The position numbers and the translations under genes are program-made. A DNA stretch of 48,314 nucleotides from a virus. Location of the stretch: IMG/VR virus record IMGVR_UViG_3300009610_000036, positions 1 through 48,314 of that record; one strand, 5' to 3'. The notes beneath the pieces are model-generated. The model worked only from the letters and a program-made list of their open reading frames with translations, searched no databases and was not told where the DNA came from. Positions 1-48,314 of this stretch are shown here, piece after piece; the first letter of the stretch is position 1; each line of letters starts with the position of its first letter.

Positions 1-107
1 CCAAATATATTAAACGTGAATAATTCACGCTCATTTTTGTGGTCTATGATATTCTCAACTACTACTATAAACTCATAGCATTCCTCTGGTTTCAGTAGTC
101 TGGGCAA
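1..107 (-). CDS. Partial hypothetical protein, cut by window edge
   Basis: Only the first 35 codons are present; the gene continues past the left edge. The frame opens at a TTG (complement of 105-107) and reads without a stop, beginning MPRLLKPEECYEFIVVVENI. It overlaps the last 35 bases of the winged-helix-like gene in another frame, a translational-coupling arrangement seen elsewhere in this genome. No function can be given from this fragment. The TTG start is inferred, because no ATG lies in this frame near the junction. Confidence 0.45.
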   Translation of the reverse strand, partial: MPRLLKPEECYEFIVVVENIIDHKNERELFTFNIF

Positions 108-537
108 GTGTTTGTACACCATTGTTTATTGCTTCGTTTATGCTATCAATAATAGCTCCATTATTATTGTTACTTTGAACTGATGGTACTAAGCTACGTA
201 GTAACCTAACTCTAAAGAACTGCTCTAGTGGCTCTGGTAGCATAGTAGCAACTACAGTCAATACCCCATCATCATTCTCCAAGAAGCCCTTATCTGTCAG
301 AGTCCTCATGTAGTTACTTAGACCAGAGGGGGATAAGTGAAGTTCTTGCATAACAACCTTCCTAGCTGTAGGACCAAACCTATAGGTAGTAATCTCTCCT
401 TCTAGTGCTAGGAACTCTGCAAGTACATTAACTTCCATTGGAGTCATCGTTACTGGTAGCAAGCAATTTAATAGTGAGAGATGGGTGACATAATAGCTTC
501 TCCTGTCTAGGACAAGAACCTTTCTTATTTCCTGCAT
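73..537 (-). CDS. Winged-helix-like DNA-binding protein (putative regulator)
   Basis: A 154-residue protein. Residues about 32-95 look like a winged helix-turn-helix: an N-terminal helix (TPMEVNVLAEFLALEG), then helix-turn-helix LHLSPSGLSNYMRTLTDKG, then a wing (FLENDDGVLTV). The layout resembles MarR-type and phage replication-initiator wHTH domains. The C-terminal third has a short Asn run and a helix. It is the second gene of a leftward operon facing away from the 0.9-1.47 kb control region, as expected for an early regulator. The DNA-binding role is inferred from the fold pattern; its target is unknown. Confidence 0.6.
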   Translation of the reverse strand: MQEIRKVLVLDRRSYYVTHLSLLNCLLPVTMTPMEVNVLAEFLALEGEITTYRFGPTARKVVMQELHLSPSGLSNYMRTLTDKGFLENDDGVLTVVATMLPEPLEQFFRVRLLRSLVPSVQSNNNNGAIIDSINEAINNGVQTLAQTTETRGML

Positions 538-578
538 GGTTTATCTGTAGTTTCCCCCACTACCTGAAGGGTAGTAGA

Positions 579-842
579 CTATTTGATCTTTGTGATTTGC
601 CTATGGTTGAAGGATAAATCGCAAGTCGCATTACCATTCCCATTGCTGATTATAGCAGGAGCTATCTGAATCATACTACCATCCCTAAGATATAGATATA
701 CGTTCTGACCATCATAGCCAAACCTAAGAATCATACTTGAGTTGACTAGCTCCCTTATATCTTCACCACTATATTTAATATCTATTACCATTTCATCTCC
801 TTTGATATTTTCTGGAATTGCGACTCCGTTATCCTTATTCAT
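579..842 (-). CDS. Small hypothetical protein
   Basis: An 87-residue protein if started at ATG 842. The same frame extends to a TTG at 887 (102 residues). I prefer the ATG because a TAnnTTTG -7 box at 896-903 would put the transcript start at about 889, leaving no leader for the TTG, and because a perfect 8-bp hairpin (866-884) would then sit in the leader. The protein is beta-strand rich (MVIDIKYSGEDIRELV, NVYLYLRDGSMIQI) with no recognised motif. It heads the leftward operon, 42 bases from the wHTH gene. Confidence 0.6.
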   Translation of the reverse strand: MNKDNGVAIPENIKGDEMVIDIKYSGEDIRELVNSSMILRFGYDGQNVYLYLRDGSMIQIAPAIISNGNGNATCDLSFNHRQITKIK

Positions 843-865
843 CAGTTCAAATTTTATCTGGTTTT

Positions 866-884
866 CATGTGCCGTAGGCACATG
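866..884 (-). promoter_or_regulatory. Leader hairpin before the leftward operon
   Basis: Perfect inverted repeat CATGTGCC-GTA-GGCACATG, an 8-bp stem with a 3-base loop. It lies between the candidate -7 box and the ATG at 842. There is no T-run, so it is more likely a leader structure or operator than a terminator. Confidence 0.5.
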
Positions 885-895
885 CAATTCAGATA

Positions 896-926
896 CAAAT
901 GTAATTCATATTTCATTATGAAGTTC
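896..926 (-). promoter_or_regulatory. Bacteroidetes-type promoter for the leftward operon
   Basis: The minus strand reads TACATTTG at 903-896, an exact match to the Bacteroidetes -7 box TAnnTTTG. No good TTG -33 box lies 19-21 bases upstream, so the call rests on the -7 box and its placement just ahead of the leftward genes. Confidence 0.45.
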
Positions 927-1035
927 AGTCTAACTTAAATTTAATCTGAACTACATAGCAGCTATTAGCAGCGTGTGGGTCTGGCTACATAAGTATGTAT
1001 ATGGGCATCTTGCAAAGCATCTAAATTTTTTTCTA

Positions 1036-1085
1036 GAAATTTTTGTGGTAAATCTGAGGGCGAGTACCATTGTATCTAGACACCC
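1036..1085 (+). repeat. Direct repeat copy 1 (control region)
   Basis: First copy of an approximately 50-base repeat: an A/T run, TGGT, a G-rich stretch, then ACCATTGTATCTAGACACCC at 1066-1085. The last 20 bases are identical to copy 2, 96 bases downstream. This copy has the TCTAGACACCC core but lacks the TAATTT box that follows the other cores. Confidence 0.7.
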
Positions 1086-1131
1086 TATAGTGTGTCCTGC
1101 TTAGGTAAGTATATTTATAGAGGTTGCTCTA

Positions 1132-1191
1132 AAAATTTTTATGGTTATTGAGAGGGTGCAGACCATTGTATCTAGACACCCCGGTTAATTT
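1132..1191 (+). promoter_or_regulatory. Direct repeat copy 2 with promoter-like motif
   Basis: Second copy of the control-region repeat, identical over 1162-1181. Its core TCTAGACACCC (1171-1181) is followed after exactly 4 bases by TAATTT (1186-1191). The same core and spacing recur at 1425-1445 and 4958-4978, always on the plus strand near early genes, which suggests a promoter or operator. It does not match the host sigma-70-type consensus. Confidence 0.5.
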
Positions 1192-1238
1192 CAGGAGAGA
1201 AAGTACCCCCGCCCTAAACAGCAGGAGCAGCCAATCTC

Positions 1239-1439
1239 AGCAGTATATACATACTGCTACAATAGCAGCCTGCTATCGCAGGCTCTCTACATCATGAGGC
1301 ATGATGTAGTAGCAGCCCTGAGGCAGGGCTGCATCCTATTCACTCATATTAATCATTCATGGTGTGCTGTCATTGAGACAATGACATCTCACCATTCATA
1401 TAACTACAACTGGTAGGTATAACACCTATACACCCAGTT
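1239..1439 (+). ncRNA. Array of six tandem hairpins
   Basis: Six consecutive hairpins in 200 bases: 1239-1258 (8 bp, loop ATAC), 1267-1284 (7 bp, loop TATC), 1287-1309 (10 bp, loop AGG), 1312-1332 (9 bp, loop AGG), 1368-1386 (8 bp, loop AGA, with outer GGTG/CACC pairs) and 1408-1439 (6 bp outer plus 5 bp inner). Three have the same G-AGR-C loop although their stems differ in sequence, which suggests selection on structure. None has a U-run. They would form the leader of the first rightward gene; possible roles are protein binding, RNA stability or packaging. Confidence 0.6.
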
Positions 1440-1445
1440 TAATTT
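1425..1445 (+). promoter_or_regulatory. Fixed-spacing motif upstream of the first rightward gene
   Basis: CCTATACACCC (1425-1435), 4 bases, TAATTT (1440-1445). It has the same spacing as the copies at 1171 and 4958 and ends 30 bases before the preferred ATG at 1476. It overlaps the 3' side of the sixth hairpin. Confidence 0.45.
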
Positions 1446-1475
1446 ATGGGGGCATTAACAATCCTCATTTCAGCT

Positions 1476-1841
1476 ATGAACTTTACAGAAGTTAAAGCCG
1501 CTATCGCAAAAGAGTGCGATATAAAAGAAGAACTCTTCTTTGATATCTATCAGCAGTGCAAACAGCCTACAGAGGCACAGATAGCTGCTGCCCTTGCAGT
1601 AGACCCTAGCCTAGACCCTAAGAAGGTTGACGGCGACCCATTACCTTGGGTTAAGGGCTTCATCAAGGAGCATAGGCTCGCTGTGGTTATGCACATGGAT
1701 ACCCACCTAGCTCTGGAAGCAAATCCAGACCTGAACACTCTCAAGACACTTGAGGTTCAGCTTGTACATCCTGAAGACCCTATCAGGTCTTACAAGAGGT
1801 ACGTAGTGGTTATGTCCACTAAGATGCTGGCTAGACGCTAG
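1476..1841 (+). CDS. Hypothetical early protein
   Basis: A 121-residue protein beginning MNFTEVKAAIAKECDIKEEL. I chose ATG 1476 over the in-frame ATG at 1446 because it follows CATTTCAGCT, the sequence that directly precedes the starts of three later genes (2305, 3194, 3652). It is mostly helical and acidic, with a central segment (PWVKGFIKEHRLAVVMHMDT) and no motif I recognise. It is the first rightward gene after the control region, so probably early-expressed; such phage genes often act on the host, but nothing here shows that. Confidence 0.65.
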   Translation: MNFTEVKAAIAKECDIKEELFFDIYQQCKQPTEAQIAAALAVDPSLDPKKVDGDPLPWVKGFIKEHRLAVVMHMDTHLALEANPDLNTLKTLEVQLVHPEDPIRSYKRYVVVMSTKMLARR

Positions 1842-1847
1842 TATCTG

Positions 1848-1907
1848 AATAGCTGCACAGCCATACGCTTGTGCTTAATAGTGTAAACATGACGTACACC
1901 GGCTATT
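1848..1907 (+). ncRNA. Three-helix RNA element between early genes
   Basis: A closing stem AATAGC (1848-1853) with GCTATT (1902-1907) encloses two hairpins, GCACA/TGTGC (1855-1874) and GTGTA/TACAC (1881-1899). It starts 6 bases after the preceding stop. It occupies the same position as the three tRNA-like elements that follow the next genes and may do the same job, although its loops are not tRNA-like. Confidence 0.45.
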
Positions 1908-1952
1908 TTCCCTTTGTTCTAAACCTATTGTTCATCTTGTAAACATATCTCT

Positions 1953-2198
1953 ATGTTCAAGAAAACTCGTGAGGCTAGGGTATTCCTCTATGCCTTCCTT
2001 CTGTTCTTTGTTCTTTCTCTCTTCTTTGTCTTCACCTCTTATGGTCAGGACACTACAAGGGTATCTAAGTCTGATACCACTCTTACCATAAATGGTAAGG
2101 CTGCCAAGTACCCTGTGTATATAGGCAGTAGGGGAGGGAAGTATGTAATCGTGACCTCTAAGAAGGGCACTACATACAAGAAGTACTTACCTAGGTAA
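1953..2198 (+). CDS. Small secreted or membrane-anchored protein, SRGGKY-type C-terminus
   Basis: An 81-residue protein. A basic N-terminus (MFKKTREAR) is followed by a strongly hydrophobic segment at about 10-30 (LYAFLLFFVLSLFFVFTSYG) ending in a plausible signal-peptidase site, so it is exported or anchored. The C-terminal part, YIGSRGGKYVIVTSKKGTTYKKYL, resembles the short basic GxRGGxYY...K repeats found in some phage and large-virus proteins and in small Bacteroides secreted proteins. It may act at the cell envelope. It sits between two structured RNAs, a three-helix element before it and a tRNA-like element 6 bases after it. Confidence 0.65.
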   Translation: MFKKTREARVFLYAFLLFFVLSLFFVFTSYGQDTTRVSKSDTTLTINGKAAKYPVYIGSRGGKYVIVTSKKGTTYKKYLPR

Positions 2199-2203
2199 GT
2201 ACT

Positions 2204-2269
2204 GTAGTATATGCACATGGTATGCTGCTCTAGTAATAGGGTAATGGGTTCGATTCCCATATATACTGC
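2204..2269 (+). ncRNA. tRNA-like cloverleaf 1, no anticodon loop
   Basis: Acceptor stem 2204-2212 with 2261-2269 (9 bp including one G-T). D-like hairpin GCA/TGC at 2213-2225 with GG in the loop. Middle arm CTCTA/TAGGG at 2228-2241 closed by the 4-base loop GTAA. T arm ATGGG-TTCGATT-CCCAT at 2244-2260, a textbook T-loop. No CCA is encoded. A normal anticodon arm has 17 bases with a 7-base loop; this one has 14 with a 4-base loop, so it cannot decode. It starts 6 bases after a stop codon and ends 36 bases before the next ATG. Confidence 0.7.
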
Positions 2270-2304
2270 TAAACTGAGCCTAACAGTAAAATGGCATTTC
2301 AGCT

Positions 2305-3075
2305 ATGGAAAAGGATATTAGAATTGGTATAGAGGAATTGTACCTCTTGAGAGGCTTCTTTGATGGTAATAGGTATCTCAAAGAAGAAGACATAAAGTCT
2401 TACTTCAAGAAGAAGTCTCACAGACCAGATGTAGCTAACTACAGGCCAGGGTCAGAGTTATGGGTGAAGGCAAAGCAGCTGGATGAAGAAATAGCTGCTC
2501 TTCCAGATATTAATATTAAAGACACATATGCTGACCTTACTATTAAGGGGTATAGTCGTGAACTTAACTTTAGTATCATGGAATACACTACTACAACAGA
2601 AGTGTATTGTGAATACTCTGATACATATGAGACAGTTAATGTAACAGCCAAGTTCCTGACTACCAATAGTCATTGGGGTGGCACTTACATTCAGTCCATA
2701 GAGGCACTGGTCAGTGAGTACTCAATAGTTCATGCCATACTGGATGAGCAGAGGTATCAGATGGAGAATAAGTGGCGTGAAGACTTACAGAACTTCGTAC
2801 CATCATTCTGGATGCTGCTACCAGAAGTTATGGAGACACTGGACTCTATGGGTACTGTAGAGCTTTACACTAGGTACAATAGTGTTGAGGGCAACTGCAT
2901 AGTCTTAACCATTAAGGGTGTAGAAAAGGTCTACACACAGGTAGAAATGGATAAGATTGCAAAGGCGTACAAGGAGAGGGTTACACTGTATGATGAGCGT
3001 GATAGAGCCATATCTGTATATGGTGAGCGTGATTATATAGAAGCATACAGGCAACACCCACCAGAAGCCCTTTAA
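2305..3075 (+). CDS. Hypothetical early protein
   Basis: A 256-residue soluble-looking protein with charged helices at both ends and a beta-rich middle at about 85-135 (NFSIMEYTTTTEVYCEYSDTYETVNVTAKFL). I recognise no family. The ATG at 2305 follows GCATTTCAGCT, the start-associated motif of this gene cluster. It is flanked by tRNA-like elements, one ending 36 bases upstream and one starting 10 bases downstream, so its message could be released as a single-gene RNA if those elements are processed. Confidence 0.65.
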   Translation: MEKDIRIGIEELYLLRGFFDGNRYLKEEDIKSYFKKKSHRPDVANYRPGSELWVKAKQLDEEIAALPDINIKDTYADLTIKGYSRELNFSIMEYTTTTEVYCEYSDTYETVNVTAKFLTTNSHWGGTYIQSIEALVSEYSIVHAILDEQRYQMENKWREDLQNFVPSFWMLLPEVMETLDSMGTVELYTRYNSVEGNCIVLTIKGVEKVYTQVEMDKIAKAYKERVTLYDERDRAISVYGERDYIEAYRQHPPEAL

Positions 3076-3085
3076 CCCTTCTGCA

Positions 3086-3156
3086 AGTATATTAGCATAA
3101 CAGGAAATGCGCTAGCCTTACGGCTAGAGAAGGTAGTTCGAGGCTACCATATACTG
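3086..3156 (+). ncRNA. tRNA-like cloverleaf 2, no anticodon loop
   Basis: This is the clearest of the three. Acceptor AGTATAT/ATATACT (3086-3092, 3149-3155). Linker TA. D arm GCAT/ATGC (3095-3110) with an 8-base loop containing GG. One base, then arm CTAGCC/GGCTAG (3112-3127) with loop TTAC. Variable AGAA. T arm GGTAG-TTCGAGG-CTACC (3132-3148). Discriminator G3156, no CCA. Every tRNA part is in register except the anticodon loop, which is 4 bases (6 at most if the last pair opens). It starts 10 bases after the preceding stop. Confidence 0.75.
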
Positions 3157-3193
3157 CTAAATGCCTGCTCGGCAATAAGAGCATTTTCGGCTA

Positions 3194-3538
3194 ATGGCTA
3201 ATTATAAAGTTAAGTGGCATCTAAACCCTATCAATGGGATATGTATTGCCTTGTTAGTGTATCTTGCCATCACTAGTGGTAAACCTGATACTGAACCATT
3301 CATTGCACCTCCAGGCTATGTACTAGTTGATAGTGCAGAGCAATATCCACACTATGAGTGGGTAGGGCGTAAGATGTATGATGATGAGTACCTGCTTAGG
3401 AGCTATCAACTTCAACTCTCTGTTGGACCTAATAACAGGGAGTATGTAGTCATGTATGATTATGAACGTGTTGTCGGGGTATTACCCTTAGACAACAAAT
3501 GTAACTTAACTGAGCTTATCTTCAAGGATAACGAGTAA
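3194..3538 (+). CDS. Hypothetical protein with N-terminal membrane segment
   Basis: A 114-residue protein. Residues about 13-29 (PINGICIALLVYLAITSG) form one hydrophobic segment, probably an anchor or uncleaved signal. The rest is soluble with many Tyr (YVLVDSAEQYPHYEWVG). No family recognised. The start MANYKV follows GCATTTTCGGCTA, the cluster's start motif, and a small leader hairpin. It lies between tRNA-like elements 2 and 3. A membrane-acting early protein is possible. Confidence 0.6.
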   Translation: MANYKVKWHLNPINGICIALLVYLAITSGKPDTEPFIAPPGYVLVDSAEQYPHYEWVGRKMYDDEYLLRSYQLQLSVGPNNREYVVMYDYERVVGVLPLDNKCNLTELIFKDNE

Positions 3539-3546
3539 GTTACTGT

Positions 3547-3614
3547 AGTTACTGTAGCATTATGGCAATGCGTCTACCTAGGTAGATAAGTAGGTTCAAT
3601 TCCTACCAGTAACT
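3547..3614 (+). ncRNA. tRNA-like cloverleaf 3, no anticodon loop
   Basis: Acceptor AGTTACTG/CAGTAACT (3547-3554, 3607-3614, 8 bp). Linker TA. D arm GCAT/ATGC (3557-3571), loop TATGGCA. One base, then arm TCTAC/GTAGA (3573-3586) with loop CTAG; the arm is a 14-base palindrome. T arm GTAGG-TTCAATT-CCTAC (3590-3606). No CCA. The stems differ in sequence from elements 1 and 2 but pair throughout, which argues for conserved structure. It starts 8 bases after a stop codon. Confidence 0.75.
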
Positions 3615-3651
3615 CTTAACCTTGCTAGAGGTACAACTAGCATTTCGGCTT

Positions 3652-3951
3652 ATGGCTAATTTCAATTCTTATGAGGCAGCTTTAGAGCAAGCCTTCAAGT
3701 ATGCCAATGATTTCCGTATTCAGGTAGCTGGTATTACTAAAGACAACTCTGTAGTAACTACCTTAGAGTGTGTCATCTACCAGAACAAGCGTAAGAACCT
3801 AGTTGCCATAGTAGATGGTAACTGGAAGTTTGTGCGTGTTGATGATGAGTATGGTGGTTGGGTAAAGGGTAATATATCAGTGGAACTTATCCCTGAACCT
3901 ACACCTGAACCTACAGACTCTGAATGGCAGGTATTCTATGGTAGCTATTAA
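3652..3951 (+). CDS. Hypothetical protein
   Basis: A 99-residue protein beginning MANFNSYEAALEQAFKYAND. I chose ATG 3652 rather than an upstream start because it follows CATTTCGGCTT, like its neighbours, and because the MAN start matches the gene at 3194. The protein has an N-terminal helix, a beta-rich centre and an acidic proline repeat (PEPTPEPT) near the C-terminus. No family recognised. It is the last gene of the cloverleaf-punctuated cluster and is followed by a structured terminator. Confidence 0.6.
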   Translation: MANFNSYEAALEQAFKYANDFRIQVAGITKDNSVVTTLECVIYQNKRKNLVAIVDGNWKFVRVDDEYGGWVKGNISVELIPEPTPEPTDSEWQVFYGSY

Positions 3952-3959
3952 GCTACCTT

Positions 3960-4036
3960 ATATAACACAGTTTTCTCCGTTAGCACTCCCATTAACCCAC
4001 ATGGTAGACTAACGTAGAAGATTGTGTTATATTTTT
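3960..4036 (+). terminator. Structured terminator after the early cluster
   Basis: ATATAACACA is paired with TGTGTTATAT (about 3960-3969 with 4023-4032) and followed by a T-run. Inside, CGTTAG (3978-3983) pairs with CTAACG (4009-4014). It begins just after the stop at 3951 and ends transcription of the 1476-3951 cluster before the opposing gene at 4535. Confidence 0.65.
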
Positions 4037-4039
4037 ATT

Positions 4040-4164
4040 CAGCTGTAAGGTATCGATGACCTATCACCCTGCCTAATTTACAGCTGTAAGGTTTCGATGA
4101 TCTGTAACTTCTGTAGCAGCTGTCTACATTGTAGTAAATACAGCATAAGGTACAGATGATCTAG
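4040..4164 (+). repeat. Three direct repeats (possible iterons)
   Basis: Repeat units CAGCTGTAAGGTATCGATGA (4040), CAGCTGTAAGGTTTCGATGA (4081) and CAGCATAAGGTACAGATGAT (4141). The shared pattern is CAGC-TAAGGT--NGATGAYCT. A related TACGATGACCTATAA occurs at 5897-5911. Repeats beside an AT-rich tract are typical of replication origins or operators. No terminal symmetry indicates a transposon. Confidence 0.55.
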
Positions 4165-4345
4165 TGTCCTGATACAGTAATTTGAAATGGTCTCTGGAAA
4201 ATGTACGAGTAATTTCGTAGTAACATTATGTTAAATTATAAGATAAAAAAATGTATAAGATATTGATAATCAGAGAGTAGAAAATATATTTGGATTATGT
4301 CAATTATTTTCCTTAAATTTCCATAGTTGAAATTACTAAAGTTGC
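4165..4345. other. AT-rich tract beside direct repeats, candidate origin
   Basis: Gene-free stretch with long A/T-rich runs (for example 4220-4330), directly after the three direct repeats. Repeats plus an AT-rich unwinding stretch is the usual origin layout, but no experimental or similarity evidence is available here. It also contains the promoter at 4263-4292. Confidence 0.3.
4263..4292 (+). promoter_or_regulatory. Bacteroidetes-type promoter
   Basis: TTG (4263-4265), 19 bases, TATATTTG (4285-4292), an exact fit to the TTG/TAnnTTTG consensus. Downstream there is no plus-strand gene until 5125, but a terminator follows at 4464, so it probably drives a small RNA of about 185 bases. Confidence 0.55.
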
Positions 4346-4482
4346 AATGCAATGCCAGAGGTGTACAAAAGCCACTAAAAACTCACCCAAAAATCCCCCT
4401 ATAAGAGTAACGCTAACAGTATCCTAGCAGATTACCCTAGAGAGATGCCTAAGTAAATGCTATGCCCCCATCAGGGGCTTTT
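4299..4482 (+). ncRNA. Candidate small RNA between promoter and terminator
   Basis: Bounded by the promoter ending at 4292 and the terminator hairpin at 4464-4478 with its T-run. No reading frame of useful length occurs inside. It contains several C-rich strings (CTCACCC, AATCCCCC) that could pair with G-rich leaders. The 5' end is inferred as about 7 bases after the -7 box. Confidence 0.4.
4464..4482 (+). terminator. Rho-independent terminator
   Basis: GCCCC/GGGGC stem (4464-4478) with a short loop, followed by TTTTGT. It works on the plus strand only, since the minus side lacks a T-run. It would end the small RNA from the 4263 promoter and lies 52 bases from the stop of the convergent gene at 4535. 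Confidence 0.6.
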
Positions 4483-4534
4483 GTCATATATAGATAACCA
4501 GAAAATCCACTATATTCAATAGATATATAATAGA

Positions 4535-4831
4535 TCATATCAGCTCCCCTATAGCCTCTGCCCATACAGCATCATAAGACCTGATAATCAGCTTTACTGT
4601 ATCACCTTCATCCAGTAGGTTGATTTGATAGTAAACTCCAGCTTTGTCATTATATTTAACATCTGTATATTCAATACCTTCTTCAAGCCTTAGAAATTCT
4701 ACCTCACTAACAGGCTTACCATCTATTGTCATAGACTTACCATCATCACTGATAGTATAATTATCTATACCTACTAAATCAAACATTATCTGTCTAATAG
4801 TATAAAGAGCAGGTCTTGTTTTCTGTGCCAT
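4535..4831 (-). CDS. Hypothetical protein, single leftward gene
   Basis: A 98-residue acidic protein (MAQKTRPALYTIRQIMFDLV...) made of helix plus beta strands. DGKSMTIDGKPVSEVEFLRL looks like a beta-hairpin domain. No family recognised. It is the only minus-strand gene in the 1.4-37.7 kb arm and has its own strong promoter (4851-4882), with the ATG 19 bases after the -7 box. A lone, oppositely transcribed small gene beside a possible origin could be a regulator, but nothing in the protein shows that. Confidence 0.6.
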   Translation of the reverse strand: MAQKTRPALYTIRQIMFDLVGIDNYTISDDGKSMTIDGKPVSEVEFLRLEEGIEYTDVKYNDKAGVYYQINLLDEGDTVKLIIRSYDAVWAEAIGELI

Positions 4832-4850
4832 GTGATTATAGATTTATTCA

Positions 4851-4882
4851 CAAATATACAGATAATAATGAGAACACCCAAA
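4851..4882 (-). promoter_or_regulatory. Bacteroidetes-type promoter for the 4535-4831 gene
   Basis: On the minus strand: TTTG (4882-4879), 20 bases, TATATTTG (4858-4851). This is a complete match to the Bacteroidetes consensus, including the extra T of the -33 box, and lies directly upstream of the start codon. It is among the best evidence for the host group. Confidence 0.65.
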
Positions 4883-4957
4883 AGATACATACCTCATCAC
4901 CTACCTCATCACCTCACAAGACACCTAGTGTCCTTCATGTCAAAGATAGACCATCCA

Positions 4958-4978
4958 CCTATACACCCCAACTAATTT
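4958..4978 (+). promoter_or_regulatory. Fixed-spacing motif upstream of the 5125 gene
   Basis: CCTATACACCC (4958-4968), 4 bases, TAATTT (4973-4978), the same core and spacing as at 1171 and 1425. The preceding AGACCAT and following CAG also match the copy at 1162-1194. It lies 147 bases upstream of the next plus-strand gene, leaving a leader that encodes nothing evident. Confidence 0.5.
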
Positions 4979-5124
4979 CAGATGGAGAAGGGTATCACAT
5001 GTCTTACACTTGCGTGTAGCAAATACACACATAGCCTGCAAAAGCTATAGTGTAACAGCCATGCAGTATAGGATAGTATGCCAGTCTCAAAATTGAATTA
5101 AATCATGTATTAAAATCACAGAAA

Positions 5125-5739
5125 ATGTCACAACAAATCAGACATGAATTGAGCAAGTCAGTTATTACACTTACAAGAATGTATGTAACTGAATTTCAGA
5201 AAGAAGGTTCTATCACAGCAGAACTTCGTCAGGAAGTTACAACCAAAAGCTTCTACCCTAGCAAGAGGATAGACAGTAACTTGCAGGACAATATGTTCGG
5301 CACTGAAGAATTTGGTTATGATGAGCAGGAATTTACATCCGTTGAAACAAGGATGGCCTGGATAATTATTCCAATAGGTACACCGGAAGCAGAAGTTGCA
5401 AAGAGAATTGCGGCTGCTAATGCAAATGGCGCATCTATTTACAGGGTTCTTTCAAATGAACCAATACTGGATGACAACCAGAAGTACTCTATTGTGCAGG
5501 GATTGCGCACTAAAGATCAGTTCGCAAACTCACAGGTTGTCAGGTATCCTGAAAATCATGCTACTAAGCCTAATGAGCTTATACTTGATAAAGCAGGTAA
5601 TCCACAGTACCGGAGAACATTCTTCTGGAAGACAGCTAAGGCAGACATGGATTTGAGAGATGCCAGCAAGGTGTACATGAGTCCGGAAATTGCAGCTGAA
5701 TTAGAAGGTGCATCTGCTGTACAAGGTCAAACCCTTTAG
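5125..5739 (+). CDS. Hypothetical protein
   Basis: A 204-residue protein. It begins with a helical segment (MSQQIRHELSKSVITLTRMYVTEFQKEG). The middle (AWIIIPIGTPEAEVAKRIAAANANGASIYRVLSNEPIL) looks like an alpha/beta domain, and the C-terminal region (PQYRRTFFWKTAKADMDLRD) is followed by a Gly/Ala/Gln tail. I recognise no family. The ATG follows a run of A (cacagaaaATG), a common start context in Bacteroidetes. It is isolated: the fixed-spacing motif lies upstream and a strong terminator directly downstream, so it is a single-gene unit. Confidence 0.65.
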   Translation: MSQQIRHELSKSVITLTRMYVTEFQKEGSITAELRQEVTTKSFYPSKRIDSNLQDNMFGTEEFGYDEQEFTSVETRMAWIIIPIGTPEAEVAKRIAAANANGASIYRVLSNEPILDDNQKYSIVQGLRTKDQFANSQVVRYPENHATKPNELILDKAGNPQYRRTFFWKTAKADMDLRDASKVYMSPEIAAELEGASAVQGQTL

Positions 5740-5748
5740 TTCCCACAT

Positions 5749-5787
5749 AACAACTACATCAATTAACAGTTGGTGTAGTTGTTTTAT
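5749..5787 (+). terminator. Rho-independent terminator
   Basis: AACAACTACA (5749-5758) pairs perfectly with TGTAGTTGTT (5774-5783), followed by TTATTT. It ends the 5125-5739 transcript. The next promoter (5770-5799) overlaps its 3' arm. Confidence 0.75.
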
Positions 5788-5799
5788 TTGCTACCTTTG
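5770..5799 (+). promoter_or_regulatory. Bacteroidetes-type promoter
   Basis: TTG (5770-5772), 19 bases, TACCTTTG (5792-5799). This is a full consensus match, overlapping the preceding terminator and directly upstream of a structured, gene-free stretch that ends in its own terminator. Confidence 0.6.
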
Positions 5800-5804
5800 A
5801 AACA

Positions 5805-6111
5805 AAAATATTATATAGTCATAGCTGAAAGAATGTAACATAGTATAGCAGGTTAGACTGCATACTATGGTTACATTTAAAATTTTGGACTATAGTTACG
5901 ATGACCTATAACTTAATGTAAAGCTAGTATCCTATTCCCAAAGGAAAGAGGTGAGCAAGGCATGATAATAAGTAATCATGTAGTAGCAAAAGCTGGAGCA
6001 TAGACAGCGCAACTATGCAGGGAGAACCAGTATTAGATTTACATAGGAGGCTACACTATAAGTAGCAAACCAACTGATGAAATGTTACAGAGTAATCAGT
6101 TGGTTTTTTTA
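5805..6111 (+). ncRNA. Structured noncoding RNA of about 300 bases
   Basis: Bounded by the promoter at 5770-5799 and the terminator at 6069-6111. No ORF. Visible helices: a long imperfect hairpin at 5834-5875 (TGTAA.ATAGTAT with ATACTAT..TTACA), CATGAT/ATCATG at about 5961-5980, GCATAG/CTATGC at about 5998-6018, and GCTAC/GTAGC at 6050-6066. An AGGAGG string at 6045 lacks a following start codon. It resembles an independent small RNA rather than a leader. Confidence 0.5.
6069..6111 (+). terminator. Rho-independent terminator of the noncoding RNA
   Basis: ACCAACTGAT (6069-6078) pairs perfectly with ATCAGTTGGT (6095-6104), followed by seven T. Confidence 0.75.
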
Positions 6112-6157
6112 ATTGTTCTTAAAGTTGCGATAATCTAACAATCAAAAAATCAATCAA

Positions 6158-6304
6158 ATGTCAGAACTTATTAAATCAATAGCAGATGGGTTCCACTATA
6201 TAGTTGAAGCCATATTTATTATTGCAATCTGGGAAGTAATCAGATGGCATATAATGGATGTAAGGAAAAACAATAAGAAAGCCAATAACAGAAAAGTAAA
6301 TTAA
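6158..6304 (+). CDS. Small membrane protein
   Basis: A 48-residue protein with one hydrophobic segment at about 13-31 (YIVEAIFIIAIWEVIRW), then a short basic tail (RKNNKKANNRKVN). By the positive-inside rule the C-terminus is cytoplasmic. Size and layout would fit a small envelope-active protein such as a holin-like or host-takeover peptide, but one segment is too little to decide. It is framed by the terminator before it and a 15-bp RNA stem just after its stop. Confidence 0.5.
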   Translation: MSELIKSIADGFHYIVEAIFIIAIWEVIRWHIMDVRKNNKKANNRKVN

Positions 6305-6306
6305 CA

Positions 6307-6446
6307 ATGTAGTCAGGTCAGTAGATTATTCCATGCAAGGCATGAAGCTGATATAAAGGGAATGACAACTGCTCAGCAATAGGGAAACTACCCTATGTGG
6401 CAGGTAATAGTCAGTTACCTGTTTGAATACGCTGACCTGACTACAT
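6307..6446 (+). ncRNA. Multi-helix RNA closed by a 15-bp stem
   Basis: ATGTAGTCAGGTCAG (6307-6321) is the exact complement of CTGACCTGACTACAT (6432-6446). Inside are hairpins CATGC/GCATG (about 6332-6344), ATAGGG/CCCTAT (6379-6396) enclosed by CTGC/GCAG, and AGGTAA/TTACCT (6402-6420). No T-run follows, so it is not a terminator. It begins 3 bases after a stop codon and ends 22 bases before the next ATG. It may be a processing, stability or regulatory element. Confidence 0.6.
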
Positions 6447-6467
6447 AAAAATCTAACACAAAAAATC

Positions 6468-6719
6468 ATGAACAGAGAAAAGCTAGTTAAACAGGCATTT
6501 GAAATTCAGGATGAAATAGAAGACATAGAAGATGAAATACTAGGTCTACAAATGGTCAAGATAGCATTTGAAGATACAGGTAGTCCATCATCTGCTTATC
6601 CAGCCTGGGATAAGGATTGGTCTTCTACAATAAGAGAGCTAGAACAAAAGAAAGCTGCTCTTATTGAAAAAGGCTTTAGGATAGCAATGACCTGTGATTT
6701 CATAGACCGTCAGAACTAA
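6468..6719 (+). CDS. Small acidic helical protein
   Basis: An 83-residue protein. Residues 1-30 form an acidic helix (QAFEIQDEIEDIEDEILGL) likely to be a coiled coil, and a second helix follows (STIRELEQKKAALIEKGFRIA). No enzyme motif. The start follows an A-rich stretch. Highly acidic small phage proteins sometimes bind host DNA-binding proteins; this is only a possibility. Structured RNA flanks it on both sides. Confidence 0.55.
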   Translation: MNREKLVKQAFEIQDEIEDIEDEILGLQMVKIAFEDTGSPSSAYPAWDKDWSSTIRELEQKKAALIEKGFRIAMTCDFIDRQN

Positions 6720-6744
6720 AATCCAGTTTCCCTTATAAGCCAAA

Positions 6745-6838
6745 AAGAGTGTTAAGCCACCAAGTCATACTTTGTATGACAGAATCTATATTATACCGTA
6801 AGGTATAGTGTATATTTGGCTTACGCTCTTTTTTTTAA
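6745..6838 (+). terminator. Three-way-junction terminator
   Basis: A closing stem of about 14 bp (6745-6759 with 6817-6830, one bulge and one G-T) is followed by eight T. Two hairpins lie inside: GTCATAC/GTATGAC, and TATACC/GGTATA (6792-6807) with a GTAA loop. The two arms plus a closing stem match the plan of the elements at 3960 and 8540. Confidence 0.65.
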
Positions 6839-6879
6839 TTACCATTTTATGTTGCAATCACCTCAAAAATCTAATTACA

Positions 6880-7080
6880 ATGCAAGTCATTATCATATTT
6901 TACTGTATATTTGCCTATCTATTTGCTATGGGCATAGTCCTTAATGTGTGGGACTCACAAGATGCCAAAGAAGATAAAAATCTATTCAGATGGATACTCA
7001 TAGTAGCCCCACTCTCAATACCTATTATACTAGGTTATTTATTATCTGAATCCATCAGCCAGAAAAAAGAACAATTATAA
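6880..7080 (+). CDS. Small two-segment membrane protein
   Basis: A 66-residue protein with two hydrophobic segments, about 2-20 (VIIIFYCIFAYLFAMGIVL) and about 38-55 (RWILIVAPLSIPIILGYLL), joined by a charged loop (DSQDAKEDKNLF), with a basic C-terminus. I chose ATG 6880 because an upstream start would lie inside the terminator stem. Two segments with a short loop is a common holin layout (class II), but small inner-membrane proteins of other kinds look the same. Confidence 0.5.
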   Translation: MQVIIIFYCIFAYLFAMGIVLNVWDSQDAKEDKNLFRWILIVAPLSIPIILGYLLSESISQKKEQL

Positions 7081-7125
7081 TCAATCACAAGGCTGCACTA
7101 ATAGTGTAGCACAAAAACTACAGTT

Positions 7126-7848
7126 ATGCTTACAAATCAAACAAAAAAGGTGCAAGACCTTATTCAAACTTTGATGTCACCAAGACAGGCAGAAAAGTAT
7201 ATCAAAATCTTGCAAGATGATATAGAGACACTCTCTACTGAACTTACACCCAAAATAGCTACTCTAAGAGAGCTAGAAACAGACTACAATAATATGAGGC
7301 TCAATGTTAACAAGCTGCAAGAGGAGCTTAATGATAATAAGAGAGAGCTGGAAAATGTAGTAAGGCAGAGAGATAAGAGGGGCAAGAATGAAAATGCCCA
7401 TGTAATGAGACCTACCTCTCACTTACAGAGTAAGAAAGCCAAGAAGGTAGCAGACAGGGAATCCACTAATTGGATGGGGGAGTTCAGGCTTATACTTGAA
7501 GTTGAACAAAGAATGATGACTGCTAAGCAATTAGCTGATGGGTTCTTCAGAAGATATCCAGCAAAGAAAGAAGATAACTTCTATGTTAAGGGTTCTATGA
7601 ATGCAAGGATGAATATTGTTAGGACTGCTGAACAGGTGAAGGAAAGGTTAATGTCAAGTAAGCAGCTTCAAGCTAAGTCTGCTGCATTGTTAGCTTATAC
7701 CCATAATGATGAGGTATATTATGGGCCAAAAGAATGGTTTGATGGCAACTTTGTTCCACTACCAAGATACATGCAGCAATTCGTGTACTCTAATGGTAAC
7801 TTACAGCCTAGGGTACAATATCCATCACCAACACAACCTGGCATATGA
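7126..7848 (+). CDS. Coiled-coil protein with helical C-terminal domain
   Basis: A 240-residue protein. Residues about 18-85 are a long coiled coil (ILQDDIETLSTEL, ELETDYNNMRLNVNKLQEELND). A basic linker follows (MRPTSHLQSKKAKKVADR). Residues 110-185 form a compact helical domain (VEQRMMTAKQLADGFFRRYP) whose spacing recalls a winged helix used for binding, although the evidence is weak. The C-terminus is Pro/Gln-rich. It overlaps the next gene by 4 bases (ATGA), so the two are probably co-translated. Confidence 0.6.
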   Translation: MLTNQTKKVQDLIQTLMSPRQAEKYIKILQDDIETLSTELTPKIATLRELETDYNNMRLNVNKLQEELNDNKRELENVVRQRDKRGKNENAHVMRPTSHLQSKKAKKVADRESTNWMGEFRLILEVEQRMMTAKQLADGFFRRYPAKKEDNFYVKGSMNARMNIVRTAEQVKERLMSSKQLQAKSAALLAYTHNDEVYYGPKEWFDGNFVPLPRYMQQFVYSNGNLQPRVQYPSPTQPGI

Positions 7849-8078
7849 GTATGGAAAAGTGTACACCACTAGCACTGGTTATGCTGCTATCATCCTACAT
7901 ATACACTAGTACTAAAACATATAAGCTCATCTTCATTCAGAAGGTGGGCTTTGATGAAATAGAGTGGCATCCACATCATCTATATACTAGACCATTACTT
8001 GAGTTATTACAGATGCAGAATATGTACTATAGGGTAGAGCCTATAGATGATGATAAGGATAAGCCTAAGATAGGCTAA
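7845..8078 (+). CDS. Small hypothetical protein
   Basis: A 77-residue protein with a moderately hydrophobic N-terminus (CTPLALVMLLSSYIY), then YKLIFIQKVGFDEIEWHPHHL and an acidic Asp/Lys-rich end. No family recognised. It starts in the stop of the previous gene (4-base overlap) and ends at the base of a UUCG-type terminator, so it is the last gene of a two-gene unit. Confidence 0.55.
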   Translation: MSMEKCTPLALVMLLSSYIYTSTKTYKLIFIQKVGFDEIEWHPHHLYTRPLLELLQMQNMYYRVEPIDDDKDKPKIG

Positions 8079-8103
8079 TGCCTTCGGCATTAGTTTTCTT
8101 TGT
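8075..8103 (+). terminator. Rho-independent terminator with TTCG loop
   Basis: CTAATGCC-TTCG-GGCATTAG (8075-8094), 8 bp perfect, followed by TTTTCTTTG. Its first bases overlap the stop codon of the 7845-8078 gene. Confidence 0.85.
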
Positions 8104-8216
8104 TAAGATACTTGATTGGTTAGATTGTAGGGTAGCCTACTACCACATATATCTATATGGGTATCAGCTATTTTTTTAAAATTTGATTACCTTTACAATA
8201 ATCTAAATCTTATAAC

Positions 8217-8495
8217 ATGGAAAATGAATACTCACATGAGAACATGTTTAATAGGGTGATAGTAGAGTTCGATGATAGCTCCTATATCATGAAAAAATAT
8301 AGTCAAAAAAGAATGCTCTATGGAGTATTACTATTCAATGTAGTTAAAGGTAGCCCATGTACCTATAAGGAGAACCATGATAGACGTAGATGCATAGTTA
8401 AATGTAATGAAGACTGTGCAGGTCACTTAATGCTTAAATCAGAACTTAAGGAGTTACTTATAATAACTACTCCTGAACCCAAATATTGTAACTAG
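8217..8495 (+). CDS. Small hypothetical protein, Cys-rich middle
   Basis: A 92-residue protein. The middle has three Cys and two His within 25 residues (GSPCTYKENHDRRRCIVKCNEDCAGH) that might bind a metal, but the spacing fits no zinc finger I know. No family recognised. TACCTTTA, close to the -7 consensus, lies about 22 bases upstream, suggesting its own promoter. Confidence 0.55.
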   Translation: MENEYSHENMFNRVIVEFDDSSYIMKKYSQKRMLYGVLLFNVVKGSPCTYKENHDRRRCIVKCNEDCAGHLMLKSELKELLIITTPEPKYCN

Positions 8496-8539
8496 CTATG
8501 CCCATACAGCATAGCAGACTTAGTCCCCTAGAAAACCAC

Positions 8540-8611
8540 AAACTATATGCCTGTGTTCAATCACAAATATGCCACATACTTATGTAGGGTATGGCATATA
8601 GTTTATTTTTT
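8540..8611 (+). terminator. Branched terminator
   Basis: AAACTATATGCC (8540-8551) is the exact complement of GGCATATAGTTT (8593-8604) and is followed by ATTTTTT. The 40-base interior can fold further (TGTGTTCAATCACA, CATACTTATG). Same plan as the elements ending at 4036 and 6838. Confidence 0.7.
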
Positions 8612-8631
8612 AATTACCAAAACACATAATC

Positions 8632-8802
8632 GTGAAAGAAAAGATTACATATATACTATACAGGTTATTTGGAATACTACCAGCTAATGATACCAAGAGG
8701 TTAATCAAGAGGGCAGATAAAGAGAAAAGAGAAAAGCTACAGAGACAGCGTAAAGATACTTCGTTGCTGCACTTCAATTTGCAGAATACGAATAAGACCT
8801 AG
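8632..8802 (+). CDS. Small basic protein, GTG start
   Basis: A 56-residue protein opening with GTG: (M)KEKITYILYRLFGILPAND, then a very basic helix (TKRLIKRADKEKREKLQRQRK) and a polar tail. The frame is open with no ATG alternative. The basic helix suggests nucleic-acid or membrane binding. It is supported only by its open frame, its position after a terminator and an A-rich start region. Confidence 0.4.
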   Translation: MKEKITYILYRLFGILPANDTKRLIKRADKEKREKLQRQRKDTSLLHFNLQNTNKT

Positions 8803-9327
8803 ATTCCATCCACTACCTACCAAAGAAGAAGCCAGCCCTGACATTACCATTTGCTAATCTAAGGCCCATCTTAGATAAAAGTGAAGGGAGCAGTATCAGG
8901 TAAACCTTGTACTTTATAGGAGGTTCTGTTAAAACTTTCCTATGCAAGTTTTTTGACATTTTCAAGCATAGGTAAACTATCTTGCTGAAATCATGGTTTA
9001 CCATGAGAGTAGGCAAGGTAGTCTTTATGATTAGATAGAGAGTATATAGAGCTTCAAAAAGAAGGATAGGGGGCTAATGATGATGCACAAGCTTCAGCCA
9101 TAGTACCTTAGTTTTGAAGCCATAGACAATATTGTAGGTAAATGAAAGAGATTTTATTTAAGATAGGTAGTACAAAGCTCTTTGACATTTCCAGAGAGTT
9201 GTTGTTCATTTTTGAGGTTTGAATAAACTATCTCTTTCGTTTCTACGATGGTACAGAAGCTAGATACCTGAATAAGATTTCTTTTACCTTACACTTTCAG
9301 TGTAAGAAACAACCTAAACTACAAGTT
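8803..9327. other. Gene-free region with paired repeats and hairpins
   Basis: 525 bases without a convincing gene. TTTGACATTT occurs at 8952-8961 and 9181-9190, and TAAACTATCT follows at 8973-8982 and 9224-9233, suggesting two related control elements. Hairpins: CCTATGC/GCATAGG around the first TTTGACA, CATGG-TTTA-CCATG near 8990-9005, and a long-range stem GCTTCAAAA (9051-9059) with TTTTGAAGC (9112-9120). TTTGACA may be a -33-type box. The 67-codon minus-strand frame at 8813-9016 does not look like a real gene. Confidence 0.45.
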
Positions 9328-9558
9328 ATGAAGACAAGAAGATTAAAGACTAATGGTAAGTATTATCACAGGCATTTCATAAGAGTTCTGAAGTGTTGTA
9401 ACTCCAATAAAAACGCTGCATCTCTATTGAAGTACTTTGGTTCATGGGTTGCAATAGCGAGATACTTACATTGGATGCGTGAACATGGATTTATAAAAGA
9501 CAATGGTGATCCTACACCAAAGGCTGTAACAATACTTAAAACTATAAGAAATGAATAA
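9328..9558 (+). CDS. Small basic helical protein (possible HTH)
   Basis: A 76-residue, strongly basic protein. SLLKYFGSWVAIARYLHWMREHGFI suggests a helix-turn-helix or winged-helix core: two helices followed by a short beta segment (FIKDNGDPTPKAVTIL). It overlaps the next small basic gene by 8 bases. A DNA-binding role is plausible from charge and helix pattern only. The pair lies after the repeat-bearing gene-free region, which might contain their binding sites. Confidence 0.5.
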   Translation: MKTRRLKTNGKYYHRHFIRVLKCCNSNKNAASLLKYFGSWVAIARYLHWMREHGFIKDNGDPTPKAVTILKTIRNE

Positions 9559-9754
9559 GTTTATTAATCCGGGTAAAAGAATAACCATAATCTCCAAGAA
9601 GGTAGTTAATGAGAATGGAGAAACATTACAGGAAGCTGGCAAGGTTATAAGGACAGTTAGGATGCTAGCTGATTTATGGGTTAGCAAAGGATACTTTCAT
9701 TACACAGCAAAGAAGGTATTTAAACGTAGCTCTGACGTTATAAGGAAGAGATAG
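9551..9754 (+). CDS. Small basic hypothetical protein
   Basis: A 67-residue basic protein: MNKFINPGKRITIISKKVVN, then a probable helix pair (VIRTVRMLADLWVSKGYFHYTAKKVFKRSSD). It starts 8 bases inside the previous gene and ends before a strong terminator, so the two genes form one unit. No family recognised. Confidence 0.5.
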   Translation: MNKFINPGKRITIISKKVVNENGETLQEAGKVIRTVRMLADLWVSKGYFHYTAKKVFKRSSDVIRKR

Positions 9755-9778
9755 TTGTCCTTGTTTGTGTTTGCATAT

Positions 9779-9814
9779 AGTAGGTTAACCTTACAAGTTA
9801 GCCTACTTTTTTTT
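9779..9814 (+). terminator. Rho-independent terminator
   Basis: AGTAGGTTAAC (9779-9789) with GTTAGCCTACT (9797-9807), 11 bp including one G-T, followed by nine T. It separates the accessory region from the replication cluster. Confidence 0.8.
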
Positions 9815-9850
9815 TATAATTACTATAACTTCATCAATTAATAAGATAAT

Positions 9851-10072
9851 ATGTCACTTACAGTAACACTCAATAAGATAGATATAGTGAAGAGTATCAC
9901 CATCACTATAATAATAGAAGGAGAAGAGGAGATACTAGACTTAAGAAATGATATAGATATTATACGGAGCTGCATTGGGCATAATGATATACCTGTTAGT
10001 TACAATGGAGCTATAGATAATCTATTATCTGCAATAAGAGAAAAAATATCTGGTAATATAAACAAAATTTAA
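9851..10072 (+). CDS. Small hypothetical protein heading the replication cluster
   Basis: A 73-residue acidic protein with alternating Ile/Val/Thr strands (ITITIIIEGEEEILDLRND) then a helix (NLLSAIREKISGN). No family recognised. It is followed after 4 bases by the Dda/RecD-like helicase and is probably co-transcribed with it. Confidence 0.55.
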   Translation: MSLTVTLNKIDIVKSITITIIIEGEEEILDLRNDIDIIRSCIGHNDIPVSYNGAIDNLLSAIREKISGNINKI

Positions 10073-10076
10073 TACT

Positions 10077-11366
10077 ATGGCACTTACACTTCATCAACAA
10101 GAAAAGCAAGAAGAAATACTGTCACATCTATATGTAGGAGAAAATAGGATACTTCTAATAGGGTCTGCTGGAGTGGGAAAGACCTATATGATGGGAGAGT
10201 TAGTTAAGCTCCTAGCTAGAGATAGGAGAGTTAATGGTCACTACAATAATAAGAAGATTTATGCTTTAGCTCCCACAAATAAGGCATTAGCTGTATTAAA
10301 GGGTAAAATAGACTATGAAGTAGAGTTTAAAACTGTAGACTCTGCATTACATAGAAGGCCAGGCCCTGCTGACCCTAAGACTGGTATCAGAAAATTCATT
10401 AGAATTAATAGGAAGAGTAAGAGTGCAGAAGAGTTTAAGACTTGTAAGGCAGCCATAGTGGATGAGGCATCAATGCTTAATAGTGAGTTATTAACATATT
10501 TGGATGAGTATAGATTTCCAATTATCTTTGTAGGTGATAACAAACAGATCAATCCTGTAGGTGAGGCAGAATCTCCGGTCTTTACAAGGGGCTACCCTAC
10601 AGTGGAACTTACAGAGATAGTTAGACAGAAGAATCCTAACCCAATTATTGAGCTATCAAGAGACTTAGATTTGATATACTTTAAGCAACCTAATGTAATA
10701 AACAATAGAGGGTATCTATATAGTAATGCCAAGCATATTATGATAGATAGGCTAGCAGAGGTAAATGGTACAGATGACCTTAAATATCTGGCATATACTA
10801 ATGATGAGGTAGAGCTAATGAATAAGCTAGTGAGGGTAAAGAGATATGGTAATCCTAAGAAGATAGAGTTAGAGGAAACTATTACATTTAATATGCCATA
10901 TGGTAGCTTCTATACTAATGAGGAAGTAAAGGTAAGGCATGTGGACATAATTACTGATTTCATTTCAGTGCCAAAGGAAGATACCAGATATGATAAAGAT
11001 GACAATCCTATTACAGAGATGGATAAGATAAAGATGAAGTATTATAGGATAAATGAGAGCATATCTGTAGTACATGAGCAATCAGAGGCTATCTTTAAGC
11101 TAATAGTAGCCCAGCTTAATGGTCATTGTAAGAATAATGGATGGAGCTGGAATGCTAGGGATTATTTTAGGGATAAGATATTCGCTGATATTAAGTACAA
11201 CCATGCACTTACTATTCATAAGAGTCAAGGGTCTACCTATAAGGAAGCAATCATAAATATAGGTAATGTCTTGAGGTATTGCAGAGACGCTAATGAGAAA
11301 CAGAGGTTGCTATATACGGGTGTTACACGGGCATCAGATTTAGTCATATTAAACAATGTAATGTAA
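10077..11366 (+). CDS. SF1B DNA helicase (Dda/RecD/PIF1-like)
   Basis: A 429-residue protein with superfamily 1 motifs in order: Walker A GSAGVGKT (29-36), motif Ia YALAPTNKALAVL, motif II VDEASML, motif III IFVGDNKQINPV, motif IV-like TEIVRQKN, motif V HKSQGSTY and motif VI LLYTGVTRAS. The size is that of T4 Dda (439). Such helicases move 5' to 3' on single-stranded DNA and help start phage replication, remodel forks and displace bound proteins. The gene begins the replication operon, and its stop overlaps the next start by 1 base. Confidence 0.92.
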   Translation: MALTLHQQEKQEEILSHLYVGENRILLIGSAGVGKTYMMGELVKLLARDRRVNGHYNNKKIYALAPTNKALAVLKGKIDYEVEFKTVDSALHRRPGPADPKTGIRKFIRINRKSKSAEEFKTCKAAIVDEASMLNSELLTYLDEYRFPIIFVGDNKQINPVGEAESPVFTRGYPTVELTEIVRQKNPNPIIELSRDLDLIYFKQPNVINNRGYLYSNAKHIMIDRLAEVNGTDDLKYLAYTNDEVELMNKLVRVKRYGNPKKIELEETITFNMPYGSFYTNEEVKVRHVDIITDFISVPKEDTRYDKDDNPITEMDKIKMKYYRINESISVVHEQSEAIFKLIVAQLNGHCKNNGWSWNARDYFRDKIFADIKYNHALTIHKSQGSTYKEAIINIGNVLRYCRDANEKQRLLYTGVTRASDLVILNNVM

Positions 11367-11638
11367 TGGACACACTAAAGATAATCATAGTAACTACTAT
11401 GCTAGTAATGTTTACCGTAGTTATAGCTGTATTAATAGCTGTCAAGATACATGATAAGACGGAGAAAGAGAAGGGGGAAGCTAGAGACTTAGAAGCTACT
11501 AGGCTAGAACAGAATAGAAAGTTAGATAATATTCTAACTAAGAAGATACAAGAAGCTCCACTTGATGATGAGGATAAGGAGATAATCAAATCTTATTATA
11601 ATTCAGAAACTGTTAAAAACAATAACAATGAAACTTAA
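11366..11638 (+). CDS. Small membrane-anchored coiled-coil protein
   Basis: A 90-residue protein: one N-terminal membrane segment at about 4-27 (LKIIIVTTMLVMFTVVIAVLIAV), then a charged helix (KTEKEKGEARDLEATRLEQNRKLDNIL). Type II or signal-anchored topology, with the helical part probably cytoplasmic. It sits between the helicase gene and other replication genes. It might tether replication to the membrane, but there is no direct support. Confidence 0.55.
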   Translation: MDTLKIIIVTTMLVMFTVVIAVLIAVKIHDKTEKEKGEARDLEATRLEQNRKLDNILTKKIQEAPLDDEDKEIIKSYYNSETVKNNNNET

Positions 11639-11957
11639 AAATTACCTGATATTAGACTTCAGTAAGGGGTATGAACCTATCATGGAGGTAGTAGTTCCTA
11701 AAGGGTCTATATTTCAGAGAGCAAAAATCCTTCACGATGGCATCAATGGATGGTGGGCTGTGCCTGAAGTTACTATCAACATCAAGACTGATGTTGGAGA
11801 GATGGAGACTATAACAGAGGTACAGAAGTTTAAGATATTAAGAACAGAAGAATCTATTCCAGCAGAAGCCATGCTAGTTGATATACTAGATAATATAGTA
11901 GAGACTGGTGATGGTGAGCAAGGAGTCATTGTTTACCCACTTTATAAATACCTGTAA
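11628..11957 (+). CDS. Hypothetical protein
   Basis: A 109-residue beta-rich protein (MKLKNYLILDFSKGYEPIMEVVVPKG, then AVPEVTINIKTDVGEMETIT). No family recognised. It overlaps the previous gene by 11 bases and precedes a 68-residue SH3-like protein, all within the replication operon. Confidence 0.55.
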   Translation: MKLKNYLILDFSKGYEPIMEVVVPKGSIFQRAKILHDGINGWWAVPEVTINIKTDVGEMETITEVQKFKILRTEESIPAEAMLVDILDNIVETGDGEQGVIVYPLYKYL

Positions 11958-11973
11958 CAACAAAACACATGAT

Positions 11974-12180
11974 ATGAGTTATCCTAAAGACGCAAATGGC
12001 AGAACAGTAAAAATAGGCGATAGGGTTCGTGGGGAAGGGCATATTAAATTTCAAGACGGGTTTAAGGTAGATAGAACGCCAATAGTAACGGTTAGTGAAA
12101 AGAATGGTGTATTATATTTTGGGGGGCTATCAGCTAAATCGTTTAGAAGATTTTGGATTATTGAACAACAAAACACATAA
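11974..12180 (+). CDS. Small SH3-barrel-like protein
   Basis: A 68-residue protein. MSYPKDANGRTVKIGDRVRGEG is the usual opening of small beta-barrel domains (K-x-G-D-x-V), followed by TVSEKNGVLYFGG. I chose ATG 11974 over an upstream in-frame start because it follows an A-rich leader (CAACAAAACACATGAT) that recurs before the polymerase gene. It directly precedes the DNA polymerase gene, 1 base away. The role is unknown. Confidence 0.55.
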   Translation: MSYPKDANGRTVKIGDRVRGEGHIKFQDGFKVDRTPIVTVSEKNGVLYFGGLSAKSFRRFWIIEQQNT

Positions 12181-12181
12181 C

Positions 12182-14113
12182 ATGAGAATAGTAATAGATA
12201 TGGAGTCTGATGGATTACTGGATACTATAACAAAGATACATTGTGTGTGCTATTATGATATAGATACTCAAGAGGCAGTAGCTCTAACAGATTACATGGA
12301 TATTATTAGGCTACTATCACAAGATAATCTAACTATCATAGGGCATAACATAATGAGGTTTGATGTACCAGCATTCCAGAAGATACTAGGACTACAGGTA
12401 AACTGTAGGAAGATAGATACCTTGGCATTGTCATGGTACCTTTACCCAAAGAGAGAAGATCATAACCTATATAAATGGGGAAATGACCTTGGGGTAGTGA
12501 AACCACAGATAGATGATTGGTTAAATTTAGAGGAAGAAGATTACATTAATAGGTGCACTGAAGATGTGAAGATAAACAGCAAGCTATTCTTCTTGCAATT
12601 AGAGTACCTATTCAAGATGTATAACAATGATGTAGTTGCTGTAGATAGGATTATGGGTTATTTAACATGGAAATTAGAGTGTGCTGCTGAACAGGAACAG
12701 GTAAAGTGGAGATTAGATGTTCTAAGGGTCATTGATAATCTGGAAGTACTGTTAAGGGAGAGAGAAGAGAAGTTTAATATCCTAAGAGAAGTGATGCCAC
12801 CTGCTATTAAGTATGCAGTAAGGATGAAACCTAAGAAATTCACCACTAAAGATGGTAGTGTATCAGCATTAGGTAAGAAGTGGCTAAGATTATTACATGA
12901 GCATCATTTACCAGAGTACCATAATAGTGGAGTTACAGTTGAGGTTAAGAGAGATAAGGGAAATCCAGGTAGTCATGACCAGTTAAAAGAATGGTTATTT
13001 AGTATGGGATGGATACCAGAGACCTTCAGGTATGTAAGAGAGGATTATAATAAGCCTCTAAGGTCTATTCCACAGATAAGCTTATTAGATGGTTCTGATA
13101 TTTGTGATTCTATTAAGAAGCTATATGAGGTAAAGCCAGAGCTACAACAACTAGAAAGCTTCTTTGTTATTAAGCACAGGATAGGGATACTTGAAGCCTT
13201 CTTAGACCATAGAGACAAGGATAACTTCTTACAGGCAGGAATAGCAGGCTTTGCTAATACCCTAAGATTTCAGCATGTGGCACCACTTACTAATTTACCT
13301 ACCGTAAGTAAAGGATATGGTAGCTATGTAAGAGAATGTCTAATTGCTCCTTCACCTAAGCATATCCTTTGTGGAGCAGATATGTCAGCACTTGAAGATA
13401 GTACCAAACAGCACTACATGTACTACTATGACCCAGGGTTTGTAGCAGAGATGCAAGAAGAGGGCTTTGACCCTCATTTAGATGTAGGTCTACAAGGTAA
13501 AATGTTAGCAGAGGATGATATAGAATTTTATAAATGGTATGAGAAGAGAAGAGATCTAGATAATCTGAATGGGCAGAGACTTACAGAAGAAGAGAATAGA
13601 AGATACAAGAATATCAAGAAGACAAGAGGAGATGCTAAGAAGGTAAATTTCTCTGCTGTATATGGAGTTGGTGTTACTAAGCTATCATTAACTACAGGAT
13701 GGCATAGAGATAAGACACAGAAGATGCTCAATGTATATTGGAAGAGAAACTGGGCTGTAAAGAAGGTATCACAGAACTGTATGGTAAAGACAGTTAATGG
13801 TCAGATGTGGTTGTTCAACCCTGTGAGTAGATTTTGGTACTCATTAAGGTTTGAGAAGGATAAATTTAGTACCTTAAATCAGGGTACAGGAGTATATTGC
13901 TTTGATACTTGGGTAAGGAAGGTAAGGAATAAGGGTATCTGCATTTGTGGGCAGTTCCATGATGAAGTAGTATTTCCTCTACTACCTAAACATAGAGAAG
14001 AAGTAAGAGCTAAATTACAGGCTGCTATAGAGGAAACAAACAATGAGCTAAAGCTCAATGTAAAATTAAGGATAAGTGTGGCTTATGGAAACTCATATGC
14101 CGACATACATTGA
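12182..14113 (+). CDS. Family A DNA polymerase with 3'-5' exonuclease (T7-like)
   Basis: A 643-residue replicative polymerase. The exonuclease domain has Exo I D6-M-E8, Exo II NIMRFD and Exo III YINRCTEDVK. In the polymerase domain, motif A is GADMSALEDS with the catalytic Asp at about 400, motif B is K-K-V-NF-SAVYG near 485-494, and motif C is H593-D-E. There is no 5' nuclease domain, as in T7 gp5 (704 residues). ATG 12182 follows the AACAAAACACATAAC leader; in-frame upstream codons would overlap the previous gene. Motif A lacks the usual E-L-R ending (it reads LED), a mild oddity. It lies in the operon with helicases, primase and SSB. Confidence 0.93.
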   Translation: MRIVIDMESDGLLDTITKIHCVCYYDIDTQEAVALTDYMDIIRLLSQDNLTIIGHNIMRFDVPAFQKILGLQVNCRKIDTLALSWYLYPKREDHNLYKWGNDLGVVKPQIDDWLNLEEEDYINRCTEDVKINSKLFFLQLEYLFKMYNNDVVAVDRIMGYLTWKLECAAEQEQVKWRLDVLRVIDNLEVLLREREEKFNILREVMPPAIKYAVRMKPKKFTTKDGSVSALGKKWLRLLHEHHLPEYHNSGVTVEVKRDKGNPGSHDQLKEWLFSMGWIPETFRYVREDYNKPLRSIPQISLLDGSDICDSIKKLYEVKPELQQLESFFVIKHRIGILEAFLDHRDKDNFLQAGIAGFANTLRFQHVAPLTNLPTVSKGYGSYVRECLIAPSPKHILCGADMSALEDSTKQHYMYYYDPGFVAEMQEEGFDPHLDVGLQGKMLAEDDIEFYKWYEKRRDLDNLNGQRLTEEENRRYKNIKKTRGDAKKVNFSAVYGVGVTKLSLTTGWHRDKTQKMLNVYWKRNWAVKKVSQNCMVKTVNGQMWLFNPVSRFWYSLRFEKDKFSTLNQGTGVYCFDTWVRKVRNKGICICGQFHDEVVFPLLPKHREEVRAKLQAAIEETNNELKLNVKLRISVAYGNSYADIH

Positions 14114-14136
14114 TAATTAAGTAAATAAAAAACACA

Positions 14137-14391
14137 ATGAAAATATATAAGTACGAGATAGAGAGACATGGTATATCATACCTAGGTCTATGCGAAGGAG
14201 CTACAGTTATTAGTGCAGGTATGCAAGATGGGCAAATGTATATATGGGTAATAACAGATGTTAAGAGGATAACAGCTAGGGAGTTCCTTACTGTATATAC
14301 AGGAGAAGAACTACCAGAGAAGCTACTACAATTTATTGCTACTGTGCATGACCACACGGGCTTAGTATATCACATTTTTGAAATTAAATAA
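14137..14391 (+). CDS. DUF7352-like small phage protein
   Basis: An 84-residue protein whose pattern matches a widespread small phage domain: MKIYKYEIERHGISYLGL, then ATVISAGMQDGQMYIWVITD, then EFLTVYTGEELPEKLLQFI and a final GLVYHIFEI. That is the order of conserved blocks (start, QxxxxxxxWxxVD, GTGxxLP, VxHxFE) seen in the DUF7352 family. The function is unknown. It sits between polymerase and helicase genes. Confidence 0.6.
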   Translation: MKIYKYEIERHGISYLGLCEGATVISAGMQDGQMYIWVITDVKRITAREFLTVYTGEELPEKLLQFIATVHDHTGLVYHIFEIK

Positions 14392-14401
14392 AACAAACAC
14401 A

Positions 14402-15847
14402 ATGAAAACAAATGCTATAACTAAGCTAGAGGTAAGGGAAGACCTGTATAATCAGTTAAATGCTATACTAACAGCACCCAATATTAGGATACATGTTAAT
14501 GAGATAGCAAAGATAAGAGAGAAGCTATTTGATGATGAGGATATTGAGGATATAGAGCACATGAACATCACTAATAGGATAAGATGTAAGATACAGGAAG
14601 AGGCTCTTAGTGCAGTAGAAAGGAATCAAGGATATGGAGGTGTCTATATGGCTACAGGCACAGGTAAAACTAAGGTAGCCATAGATAAGATAGCCAGACT
14701 AGTTGCAGAAGGCTATGATGGTAAGATAATCATTATTGTTCCTACTATAAAACTAAGAGATGAGAACTGGAAAGACGAATTTAATAAATGGGGTAAGCTG
14801 GACTTATACAATGACCATGTCACCAAAATATGCTATGATTCAATGCACAAGCTGGTGGGTGGAAAGTATTACGTGGTGTTGGATGAAGGACACAATGTAA
14901 CAGAGTCTAATGAGACATTCTTTAGGGACAATCAGATTACAGGGCTATTAGTACTTACTGCCACTAGACCAGCTAACTTCCATAAGATAGACATATTCAA
15001 GAGGCTAGAAATTAGACCTGTATATGAGCTAACTATGCCAGATTCCATTAAGCTTGGTATATCATCTCCTTATGAGATTACTGTGATAACTGTGCCTATG
15101 GATAAGGTAGATAAGTATGTGAAGTCAGGTAATGCAACAAAGGGCTACTTCTATCAGACAGAGCAAGAGAAGTATAACTATCTGGCAAAGAGAGCATTGA
15201 TGGTAGGTGGCAAGCTGAACCTATTAAATAGGATGAAGTTTATTAAAGTATTGAGGTCTAAGACAAGAGCTGCTGTTAATATGCTATCTCATATAATACC
15301 ACAAGATGTAAGGACTCTTATTTTTTGTGGTGGTATAGAGCAGGCTATAGAGGTATGTGATAGAAGGTATTTTAGTAAGCCTAGCTGTAAGCCAACAGAC
15401 CCTATAGATAAGAGGGATAGAGTAGCTAGGATACTAGAGCACTATGAGAAGGATAGAGGATATGATGATTTTAAGGCAGGAAATATAAATAGACTCTCAT
15501 GTGTAGAGAGTATAAATGAAGGGCATAATCTAGGTGATATTGACTGTTTATTCATAGTCCAGTTAAGCAGGCAGCAATTACATTTTGTTCAAAGAGCAGG
15601 AAGGATAAGGTTTAGACCTAATATAACAGGTAAGATAATAGTACTAGTAGCTGATGGTACTATAGATGTAGAGTGGGCTAGTAGGGCTATGAGAGGATTT
15701 GATCACAATAAGATAAAGTGGGTAACATTAGAAGATGTAAGGACATTCAAGTATGTTATTAACTTCAAAGAAAGGGAGAGAGAGGATGGTGATGTAGAGA
15801 GTCAAGTTATGGCTATGTACAAGGAAACAGTATTAGATAATCTTTAA
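14402..15847 (+). CDS. SF2 DNA helicase (UvsW/RAD25-like)
   Basis: A 481-residue protein with superfamily 2 motifs: Walker A ATGTGKT (84-90), motif Ia IIIVPTIKLRDENW, motif II DEGH (about 161), motif III LTATRP, motif V RLSCVESINEGHNLGDI and motif VI QRAGRIRFRP. Length and motifs fit phage SF2 helicases such as T4 UvsW, which branch-migrate and unwind recombination or R-loop structures. I chose ATG 14402 over 14378 because it avoids overlap with the previous gene and follows the AAACAAACACA leader seen in this operon. Confidence 0.9.
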   Translation: MKTNAITKLEVREDLYNQLNAILTAPNIRIHVNEIAKIREKLFDDEDIEDIEHMNITNRIRCKIQEEALSAVERNQGYGGVYMATGTGKTKVAIDKIARLVAEGYDGKIIIIVPTIKLRDENWKDEFNKWGKLDLYNDHVTKICYDSMHKLVGGKYYVVLDEGHNVTESNETFFRDNQITGLLVLTATRPANFHKIDIFKRLEIRPVYELTMPDSIKLGISSPYEITVITVPMDKVDKYVKSGNATKGYFYQTEQEKYNYLAKRALMVGGKLNLLNRMKFIKVLRSKTRAAVNMLSHIIPQDVRTLIFCGGIEQAIEVCDRRYFSKPSCKPTDPIDKRDRVARILEHYEKDRGYDDFKAGNINRLSCVESINEGHNLGDIDCLFIVQLSRQQLHFVQRAGRIRFRPNITGKIIVLVADGTIDVEWASRAMRGFDHNKIKWVTLEDVRTFKYVINFKEREREDGDVESQVMAMYKETVLDNL

Positions 15848-15855
15848 ATCAAACT

Positions 15856-16152
15856 ATGAAACATTTACGCTATGATTTATTATGGTGGGCATATAATGAA
15901 GATAATAAGGAAGATGAAGCTATGCCACATCCACAAAAGCAAATGAGAAGTCTTGGTATTACCTTCCAGCACTCCACACCACAATCCCTTGGTGACCAGT
16001 GGTGGTTCTGGTGTTGTAAGAACATACCAGAACCATTACCACCATACTTATCCATACTAGATGCAGATCCTATGAAATGTATAGGTTATGGGTTAAGTGA
16101 AGAAGATGCCATTAAGATAATGAATTGTACACCATTAAAAATAAAGGAGTAA
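15856..16152 (+). CDS. Small hypothetical protein
   Basis: A 98-residue protein rich in Trp and Pro (LLWWAYNEDN, LGDQWWFWCCKNIPEPLPPYL). The C-terminal GYGLSEEDAIKIMN resembles a small helical motif. No family recognised. It lies between the SF2 helicase and the next gene, with 8- and 3-base gaps, so it is in the same operon. Confidence 0.5.
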   Translation: MKHLRYDLLWWAYNEDNKEDEAMPHPQKQMRSLGITFQHSTPQSLGDQWWFWCCKNIPEPLPPYLSILDADPMKCIGYGLSEEDAIKIMNCTPLKIKE

Positions 16153-16155
16153 TTT

Positions 16156-16443
16156 ATGTTCATTGTAATTGAAAAGCACGGTGGTTGGGAGTTTGCCAGC
16201 ATAGTCACAGATGAAGCTGGAGAGAATAAGGTATTCAACACTATGGAGGAGGCACTAACAGAGGCAGATGAATGTGAAGATGGAATTGTAGTAGGAGATG
16301 AGGTACTATCACTACCTACATCTAAGCTAGTAAAATTACTGAAAGAACTGATACCCAGACTAGGTTTTAAAGAGTCTGGGTATAATGCAGCAGACCTAAA
16401 TAAGCTTAATAGGCTGAAAAGAGAGGTAGACTCATGCTCATAA
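16156..16443 (+). CDS. Small acidic hypothetical protein
   Basis: A 95-residue acidic protein. MFIVIEKHGGWEFASIVTDEAGENKVFNTMEEALTEADEC is a beta-beta-beta-helix pattern common in small phage proteins that read out as a single compact domain. A clear Shine-Dalgarno AAAGGAG (16143-16149) lies 6 bases before the ATG. No function known. It overlaps the next gene by 10 bases. Confidence 0.55.
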   Translation: MFIVIEKHGGWEFASIVTDEAGENKVFNTMEEALTEADECEDGIVVGDEVLSLPTSKLVKLLKELIPRLGFKESGYNAADLNKLNRLKREVDSCS

Positions 16444-16961
16444 ATCCAGAAGTGCCTAAGATACTAGGCAAGCATAAGATAGATAGGTCAGCAGGGCTAT
16501 TAGTTCTGCTGGGCTACTATTTTGATTTAGATGTTGATAGTGTATGTCCTGAAGAGGCTGTTAAAGCTATCAATACTACTAAGATAGTGGAGAGGGATTT
16601 TAAGACAAGAACTATTAAGTGGAATGTAGAGTTATTTCAGGGGCAGGAATTAGATTTTGAATGGGTAAAGGAGTGGGTAGAGAAGTTTACAAGGATAAAT
16701 CCTAGCAGAGTAGGAGCTTGGCAAGATGCTGTACTACACATGAAGGAGTTCTTCTCTAAGTATCCTAAGTATAGGGTAGATGATGTGATGAATGCTACAG
16801 ATGACTACTTGTCCACAGTAAAGGATGGACAATATCTGAAAGCTCCAATAGGATTTATATTTGAAGGTAGGGGAGCTACAAAGACCTCAATGCTACTTGG
16901 TTATTGTCAGAAAATAGAGAGTAAACCACAATCTCAAATGAGAGGTAAAATTATTAAATAA
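16434..16961 (+). CDS. Hypothetical replication-cluster protein
   Basis: A 175-residue protein, mostly helical (DRSAGLLVLLGYYFDLDVDS, RVGAWQDAVLHMKEFFSKY). It has a late GRGATKTSMLLGY segment that looks superficially like a P-loop but is not one. It lies one zinc-finger gene before the DnaB-like ATPase; a helicase-loader or cofactor role is possible from position alone. It overlaps the neighbours on both sides (10 bases and 1 base). Confidence 0.5.
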   Translation: MLINPEVPKILGKHKIDRSAGLLVLLGYYFDLDVDSVCPEEAVKAINTTKIVERDFKTRTIKWNVELFQGQELDFEWVKEWVEKFTRINPSRVGAWQDAVLHMKEFFSKYPKYRVDDVMNATDDYLSTVKDGQYLKAPIGFIFEGRGATKTSMLLGYCQKIESKPQSQMRGKIIK

Positions 16962-17296
16962 TGACAAGAGAAGAAGCACAACAAAGAAACTGGCTGAAAG
17001 GTAGGTTAATGGGGCTTCTAGGTATGCTATCTCCTGGAAGAGCACCAACTACAGAGATGGAAAAGCAGATGTTTAAGGAGATGAGAGAGATAAGAGATGA
17101 CCTAATGGACCAGTGGGATGATAGTACAGAAGCTATCAATGGTAAGCCACTACCAGAGTATAAGTGTTTTATGTGTGGTAAAAGAGGTCATAAGAAGTAT
17201 GAGATACAATGGGGGCCAGAGATAAAGATAGTATGCAGAAAGCATTACAATGAAGCTGTGGAAACCCCTACTACTAATTTTACAGACTACCCTTAA
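16961..17296 (+). CDS. Zinc-finger-like small protein
   Basis: A 111-residue protein. The N-terminal half is helical and charged; the C-terminal part has CFMCGKRGHKKYEI, then CRKHYNEA, giving C-x2-C, 19 residues, C-x2-H, a likely single zinc-binding site. This suggests nucleic-acid or protein binding. Its start overlaps the previous stop by one base, and it precedes the DnaB-like gene by 12 bases. Confidence 0.6.
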   Translation: MTREEAQQRNWLKGRLMGLLGMLSPGRAPTTEMEKQMFKEMREIRDDLMDQWDDSTEAINGKPLPEYKCFMCGKRGHKKYEIQWGPEIKIVCRKHYNEAVETPTTNFTDYP

Positions 17297-17308
17297 AGGA
17301 GAGTAACT

Positions 17309-18439
17309 ATGTCAAACTTTGTGAAGACCTTCCTAGATGGTCAAGAGGGTAAGAATCTAGGCTTGCCTACAGGTCTATTATCATTAGATAAGGCAATTCA
17401 TGGACTCCAAAAGAAAACATCTATTGGTGTAGCTGCTCAACCAAAAGTTGGAAAGACTACTCTTGTGGACTATTCTTTCTTAATCACTCCATATTTATAT
17501 ATGCTATCCCAAAATAGGCTGGATGACATAGAGTGGATATACTATTCTTATGAGATAGATAGAGTGAGCAAGGAGTTCAAAATAGCAGCCTATTTTATGA
17601 ACTACGATTATGGATTATTTGACTTTGAGTATAAGGGAGCTAGGTATCTAATCTGTCAGGACTATCTAATGGGTAAGCTGTTCCATGTAAATGAGGATGG
17701 TACTAGAGAGCTAATTAAACTAACAGAAGAGCATAGTGATAAGCTGAAAGCTATCTATCTAGGTAGAATTGTACCTATGTTTGGGGAGTATGATGAAGGT
17801 GGAAGGAAGGTCAGGCATGGTAAGATATTCTTTATAGAAGAACCTACTAATCCTACAGGGGGCTACAAGTACATAATGGGATATGCAAAGAGGCATGGAG
17901 AGTTTATATATGAATCTTTTGAATGGCATAATCCAGATACTAATAAGGTAGAGGAGCATAGAAGAATAGTAGGGTATAAAGAGAACAATCCTCACAAGTT
18001 TACTGTAGTGATAACAGACCACATAAGGAAGTGGAGGAAGGAAAGGGGCTTCACATTAAAGGAGAACATGGATAAGTGGCTAGAATATACCACTACATTA
18101 AGAAATCTATGTTTTTTTACATTCATAAATGTATGTCATAGTAACAGACAGCTAGCTAATATGGAGAGATTGAAGTTTGCAGGAGAGTATATCTTCCCAA
18201 CTGCTGATGATGTTAAGGATACAGGTAATTTAGCAGAGGAGAGTACTATACTGATGACTCTATTTAATCCATCAGATGAAAAGTATAACCTAAAGAAACA
18301 CTTTGGAGTAGAGTTAGAAAACTACCCTAATTACAGGAGCTTGCATATCACAGAGAGTAGGTACACAGAGTGTCCTGTTCATATGCAGGTTAATATGTTT
18401 GGAAATATAAATTTATTCACACCATTAAATACAGTTTAA
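17309..18439 (+). CDS. DnaB/RecA-fold replicative ATPase (helicase-like)
   Basis: A 376-residue RecA-fold ATPase. It opens LPTGLLSLDKAIHGLQKKTSIGVAAQPKVGKTTL, the DnaB pattern (T-G...LD...G....L..I.A..G.GKT), with Walker A at 43-51. A Walker B-like hhhhxD lies in FTVVITDHIRKW, and there is a late DVKDTGNLAEEST segment like motif H4 of DnaB. It has no N-terminal DnaB domain and is shorter than DnaB (about 450), with a long insert between Walker A and B. A strong Shine-Dalgarno, AAAGGAG, lies at 17295-17301. It is probably the replicative helicase working with the primase at 21288. Confidence 0.8.
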   Translation: MSNFVKTFLDGQEGKNLGLPTGLLSLDKAIHGLQKKTSIGVAAQPKVGKTTLVDYSFLITPYLYMLSQNRLDDIEWIYYSYEIDRVSKEFKIAAYFMNYDYGLFDFEYKGARYLICQDYLMGKLFHVNEDGTRELIKLTEEHSDKLKAIYLGRIVPMFGEYDEGGRKVRHGKIFFIEEPTNPTGGYKYIMGYAKRHGEFIYESFEWHNPDTNKVEEHRRIVGYKENNPHKFTVVITDHIRKWRKERGFTLKENMDKWLEYTTTLRNLCFFTFINVCHSNRQLANMERLKFAGEYIFPTADDVKDTGNLAEESTILMTLFNPSDEKYNLKKHFGVELENYPNYRSLHITESRYTECPVHMQVNMFGNINLFTPLNTV

Positions 18440-18441
18440 TT

Positions 18442-18837
18442 ATGGCAAATTACAGATGTATTAATACCTACCAAGGTAGCGAAGGAGTATGGCATTTTCA
18501 TGGAGAGATAATTCCTGGCTTCGTTTATCACTCTCTATTACAGGAAGAAATACACAACTATGAGGAGATGGCTGAAGAGGTATCTTCACATAGAACCAAG
18601 GAAGCAGAGCCTTGGAATAGGAATCCACCAGATGATAGTGACTTTGACAGTGGGCCAAGATTCGATGATGTTAGGGATAATGATGATAAGGCTCTAGATG
18701 TAGACAGAGATACTAGCTTTGGTGGTTATGATGGTGGCTCTAGTGGAGGAGGGGGAGCTAGTTCAGACTATGGTAGCAATGATAGCTCATCTAATGATAG
18801 CTCATCAGATAGTGGAGGGAGTAGCAATGACAACTGA
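18442..18837 (+). CDS. Small domain with long acidic Ser/Gly/Asp tail
   Basis: A 131-residue protein. About 55 residues form a small folded region (MANYRCINTYQGSEGVWHFHGEIIPGFVYHSL); the rest is disordered and low in complexity, acidic first (DDSDFDSGPRFDDVRDNDD), then Gly/Ser/Asp repeats (SSNDSSSDSGGSS). Acidic disordered tails are typical of single-strand-binding and recruitment proteins, but no OB fold can be asserted. It overlaps the next gene by 11 bases. Confidence 0.5.
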   Translation: MANYRCINTYQGSEGVWHFHGEIIPGFVYHSLLQEEIHNYEEMAEEVSSHRTKEAEPWNRNPPDDSDFDSGPRFDDVRDNDDKALDVDRDTSFGGYDGGSSGGGGASSDYGSNDSSSNDSSSDSGGSSNDN

Positions 18838-19030
18838 AGAAAGATTTAAGATGCCTGATGACCTAACACTATTCAAGATAGCAGTTGTAGTTAATGATGG
18901 AGTAATAGAGAGAGATAAGATTGCTGATATGATGGCTATGTGTAAAATCATACTTGACAGGCTATATGAGAATGGAGATGTTAGGACACCTTCAAAGGAT
19001 GAGAGAGAAGGGATAACAATCATAGATTAA
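18827..19030 (+). CDS. Small hypothetical protein
   Basis: A 67-residue protein, MTTEERFKMPDDLTLFKIAVV, then a helix (DKIADMMAMCKIILDRLYENG). I chose ATG 18827 because the longer frame would read through the Ser/Gly-coding tail of the previous gene in another frame. The 11-base overlap suggests coupled translation. No family recognised. Confidence 0.5.
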   Translation: MTTEERFKMPDDLTLFKIAVVVNDGVIERDKIADMMAMCKIILDRLYENGDVRTPSKDEREGITIID

Positions 19031-19052
19031 GTAACCAATTAAACTAAAATAT

Positions 19053-19775
19053 ATGGCTAGAATCTTAGGCTTAGGTAAGAGTGGATTTGGTAAGAGTACA
19101 GGAATAGGAGCTACTCCTGAACTTGGTCTAAAGGGATTAGACCCAAAGACTACTTTTTTAATCACAGTAGGTAGCAGAGAACTCCCATTCCCAAATAGTG
19201 CTACACTCTATAAAACAACTCCCTGGAACATGGTAAGAGGGGGGAGAAGGATAATTGACAATGACCCTGCTCACATAGAAGCAGCATTAAAGGAGCTAGC
19301 AGGTGTTCCTATAACTGCTGTTAAGGATATAGTAATAGATGACTTTAATTATGTAATGCAGGATTGGTATATGGCCAATGCTCATAGGACAGGATGGGAT
19401 GCTCCTAAGAAAATAGGCATGGATATAGGTAAGATATTTAGTGCAATGGAATTATATAAGGAGACTGGGAAGAATATCATTGTACTTGCTCATGGAGAAG
19501 ATGTTGTACAGCCTGATGGTAGAATCTATACCAAGATGAAAACTACAGGTAAAATGGTAGATGAGTATGTAACTCCAGAAGGTAAGTTTGATGTAGTATT
19601 AGTAGGTAGGTCTACTTATGACTCTGCTGCAAAGAAGGTTGTAAAACAGTATCTTACTAATGAAGATGAGTTCTATACTTCACCTAAATCCCCTTATGGT
19701 ATGTTTGACACTCTTCTTATATCCAATGATTTGGGTATAGTTATAGAAAAAGTTGATAAATATTATAAGGGTTGA
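19053..19775 (+). CDS. Sak4-like RecA-fold ATPase (recombination)
   Basis: A 240-residue AAA/RecA-fold protein. Walker A is GKSGFGKST (8-16), and a Walker B-like VKDIVIDDFNYVMQ comes near 88-101. Sensor-like segments follow (NIIVLAHGEDV, FDVVLVGRSTY). Length and pattern match phage Sak4-type proteins, which anneal single strands and help recombination with an SSB. It stands just before the possible SSB gene at 20355, the usual pairing. A promoter lies between the two genes. Confidence 0.75.
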   Translation: MARILGLGKSGFGKSTGIGATPELGLKGLDPKTTFLITVGSRELPFPNSATLYKTTPWNMVRGGRRIIDNDPAHIEAALKELAGVPITAVKDIVIDDFNYVMQDWYMANAHRTGWDAPKKIGMDIGKIFSAMELYKETGKNIIVLAHGEDVVQPDGRIYTKMKTTGKMVDEYVTPEGKFDVVLVGRSTYDSAAKKVVKQYLTNEDEFYTSPKSPYGMFDTLLISNDLGIVIEKVDKYYKG

Positions 19776-19804
19776 TGTTTTATTCAAAAAAAGTAGTACA
19801 TTTG
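19772..19804 (+). promoter_or_regulatory. Bacteroidetes-type promoter
   Basis: TACATTTG at 19797-19804 is an exact -7 box. TTG at 19772-19774 is 22 bases upstream, slightly long for the consensus. It is the only promoter of this type seen inside the replication cluster, upstream of the 19860 and 20355 genes, which might need high expression. Confidence 0.5.
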
Positions 19805-19859
19805 TATTGTTGAACACTCAGATAACATTTCAATTATTAAAATTTTAAAACTACAGATT

Positions 19860-20255
19860 ATGTCAGATGAACAAACAGTAGCTACAGCTACACAAGCTAC
19901 AGAGAATAAAGAAGTACCAAAGATTTCCATTGCCGGTGTATTGGCAGATTTGAAAGAAGGACTTACCAGAAAAGATATTGGTATTAAATATGGGCTTAAT
20001 GGAGTTCAGACCAAAGCCTTGTTTAAGAACAAGAAATTGATTGGTAAGAAAACTCATGTAAATGCAGGTACAACCTTTGAAATCATAGAGGATGCTCCCG
20101 ATGAAGTGGAGCTTACCTATCCAAAGGGTAAATCAGTAAAGAAAGTTAAGGATGCTCCAACAGAAGGTAATGGAGTAAATTATGAGCAGGCACAAACACC
20201 AATGCCAGATGTTGCTCCACAAGGTACTCCACAGGCAGAACCAGCAGGTTGGTAA
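19860..20255 (+). CDS. HTH-like protein with Pro/Gln tail ending in GW
   Basis: A 131-residue protein. Residues about 22-60 (ISIAGVLADLKEGLTRKDIGIKYGLNGVQTKALFKN) form a likely homeodomain-type helix-turn-helix, followed by a short basic region (KSVKKVKDAP) and a disordered Pro/Gln-rich tail ending PAGW. The next gene ends PAAW, so both may expose a Trp-tipped tail for a shared partner. It has its own promoter upstream and a terminator downstream. Confidence 0.55.
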   Translation: MSDEQTVATATQATENKEVPKISIAGVLADLKEGLTRKDIGIKYGLNGVQTKALFKNKKLIGKKTHVNAGTTFEIIEDAPDEVELTYPKGKSVKKVKDAPTEGNGVNYEQAQTPMPDVAPQGTPQAEPAGW

Positions 20256-20275
20256 TTAAGTTGTTACATAAGAAT

Positions 20276-20320
20276 AAGGGTAATAGATAATACGAGATAG
20301 TCTATTACCCTTTTCTTTTC
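20276..20320 (+). terminator. Rho-independent terminator or attenuator
   Basis: AAGGGTAATAGA (20276-20287) is the exact complement of TCTATTACCCTT (20301-20312), followed by TTCTTTTC. It lies between two genes that otherwise look like one unit, so it may reduce rather than stop readthrough. Confidence 0.75.
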
Positions 20321-20354
20321 ATTAAATTACAGGTTAAAAATTAAATTAAATTTT

Positions 20355-21155
20355 ATGGCAGAAAATCATGATGTTAATGTTGGCTATGGCTATGCCAGCG
20401 ATGAAGTGAAAGTTAGCCCATTTAGCTTTGGAGCTAACTTTGGTAAATGCTTCTTAGTGAAGCTTGAATGGATACCCAATGGGGGTGCAGATGGAGCTGA
20501 AGGTGAAGCTCTGGAAATCAAGTTCAAAATCAATGATGTAGAGAAAGGCTACAGGATGTTCCCAGTTAAGCAGGGTTTTGATAAGAACAACAATGCAGTT
20601 ACAGACCCAAATGCTAAGGAGTTCAAGGATGCACAGTTGGACTTTAACTCAAGAGTAACACATATCATGCACTGCTTTATTAGTAAGGAAACCTTGATGA
20701 CTGCTCTTGCAAGACCTATTCCTAGCTTCAAGGAGTTCTGTAATATAGTGCAGAGGTTATTGCCACAGGGCTATGAAACTAAGGCACTTGATATATTCCT
20801 TCAGTATCAATGGCAGCCTTCTAAGAATCAGAAGAGGACATTCCTTGAGATACCTAAGAAGATGTCTTATGGGAAGTTCTTATGTCCTGCTCAACCAGGT
20901 AAATGGAAGGAGCAGAGGGCTGAAAACATAGATGACAATACTAGGAAGGCTATGTGGTATGTTAATGAGGAAGGACAGGAGCACTTATTCATTAGGAATG
21001 GTTGGTTTATGGGTAGTCACTTTGCTAATCAAAGGACAGATGGTATTGATGGTGTTGATGACACTGGTCAATCATCTAATGTTGGTGAAGCTCCAAGTGC
21101 TGCTACAGAAGCTGCCCCTATGAATGCTCCATCTACTACTCCGGCTGCATGGTAG
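20355..21155 (+). CDS. Putative single-stranded DNA-binding protein
   Basis: A 266-residue protein with a beta-rich N-terminal region (NFGKCFLVKLEWIPNGG, EALEIKFKINDVEKGYRMFPV), a helical centre (DFNSRVTHIMHCFISKETLM) and more strands (QKRTFLEIPKK). The C-terminal tail is disordered Asp, then Pro/Ala-rich, ending PAAW. Strand-rich core, disordered C-tail, high-expression context (own promoter upstream) and position after Sak4 fit a phage SSB. I cannot see an OB-fold signature, so the call is tentative. Confidence 0.5.
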   Translation: MAENHDVNVGYGYASDEVKVSPFSFGANFGKCFLVKLEWIPNGGADGAEGEALEIKFKINDVEKGYRMFPVKQGFDKNNNAVTDPNAKEFKDAQLDFNSRVTHIMHCFISKETLMTALARPIPSFKEFCNIVQRLLPQGYETKALDIFLQYQWQPSKNQKRTFLEIPKKMSYGKFLCPAQPGKWKEQRAENIDDNTRKAMWYVNEEGQEHLFIRNGWFMGSHFANQRTDGIDGVDDTGQSSNVGEAPSAATEAAPMNAPSTTPAAW

Positions 21156-21161
21156 TCTAGT

Positions 21162-21303
21162 AAAGGGTTACAGGTTCAAAGGCCATTCAGGAGACTAAGT
21201 AACTTAGCTAGGTCATATCTATAAATCCATAGCTATCTAATACTAGTATTACCTGTTACATCTGATTTGCATACCAAGGAGGCGGGTATGACTGTAACCC
21301 TTT
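21162..21303 (+). promoter_or_regulatory. Long-range RNA stem enclosing the primase start site
   Basis: AAAGGGTTACAG (21162-21173) is the exact complement of CTGTAACCCTTT (21292-21303). The stem encloses 118 bases that include the Shine-Dalgarno AAGGAGG (21276-21282) and ATG (21288-21290), with the 3' strand starting one base after the start codon's next base. Smaller foldings occur inside (CTAAGTAACTTAG; AATACTAGTATT). It could limit initiation at the primase gene or respond to a protein or ligand. Confidence 0.5.
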
Positions 21304-22373
21304 TAAACTATTTACCTATGTACCAATACGAAGACCATGTAGATATATCTCCCGAACAACTACTACAGAAGGTAACTCAAGAGCAAATCTTTGAGTTCAT
21401 TTTAGGCTTGCCATTTAGCTTCACTGATAGATACATTTCCCCACTAAGAATAGATACTAAGCCAGGTTGCAGATTTGAACAAAGACAGGATGGAACTATA
21501 CTCTTTGTAGACTTTAATGACCCATTCAAGACACACAGGACTTGTTTTTCGATGCTCATGGATAAACATAAGGTTACTCTTACTGGGGCTATTAATATGT
21601 TGGTAAAGGAGTTTAGGCTATCAGGTAACAAGACAGACTATGAAGCTGTAGCACCAACCACATCCCCTCTCCTTAGTTTTGAAGCTCCCACCAATCCGGT
21701 AATTATTACTTACAGAAAAGTTATGTTCTCAAGGAGAGATAGGAAGTTCTGGAATCAGTTTCTTATAACAGAAGAAGACTTGCTAGAGGACAACGTATTT
21801 CCTACTGATAGAGTAACTATTAAGAATACAAGGAAAAAGAAGAGTACTACATTTAGTCCAGTATCTCTATGCTATGCTATAGACCTTATTGGTTCAGTAA
21901 AGATATACCAACCATATAACTCACAGTATAAGTGGCTAAGTAACTGTGATGAAGACCGTGTAGGTAACTTTGATAGCTTACCACTAGAAGGAGAAGAAGT
22001 AGTGATAGCTAGTGGATACAAAGACCATAGAGTATTGAGAAATATGTCTAGAGCTTCAAAACTAAGGTACAGGGACAATGTAGTGTGGTTTCAAAATGAA
22101 GGGTGTATTCCAGATATGCTTACACTTGAGAGTTTGACAAAGAGGTTTGATGTTATAACAATCTTCTATGATAGTGACCTAGCAGGTGTGAGAGCTGCTA
22201 GGAAGCTTCAAAAGGTGTTTAATGGTATAAGAAGTAATTGTTGTAGGATGGTCTTTATACCTAGGAGTCAAGTAATATATAATAGGTATGGATACTACCT
22301 GAAAGACCCAGGAATGTATGTACATAAGGAAGGGAGACAAGAGTTTAGTAAAATTTTAAATCAAATATTATGA
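21288..22373 (+). CDS. DnaG-type primase (TOPRIM)
   Basis: A 361-residue protein. The C-terminal half has a TOPRIM domain: EEVVIASGYKDHRVLRN (Glu and Lys), then IFYDSDLAGVRAARKL (D-x-D-x-x-G), the metal-binding signature of DnaG-type primases. The N-terminal 110 residues (RFEQRQDGTILFVDFND, DKHKVTLTGAINMLV) match the CHC2/RNA-polymerase-like basic domain order, but no zinc finger is visible. I chose ATG 21288 because it has the strongest Shine-Dalgarno in the window, AAGGAGG, 5 bases upstream. It probably makes primers with the DnaB-like ATPase. Confidence 0.8.
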   Translation: MTVTLLNYLPMYQYEDHVDISPEQLLQKVTQEQIFEFILGLPFSFTDRYISPLRIDTKPGCRFEQRQDGTILFVDFNDPFKTHRTCFSMLMDKHKVTLTGAINMLVKEFRLSGNKTDYEAVAPTTSPLLSFEAPTNPVIITYRKVMFSRRDRKFWNQFLITEEDLLEDNVFPTDRVTIKNTRKKKSTTFSPVSLCYAIDLIGSVKIYQPYNSQYKWLSNCDEDRVGNFDSLPLEGEEVVIASGYKDHRVLRNMSRASKLRYRDNVVWFQNEGCIPDMLTLESLTKRFDVITIFYDSDLAGVRAARKLQKVFNGIRSNCCRMVFIPRSQVIYNRYGYYLKDPGMYVHKEGRQEFSKILNQIL

Positions 22374-22558
22374 AGATAGTTATAGCAGTAAGTACTAATG
22401 AGGGTAATAAGGCAATGTCTACTACAATAAGTAAGGAAGCCTATGAGACAGACCTTGAGATAGTAATTGACTATGGGGCTATTAGGATGGGTCAGCAAAT
22501 AGAAGTCTATGTAAAGCTGCATGGTGAACTATATAGAGGAGTAATAGATAAACTATAA
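22370..22558 (+). CDS. Small hypothetical protein
   Basis: A 62-residue protein (MKIVIAVSTNEGNKAMSTTI...YVKLHGELYRGVIDKL), beta-rich. It overlaps the primase stop by 4 bases (ATGA), so it is translated with it. No family recognised. Confidence 0.5.
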   Translation: MKIVIAVSTNEGNKAMSTTISKEAYETDLEIVIDYGAIRMGQQIEVYVKLHGELYRGVIDKL

Positions 22559-22568
22559 AGGAGAAATT

Positions 22569-22790
22569 ATGAGTTATATAGTAATATGGGAGTGTGTACT
22601 ATCTACTAACACTCCAGAAGAGGCTGCAATAGAGGCATTAAATAGGATTAAAAAGTTTGATGCAATCTTCTCTATAATTAATACTAAAAATGGGGAGAAG
22701 TGGCTAGTTGATCTAAGGGAAGAAAGCCTTGAAAAAAGTGACATGAAAAACGTAATAAGGAGGGTACCACATGGAACAGATACCAGATAA
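22569..22790 (+). CDS. Small hypothetical protein
   Basis: A 73-residue protein: beta strand, helix, strand (MSYIVIWECVLST, EEAAIEALNRIKKFDAIFSI, KWLVDLREES). It has a clear Shine-Dalgarno, AAAGGAG (22557-22563), 5 bases before the ATG. It overlaps the uracil-DNA glycosylase start by 20 bases. The function is unknown. Confidence 0.55.
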   Translation: MSYIVIWECVLSTNTPEEAAIEALNRIKKFDAIFSIINTKNGEKWLVDLREESLEKSDMKNVIRRVPHGTDTR

Positions 22791-23493
22791 GATACATGAA
22801 AGTTGGCATCCCTACCTACAGAAGCTGTTTGATGACCCAAAGATGAAGATGCTAAAGTATGACATACTAATGAAGACAAGGTTCTACCCTAAGCCAGAGG
22901 ATATGTTCAATGTCTTTAAGATGCCATTACAGGCTATAAAGGTAGTAATCTTAGGGCAGGACCCATATATCAATAAGGGAGAAGCTATAGGATATGCCTT
23001 TGCTATACCACCTACAACTAAGACTACACCTACATTAAGGACTATTAAAGAGGAGATAGTAGATACAAGAGTAGAGAGGCTAGCATCTGTTAGTATAGAT
23101 AGTCCAGAATGGAAGGAACTTAAACATTGGAGACAACAAGGTATCTTCCTTTTAAATTCAGCACTTACTGTAAAGGTAGGAGAGTCAGCTACTCATCTAG
23201 GATATTGGTCATGGTTCACTAGAGAAATTATGAAGACCATATCATTGCACAGTGACAAGAAACCTGTATGGTTACTATGGGGGGCAAAAGCTAAAGCCTT
23301 CAAAGGATTTATACATAACTATTATGGATGGAACAATAAGTACATGGGTGATGACTATAACTATGTGTTAGAAGCTAATCATCCAGCAGCAGATAGTCAT
23401 CCAGATAGTCATTATAAGTTCAGAGGGTGTAACCACTTCAGTCTAACTAACGAGATACTGAAGTACAAGAAAGAAACAATTATTAATTGGTAA
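22771..23493 (+). CDS. ung: Uracil-DNA glycosylase, family 1
   Basis: A 240-residue enzyme that removes uracil from DNA. It has the catalytic GQDPY (62-66, Asp64), then GYAFAIP, GIFLLNSALTV (the NTxLTV motif, as NSALTV) and a HPAADS substrate-binding loop near residue 207 (family HPSPLS). Length matches UNG (about 225-230). The gene keeps uracil out of the phage DNA together with the dUTPase at 35011-36296. Shine-Dalgarno AAGGAGGG lies at 22757-22764. Confidence 0.92.
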   Translation: MEQIPDKIHESWHPYLQKLFDDPKMKMLKYDILMKTRFYPKPEDMFNVFKMPLQAIKVVILGQDPYINKGEAIGYAFAIPPTTKTTPTLRTIKEEIVDTRVERLASVSIDSPEWKELKHWRQQGIFLLNSALTVKVGESATHLGYWSWFTREIMKTISLHSDKKPVWLLWGAKAKAFKGFIHNYYGWNNKYMGDDYNYVLEANHPAADSHPDSHYKFRGCNHFSLTNEILKYKKETIINW

Positions 23494-23511
23494 ATTAAAA
23501 ACCACACAATC

Positions 23512-24069
23512 ATGTCAGAAAACCAAATCACACTACCAATGGTAGAAAGGAAGATTACAGTCATCACATCAGTTGGTGAAAAGAAGACCATTACAACTGA
23601 TGTTACAGTTTGGAGCCATCTTAGGAATGTGCTTTCACAGAATGGTTACAGCCTTAGCAACATGAAGGCTCTTGAAGGAGTTAAGAAAGGTACTTTGGAG
23701 CATGATGATGCTATCCTGCCTGTAGGGGACTTTAAGCTCTACCTTATGCCGGTTAAGTCTAAATCTGGAGCTAAAGCTGCTAAGCCTATTAAGAAAGCTC
23801 CTACTAAGGCTGAAAAGAAAGCTACTACTGCAAAGGTAGTAGCTAAGGTTAAAAAGGCAGTTGAGAAACTACCTAAGAAAGAAGCAAAGCCTGCTGCTGC
23901 TAAGAAATCTAAGAAAGCTAAGGCAGAAGAAGTACCTATTGAGATAGCTGTTATTGCTACTGTTGTTGAAGCTATCCCTGAACCTGTACCAGAGAAAGAG
24001 CAAACCAGAGATGAACTCCGTAGGGAAATTGCAGACTTAGCTAAAGGGTTAAGGGATGTACGCATCTAA
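23512..24069 (+). CDS. Ubiquitin-like protein with basic linker
   Basis: A 185-residue protein. Residues about 10-80 follow the ubiquitin beta-grasp pattern: strand pair RKITVITSVGEKKTITTDVT, helix VWSHLRNVLSQNG, then ALEGVKKGTLEHDDAILPVGDF and a last strand KLYLMPVKSKSG. About 60 Lys/Ala-rich residues follow (histone H1-like), then acidic and helical ends. There is no C-terminal Gly-Gly; a Gly at about 84 ends the domain, where a peptidase could expose it. It comes before E2-like, JAB and E1-like genes, which supports the call. An alternative is a DNA-binding protein with a basic tail. Confidence 0.6.
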   Translation: MSENQITLPMVERKITVITSVGEKKTITTDVTVWSHLRNVLSQNGYSLSNMKALEGVKKGTLEHDDAILPVGDFKLYLMPVKSKSGAKAAKPIKKAPTKAEKKATTAKVVAKVKKAVEKLPKKEAKPAAAKKSKKAKAEEVPIEIAVIATVVEAIPEPVPEKEQTRDELRREIADLAKGLRDVRI

Positions 24070-24087
24070 CCATCTAATCTTCCTAGT

Positions 24088-24127
24088 AAATAAGTAGTTG
24101 CTAGTGATAGTAGCTACTTATTTTTTT
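24088..24127 (+). terminator. Terminator or attenuator within the Ubl cassette
   Basis: AAATAAGTAG (24088-24097) is the exact complement of CTACTTATTT (24114-24123), followed by TTTT. It lies between the Ubl gene and the E2-like gene. This would let the Ubl be made in excess over the enzymes, as expected for a modifier and its conjugation machinery. Confidence 0.75.
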
Positions 24128-24149
24128 AAACAATCAAAGCCATAATAAG

Positions 24150-25466
24150 ATGAAAACATTACAAGATTATAGAGAACAAATAGCTAGGATTAAGGGAGAA
24201 CTAGATACTAGGACAATAGAGAGTAAGATGAGGTTGCTATATCTGCTCATAAGAGAGAGGTATTCTGCTACTTTAGTTGATAGGATGAAAGAGATGTATA
24301 AGGTACTTGAAAGTATATTTCCTAATAGGATAGGTATAGGGTATAATATTCATATAGGAGAAAGGACAGTTACACATAGAACAAAGTATTTCCCTGTAGA
24401 TACAAATGTAAGCATACTTGACCTATTCTATACAGATGAAGAGTATGCACACACCAGAGACAAGAAGAGTAAGTTTCTGTATCCTGAGTATCGTGATACT
24501 ATACAGATAGTAGAAGGGCTAGTAGTTACTCCAACAGATACCACATTTGTTATCCACTTTCCAGAAATTGAGATTACTAATACTGCTGGACTTGCACACA
24601 TAATAAAGGACTTATTTGTTAGGTTTAAGACAAAGATACAAGAAGATGGTGGTGGCTATGACATATCTATAGGTGATATTAAAGGAATGAGAACTACTTA
24701 TTCTAATAAGGAACTAAAGTGTGGTTATGTGCATAGTCATTTATCTACTCTAGCAGTAGTACCTGGAATGTATAGACCTAATGACAATGACCTTACTAAA
24801 TGGGAGAACTTCTGCTTAGGTACTGGAGATACAAGCTCTATTAGAGCTATCTTTAATGATGAGCAGGATATAGATAAGTTTGAAGCTTTCTGCTGGATGA
24901 TAGATAGCTTTGTAAGATGGGAATCTACTGAAGGTACACCATATATCAGTATGAGTAAGCTAGTGAATATGGACCATACTATGGAATCTATATCAGATCT
25001 TACTATGGTAGACTTACATAATGAATTACTAAGGAGAATAAGGAACTCTTATGATGTGAGGTGCAACTGGGGCTTCTGGGATAGTAAATATTACATAGAA
25101 GATGATGAGGACTTTCAGGCTTGGCTAGTAAATATATTTCCATTTGAAGCTAAGTACTGTAAAGATGCCACAGGAACGTACTTTATCAAGAGGGATTTTC
25201 CTAGGATAGCAGAAGATAGCTTAGAGCACTTGTCCTTTACCTTCAAAGGTAAGAAGATACCATATAAAGTATATAATGAAATGTCAGAAGATTTTGAGTG
25301 TACAAGATACATTAATCCTAAATTAAGCAATTATGTCAAATACAGACTTGAAAAAATCGCCAACTATGCCATCATTAAGAAAGGTACAGTTAGAAGGCAA
25401 GATACAGGTAATACTGTCGAAGAAAATACAAGAGAAGATTCTATATTTGTGCCAGTTACAACCTAG
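24150..25466 (+). CDS. E2-like conjugating protein (candidate)
   Basis: A 438-residue protein. The centre has strands FVIHFPEIEI, a helix, then CGYVHSHLST (191-200) and WENFCLGTG (218-226) with Cys222. H-x-H followed by CLG is the layout of bacterial E2-like proteins (HPH...CLG), whose Cys carries the modifier. N- and C-terminal regions are of unknown fold (EAFCWMIDSFVRWEST; DEDFQAWLVNIFPFEAKYC). It is much larger than a bare E2 (about 150 residues), so it is probably E2 fused to other domains. Its last 134 bases overlap the JAB gene. Confidence 0.55.
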   Translation: MKTLQDYREQIARIKGELDTRTIESKMRLLYLLIRERYSATLVDRMKEMYKVLESIFPNRIGIGYNIHIGERTVTHRTKYFPVDTNVSILDLFYTDEEYAHTRDKKSKFLYPEYRDTIQIVEGLVVTPTDTTFVIHFPEIEITNTAGLAHIIKDLFVRFKTKIQEDGGGYDISIGDIKGMRTTYSNKELKCGYVHSHLSTLAVVPGMYRPNDNDLTKWENFCLGTGDTSSIRAIFNDEQDIDKFEAFCWMIDSFVRWESTEGTPYISMSKLVNMDHTMESISDLTMVDLHNELLRRIRNSYDVRCNWGFWDSKYYIEDDEDFQAWLVNIFPFEAKYCKDATGTYFIKRDFPRIAEDSLEHLSFTFKGKKIPYKVYNEMSEDFECTRYINPKLSNYVKYRLEKIANYAIIKKGTVRRQDTGNTVEENTREDSIFVPVTT

Positions 25467-26520
25467 GCTGGAGTGGTCAGGTATATTATTGTATGCAGTT
25501 AAAGGTACAATGAAAGATATTACTAACTTGAAGTTAGTAGTCATGGATATACTCCTGATGGATATTGGAACTCAGGGTGGAACTACATTTGATTGGGGAC
25601 AAGAGCTAGTCACCTATATGATGGAGCATGAAGATGCAGAGAATTGGAAGTGGGGACATATACATAGTCATAATACTATGGATGTGTTCTTCTCTGGTAC
25701 TGATGTAAGTGAGCTAAATGATAACTCTCCATTACACAATGTCTATCTATCCTTGATAGTCAATAACTTCATGGAGATGATGGCTAGGGTAGCATTTGTA
25801 GGTAGTGTCACTAGGTTTCCTTGTAAGGACTTTACTGGTAAAGGATATGATCTGATACTAGAGGAAGCAGACCAGACAATGTTCTGGTATGAGTGTAGGA
25901 TAATGAAGGAAGGGAATAAGTTAATTATTGATAATGGCTTCAAAGAAAGGTATCTACAGGTAGAAGAGGAGTTCCAGAAGAGGGCAAAGGAGAAAGCTAA
26001 GGCAAATCCTTATGTAGCTCCGGGGATGCCTAATCAGATACCATATCCAGACTATGATAAGACTAAGAAAGAGCCTGTAGATACACCAACTTGGAAATGG
26101 AATAATGGGAACAATACCATAGTACCACCAAAGGAGAAGGTGACACAGGATGAACTGTTCTTATGTTATGCTTTAAGGTTAGGCTATGAGGTAATCAATG
26201 ACAATCTAAAAGATGTGCTGGATGATATAGAGCAGTCTAACATCAATGCAGATACTATAATAGATGGTATGAGATTTAACTTCTATGAGTATTATGATGA
26301 GTTCTTCAAGCCAGGTTTTAGTCAGATGCAGAGCAAGGATGAACACATAAGAGAGATCTTTACCTTTGCTTTGTCCTATCTAGCTAAGCTTACACCTAAG
26401 AATACACACTTCCATACACAGTACACATTTGGCAAGAACTTAGCCAGTACTTTCACTAAGATGTATATTGAATTTACTAATCCAAAAAAATCAGACAAGC
26501 ATGAGCAAACAACATCATGA
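25333..26520 (+). CDS. JAMM/JAB metalloprotease
   Basis: A 395-residue protein with a complete JAMM zinc site: E47 in LEWSGILLYAV, H111-S-H113, S121 and D124 (HxH-x7-S-x2-D). JAB domains remove or mature ubiquitin-like proteins in bacteria and phages. Residues about 190-395 have no known fold (NPYVAPGMPNQIPYPDYD, DTIIDGMRFNFYEYYDEFF). The domain's first strands lie in the overlap with the E2-like gene, so the 134-base overlap is real. It sits between the E2-like and E1-like genes. Confidence 0.8.
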   Translation: MSNTDLKKSPTMPSLRKVQLEGKIQVILSKKIQEKILYLCQLQPRLEWSGILLYAVKGTMKDITNLKLVVMDILLMDIGTQGGTTFDWGQELVTYMMEHEDAENWKWGHIHSHNTMDVFFSGTDVSELNDNSPLHNVYLSLIVNNFMEMMARVAFVGSVTRFPCKDFTGKGYDLILEEADQTMFWYECRIMKEGNKLIIDNGFKERYLQVEEEFQKRAKEKAKANPYVAPGMPNQIPYPDYDKTKKEPVDTPTWKWNNGNNTIVPPKEKVTQDELFLCYALRLGYEVINDNLKDVLDDIEQSNINADTIIDGMRFNFYEYYDEFFKPGFSQMQSKDEHIREIFTFALSYLAKLTPKNTHFHTQYTFGKNLASTFTKMYIEFTNPKKSDKHEQTTS

Positions 26521-27256
26521 GAGATTTAAGGATGCCCCTTGGTATCCTCTGGCACTCTCTACCACCATCCTCTTAGGAGGGGCTGGTGGTATAGGTAGCT
26601 GGGTAGCATTCCTGTTAGCCAGAGCAGGATTTAGAGTTATGGTATATGACCACGATACTGTAGAAGAGATTAACATAGGTGGTCAATTTTATAGTGTACA
26701 GGATACAGGTAAGCCAAAGGTAGAAGCACTAAGGAACAATATACTCAACCTTACAGGAGATATTATTACTATAGCTAATGAGAAGGTAGATGAGAAGACC
26801 GTTACTCATGATTTTGTAATTACTGCATTTGATAACATGAAGGCAAGAAGGGATATGTTTGAAAGTTGGTGCAGAGGTAACACAGAGAATAGTCTATTCA
26901 TAGATGGTAGGCTAAATGCTGAACAGATGTGGATATATTGTGTAAAAAATAATCATCTGGATATAGAGAACTATGCTAAATTGTTGTTTGATGATAGTGA
27001 AATAGAGGAAGCTCCATGCACTATGAAACAAACTACTCATTCAGCAGTAATGATAGCTTCTCATATAGTAGCCTTTCTAACTAATCACATAACTAATATA
27101 ACTAATGGGGATATGGATAGGACAGTACCATTTTCATGGGAATATATCATACCAATTAATTTAGTAACAGAGGAGGAATACTATGAGACAATTACAACCA
27201 CTACCAGAAAGGAGGGAGACAATGACACCATCAATAATAAGGATACCGAGACTTAG
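26501..27256 (+). CDS. E1/ThiF-like adenylyltransferase
   Basis: A 251-residue protein with the ThiF/E1 nucleotide-binding signature ILLGGAGGIGSWVAFLLARAG, the acidic strand MVYDHDTVEEINIGGQ, then DTGKPKVEAL (substrate Lys region) and FVITAFDNMKARRDM (the D-N motif). E1-like enzymes adenylate the C-terminus of a ubiquitin-like protein and pass it as a thioester; Cys in APCTMKQTTHSA is the likely acceptor. No Cys-x2-Cys zinc pairs. ATG 26501 lies in the end of the JAB gene (20-base overlap). The last 74 bases overlap the next gene. Confidence 0.85.
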   Translation: MSKQHHERFKDAPWYPLALSTTILLGGAGGIGSWVAFLLARAGFRVMVYDHDTVEEINIGGQFYSVQDTGKPKVEALRNNILNLTGDIITIANEKVDEKTVTHDFVITAFDNMKARRDMFESWCRGNTENSLFIDGRLNAEQMWIYCVKNNHLDIENYAKLLFDDSEIEEAPCTMKQTTHSAVMIASHIVAFLTNHITNITNGDMDRTVPFSWEYIIPINLVTEEEYYETITTTTRKEGDNDTINNKDTET

Positions 27257-27863
27257 TATGATACCACAGCTAGCTGGTAGAGTAGGAGATAGTGAGTACA
27301 TTCCTATAACTGGTTTAAGTACTATCAGTAATATAAGTAGGACAGATATGTATCACATAGGTCATGTGGCAGACCTTAACTATATCCACCAGACTAATAA
27401 GATAGCTTTATTCTGTGATACTCTGTATGGTCATAATAACAACTGGGCTATGAAGATGGTAAGAGGAGACTATGAGGATAAGAACTACTATGTTACTGCT
27501 AACATGATATACAGGTATCTACCACATATGTATGAGATAGTACCATTGATGATGACTTGTGTGAAGACAGCAGAGTTCCATAATGTAGATTGGAGTAATC
27601 CAGATGTAAGACAGTTTACCATACTAGTTGATTTGAAGTTTATCATAGAGCACAATGACCTGTATAGGAACATAAAGAGAAGCTACTTGAACATAGTATC
27701 TGGTGAGATAGATGTATTATATACTAGTAGGATGCTTGATTTGACATTTGCTTCTAAGATAGAACTACCACAGTTTACCAGACTAGATGGTATGATGCTT
27801 CACTTACAGGAAGAGATGAACACTATTGTACAGGAAGAAATTCTAGACAGAACTATTGTTTAA
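27183..27863 (+). CDS. Unknown fifth gene of the Ubl cassette
   Basis: A 226-residue protein (MRQLQPLPERRETMTPSIIR...). I recognise no family; the middle is beta-rich (NKIALFCDTLYGHNNNWAM, NYYVTANMIYRYLPHMYEIV), with aromatic residues. It has a strong Shine-Dalgarno, AGGAGG (27171-27176), 6 bases before ATG and overlaps the E1-like gene by 74 bases. That binds it to the cassette, so a role as target, adaptor or accessory is likely. Confidence 0.55.
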   Translation: MRQLQPLPERRETMTPSIIRIPRLSMIPQLAGRVGDSEYIPITGLSTISNISRTDMYHIGHVADLNYIHQTNKIALFCDTLYGHNNNWAMKMVRGDYEDKNYYVTANMIYRYLPHMYEIVPLMMTCVKTAEFHNVDWSNPDVRQFTILVDLKFIIEHNDLYRNIKRSYLNIVSGEIDVLYTSRMLDLTFASKIELPQFTRLDGMMLHLQEEMNTIVQEEILDRTIV

Positions 27864-27881
27864 TTTTTAAAATACAAATTT

Positions 27882-29051
27882 ATGATTTACAGGAACACAA
27901 GAGAAAAGGTAAAAGAGTATGAAGATTGCCCATATCTTAATCAGTCATTACTGAAGGTTCTTGCTGAAGATGGCATAGAGGCATTCATAGATAAGAAAGA
28001 TGACCTAATCAGATCAGATAAGTATTACGATGAGAAGGAGCATTTTGTAGTAGGTCATGCTGTAGATACTATTATCACCTTTGGACAGGAGTTATTCAAT
28101 GAGGAGTATCTGATAAGTAAGATGCCTAAGAAACCTACACCTGTAGAGATGAGTATCATCAAGCAGGTATTTGATTTGGTTACTGCTGGGATGGTAGTAG
28201 AGGGAGAGAATCCAGATGTTTATAGACCTCTAGCCCTATATCCTGTTCAGGGGCTAGAGGCTATGGACAATCATCAGTATTATATGAATAGGCACTGGTC
28301 TAAGAAGAAGGATGCTACAGAAGCTGATGATACCAGATTTGCTACTATGTGTAAGAATAGTTTACCAGAGAAGTATTGGAGAGAATTAATAGCTGCCAGA
28401 GGTAAGCAAGTTTTGTCTGATGATGAGGTATCTAAGATAATAGGTGTAGTAGATGGAGATGGTAATAGGATTAAACATGGTACTGCAAGCTCCCTGTTAG
28501 AGCATCCATATAGTGCTTGGGTATTTAAAGAGCAGGAAGGAATAGACTTAGTGTATCAGTTTCCCTGTTACTTTAATGAGGCAGCAGTATGGTGTAAGGC
28601 TTTGATAGACTTGTTAAGGATAGATCATAACAGGAGAAAGGTATTTGTTATTGATGTTAAGTCCACAGGTTATTCTATCTTGAAGTTTAATAGGCAAATC
28701 CGGGATAGAAGGTATGATTTCCAGGGGTCATGGTATATTAATGCTGTAAGGAAATGCTTAGGTGAATTATCAGATTTGATAGGTAAGGACATATCTGGTT
28801 ATGAGTTTGCTGACTATGCTATGATAGTAGAGTCTACAGTAAGACCTGTTACACCTCTGATATTCATACTTACTACTGCTGCTGAAAGGATAGGTAGATT
28901 TGGAGATGGTAAGTATAGGATGGGATGGACACAGGCTTTAGACTTATTCAAGCTGTGGCAAGATAAGCACTTCTCTATAGAAGAGATGTTCTCTGAATCT
29001 AAGGGTATAATTTTCATTGAAGATGATTACTCATACAATAAAATATTCTAG
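27882..29051 (+). CDS. PD-(D/E)XK nuclease (RecB/RecE-like)
   Basis: A 389-residue protein. The C-terminal half has a PD-(D/E)XK core: WCKALIDLLRI (Asp about 242), VFVIDVKSTG (Asp about 258, Lys about 260), then FQGSWYINAVRKCL (the QxxxY motif). This layout is that of RecB, RecE and Cas4-type exonucleases. The N-terminal part begins YLNQSLLKVL...GHAVDTIIT, the start typical of phage exonucleases (SxSxxKxL...G..vD). It probably makes single-stranded ends for recombination with Sak4 and SSB. Confidence 0.8.
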   Translation: MIYRNTREKVKEYEDCPYLNQSLLKVLAEDGIEAFIDKKDDLIRSDKYYDEKEHFVVGHAVDTIITFGQELFNEEYLISKMPKKPTPVEMSIIKQVFDLVTAGMVVEGENPDVYRPLALYPVQGLEAMDNHQYYMNRHWSKKKDATEADDTRFATMCKNSLPEKYWRELIAARGKQVLSDDEVSKIIGVVDGDGNRIKHGTASSLLEHPYSAWVFKEQEGIDLVYQFPCYFNEAAVWCKALIDLLRIDHNRRKVFVIDVKSTGYSILKFNRQIRDRRYDFQGSWYINAVRKCLGELSDLIGKDISGYEFADYAMIVESTVRPVTPLIFILTTAAERIGRFGDGKYRMGWTQALDLFKLWQDKHFSIEEMFSESKGIIFIEDDYSYNKIF

Positions 29052-29053
29052 TA

Positions 29054-29692
29054 ATGAAAATTCAAATAGGGAAGATAGTGCTAACAGAAGTAACAAACCA
29101 GAAAGCTATTATCTATCCATACAAGAACAAGACCAAGAAGTATTTGCTACCTGCATTGAAGGTTTATGGGCCTAGATTTACTAACATGATGAATACTGTA
29201 TTTAAGGTAGCTGTAGGCATAGGAGACATGATATGTAGGAATGCAGGTAAAGTACATGAGAAGCATATCTTTATCCTAATAGATACAGCTATAGCTACTG
29301 CTCACTTCTTAGAGTTCATTGTATGGATAAGAACACAGGGCTGCTATGAGGATGATTATCCTTATGGGAATTTACAGAAGTCCACATTACACATGATAAT
29401 CATCAAGTTCCCAGAGGAATTATATGGGGCTTTAGATGAGTTTAATGTGGGTGGGTATAGTAAGATGTACACTGATGTACAGATAAGAAAGTTCTTTGAT
29501 AAGCATCCTGATATACTTAAAGTAGTAGTCAAAGATAGGAACTATGTATTTCAGTTCACAGAGAAGTTGAACAGGATATATGGTACTAACATAGCTGCTA
29601 CTGATTATGAAGGAGAGCTAGATCTCCCGCCTAGGGAAGAACTAGAGATATTTGACCACCATCTCAAGAGAGATAAAAAACAAGAAGAATGA
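29054..29692 (+). CDS. Hypothetical protein
   Basis: A 212-residue protein, alpha/beta with a long helix (FKVAVGIGDMICRNAGKVHEKH, ATAHFLEFIVWIRTQG) and an acidic C-terminus. No motif. It starts 2 bases after the nuclease stop and overlaps the next gene by 4 bases, so they are one unit. A nuclease partner is possible on position alone. Confidence 0.5.
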   Translation: MKIQIGKIVLTEVTNQKAIIYPYKNKTKKYLLPALKVYGPRFTNMMNTVFKVAVGIGDMICRNAGKVHEKHIFILIDTAIATAHFLEFIVWIRTQGCYEDDYPYGNLQKSTLHMIIIKFPEELYGALDEFNVGGYSKMYTDVQIRKFFDKHPDILKVVVKDRNYVFQFTEKLNRIYGTNIAATDYEGELDLPPREELEIFDHHLKRDKKQEE

Positions 29693-30006
29693 ACATACAA
29701 GAAGTGAACTTAACAGAAGATGATTTTAATCTAATCATCAAATCACTTGATTTTCTACCAAGTAAAGACTTACTCAATGTTATGATACGTAGTACAATAA
29801 TAATGGCATTAAGTAACTCTGAAGAAGAGACGAAAAGAAGGCTAGAAGAGGTAATGAAATCTAGTAAAAATGATGAAGCAGAAAGAGGAATACTAAAGGA
29901 AGATATTTCAATCTTAAAAGGAAAGCTAATATTACTGAAACGCTTCCTAGTAGAAAATAGTGCTATTACAGAAGTAAATAACATACTTAAAAAGGAGACA
30001 TTATGA
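29689..30006 (+). CDS. Small coiled-coil protein
   Basis: A 105-residue, almost all-helical protein (EEETKRRLEEVMKSSKNDEAERGILKEDISILKGKLILLKRFLV). It probably forms a coiled coil. It overlaps both neighbours by 4 bases (ATGA-type). No enzyme motif. Confidence 0.5.
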   Translation: MNIQEVNLTEDDFNLIIKSLDFLPSKDLLNVMIRSTIIMALSNSEEETKRRLEEVMKSSKNDEAERGILKEDISILKGKLILLKRFLVENSAITEVNNILKKETL

Positions 30007-30977
30007 ATGAGTTAAGTTTTTTATACAATAAATACAAGGAAAGGGATGTAATCCAAATAAGCGGAGAAGAGCAGGTAAAAATGATAGAGTGGGCAGCAGG
30101 TAAAAAATCAAGTCCAGCAAGTCTAGTTGGAGGCATACAGATTGATCTAAGAGAAATGATGAGGAAGTTAAGTGAGAGAGGATTTATTAGATTCTTAAAT
30201 AAAGGAGTAGTGTTTGTTACACATAGGAGTGACTTTAAGAATGTAAGTGTATATCCATTTGAGTTCATAGATGATGATACCTGTATAATTAGTATCTACA
30301 TTTCTAATCCTAGTTCTACCAATGTTAGCCAGCTTGAGTTACTATGTAAAGCTATAATTAAAAGTAATATAAGTTACATGATAGAAGATGGTAGCTATAA
30401 TCATGCACTTGCACTAGATCATTTAGATGCTGAACTAGAGACAGATAGACTTGATGGACACTTACAAAGCTTTGCTGCTACAGTAGAAGAAGAGCATCCT
30501 GAATTTAAGAGAGGTACACATGAGTACAATCAGGCTATAGTAGAAGCTTACCTACAATCAATAGTAAAGGCACAGATACTATCTGTACTTATTATTAATA
30601 CTTACTTTGTTATGCTAGACAAGGAACAGCTTGTAGCTAAGATAGAACAGAAGAGAGACTTTACAGCTTCAAATAGAAAGGAAGCTAAGAGGTCAAAGAG
30701 GATGCTTACTTATAGGTATGTACCTAAGATACCATCTGATTATAGACCTAGAGCTTTCAATCTGAACTATATACTTGAGAACTGGAGTAGAGCTGGCTTT
30801 AAAAGATTAGTATGGGTGAGGCCAGAGAATGCAGAACTAATAGCAAAGAAAGATAATGGACAGGTTACAACCAGAACTAAGGGAGAACTAGTAGGAGTAG
30901 TAATACCAATTAAACCTACTACTTGCCACAGACAGAAGCCCAATAAGGGAGAACAAGGAGTTAAACAATACACATAA
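30003..30977 (+). CDS. Hypothetical protein
   Basis: A 324-residue protein. The N-terminal half is helical, with RDVIQISGEEQVKMIEWAAG. The C-terminal 85 residues (RMLTYRYVPKIPSDYRP, then NWSRAGFKRLVWVRPENAEL) resemble a common phage C-terminal domain with an R-[AG]-x-x-[RK]-x-x-W-V-R-P core, of unknown function. Shine-Dalgarno AAAGGAG (29991-29997) sits 5 bases before ATG. It shares a base with the next start. Confidence 0.5.
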   Translation: MNELSFLYNKYKERDVIQISGEEQVKMIEWAAGKKSSPASLVGGIQIDLREMMRKLSERGFIRFLNKGVVFVTHRSDFKNVSVYPFEFIDDDTCIISIYISNPSSTNVSQLELLCKAIIKSNISYMIEDGSYNHALALDHLDAELETDRLDGHLQSFAATVEEEHPEFKRGTHEYNQAIVEAYLQSIVKAQILSVLIINTYFVMLDKEQLVAKIEQKRDFTASNRKEAKRSKRMLTYRYVPKIPSDYRPRAFNLNYILENWSRAGFKRLVWVRPENAELIAKKDNGQVTTRTKGELVGVVIPIKPTTCHRQKPNKGEQGVKQYT

Positions 30978-31240
30978 TGAAGAAAGAAACCAAGAAGCCG
31001 GAACTAACTGATGATGAACTCCTCTCTCTAATGATAGAGAGGGGTCTCACAGTAGAAAGAGTAATAGATAATATTATAGATGCTAATGCTATCATAGGTG
31101 TAGGACTAATTACACTAGCAGAAAACCTATATATTTACACCATGTACAATAAGGAACTAAGAAGGGAAGATTTAGACAAGAAAGATAGGGATACAATATA
31201 CAGAAATGCAAGGACTAGGATGATTAGTAGAAGAAGCTAG
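30977..31240 (+). CDS. Small helical protein
   Basis: An 87-residue charged helical protein (MKKETKKPELTDDELLSLMI...). It begins at the last base of the previous stop. No family recognised; the last gene before a 112-base gap ahead of the reductase. Confidence 0.5.
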   Translation: MKKETKKPELTDDELLSLMIERGLTVERVIDNIIDANAIIGVGLITLAENLYIYTMYNKELRREDLDKKDRDTIYRNARTRMISRRS

Positions 31241-31352
31241 TTCAGATTAATCTGAAATCCTGCATCGAGATAAACTTATCCACCTTCTAACTTCTTGATT
31301 TAGAATTTCTTACCTTTATTTTCCTTCCTGTTTTTTTAAAACCTCATTTTCT

Positions 31353-34001
31353 ATGACAACTAACAACTTGCCTAGCAATTTGCTAGAGTACTTTAGCCAT
31401 GATTTAATGGCGGCGGATGTTTGGAAAGATAAGTATGCAATCAGAAATGATAAGGGTGAATTAGAAGAAGAGACACCAGCTGATATGCACAGAAGGCTAG
31501 CCAGAGAGTTTGCAAGGATAGAGGTGAGTTACCAAGATAAGGAGAAGAATTGTTCCCAATTATACATAAATCAGTTGTCTGAGTTTGGGTTAGAGTTACA
31601 TAGTAAAAGAGTTCATCAATCTTTGCAGGAGATACAAGATGAACTCTTTTCTTACTTTGACAAGTTCAAGTATATAGTTCCTCAAGGTAGTATAATGGCT
31701 AACTTGGGGAACAAGTATGTATTTGGGTCTCTCTCTAATTGCTTTGGTATAGCTCCACCTATGGATAGCTATGCAGGTATAATGAGAACTGATGAACATA
31801 TAGCCCATCTAGAGAAAAGAAGAGGTGGGGTAGGTACTCATCTTAATAACTTACGACCTTATAAAGCTCCAGTATCCAATGCTGCAAGATCATCAACAGG
31901 AGTAACCTCATTTGCAGAGAGGTTCTCTAACACTACAAGAGAGGTTGCCCAGGAAGGCAGAAGAGGTGCTCTCATGTTACTCCTGTCTTGTAAGCATCCT
32001 GATATATTTAAGTTTGTAACCATGAAGGATGATAAGACTAAGGTTACAGGAGCTAATGTGAGTGTGATGCTAACAGATGAGTTCATGGAAGCTGTCAAGA
32101 ACAATGGAGACTTTCATTGTAGGTTTCCAATAGATGATGACCTGAACAGATTCTCTGACTACAGAGAGAAGACTAAGGAAGGTATCATAGATGGGTATAA
32201 TAATATAGTATCATGTGCAGTAGGTAAAGATGGATATGTTACTCATGTGATGAAGATACATGCCAGAGAGTTATTCGACTTGATAGCAGAGATGGCATGG
32301 AAGAATGGAGAGCCAGGTGTAGCCTTCATAGATAGGATTACAAGCTATGCTCCTGATGGAGTATATGAACAGTATGAACCAGAGCTTTGCAATCCTTGTG
32401 GAGAACAATGGTTTCATAGGAATGATACATGTAGGCTTATAGCTACTAATCTATTTAGCTTTGTTAAGTTACCTTTTACTGAAGACTCATACATAGATTT
32501 CAACCTTATGTATGAGACTTTTTATATGCAGCAGAGATTAGGCGATGACCTAGTTGACCTAGAAGTAGAGTACATAGATAGGATATTGAATAAGCTAGAT
32601 AGAGACCCTGAGCCATTGGATATTAAGATAACAGAGATAAATCTATGGCAGAATATAAGGGAATTAGCTAAGAATGGTAGGAGGACAGGTAGTGGCTTTA
32701 CTGCTTTAGGAGATATGTTAGCTGCATTAAATATGAAGTATGGTAGTGATGATGCTTTAGAGATGGTAGAGCTTGTGATGAAAACTAAGATGGAAGCAGA
32801 GTTAGATGCTAGTGTAGATTTAGCTCTACTTAGGGGAACATTTGTAGGATGGGATAGGACTAAGGAGTTTAGTGTAGATGAAGATAACAATATGTTTGGG
32901 CAGAATAAATTCTATGAGTTTATAGTAGCTAAGTTTCCAGATGTAGCTCAGAGAATGGCTAACTTTGGAAGAAGGAATGTAAGCTGGAGTACAGTTGCTC
33001 CTACAGGTACAGTATCATTGATGACACAGACTACAGGTGGACTTGAGCCTTTGTTTAAAGCTTTCTATATAAGAAGGAAGAAGATCAATGCTAATGAAGA
33101 AGGAGCAAGGATAGACTTTACAGACCAGAATGGAGATAGTTGGCAGGAGTATGCTGTGTTACACCCTAAGTTCAAAGAGTGGTTAGAGATACGCTATCCT
33201 GAGCCAGCTCTAATTACTAGAAAAGAAGATTTAGTCACAGCATTTGCTAAGTCACCTTGGTTCATGAGTCAGGCAGAAGATGTAAGCTGGGAAGCTAGGA
33301 TAAGATTACAGGCTGTAATACAAGACTATACCTCTAATGCTATAAGCTCTACTATTAATCTACCTACTAAAGTAGGACAAAATGTAGTTAAAGATATATA
33401 TGACATGGCTTGGAAGAATGGTCTCAAGGGAGTTACTGTATATAGAGAAGGGAGTAGAAGTGGAGTACTGATTAGTGAGCCAGTAGCACAGGTAGATGAA
33501 TTTGGATATACTGATTCAATAAAGAGACCAAGTAGCTTGAAGGCTAACTATTGGCCTGTAATGTCAGAAGGTCATAACTATGGTGTGGTAGTAGGATTAT
33601 TGAATGATAAACCATATGAGATATTTGCTTTCCCTGCTCCTATTCACTATGAGAATACTACAGGGGAAGTTACTAAGATAAATGGTAGTCATTATAAGTT
33701 CAATTCTAACAGATATACTATAGACCACTTAGAAGTATCACAAGCACCTACAGATATACAGGTTCTAACTAGGTTTACTTCAGGTATGTTAAGACATGGG
33801 ATGAATCCTAGGTACATAATAGACCAAGTAGAGAAGGCTAATGTGGGAGTAGTCTCCTTTGGTAAGGCAATAACAAGAGTACTTAAACAATATATACCAG
33901 ATGGAACAACAGGAGAAAAATGCCCCAAATGTGGACAAGCTACTATTGTATATCAGGAAGGATGCAGAAAATGTAGTTCCTGTGGGCACTCTGCTTGTTA
34001 G
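31353..34001 (+). CDS. nrdJ: Class II (adenosylcobalamin) ribonucleotide reductase
   Basis: An 882-residue protein that makes deoxyribonucleotides using adenosylcobalamin and needs no oxygen, fitting the gut. Motifs: redox Cys130 in LSNCFG, substrate-binding LEKRRGGVGTHL, radical-site NPCGEQ with Cys349 and Glu351, and APTGTVSLMTQTTGGLEP. The C-terminus has Cys-x2-Cys, Cys-x2-Cys and a final Cys that recycles the active site. Its upstream gap has TACCTTTA (31311-31318), close to a -7 box. An HNH gene follows 13 bases after the stop; the reductase is not interrupted. Confidence 0.92.
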   Translation: MTTNNLPSNLLEYFSHDLMAADVWKDKYAIRNDKGELEEETPADMHRRLAREFARIEVSYQDKEKNCSQLYINQLSEFGLELHSKRVHQSLQEIQDELFSYFDKFKYIVPQGSIMANLGNKYVFGSLSNCFGIAPPMDSYAGIMRTDEHIAHLEKRRGGVGTHLNNLRPYKAPVSNAARSSTGVTSFAERFSNTTREVAQEGRRGALMLLLSCKHPDIFKFVTMKDDKTKVTGANVSVMLTDEFMEAVKNNGDFHCRFPIDDDLNRFSDYREKTKEGIIDGYNNIVSCAVGKDGYVTHVMKIHARELFDLIAEMAWKNGEPGVAFIDRITSYAPDGVYEQYEPELCNPCGEQWFHRNDTCRLIATNLFSFVKLPFTEDSYIDFNLMYETFYMQQRLGDDLVDLEVEYIDRILNKLDRDPEPLDIKITEINLWQNIRELAKNGRRTGSGFTALGDMLAALNMKYGSDDALEMVELVMKTKMEAELDASVDLALLRGTFVGWDRTKEFSVDEDNNMFGQNKFYEFIVAKFPDVAQRMANFGRRNVSWSTVAPTGTVSLMTQTTGGLEPLFKAFYIRRKKINANEEGARIDFTDQNGDSWQEYAVLHPKFKEWLEIRYPEPALITRKEDLVTAFAKSPWFMSQAEDVSWEARIRLQAVIQDYTSNAISSTINLPTKVGQNVVKDIYDMAWKNGLKGVTVYREGSRSGVLISEPVAQVDEFGYTDSIKRPSSLKANYWPVMSEGHNYGVVVGLLNDKPYEIFAFPAPIHYENTTGEVTKINGSHYKFNSNRYTIDHLEVSQAPTDIQVLTRFTSGMLRHGMNPRYIIDQVEKANVGVVSFGKAITRVLKQYIPDGTTGEKCPKCGQATIVYQEGCRKCSSCGHSAC

Positions 34002-34014
34002 AAAACTATAGGTT

Positions 34015-34557
34015 ATGAATAACAATATAAAACATAGCCCCGTAATTGGGGCTATCTACGGGCAGTGGACTGTTATCTCTGATAGGACAAAAGTTAATAG
34101 TAGTAAAGACAGGAATATGTACTGGCATGTTAGATGTTCTTGTGGTGCTGAAACATTTAGAGGAGCTTATACACTAGTAAATGGTAAAACTAAAGCTTGT
34201 ATGTCATGTGCCAAAACAGTATTCAATGAGGATACCTATATAGCTAGATATTTCAAATGGAAGGTACAGGAAAGAGCTAGTAATAATGGATTTGAATGTA
34301 GTATAGATGTGAAGTATCTAGAAGAACTATTTTCTAAGCAGGATGGTAAATGTGCAATATCAGGAGTACCTCTTAAATTTGAAAGATACAAAGAGATACA
34401 TAAATCTACAGCTTCACTTGACAGGATAGATAATAGCCTAGGATATGTAAGAGGGAATGTGCAATGGGTACATAAAGATGTTAATATGGCTAGAGGGTCT
34501 ATGAGTCAAGAATCATTCATCAAGATGTGTAAAATAATAGCACAGTACAATGGATAA
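34015..34557 (+). CDS. HNH endonuclease, free-standing homing type
   Basis: A 180-residue protein. The N-terminal half has a zinc-finger-like WHVRCSCGAETFRG...CMSCAK, and the HNH core is ASLDRIDNSLGYVRGNVQWVHKDVNMARGSMS, the usual sequence of phage homing HNH proteins. It sits 13 bases after the reductase gene and before the split dUTPase, within a nucleotide-metabolism operon, a preferred place for homing genes. Its target may be the nearby reductase or dUTPase gene. Confidence 0.85.
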   Translation: MNNNIKHSPVIGAIYGQWTVISDRTKVNSSKDRNMYWHVRCSCGAETFRGAYTLVNGKTKACMSCAKTVFNEDTYIARYFKWKVQERASNNGFECSIDVKYLEELFSKQDGKCAISGVPLKFERYKEIHKSTASLDRIDNSLGYVRGNVQWVHKDVNMARGSMSQESFIKMCKIIAQYNG

Positions 34558-34711
34558 ACCAGAAGAAAATATAATAGTCCATGTGGAGAGTCAAAATGCT
34601 AGCTTGATAGAACTACTTACAGGCTGGAATATCCTTTATGTCCAAATGTTATTTAAACTACAGGAGCTAATAGACAATGAAAACAACAATCTTAAAAGCA
34701 AGTCCACTTAA
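34550..34711 (+). CDS. Small hypothetical protein
   Basis: A 53-residue frame beginning MDKPEENIIVHVESQNASLI at an ATG inside the HNH stop (8-base overlap) and ending inside the next gene (35-base overlap). Part of it reads as a helix (TGWNILYVQMLFKLQELID). It fits the compact packing here, but support is limited to the open frame and the ATG overlap. Confidence 0.4.
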   Translation: MDKPEENIIVHVESQNASLIELLTGWNILYVQMLFKLQELIDNENNNLKSKST

Positions 34712-35027
34712 TAATGTGAGGCACACAGAGTTTGACACCTTCCTACAATGGGTAGAAGGTACAGCTCTTTTTGATGCTATAAAGCATCTATCAGATAAGC
34801 CTAATGTAAGGATAGATGCCTTCACAGAAAATGAGATGCTAGTACTAGAGATGCATGGAGAAAAGAAGATAGAGAAGGCTACTGACTTACCTAAAGAGAT
34901 ACTACTTAAGTTCTGGCAAAACTCTCCTTGGTGGATAGAACCAGAGGAGATGCGTACACAGAAAGTAGTGGATATGCAAGATTACATAACTAAACAAATA
35001 GAGTACCACTATGGAAATAAAGTTTAA
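34677..35027 (+). CDS. Hypothetical protein
   Basis: A 116-residue protein: strand-helix start (MKTTILKASPLNNVRHTEFDTFLQWVEG), a segment VRIDAFTENEMLVLEMHG, and a Trp-rich helix (ILLKFWQNSPWWIEPEEM). No family recognised. The last 17 bases overlap the dUTPase start. Confidence 0.55.
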   Translation: MKTTILKASPLNNVRHTEFDTFLQWVEGTALFDAIKHLSDKPNVRIDAFTENEMLVLEMHGEKKIEKATDLPKEILLKFWQNSPWWIEPEEMRTQKVVDMQDYITKQIEYHYGNKV

Positions 35028-35343
35028 AAGGAAGCATGATGGGGTACATATCCCTAAGTATGCTACAGATGGAAGTGCAGGCTTTGACCTAAGAGTAGAC
35101 AGTTTCAAGACATATTATCAGGATGGTAATGCAACTCCAAGAGACTTTACAACTGACCCTAATATACCTAGAGATGGAGAAGAGATACAGACTATGTATA
35201 TGTTCCCGGGTTCAAGATTACTTATAATGTGTGGCTTTAAGATAGCTATACCTTGTGGGTATGCAATGGATATAAGACCTAGGAGTGGCTTAGCCTTACT
35301 TAAAGGGATAGCAGTATTAAATAGTCCTGGGACTATAGACTCT
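35011..35343 (+). CDS. dut: dUTPase, exon 1 (gene split by group I intron)
   Basis: The first 111 codons of a trimeric dUTPase, which turns dUTP into dUMP, keeping uracil out of DNA and feeding thymidylate synthesis. Motif 1 ATDGSAGFDLRVD; motif 2 IRPRSGLALL; motif 3 begins NSPGTIDS and is cut there. Unspliced, the frame ends at 35355 after four extra codons, giving a protein without motifs 4 and 5. Joined to exon 2 it reads GTIDS-DYRGE, the family motif 3. The spliced protein is 173 residues, slightly above usual (about 150). Confidence 0.9.
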
Positions 35344-36107
35344 AAACAGAATTAAAGGATTACTCTTATGGTAGTAGCTTGTGTAATATGTGGCAAAGAA
35401 CTTAAAGTTAAACCTTATAGGATTAAGAGACTAAAAGGTGGTAAGATAACTTGTAGCCTAGAGTGTACCTATAAATTAAAGGAAGAAACTATGTCAGGTG
35501 AGAATAACCATCAATATGGTTTAACAGGACATAATAATTCTTCATTTAAAAATGAAGATACACTTACTAATTATGGTTATTTGTTAGAATACTGTCCTAA
35601 TCATCCTAGACCACATGACCAACATGTACAAGGTACTAGAGTTAAGAAGCATAGGCTAGTTGTAGAAAGAAACTATAAGTTATTTGACAGTAAGTTCTTT
35701 GAAGAAGTAGATGGATGGATAGTCCTTAAAGAAGGATATGATGTTCATCACAAAGATGAGAACAAGCTTAATAATGATATTTCTAACTTAGAGATATTAA
35801 GTAGAGCTGAACATACTAGTTTGCACAATAACAAGCATGAGATCATAAGAGATAGTTCTAATGGTAGAATAATTGGAGTCTTTAAATTGGGTGAATTGCT
35901 GGAAAATCCTGAAGAGGACAATCAGCAGCCAAGCTAGGTAGGGATACCTAGAAGGTTCAACGACTAATAGCATACCACTAGAACAGTGATGAAGCTAACA
36001 CGAGTGCCCAACAACTTAGAAAGAAAGTTGATGATATAGTCTGAACTGCATGTATAACAAAAGAAGATGCAGACGTTAGGATAAAGAGCCTAGCGATAAC
36101 AAAATTG
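35344..36107 (+). ncRNA. Group I self-splicing intron in dut
   Basis: A 764-base intron with borders set by the dUTPase reading frame: exon 1 ends in T (35343) and the intron ends in G (36107), as in group I introns. The 3' part carries the GTTCAACGACTA type conserved strand (35955-35966) and GATATAGTCTGA (36033-36044), where GACTA and TAGTC form the P7 pairing. It contains an HNH gene (35368-35937). It interrupts motif 3, the catalytic site, as is typical. The P1 pairing to the exon could not be placed with certainty. Confidence 0.85.
35368..35937 (+). CDS. Intron-encoded HNH homing endonuclease
   Basis: A 189-residue protein inside the dut intron, starting 24 bases into it. The N-terminus has a zinc-finger-like CVICGKELKVKPYRIKRLKGG...CSLEC; residues about 118-148 hold the HNH core GYDVHHKDENKLNNDISNLEILSRAEHTSLHN (D-x-H-H-K, N-L, H). 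Such enzymes cut the intronless dut allele and copy the intron into it. The gene ends before the catalytic 3' intron core, so intron splicing and the coding frame do not conflict. Confidence 0.9.
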   Translation: MVVACVICGKELKVKPYRIKRLKGGKITCSLECTYKLKEETMSGENNHQYGLTGHNNSSFKNEDTLTNYGYLLEYCPNHPRPHDQHVQGTRVKKHRLVVERNYKLFDSKFFEEVDGWIVLKEGYDVHHKDENKLNNDISNLEILSRAEHTSLHNNKHEIIRDSSNGRIIGVFKLGELLENPEEDNQQPS

Positions 36108-36296
36108 GATTACAGAGGAGAGATAGGAGTAATACTTGTTAACCATTCTAGGGATATAGTCTATATAACTAAAGGAGACAAGGTAGCACAGGGAGTAATC
36201 ATTAAGGTTGAAACAGCAGAATTTAAGTTAGCTGACCATCTACCTGAAACTGCAAGAGCAGAGAATGGGTATGGCAGTACCGATATTGTAAACTAG
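36108..36296 (+). CDS. dut: dUTPase, exon 2
   Basis: The last 62 codons of the split dUTPase. It begins DYRGEIGVILVN (rest of motif 3), then GDKVAQGVIIK (motif 4) and ARAENGYGSTD (motif 5, the Gly-rich loop that closes over the nucleotide). A TTG at 36105 could open this frame alone but would start in the middle of motif 3, so splicing is far more likely. Confidence 0.88.
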   Translation, partial: DYRGEIGVILVNHSRDIVYITKGDKVAQGVIIKVETAEFKLADHLPETARAENGYGSTDIVN

Positions 36297-36343
36297 GTTC
36301 GTGTACTTTTGATTTTTATTATGGCAACGTTTAAAAACAGAGA

Positions 36344-36377
36344 GAGGGTGGTAGTCTTGCCACTCTCCTTTTTTTTT
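36344..36377 (+). terminator. Rho-independent terminator
   Basis: GAGGGTGG (36344-36351) with CCACTCTC (36360-36367), one G-T pair, followed by nine T. It ends the reductase-dUTPase transcript. Confidence 0.8.
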
Positions 36378-36400
36378 ATCTTTAACTTAAACTTAAAACT

Positions 36401-36766
36401 ATGATTATAACTATAAATGCCCTGAAGGTTGCTGAAACACTTGCTAGTGTAGATGAAGATGAGGAACAATCAAGGATAGATTTTTACTTTGAGATACTAA
36501 CTAATGCTAACATAGATGGCTGGTATCTAACAGAGAAGATGAAGCCAGAGCCAGCACTAGAGGTACTTGGTTACCATGAGAAGTGGATAGATAAGGAGTT
36601 TAACCCTGATGGTATATGTGTATGCTTCATGCAAGATGATAAGATATGGTTTATGGCTAAGTGGTGTAATGACCATGATGAATGGAGAACTGTAGAGTGT
36701 GACACTAACTACTTAACACCTAATCCTACACACTGGAGAGCTAAACCAATAACACCCACACAATAA
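36401..36766 (+). CDS. Hypothetical protein
   Basis: A 121-residue protein: MIITINALKVAETLASVDEDEEQSRIDFYFEIL, then NPDGICVCFMQDDKIWFMAKW. No family recognised. The start follows an A-rich stretch after the terminator, so it begins a new unit of four rightward genes ending at the convergence point. Confidence 0.55.
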   Translation: MIITINALKVAETLASVDEDEEQSRIDFYFEILTNANIDGWYLTEKMKPEPALEVLGYHEKWIDKEFNPDGICVCFMQDDKIWFMAKWCNDHDEWRTVECDTNYLTPNPTHWRAKPITPTQ

Positions 36767-36777
36767 ATCCAATAATT

Positions 36778-37092
36778 ATGATAACCACAAAACAGAAAAC
36801 AATGATTAAATTAGAGCCAAATGGCAGAGGTTTCCTTAGTGGAAGCTTTGTAGACAGCAATGGAGGCTTATGCTCTATCCAGAAGTCAAGCAGAGCATCA
36901 GGTGATTTCATCTGGTTAGGAGTTGATAACCCAAAGATACTTATTACTGAAGATGAAGCAATAGGTAAGTATGTAGAGGTAGACCTACCTAGTAACTGGA
37001 CTGCTAAGAGCAGGATGCACCTATCAATGGAGCAAGTGAGAGACTTACTCCCTATGCTACAGAAGTTTGCAGATAGTGGAAGGCTACGATAG
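36778..37092 (+). CDS. Hypothetical protein
   Basis: A 104-residue beta-rich protein (MIKLEPNGRGFLSGSFVDSNGGLCSIQKSSRASGDFIWLGVD), then HLSMEQVRDLLPMLQKFADSG as a C-terminal helix. An ATG at 36801 (MIKLEPN) is an equally possible start. The order of an S-S-G-rich strand domain plus a short helix occurs in small phage proteins of unknown role. Confidence 0.55.
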   Translation: MITTKQKTMIKLEPNGRGFLSGSFVDSNGGLCSIQKSSRASGDFIWLGVDNPKILITEDEAIGKYVEVDLPSNWTAKSRMHLSMEQVRDLLPMLQKFADSGRLR

Positions 37093-37111
37093 CTCCCTTT
37101 CTTTTGAAGCT

Positions 37112-37360
37112 ATGAGAATACTTATCATCATATTGTTACTAATAGGCTGTAGTGTCATCAAGAAACCTGGTGGCACTACTGATTCTACTATAGTGACAAT
37201 AGACTCAATACATACTACAGTTGATGGTAAGGATAGCGTTATACATAGGAATAGGAGTGTACATATTACCCATGAATCTACTTACAATCTGAAGCCTTTT
37301 TTCTGGTATCTTCTCTTCATTATTGTAGCTGCAACAACATTTTTCATAATCAAAAAATAG
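37112..37360 (+). CDS. Candidate unimolecular spanin (lipoprotein with C-terminal anchor)
   Basis: An 82-residue protein. The N-terminus MRILIIILLLIGCSV is a short lipoprotein signal with lipobox L-I-G-C, so Cys would be lipidated at the outer membrane. After a polar, Thr/Ser-rich stretch (about 45 residues) comes a C-terminal inner-membrane segment (FFWYLLFIIVAATTFFII) and KK. This is the plan of a u-spanin, as in T1 gp11, which joins and fuses the two membranes in the last step of lysis. ATG 37112 is preferred over 37067 because the longer start would bury the lipobox. Confidence 0.65.
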   Translation: MRILIIILLLIGCSVIKKPGGTTDSTIVTIDSIHTTVDGKDSVIHRNRSVHITHESTYNLKPFFWYLLFIIVAATTFFIIKK

Positions 37361-37367
37361 TAATTTT

Positions 37368-37718
37368 ATGGTGCTAGATAGACTAGGAAACTGTCCTCAT
37401 TGTGGGTACAGTTGGAAGTACAATGATGTGTTTGCTCATATAGTCAAGATGGATGTCTTCTCTGATAAGCAGAAAGCAGAGATGAAAGAGATAGCTAAGA
37501 AGAACTTTGCCTGGGATGAAAATAATCCTACCAGTTTTAGTAGGGTAATTTTACATGATACTGATGGAAAGGTACTATATCAATGCCCAAGTTATAGGTG
37601 TAATCATGTATTTGATACAGTTAATGATAAGGAATACTCTGATATGGTAGCTTATACCCTAGGAAAAGAGTTTGGAAAAGAGAAGGAGTGGGAGGAAGGA
37701 GATGACCCACCATTCTAA
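37368..37718 (+). CDS. Zinc-ribbon-containing protein
   Basis: A 116-residue protein. CPHCGYSWKYNDVF (9-22) and YQCPSYRCNHVFD (about 70-82) form a split zinc ribbon, with Cys-x2-Cys and Cys-x4-Cys pairs about 60 residues apart. The helical insert between them (DVFSDKQKAEMKEIAKKNF) is charged; the C-terminus is acidic. It probably binds zinc; its partner is unknown. It is the last rightward gene before the bidirectional terminator. Confidence 0.6.
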   Translation: MVLDRLGNCPHCGYSWKYNDVFAHIVKMDVFSDKQKAEMKEIAKKNFAWDENNPTSFSRVILHDTDGKVLYQCPSYRCNHVFDTVNDKEYSDMVAYTLGKEFGKEKEWEEGDDPPF

Positions 37719-37749
37719 TATACATAGGTAGTTAAACTTCGATTAAAAA

Positions 37750-37776
37750 GCCCTGCATTTCTATGCGGGGCAATTT
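37750..37776. terminator. Bidirectional terminator at the convergence of the two arms
   Basis: GCCCTGCAT (37750-37758) with ATGCGGGGC (37763-37771), 9 bp with one G-T. On the plus strand AATTTTA follows; on the minus strand TTTTTAAT follows. It stops rightward early transcripts and the leftward transcript from 38270. Confidence 0.85.
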
Positions 37777-37802
37777 TATGCCTAAACGAAGGCTCTGACG
37801 TT

Positions 37803-38270
37803 TTAACGGAGTGTACTAAGGTACGAGTTGATTTCATTTACCGCAACCTCAGAGGCTTCGTTCCTATATTTCTTCTTAACATTATTGAGTGAATAGGAAC
37901 TACATACGTTATCTTTACTATGTAATAGGTCTTTCTCATACATAAATGCCTCATTTCTATCTAGAGAAGAAAACAGTATCTCTACTTTTATCTCTACATA
38001 GTCTGATAACTCCATAACAGCTAGAAACTTTCTGTATGTCTCTCTGGTAGGCTTATTCAGATAGCTTCTACTATTTATCTGACTTATTATGTTAATGTGT
38101 GAATATATCCGGTTATTAAGATTAGTACTACAGCCTATATAATAGTAGTTATTTAACCATAGTTTATAGACATGTGTTTTACCCTTACTCATATCTAATC
38201 TTACCATAACATAACCAGACCTTCTCTCTATATTGAGTAATTCTATCTTTGTGACGTTATAGCCTGACAT
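37803..38270 (-). CDS. GIY-YIG endonuclease, homing type
   Basis: A 155-residue protein. HVYKLWLNNYYYIGCSTNLNNRIYSHI has the Y-K-L-x...YYIG core with the following R-x-x-x-H helix, as in phage GIY-YIG enzymes. A late E-K-D-L-L segment (FMYEKDLLHSKDN) supplies the catalytic Glu. It is the last gene on the leftward strand and lies 58 bases after the giant virion gene, so it may mark a homing site there. Confidence 0.78.
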   Translation of the reverse strand: MSGYNVTKIELLNIERRSGYVMVRLDMSKGKTHVYKLWLNNYYYIGCSTNLNNRIYSHINIISQINSRSYLNKPTRETYRKFLAVMELSDYVEIKVEILFSSLDRNEAFMYEKDLLHSKDNVCSSYSLNNVKKKYRNEASEVAVNEINSYLSTLR

Positions 38271-38328
38271 ATTAATTAAAGATTTTAGTTATAAACTGGC
38301 TTACTAAAAAATTTACATGACCATCTTG

Positions 38329-41300
38329 CTATTCTTCCTCTACTTTTTCATACTCTTGTTGTTCTAACCAATCCTCATACTCATCTCTAGTTCTACCCAT
38401 CTTCTCAAGCTTCTTAACAGTTGGTAACTCATAGTCTAATATCTTATTAATAGTCTTAGTTCTTAACTTCTCATCTTGTATAGCCTTTATCTGGTCATAG
38501 TTCTCAAGTTCTAACCTTCTACCTGACCTAGCAGACCTAATATAAGTTTCATCATTTGCTTTCTCTGATTTAAACCATCTAGCCCAAGGTGGTTCTTCAA
38601 ATACTCTCTGTGCTTGTGCTTCAAATCCTAGATATGGTAAGTCTTTAAATAGACCGGGCATAAATATCTTCTCAGTTGCTAGCCCTAATCCAGACCTTCC
38701 TCTATTCACACCACCTGCTATTGAGTCTTGGTCAATAGACCATTTATGTATGGCATCCATCCATTTAACTACATCATCTAAATACTGTTTAATAGATAGA
38801 CTACCTACTGTAGACCTCCATATTTCAGGTATGCTACAATACATAGAGGCAGAGTGGGATAGTTGAATCAACTTATTCACTATTATATTATGCCATGCTC
38901 TTGCTGGACTATCTTTATCATCATCATCTTCATCATCATATAGCATAGCTTTGACCATCATAGTAAGTGCTATCCAAGCTAACTGTAATGCCATATCAGC
39001 TAGGTTAGCTCTTAGATTCTTGGCATCTCTAGTTGTAAAGTTTCCTTTACCTACCCAATTCTCAAATGCTTTATTACCTGTAGGTACAACCTGTTTTCCA
39101 GCTACAAATCCAGTTATAAAATTAATAGGCATACCCAACATCTTTAAGAAGAGATAACCTGTAGTTGTAGCCATCTCTCTCACTAAGCTTATATCAGTAT
39201 TAGTTTTTGTTGCATACTTACCTAGTATCATACCTAATGCTCCCATACCAATTAGACCTACACCTGTACCAAATAAGGCTGCTCCTGCTACCAATCCTGC
39301 TACTGTAGCTGTACCTGTACCATAAGATAAGTATCTTCCTTTATATCCTATAGTGCCAGTTGATATATCATCTTGCTCAACAGCAAATCTCTGATAGAAC
39401 TGTGACGGCATCCAAGTCTTAAACATCATAGCAGCCTTACCTAGAAGACTAGACTTAGCCATCATTCCTCTTAATTCATCATAGCCCATGCCATGACCTA
39501 TACCTATAACCTTATTTAACTTATTCTTAAACACTTCATAGTTCTCACCGGCTAGCATCTTCCAGTCCTGATTATTCTGTATTAGTCTATCTCTCTGTTC
39601 ATCTGTATAGGTATCTGCTTGTGCTTCATCATAGCTGAACTCTGGTAACAGGTCGCCATTCTCATCATGTGCATCCCATACAGATTTCTCTACACCACTC
39701 TTATCTTTTATCTTCATAGTCCTTAGCATAGCTACCATCAAAGGACTCTGATTAATATATTCTACTCTTTGATTAAGCTCATAAGAACCTAACCAACTAA
39801 GTCTATTACTACCTGTACTATTTTCTGCTCTCTGTAATTCATTCTTACTATCCATTACAACATTGAACTTATCCATCAGCTTCCTACATCTCTTAGCCAG
39901 CTTAGGTTCATATCCAGTAAGTCCAAATGAAAGGTTTCTTACAAATGAACTTCTCACTACCCTATAACCATACATGAGTTCCTTTTCATCAAAGTACTCT
40001 CCTGAAGCAGCTAGTATTACATTAGAGGTTACACCTTCCATAAAATTAGTAATAGAAGAAGGCAAATTATAGCCCAACTTTAAGAACCTTATCCAACTAA
40101 ACATCCCTTCTATTAAAGCACTTGCTGTCCTAACCTTACCCATTGCTTTCTTAGATGCTCTTAATTCATCCTTAACCTGTTCACTAACTCCTGGGTCTTC
40201 AAGTAGCTTATTTATTTCATTAAGCCTCTTCCTTTCTTCTCTACTATATATGTGCCTACCAAATCTAGCCCCCTCATCTTCTTTACCTAATAGAATCTTA
40301 TGCTTAACACCATAGTTATTTAGTACTACTCTCTGGAACCAGTTCTCTACTTGCTTCCTAGCATTCTCTCTTGGTCCTTCCATCTGTACTTTACCTATAA
40401 TCTTATTAAACCTATGACGTATAGATTTATTTACATTATTAGTTCTAGGGGCTTGTATATCTTCATAGTGTTTTTTAACTATCTCTAAGAATGGTAAGGC
40501 TTCATTCCTAGCAGCATAAGCCATAGTCATGTTAGCAAAGTACTTAGCTAGCTTAGGTAAGTCAAATGATTGAGCCTGTACTATAGAGTGGACAGAGAAC
40601 TCTTTTATAATCCTACCTACACTTACCTTATCTCCTATCTTAGCTTGTAAAGCAGCTATATTACCTGACCTAGCATCTGCTACACTCAAATCAGTATGTG
40701 TATATTGAGCTAGGAGTAATAGAGCATCTGGAGTCATGTTCTTTAACTCCAGTATAGTAAACTTCCTTATCTGTGTAATTACATCACTATCTGCTTTATT
40801 AGAGTTATAGGCTATTAGAAACTTCTGCTGTTCTATAGTCTGTCTCTGCTTAATAGATTTACTATTATTTCTTAAGAAGGCATCATTTACAGTATTATTA
40901 TACTTACCAGTAATAGGGTCTTGTTTAGCACTAGATACATCAGCCTGATTAACTACTCCTACACTTCTTCTAATCCTTTCCCATAGAGCAGCTATAGCAC
41001 CATTCTTACTAAATATCCTCTTTAGTAGACCCATCTCTTTATCAGCTAGCATTTCCCCCATGCTTTTCTCTAAGCCGGGTAGAGTATGTGATGGTATATC
41101 TTTTTGAAGGTGATAAGGAATGCTCTCCTTTATCTTAACACATACATCTCTCATTACATTGTAGAAAGCAAGTAAGTCATCATTTGCTTCTATAGTTGCA
41201 TATTGCTCACTATAGTAGTCAGTATCTTCATTAGTCTCTGTAACTACAAATTTTGACTTACCAGTAGTACTATCAGTAGCATATGTCACATTAGCCTTCT

Positions 41301-43242
41301 TCTTCCTAGCTATAAAGTTATTATAACCCATGAAGTTATTTCTTGTAAGACCATCCTTGATATATCCTGTAGTACTATTGTACCCTTCTATTCCAATAAG
41401 AGGGTCATTCTTATATTCCCATTCCTGAAGAGCAGCCTTATGTGCATCATTCAGATCATCTTTAGTACCATTCTCAATAAACTTACCCTCATCACCTAAT
41501 GCAATATCTATTACATTCTGCCTATCAGCTAGATACTTTCTAAGCATTCTCTTCTGCTCTTCTATTTGCTCCTCATATCCATCCTTTCCTAGTATATCAA
41601 TAAGACTCTGCCTATAAGCTGCATCAGCAACAGGTTTACCTTCAGTAAACAGGTCTGCTAATTCAGGGTCATCTAATATCTCTGCCATCCTATTAATCTC
41701 AAATAGAATAGTATTCTGTCTTCTCCACATATTCAAGGCCCTAAAAGCAAGTGTAACTTTCTCACTCATTCCAGATATAACCTTTGCCTTATCAAATACC
41801 TCTTGGAATGTAGCCTTAGCTATATCATAGGCATCATTAAACTCTCTTGTAAATCTCTGTACTAAACAGTTAGTCTCGTTACCATTCTTAGTAGTCTCTT
41901 TATATAAGTTCCAGTTTGTACCACCAAGTCTCCTTATACCTAATCCCTTATGAGTCCATCTTGGGTCACCTGTGTTTCTTATTGCCTCTTGTGCCTTAGG
42001 TGCTAGTTTATCTATAGTTTCATCAGCAGCCCTAGCCCACTCAGCCTTCCTTTCTATACTATTATTCAAGTGAGAGAATATAACTTGTGGTAGTAATCCA
42101 TTGTGACTGAATATCCCACTAGTTATATCCATAGTCCACATTGTTACCCACTCTATATCCTCAAGTCCTTGCTTCTCATATACTAGTTCGCTAAAGGTAA
42201 ACTTCTTGTTCTTACCATAGGTATTAACTACACCGGGGTTTGAGTTAACCATCCTAACAGTAATCTCTTTCTTCTTACTCTCTGCTTGTATTGTATAACC
42301 ATCTGCTTCATCTCTCCACTCCATGAACTGTTTTCTTATATCTTCTCCTAACTTGTACACAGTAGTTAGTTCTCCTTCATCATCTCTAAAGAATATTGCA
42401 TCTTCTGGAAAGAATGGATTCTCTGCCCTACCAGTAGGATTACTTGCATCCTTGCCAGTAAAGTTACCTGCATTTTTATAGAATTGTATTATTCTTTCTG
42501 CCTCTCTAACATCATCAATATCATCAGATAGAACTAGCTTAGGTAGTCTATCAAGGTCTTTCCTTACATAGTCTCTTACTGCCTCTATAGCAGACTCACT
42601 TGATAGTCTAGTTATTTGGTCTTTAAGACCCTCTTTCCTTAACTCTGGACTACCTTCAATGAAAAGCTCTAATCTTCTTTCTTCCTTATTAAGTGCCTTT
42701 AGTTCTTCTATTGATACTCCCACTTTCTTCTTATCCATCCTCACCTTATGTAGCTTATTCTGATAAATATCTAAGATAGCTTGCTTAAATTCTAGGTACT
42801 TAGCAAACATGCCTAATTCTGGTCTGGTAGCAGGTGCAAAGTTTATCTTTCTATTTGTATCATAGTCTGTACTAGTATTTATAAAGTCTCTTTCTGCTTC
42901 CATAGGAGCAGCCTGTGTATCCTTAGATACATTTAACTTATCAAACTCATGCTGAACATAGGCATCACTAACAGTAAATGTAATAGTAACAGGGTCATAA
43001 GTAGAGTGCTGATTTACATAACCATCTACATGACCTTCAAAAGAAATCCTAGCCCGCTTTAACATCTCATGTGCCATAGCTTTAGCCTGACTAGTAGACT
43101 TAGCTCTAGCCTTAGCATTGTCTCCTCTACTATTAACTCTAATAGTATCTTCTCCAGTCCTAGAGAAGCTATATCTACCTTCAGCTAGTTCTTCAAATAC
43201 TTTATCGAACACTGCTGTCCTGACGTCTAACTTACATGCCAT
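38329..43242 (-). CDS. Giant virion-associated protein, probably ejected
   Basis: A 1637-residue protein, mostly helical and charged (coiled-coil-like stretches near 240-300 and 500-620). Residues about 1305-1345 form a long Gly/Ala-rich hydrophobic stretch (ATVAGLVAGAALFGTGVGLIG, MGALGMILGK), the kind found in proteins that cross membranes. A further hydrophobic stretch is MALQLAWIALTMMVKAMLY. It starts 1 base after the polymerase stop, so the two are co-translated. Crass-like phages place such giant genes beside the virion RNA polymerase; the product may be packed in the capsid and enter with the DNA. No enzymatic motif was found. Confidence 0.6.
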   Translation of the reverse strand: MACKLDVRTAVFDKVFEELAEGRYSFSRTGEDTIRVNSRGDNAKARAKSTSQAKAMAHEMLKRARISFEGHVDGYVNQHSTYDPVTITFTVSDAYVQHEFDKLNVSKDTQAAPMEAERDFINTSTDYDTNRKINFAPATRPELGMFAKYLEFKQAILDIYQNKLHKVRMDKKKVGVSIEELKALNKEERRLELFIEGSPELRKEGLKDQITRLSSESAIEAVRDYVRKDLDRLPKLVLSDDIDDVREAERIIQFYKNAGNFTGKDASNPTGRAENPFFPEDAIFFRDDEGELTTVYKLGEDIRKQFMEWRDEADGYTIQAESKKKEITVRMVNSNPGVVNTYGKNKKFTFSELVYEKQGLEDIEWVTMWTMDITSGIFSHNGLLPQVIFSHLNNSIERKAEWARAADETIDKLAPKAQEAIRNTGDPRWTHKGLGIRRLGGTNWNLYKETTKNGNETNCLVQRFTREFNDAYDIAKATFQEVFDKAKVISGMSEKVTLAFRALNMWRRQNTILFEINRMAEILDDPELADLFTEGKPVADAAYRQSLIDILGKDGYEEQIEEQKRMLRKYLADRQNVIDIALGDEGKFIENGTKDDLNDAHKAALQEWEYKNDPLIGIEGYNSTTGYIKDGLTRNNFMGYNNFIARKKKANVTYATDSTTGKSKFVVTETNEDTDYYSEQYATIEANDDLLAFYNVMRDVCVKIKESIPYHLQKDIPSHTLPGLEKSMGEMLADKEMGLLKRIFSKNGAIAALWERIRRSVGVVNQADVSSAKQDPITGKYNNTVNDAFLRNNSKSIKQRQTIEQQKFLIAYNSNKADSDVITQIRKFTILELKNMTPDALLLLAQYTHTDLSVADARSGNIAALQAKIGDKVSVGRIIKEFSVHSIVQAQSFDLPKLAKYFANMTMAYAARNEALPFLEIVKKHYEDIQAPRTNNVNKSIRHRFNKIIGKVQMEGPRENARKQVENWFQRVVLNNYGVKHKILLGKEDEGARFGRHIYSREERKRLNEINKLLEDPGVSEQVKDELRASKKAMGKVRTASALIEGMFSWIRFLKLGYNLPSSITNFMEGVTSNVILAASGEYFDEKELMYGYRVVRSSFVRNLSFGLTGYEPKLAKRCRKLMDKFNVVMDSKNELQRAENSTGSNRLSWLGSYELNQRVEYINQSPLMVAMLRTMKIKDKSGVEKSVWDAHDENGDLLPEFSYDEAQADTYTDEQRDRLIQNNQDWKMLAGENYEVFKNKLNKVIGIGHGMGYDELRGMMAKSSLLGKAAMMFKTWMPSQFYQRFAVEQDDISTGTIGYKGRYLSYGTGTATVAGLVAGAALFGTGVGLIGMGALGMILGKYATKTNTDISLVREMATTTGYLFLKMLGMPINFITGFVAGKQVVPTGNKAFENWVGKGNFTTRDAKNLRANLADMALQLAWIALTMMVKAMLYDDEDDDDKDSPARAWHNIIVNKLIQLSHSASMYCSIPEIWRSTVGSLSIKQYLDDVVKWMDAIHKWSIDQDSIAGGVNRGRSGLGLATEKIFMPGLFKDLPYLGFEAQAQRVFEEPPWARWFKSEKANDETYIRSARSGRRLELENYDQIKAIQDEKLRTKTINKILDYELPTVKKLEKMGRTRDEYEDWLEQQEYEKVEEE

Positions 43243-43243
43243 G

Positions 43244-46200
43244 TTAGTTGCATTTTTCTGTTCTTATAACTAACTTCTTATTAGGAAATTTAGTACTAGG
43301 ACTATTTAACGGAGCACGTCTACCTAGTGGTGGGCCAGTACTCCTACCAAACTCATCTCCACTATCCATACCATCACTATCTTCATTTGAATCTCCAAAT
43401 GTTCTTGTATCATTATATGCTGTATCACTCTTCTCACTAGTACTAGTAGGATTAACTTCTTCTATAAACTGGAAAGTATTTGCTATAGCCTGTGCTGCTG
43501 CTGTATCTGATTCAAATGCTACTCCAATACTCTTTAACAAGTTAGCTACTATCTCTTGGAATTTCTCTAAGAGTGTCTTACCAGATTGCTTAAACTCTTT
43601 GCTTGCTAAGTATTCCTGAAATTTAGGTTCAGTAAGAGCTAGAGCCATAAACTCATAAATATCTGTCAGACCATATAGGTTATACTCTCTCTTATTAAGA
43701 GCCATGCCACCACCAGCTGCTTTTAACCTACTCATTAACTCCTGTAATTCTGCATCATTTTCTTTACTCTTTACATCATTATATAGCCTAACTAGTTCAA
43801 CTACTGCTGTAGGTGCTCCATTATTTGCTTGCAATTCTCCACCAGTATAAGTAGTAGTAAACTTATCTATCTGAGTTACAGTAAGAGCATGTACTATCTC
43901 ATGTAGTATAATAGAAGCTGTGTAATCATTACCTCTTTCAGTAACTATAGGATTAATGTAAATCTTCTTAGTAACTGCATTATGTATTCCAGCAAATCCC
44001 TCTTCACCTTCAGGTGTCTTATCAGCCCACTCTATAGTATAATCAGCAGGTGCAAATGGTGCTAAAGCTCTAGCTAGCATAGCCATATTACTATTACCCT
44101 TACCTATATTCTCTAATACAGTAGTAATATTTCCACTATTAACTTCAAAAGAATCCTTATCACTAGTTGTTGTTGTCTTACTGTTAGGTACACTCTTCTG
44201 TATCCTAGGCATTAGTGGAACTCTACCATTAACTAGACTCTTACCTATAGAGAACTCATTGTTACCATAGGATGGCTGGTATTCATCCATACCAAATACT
44301 CCTAGTACTGGTATCTGTATGTACTTCTCACCATCATACCAATATAGCTTGAACTTCTTATCACCTTTAGGTATAGTACTGTCATACATAGAGAAGAATG
44401 GTGGTCTCTCTGGGCCTCTAGGAATAAATGACTTCAGATTCTCATATGAGTTACCTAGTACTCCAGGTGTAAGTATAACCTTCTTCTTTAAGTCCTTTTT
44501 CTTCAGCTTACCTCCTGCTTTCAATCTCTCTGGATTATGTTGTATAAACTGTATAGCAAACTCACTTAGGTAATGCTCTAGCCCATCATCATCCATTAAC
44601 CCTGATTGCCAGTCTGTTTCTTCTTTAGGAGCATCTGTCTTCCAGTTAGTAGATGCACCTAATAGAGTAGTATTATTATTACGTAAGTCATTAGTTATAT
44701 TTCTCATCCTCTGTGCATAACCTACTGCACTAAAGTAACCTACAGGTATATACTTAGAGAACTGTATGGCTTCCTGTGTAGAGTTGCCTAACATAGTATA
44801 TGCTATCATATCCTGTGCAAGAGTACCTAGAGTATATTTCTTATTATCTATCTCTGGTAGCTCAACATCAGCATGTTGGAACAGAGTACTAAGAGCCTCA
44901 TATAAGTAGTTCTCATCAAACTCTTCTCCTGCTGCATTATTGTATTTAATAAGAGTAGGTTGTCCATTCTTGTTTGTGACAACCTCTATCCTATTAAATA
45001 GCATATTAGTCTTGATAAACTCATTAACAGCAGGATGATTCATAGCCTTCAGCCTCTTGATATAAGTACCTAGTGAGGTATTTGCTGTTCCTTCTACTAT
45101 TCCTTTATGATATAGCACCCACTTGTCACCCTCCTTATGTATCTGTGCTGTACCTATATCTACCTTATTTAGTTTAGCTAGGTTACTAGGTATTGTAGAG
45201 AACTTACCTACAGGTTTACCGTTAGAGAGTACAGTAACAGTTACTCTTTCTACTTCCTGCTCCTTAATTACCTCATTCTGTAGGGTAACTACAGCATTAG
45301 GGTCTTCTATAAGCTCTATCTGTCCATCATAATCAATGTATAATCTCTTCCTTTCTGTATTAGCATCATCTGTATTACCCATTATACCACCTAACCTATT
45401 AGCAGCAAAGTACTTCTTCATGTGCTTAAATATCTCCTGCTTTAGCTCTACGTTCTTACTCTCATTCATAAGTGCTCCATTACCAATAAGAGGTAGTAGT
45501 TCATCAAATGCTGAATTAAGAACTTCAGAATCATAAGGCATATACCTACTCCATAGCTTATATGCTGTCATTACTCCCTGAATACTGAAAGCACCTGATA
45601 GAGTAGTTGGCTTAACAAGGAAGTTTCCTATATCAACATAACCCTGCTTAATTAAATCTATTCTCTCATCATCACTCATCTCATCAGTTATAGGCTTATA
45701 GTCTCCTATAAGACTAGATGCTCCATTAATCTTACCGTTATTACCTAACCTGTTCAGAGTATTCTTTCTCTCTATTACATCAAAGGTAGATTTACCTAGT
45801 CCTTTACTATCTGTATTAATAGCAGTCTGTACATTCCTCAATGATTCTCCATACTCTTTCATCTCTATGAACCTACGTAACACAGCCCTCTGTAATTGAT
45901 TAGATATAGTACCCTCTATATTTCTTATGAAGGCATCATTAGTCATTAGTCCTGAAGCTATACTCCAATAGTCTCCTTTAATGCCATCTGATGCTGTCTC
46001 TTCTTCTCCACCATATTTATCAATAAGCATTTTCCGTATATCTTCTTCCTTAGTAGCAGAGAACTCATGTGACATATTAGAGTTAGCGTTCTTCATATAT
46101 AGAACATAATCTCTAATAATAGGCTGACTAAGAAACAGCATAGCAATACTATGACCATCACTACCTTTATCTACACCAAGCAGATTAAAAATCTTATCTA

Positions 46201-48307
46201 CATCCATAGTCATTTCATCAATACCTACTCTTCCTATGATTTGTAGTTTCTCATTATCTAGATTTATATTCTGTCTTTCAACTAATAAATCTACTATGCT
46301 CCTATCACCAACTGTCTTATTTGGCCCTAGTGTCATATCTCCACCTAGTACACCAGTAGTTGTAACATTACCAAATGACCATATCTTAGTCTGTGTACCA
46401 ACAATATTTCCTTCATCATCGTATATATTCTCTTCTAACGTAATAGGTTTACCTTGTGCTCTAAGCTGCTGAACAAGTGAGTGAGTAACCACATCTAATG
46501 AGTAAGCTCCTGTTCCAGTCTTACCACTAGCTCCACTCATCATCTTCTGCTTCTGGTATTCATCTGATAAGGCTGTCCAGTTATTATCTACTCCAGACTT
46601 AGATTTAAGCCTATCAATAAAGTCTGCTTCTCCTTCTGCAAAATCTGTACTAAGTACCTTGGCTATCTTCTTCTGTACTTCGTCACTAGCATGGCTATAT
46701 ACAGCCTGCTTAATCTTAATGATAGTATTCTTACCAAGCATCTCATTTATCTTGGCATTCATCTTCTTTAAGAATGGAGCATCTTCTAAGTCTTGTTCAT
46801 CAAAGGTAGGTATTCCTACTGACTGAAATACTGACTCAAAGAACTTATCCTGTGCTATTGCATCTCTAAGTTCCTTCATAGCAAAGTATCTCTTATCCTG
46901 TGACTCTGCTTCTCTAACTGCCTTCCTAAGATCATTGATCTTCTTATCCTTCATCAATCTATCAGCTTCAGCTAGCATAATATCTCTATGCTTCTCTGCT
47001 AGAACCTCAAACTTACCATCTTTATTCATCCTATGGAATAACTGATAAGCATTCTCTTTATCTATGTCAAAGTCAGAACCTTTCTGTTTAGTGAAATTCT
47101 TAGGTACTATCATTAAGTCTGCACTCTGATGTGGTAAGAAGCCTGCTATTTCAATTACACTACCAGATTGAAGACCAGATGATGGGATTCTAAATGACAT
47201 AAGTGATAAGAGTTCCTTATCGAACATATCTGGCTTCAAAGAAAATCTACCTGTGGCAGCATCCTGATTGACGTACTTGTATGTCTTACCATCCTCATTC
47301 AGACTAAGTAGGTTAATTAAGTTACCATCATTATCTCTAAACTTACTAGCAGCAAATACCTGAGCCTTAATTAGCTTACCATCCTTTGTATATGTAGCTT
47401 GTAGCTCTTTCCCATTCCAAGCATCTGTATATATCATCTTTGAAGCTAGCTCACTACCTGGCTCTCCTTCCTCTCTTATCCCTTTACGCTCTAGCCTAGC
47501 TTGCCTAGCTTCTTCCTCTGTCAGTCCTTCATCAAATACATCTTCCTGATAACCACCTACTAAACTTATATGTATCTCCTCTAACTTCTTCCTTAACTCT
47601 GGTGTTTCATTCTTTCTTATATCAGATATAGTATCTATATCTTCTCCAGCTAGTCCTATCTGTCCTCTTTCTTGCTTACTGAATAATTCATTAATTATTT
47701 CCTTAGTAGACATTTTAGATGCAGCACTTACTTTCTTTCTTGTAGCAGTCCTGAATCCTTCCTCACTCCCTATCACATAACTATTCCCTGGGAATTTCAT
47801 CCTAATAAGCCTATTAGTTACTATAGCATTTAACATGCTTTCATACCTATTAGAATTAGTAGAAGCCCATAGTGGCATAGCAAAGTCATAAGTTAGTACC
47901 TTACCTGTACTATCTGTAACCTCATGAAGATTAAGTGCTTCTATATCCTGTAAAGGATAGCCTCTCTTTTCAGCCTCATCCTTCAATAAGGTCTGTAGCT
48001 TCTCAGCAGTCCTCTTTGCATCTACTATATTACCTTGTTCATCTAGCCCAAGCTCACTAAATAGTTGTTGCTTTGCTCCTTCTATTAAACTAATGAACGT
48101 ATCATTGTATAATTGATGAAGTTGTCTACCAGTCTTCTCTACACCTTCAAAAGTAAATCCCTCTATGTCCATTATGCCATCACCAAATAATAACTTCATT
48201 AGCTGTGTACCAAGAGTAATAGTATCTGACTTCCTCTTACTTGACTTAAATGGTACTTCTTGTTGTATCCTAAAGTGTCTCCTATCTAAGATAAGATGAT
48301 TATCCAT
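43244..48307 (-). CDS. Virion RNA polymerase component (crAss-like), C-terminal zincin
   Basis: A 1687-residue protein. Residues 372-392 (FRIPSSGLQSGSVIEIAGFLP) and 411-420 (SDFDIDKENA, with metal-binding Asp412, 414 and 416) match the double-psi-barrel R-I-P and D-x-D-x-D loop of crAss-like and YonO single-chain RNA polymerases. Near the C-terminus HEIVH (1469-1473) with a downstream YEFMALAL (Glu) looks like a zinc metallopeptidase site. The start ATG lies 8 bases from the window edge, so an upstream partner with the first barrel may lie outside. Part of the virion; it probably transcribes early genes on entry. Confidence 0.7.
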   Translation of the reverse strand: MDNHLILDRRHFRIQQEVPFKSSKRKSDTITLGTQLMKLLFGDGIMDIEGFTFEGVEKTGRQLHQLYNDTFISLIEGAKQQLFSELGLDEQGNIVDAKRTAEKLQTLLKDEAEKRGYPLQDIEALNLHEVTDSTGKVLTYDFAMPLWASTNSNRYESMLNAIVTNRLIRMKFPGNSYVIGSEEGFRTATRKKVSAASKMSTKEIINELFSKQERGQIGLAGEDIDTISDIRKNETPELRKKLEEIHISLVGGYQEDVFDEGLTEEEARQARLERKGIREEGEPGSELASKMIYTDAWNGKELQATYTKDGKLIKAQVFAASKFRDNDGNLINLLSLNEDGKTYKYVNQDAATGRFSLKPDMFDKELLSLMSFRIPSSGLQSGSVIEIAGFLPHQSADLMIVPKNFTKQKGSDFDIDKENAYQLFHRMNKDGKFEVLAEKHRDIMLAEADRLMKDKKINDLRKAVREAESQDKRYFAMKELRDAIAQDKFFESVFQSVGIPTFDEQDLEDAPFLKKMNAKINEMLGKNTIIKIKQAVYSHASDEVQKKIAKVLSTDFAEGEADFIDRLKSKSGVDNNWTALSDEYQKQKMMSGASGKTGTGAYSLDVVTHSLVQQLRAQGKPITLEENIYDDEGNIVGTQTKIWSFGNVTTTGVLGGDMTLGPNKTVGDRSIVDLLVERQNINLDNEKLQIIGRVGIDEMTMDVDKIFNLLGVDKGSDGHSIAMLFLSQPIIRDYVLYMKNANSNMSHEFSATKEEDIRKMLIDKYGGEEETASDGIKGDYWSIASGLMTNDAFIRNIEGTISNQLQRAVLRRFIEMKEYGESLRNVQTAINTDSKGLGKSTFDVIERKNTLNRLGNNGKINGASSLIGDYKPITDEMSDDERIDLIKQGYVDIGNFLVKPTTLSGAFSIQGVMTAYKLWSRYMPYDSEVLNSAFDELLPLIGNGALMNESKNVELKQEIFKHMKKYFAANRLGGIMGNTDDANTERKRLYIDYDGQIELIEDPNAVVTLQNEVIKEQEVERVTVTVLSNGKPVGKFSTIPSNLAKLNKVDIGTAQIHKEGDKWVLYHKGIVEGTANTSLGTYIKRLKAMNHPAVNEFIKTNMLFNRIEVVTNKNGQPTLIKYNNAAGEEFDENYLYEALSTLFQHADVELPEIDNKKYTLGTLAQDMIAYTMLGNSTQEAIQFSKYIPVGYFSAVGYAQRMRNITNDLRNNNTTLLGASTNWKTDAPKEETDWQSGLMDDDGLEHYLSEFAIQFIQHNPERLKAGGKLKKKDLKKKVILTPGVLGNSYENLKSFIPRGPERPPFFSMYDSTIPKGDKKFKLYWYDGEKYIQIPVLGVFGMDEYQPSYGNNEFSIGKSLVNGRVPLMPRIQKSVPNSKTTTTSDKDSFEVNSGNITTVLENIGKGNSNMAMLARALAPFAPADYTIEWADKTPEGEEGFAGIHNAVTKKIYINPIVTERGNDYTASIILHEIVHALTVTQIDKFTTTYTGGELQANNGAPTAVVELVRLYNDVKSKENDAELQELMSRLKAAGGGMALNKREYNLYGLTDIYEFMALALTEPKFQEYLASKEFKQSGKTLLEKFQEIVANLLKSIGVAFESDTAAAQAIANTFQFIEEVNPTSTSEKSDTAYNDTRTFGDSNEDSDGMDSGDEFGRSTGPPLGRRAPLNSPSTKFPNKKLVIRTEKCN

Positions 48308-48314
48308 TAATCTA

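Follow-up and report, generated by a model that had tools for sequence, protein, structure and literature searches.

A putative ubiquitin-like conjugation cassette encoded among the replication genes of a phage

Full bacterial ubiquitin-like (Ubl) cascades are known mainly as plasmid modules (PRTRC) or as defence modules (Bil, CBASS). The closest known system to the locus described here is the plasmid PRTRC cassette, which has the composition ParB-E-C-F-B-A-ThiF (row 6d of Iyer et al., 2006, PMC1779556). No description of a phage or crAss Ubl system was found in the open-access literature searched (subscription papers and preprints were outside the scope), and the word ubiquitin is absent from a 2021 genome survey and a 2023 review of crAss-like phages.

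The locus lies in the window, i.e., the whole 48,314-nt stretch analysed (positions 1 to 48,314 of the IMG/VR record IMGVR_UViG_3300009610_000036). Four of its genes likely constitute a complete phage-encoded Ubl conjugation and deconjugation system (probability about 0.8). The genes, their order and conservation, the predicted Ubl fold and a hairpin behind the Ubl gene are supported directly; the chemical steps, the effect on transcription and the targets are inferred, as there are no biochemical data.

The cassette is transcribed from the + strand and includes genes coding for a Ubl precursor (23512..24069, 185 aa), an E2-like protein (24150..25466, 438 aa), a JAB/JAMM metallopeptidase (25333..26520, 395 aa) and an E1/ThiF-type adenylating enzyme (26501..27256, 251 aa). 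These are followed by an accessory gene (27183..27863, 226 aa) whose product has an unknown fold and which overlaps the E1 gene. All five ORFs were already located at these positions by the sequence-only reading; those starting at 24150, 25333, 26501 and 27183 each overlap a neighbour. The four main genes are found together in the same order in 107 of 131 phage loci groups, counted as independent when they have no identical protein of at least 100 aa in common, so their co-occurrence exceeds chance. The remaining groups are truncated contigs or belong to a second lineage, and none has an alternative order. The same four-gene block is present in crAss001 as gp79-gp76.

The cassette is flanked by a primase-like gene (21267), a UDG gene (22771) and an exonuclease VIII-like gene (27882), which agrees with the replication cluster, containing UDG and a RecB-like nuclease, proposed earlier. 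It is placed beside core replication genes in the 107 loci groups and has no variable-region setting. Searched at the DNA level, the window region matched no named phage, so no close isolate is known. Scanning of genome contigs with an E1 pattern found one locus, on a 3.7-kb contig of a Spirochaetia MAG; the pattern is narrow and further cellular copies are not excluded. The cassette is carried by a family of viruses infecting Bacteroidetes-type bacteria, and its cultivable carriers include crAss001 (host Bacteroides intestinalis) and Fpv1 (Flavobacterium psychrophilum). Annotations of the cassette genes in such phages read thiamine biosynthesis, metalloprotease or hypothetical.

The 23512 product consists of an N-terminal ubiquitin-fold domain extending to Gly86 (codon ending at 23769), a Lys/Ala-rich tail and a C-terminal helix. 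The beta-grasp-like N-terminal domain expected from its letters was confirmed by structure prediction: the AF2 model of this domain (pLDDT 95-98, order of strands and helix bbabb) superposes with its residues 13-85 on residues 1-76 of ubiquitin (1UBQ; Z 9.3, rmsd 2.4 over 70 residues). Rows from annotated phage records were left out of the alignments used for structure prediction. Gly86 falls at ubiquitin Gly76 and is the only invariant residue of the family (94/94 homologues), within a KSG motif in 80 of these and KAG in 7. At the sequence level, the family has no significant profile match to Pfam ubiquitin families, a PDB sequence search with its profile returned chance matches only, and a Pfam/NCBIfam search with the single protein made no Ubl call. 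The gene product matches PHROG 15560 (E 1e-11).

In every Ubl homologue Gly86 is internal and is followed by a C-terminal extension, so processing of the Ubl is needed; no locus of sufficient length to include it lacks the JAMM gene. The extension contains 20 Lys in 54 residues in the window and a conserved helical GKN.T..T..L domain in relatives, and its sequence varies freely across homologues, unlike Gly86. The 23512 product thus looks like a Ubl precursor. The predicted mature Ubl (23548..23769, + strand) would comprise residues 13-86 and end with -KSKSG, cleavage after Gly86 being inferred.

A hairpin resembling an intrinsic terminator (24090..24129, + strand) occupies the gap between the Ubl and E2-like genes. 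It has a 14-bp stem, a GTGA loop and a T-run (-18.4 kcal/mol). Such hairpins follow the Ubl gene in 98 of 118 loci, against a background of 16% in dinucleotide shuffles and 34% at other junctions with similar gaps. The hairpin is a new observation of this analysis, and it suggests that the Ubl is made in excess over its enzymes, an inferred effect on transcription.

The H-x-H...CLG motif with Cys222 noticed earlier in the E2-like protein is indeed present. H197, C222, E258, S259 and G262 are, together with Met1, the only invariant residues among 91 homologues, while H195, the first His of H-x-H, is His in 78 of them. Cys222 (91/91) is the candidate catalytic residue, with His197 (91/91), on conservation alone. 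The family matches PHROG 15310 (E 3e-19). As to its E2 identity, also claimed earlier, the conserved His and Cys are firm and the fold is only weakly matched. When Foldseek candidates were re-ranked by VIA-align, the best of 999 chains was the Tsg101 UEV (Z 6.1, under the level that the tool calls safe), followed by Cap2 (4.7), Cdc34 (4.3), Atg10 (3.9) and Atg3 (3.7); RWD domains were also in the top ten. Plain Foldseek of the model against PDB placed no E2 in the top 50. None of the 91 family members matches a Prok-E2 Pfam family at E 0.1, Pfam E2 families gave no significant match, a PDB sequence search with the family profile returned chance matches only, and the single-protein Pfam/NCBIfam search made no E2 call. 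Support for the E2 fold is thus limited to weak but specific structure matches.

A second phage lineage carries an analogous cassette, likewise in the order Ubl-E2-JAMM-E1, and its E2 has a textbook E2-style motif, YHPHID..G.ACLG. Comparison of the two E2 families by hhalign was not significant, with the best local alignment putting Cys on Cys; the two Ubl families showed no hhalign match, and the second-lineage E2 had no match among named phages. The E2 assignment rests on the invariant His and Cys, the structural matches and this analogous cassette, with no significant sequence match, and we regard it as likely rather than proven.

The JAMM site of the 25333 product is complete, exactly as claimed earlier: E47, H111 and H113 are present in 103/103 and S121 and D124 in 105/105 homologues covering these positions. 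All 14 JAMM family members scanned match Pfam Prok-JAB (best E 4.9e-6); the protein in the window scores 15.3 bits, under the gathering threshold of 25 bits. The E1, annotated in database records as a thiamine biosynthesis protein, contains the GGAGGIG signature noted earlier and a single ThiF domain (Pfam ThiF 67.4 bits, gathering 28.1, 1.4e-18). It scores 49.8 bits with the PRTRC_ThiF NCBIfam equivalog, whose cut-off is 144.75 bits. Cys173 (APCTMKQ) is present in all 88 homologues covering the position; its thioester role is inferred. Where the NxxRQ motif would supply its adenylation Arg, 80 of 89 phage E1s have Gly, a point against the conjugation reading.

The strong Shine-Dalgarno sequence and the E1 overlap reported for the fifth gene also held (GGAGG located 5' of ATG; overlap of 74 nt). 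Roughly half of the loci groups have a homologue in this position behind E1. The product weakly resembles crAss001 gp75 in a profile comparison (E 5e-4) and lacks conserved catalytic-looking residues.

Overall, the claim of a complete ubiquitin-type pathway is supported, with stronger evidence than was available to the sequence-only reading. Three outcomes set beforehand as refuting it (no beta-grasp domain at 23512, no E2-like fold and no conserved Cys222 at 24150, no co-occurrence of the genes in relatives) were not met, as the Ubl fold is of ubiquitin type, Cys222 is invariant and the genes do co-occur.

In the mechanism we propose, Ubl would be made as a precursor and in surplus, as most transcripts would stop at the hairpin, while read-through would yield co-translated E2-like, JAMM and E1 proteins. 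Cleavage of the precursor after Gly86 by the JAMM peptidase would leave a -KSG C-terminus. E1 would adenylate the C-terminal glycine and then carry Ubl on Cys173; the E2-like protein would receive it on Cys222 and join it to target amines, and JAMM may also take Ubl off targets. No E3 or proteasome partner has been identified. The targets probably lie among the proteins, of phage or host, at the replication complex. Modification of replication or virion proteins and counter-defence had all been suggested earlier; since the cassette is placed among primase, UDG and exonuclease genes, a replication-stage function is favoured, by inference from location.

Counter-defence is a possible but unlikely alternative and differs from our main reading in the target, with the same chemistry: Ubl would be put on host immune proteins, e.g., CBASS or bacterial Ubl defence components, or JAMM would strip tags from them. 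Bacterial E1-E2-JAB modules do work in antiphage defence (PMC10097602, PMC11354881). However, the cassette sits among core replication genes, not in a variable region, in the 107 loci groups, and PADLOC models match weakly, only through the shared E1 and JAB folds. Less likely is a sulfur-carrier pathway of ThiS/MoaD type, in which E1 adenylation would lead to a thiocarboxylate, sulfur would pass to tRNA, a nucleotide or a cofactor, and JAMM would free the carrier. The E1 does belong to the ThiF family, with the thiamine biosynthesis annotation mentioned above, and bacterial JAMM peptidases process sulfur carriers. Against this, an E2-like gene with invariant His and Cys always lies between Ubl and JAMM, no ThiG, rhodanese or thiouridylase was found among the flanking genes examined or annotated, and Ubl ends with KSG, not GG. 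A non-covalent or self-modifying assembly, in which Ubl would serve a DNA-binding scaffold as its protein-protein module and the enzymes would merely process or cyclise Ubl, could draw on the extension carried by every Ubl (Lys-rich in the window, helical in relatives) but is very unlikely, as Gly86 alone is invariant while the extension varies and the invariant E1 Cys173 and E2 Cys222 would have no obvious need.

Returning to the conjugation reading, cultivable phages carry the cassette stably within their replication block, and it broadens the range of known E2 and Ubl families. It suggests that these phages tag proteins as eukaryotic cells do, probably around DNA copying, the activity itself being inferred. 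As modifier, E1, E2 and peptidase are all virus-encoded, prokaryotic Ubl targets become directly testable by infected-cell proteomics. We also speculate, with considerably more doubt than belief, that crass-like and related phages run self-sufficient ubiquitin-type signalling in genome replication, with a terminator-driven surplus of modifier, its release by JAMM from a nucleic-acid-binding tail and reversible attachment to replication proteins, in the way that SUMO and ubiquitin work in eukaryotic replication. If so, prokaryotic Ubl systems would share the modifier-terminator-enzymes layout as a general design.

Among known systems, the TAPI/TAPK genes of Lambda and T1 (PMC1779556) also combine a phage-borne Ub-like domain with a nearby JAB, but they lack E1 and E2 and are tail assembly genes, not part of a replication block. 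UBA5, the noncanonical UFM1 E1, is the best solved relative of the phage E1 (E 1.4e-12) and likewise has a single adenylation domain with no separate Cys domain (PMC12355090), although it is eukaryotic and serves another Ubl. Equivalence of phage Cys173 and UBA5 Cys250 is possible but only a lead, since the profile alignments ended before the Cys.

CBASS Cap2/Cap3 also provides E1 and E2 activities plus JAMM, and Cap2 is second among the structural matches of the E2-like protein (Z 4.7). However, Cap2 is an E1-E2 fusion which conjugates the nucleotidyltransferase without a Ubl (PMC12355090), whereas the phage E2-like protein (438 aa) and E1 (251 aa) are separate and a true Ubl is present. Bil/BUB (BilABCD; Citrobacter BubCD in PDB) shares all four functions, Ubl, E2, E1 and JAB, and we count the exposure of its Ubl glycine by JAB trimming (PMC11354881) as a further likeness, to the trimming inferred here. 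It differs in the two Ubl domains of BilA, against one in the phage Ubl, in the BilD pair of inactive and active adenylation domains with a Cys domain (both PMC11354881), against a minimal 251-aa E1, and in its use for host defence, while the cassette studied here is phage-encoded.

Compared with PRTRC, the cassette is phage-borne, lacks the ParB, E and F genes, and its Ubl bears a long extension. The phage Ubl and E2 reach an hhalign probability of only 0.3% with PRTRC C and B, respectively; neither comparison is significant, and the best local alignment of the E2 pair puts Cys on Cys. The invariant His is N-terminal to the Cys in the phage E2 and C-terminal in the PRTRC E2 (PMC1779556), and the NxxRQ Arg present in PRTRC E1 is lost in the phage E1. 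Both cassettes are arranged as Ubl(C)-E2(B)-JAB(A)-E1(ThiF), the phage E1 and JAMM align by hhalign with PRTRC ThiF (99.1%) and protein A (71%), PRTRC C proteins terminate in, or just before, -KG, and a terminator-like hairpin follows the C gene in 6 of 10 plasmid loci.

The five genes of the cassette are all on the plus strand and code for a Ubl protein (23512-24069), an E2-like protein (24150-25466), a JAMM peptidase (25333-26520), an E1/ThiF protein (26501-27256) and an accessory protein (27183-27863). The sequence-only reading had placed every ORF at these positions, and all of these placements held. In its parts, their order and their invariant residues, the cassette matches a pathway that conjugates and deconjugates a ubiquitin-like protein, a reading we consider likely (probability about 0.8); its chemistry, targets and role are inferred.

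The Ubl product gave a confident AlphaFold2 model (pLDDT 95-98) with strands at 13-19, 24-29, 51-55 and 74-80 and a helix at 34-43. In VIA-align its residues 13-85 matched residues 1-76 of ubiquitin (1UBQ, Z 9.3), and the match to UBA6-bound ubiquitin stops at residue 86, equivalent to ubiquitin residue 76. Gly86 is the sole invariant residue among 94 homologues, in which mean column identity is just 15%. It ends a stretch of most often 75-76 residues and is preceded by KS (KSG, 80 of 94) or KA (KAG, 7 of 94). All 94 homologues continue beyond this glycine, mostly with Ala, Ser or Gly as the next residue. The extension is helical in relatives, with the pattern GKN.T..T..L, and carries 20 lysines within 54 residues in the window's protein. 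That this extension binds DNA is only a guess.

The E2 assignment of the 438-aa protein is likely, though not proven. Only Met1, H197, C222, E258, S259 and G262 are invariant across 91 homologues, in which the His-to-Cys spacing ranges between 8 and 44. In the predicted structure (pLDDT 80.6, pTM 0.75) helices form the N-terminal part and are followed by long strands (124-185), the active-site loop with H197 and C222, and further helices; E2 topology has the same order of elements. Among 999 re-aligned PDB chains the top matches were Tsg101 UEV (Z 6.1), Cap2 (4.7), Cdc34 (4.3), Atg10 (3.9), Atg3 (3.7) and kinetochore RWD domains. These Z values are modest, one of the first ten rows is unrelated, plain Foldseek placed no E2 among its top 50, and Pfam E2 families gave no match. 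In three loci (L106:5876-7936, L084:5423-7516, L103:3884-5869) the E2-like protein has 660-700 aa, exceeding that of the window by about 250 aa, and gives no Pfam match.

The JAMM site of the peptidase is complete, and its profile aligns HSH and FFS.TD with PRTRC protein A (71% probability). The E1 is a ThiF protein (99% against PRTRC ThiF), with UBA5 as its best solved relative. Cys173 is kept in 88 of 88 homologues, and K73, D111, R116 and R137 in 89 of 89. The adenylation arginine of NxxRQ is absent, being Gly in 80 of 89, whereas PRTRC ThiF retains it. This is the most useful biochemical warning about the phage E1, and altered chemistry is possible.

A family-A DNA polymerase gene lies upstream of the cassette, which is flanked by a primase-like gene, a uracil-DNA glycosylase (UDG) and an exonuclease VIII-like gene. 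Two giant minus-strand genes with PHROG matches are located at the end of this 48,314-base virus record, one of them matching the family of a 4,400-residue virion structural protein; proteins of such size are typical of crAss-like phages. A Group I catalytic intron (35850-36060; Rfam RF00028, 71 bits) is located near ORF 35368-35937, and at 3086-3157 ARAGORN reported a tRNA-like gene for which it called an anticodon of 2 bases.

The nearest named records that carry the E1 gene number 74 and come from Flavobacterium phages (genus Fipvunavirus) and from Steigviridae, among them Bacteroides phage crAss001; the E2-like protein returned identical record and organism counts. In crAss001 the block runs from gp79 to gp75, with UDG next in line; gp79 and gp78 are annotated as hypothetical, gp77 as having a metalloprotease domain and gp76 as ThiF. 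It recurs in Fpv1, cr128_1 and bajarodcaudo virus 1, whose fourth gene was named E1 enzyme family protein by the record's authors. IMG/VR scans found 341 relatives with E1, 122 with E2 and 99 with Ubl. This locus sample is not neutral, having been fetched with the cassette proteins themselves, yet each seed recovers the other three. After merging loci that have any identical protein of at least 100 aa in common, the order Ubl-E2-JAMM-E1 was found in 107 of 131 groups, the remainder being truncated or of a second lineage. A search of 84,980 bacterial and archaeal genomes with a narrow E1 pattern gave a single relative; it lies on a 3.7-kb contig that was assigned to a Spirochaetia MAG but may be a mis-binned phage.

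Six IMG/VR loci (L026-L031) of the second lineage have only distant JAMM and E1 relatives. In the three that were fully read, an analogous Ubl-E2-JAMM-E1 cassette (L027:1604-5477, L028:890-4935, L031:6772-10741) adjoins Sak4-like and DnaB genes. Upstream of its JAMM and E1 genes, one gene codes for a 79-aa protein with ..KAKQESG before nine terminal residues and another for a product of roughly 700 aa whose motif YHPHID..G.ACLG resembles the HPN...Cys signature of E2s. The former is 85% conserved against 28-38% for the accompanying E2, which is what a modifier would show; its beta-grasp assignment is based on very weak ThiS/TGS matches.

While the E2, JAMM and E1 genes mutually overlap, Ubl is separated from E2 by a median of 62 nt. 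An intrinsic-terminator-like hairpin follows Ubl in 98 of 118 loci (24090-24129 in the window), and in 91 with stems of at least 9 bp. Such hairpins occur in 16% of dinucleotide shuffles (3% at stems of at least 9 bp), 34% (25%) of other tandem junctions of comparable gap and at most 28% (14%) of cases behind other cassette and neighbour genes. As stem sequences differ among loci, it is the structure rather than the sequence that is kept. L027 of the second lineage has the same layout. Read most simply, the layout would let the phage produce more modifier than enzymes; this is inferred from the layout without transcript data. No description of such a layout was found in the literature searched.

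In Fpv1 the JAMM gene is split at its HSH codons by a minus-strand LAGLIDADG endonuclease ORF (L004:8072-9067), and a Group I intron immediately upstream of an E1 fragment (L020:9715-9995) likely interrupts that gene. Such mobile elements usually occupy conserved sites of needed genes, and by analogy their presence may bear on the importance of the cassette to the phage. The crAss001 middle genes, mostly replication genes, are expressed 10-30 min after infection (PMC8375218); judging by location, gp75-gp79 would be among them.

PRTRC plasmid cassettes have the gene order Ubl(C)-F-B(E2)-A(JAB)-ThiF and include a Prok-E2_D protein; their C proteins carry KG at the C-terminus or a few residues before it. 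A terminator-like hairpin follows C in 6 of 10 plasmids (L259, L261, L263, L267, L269, L270), although the hairpin-bearing ones are mostly from Burkholderiales and non-independent. As a variant, the cassette is new in being phage-borne, in its Ubl and E2 families, in its minimal E1 and in the terminator layout. By the tests made it belongs to none of PRTRC, Bil or Cap2; by analogy, and with activity only inferred, it may work as they do.
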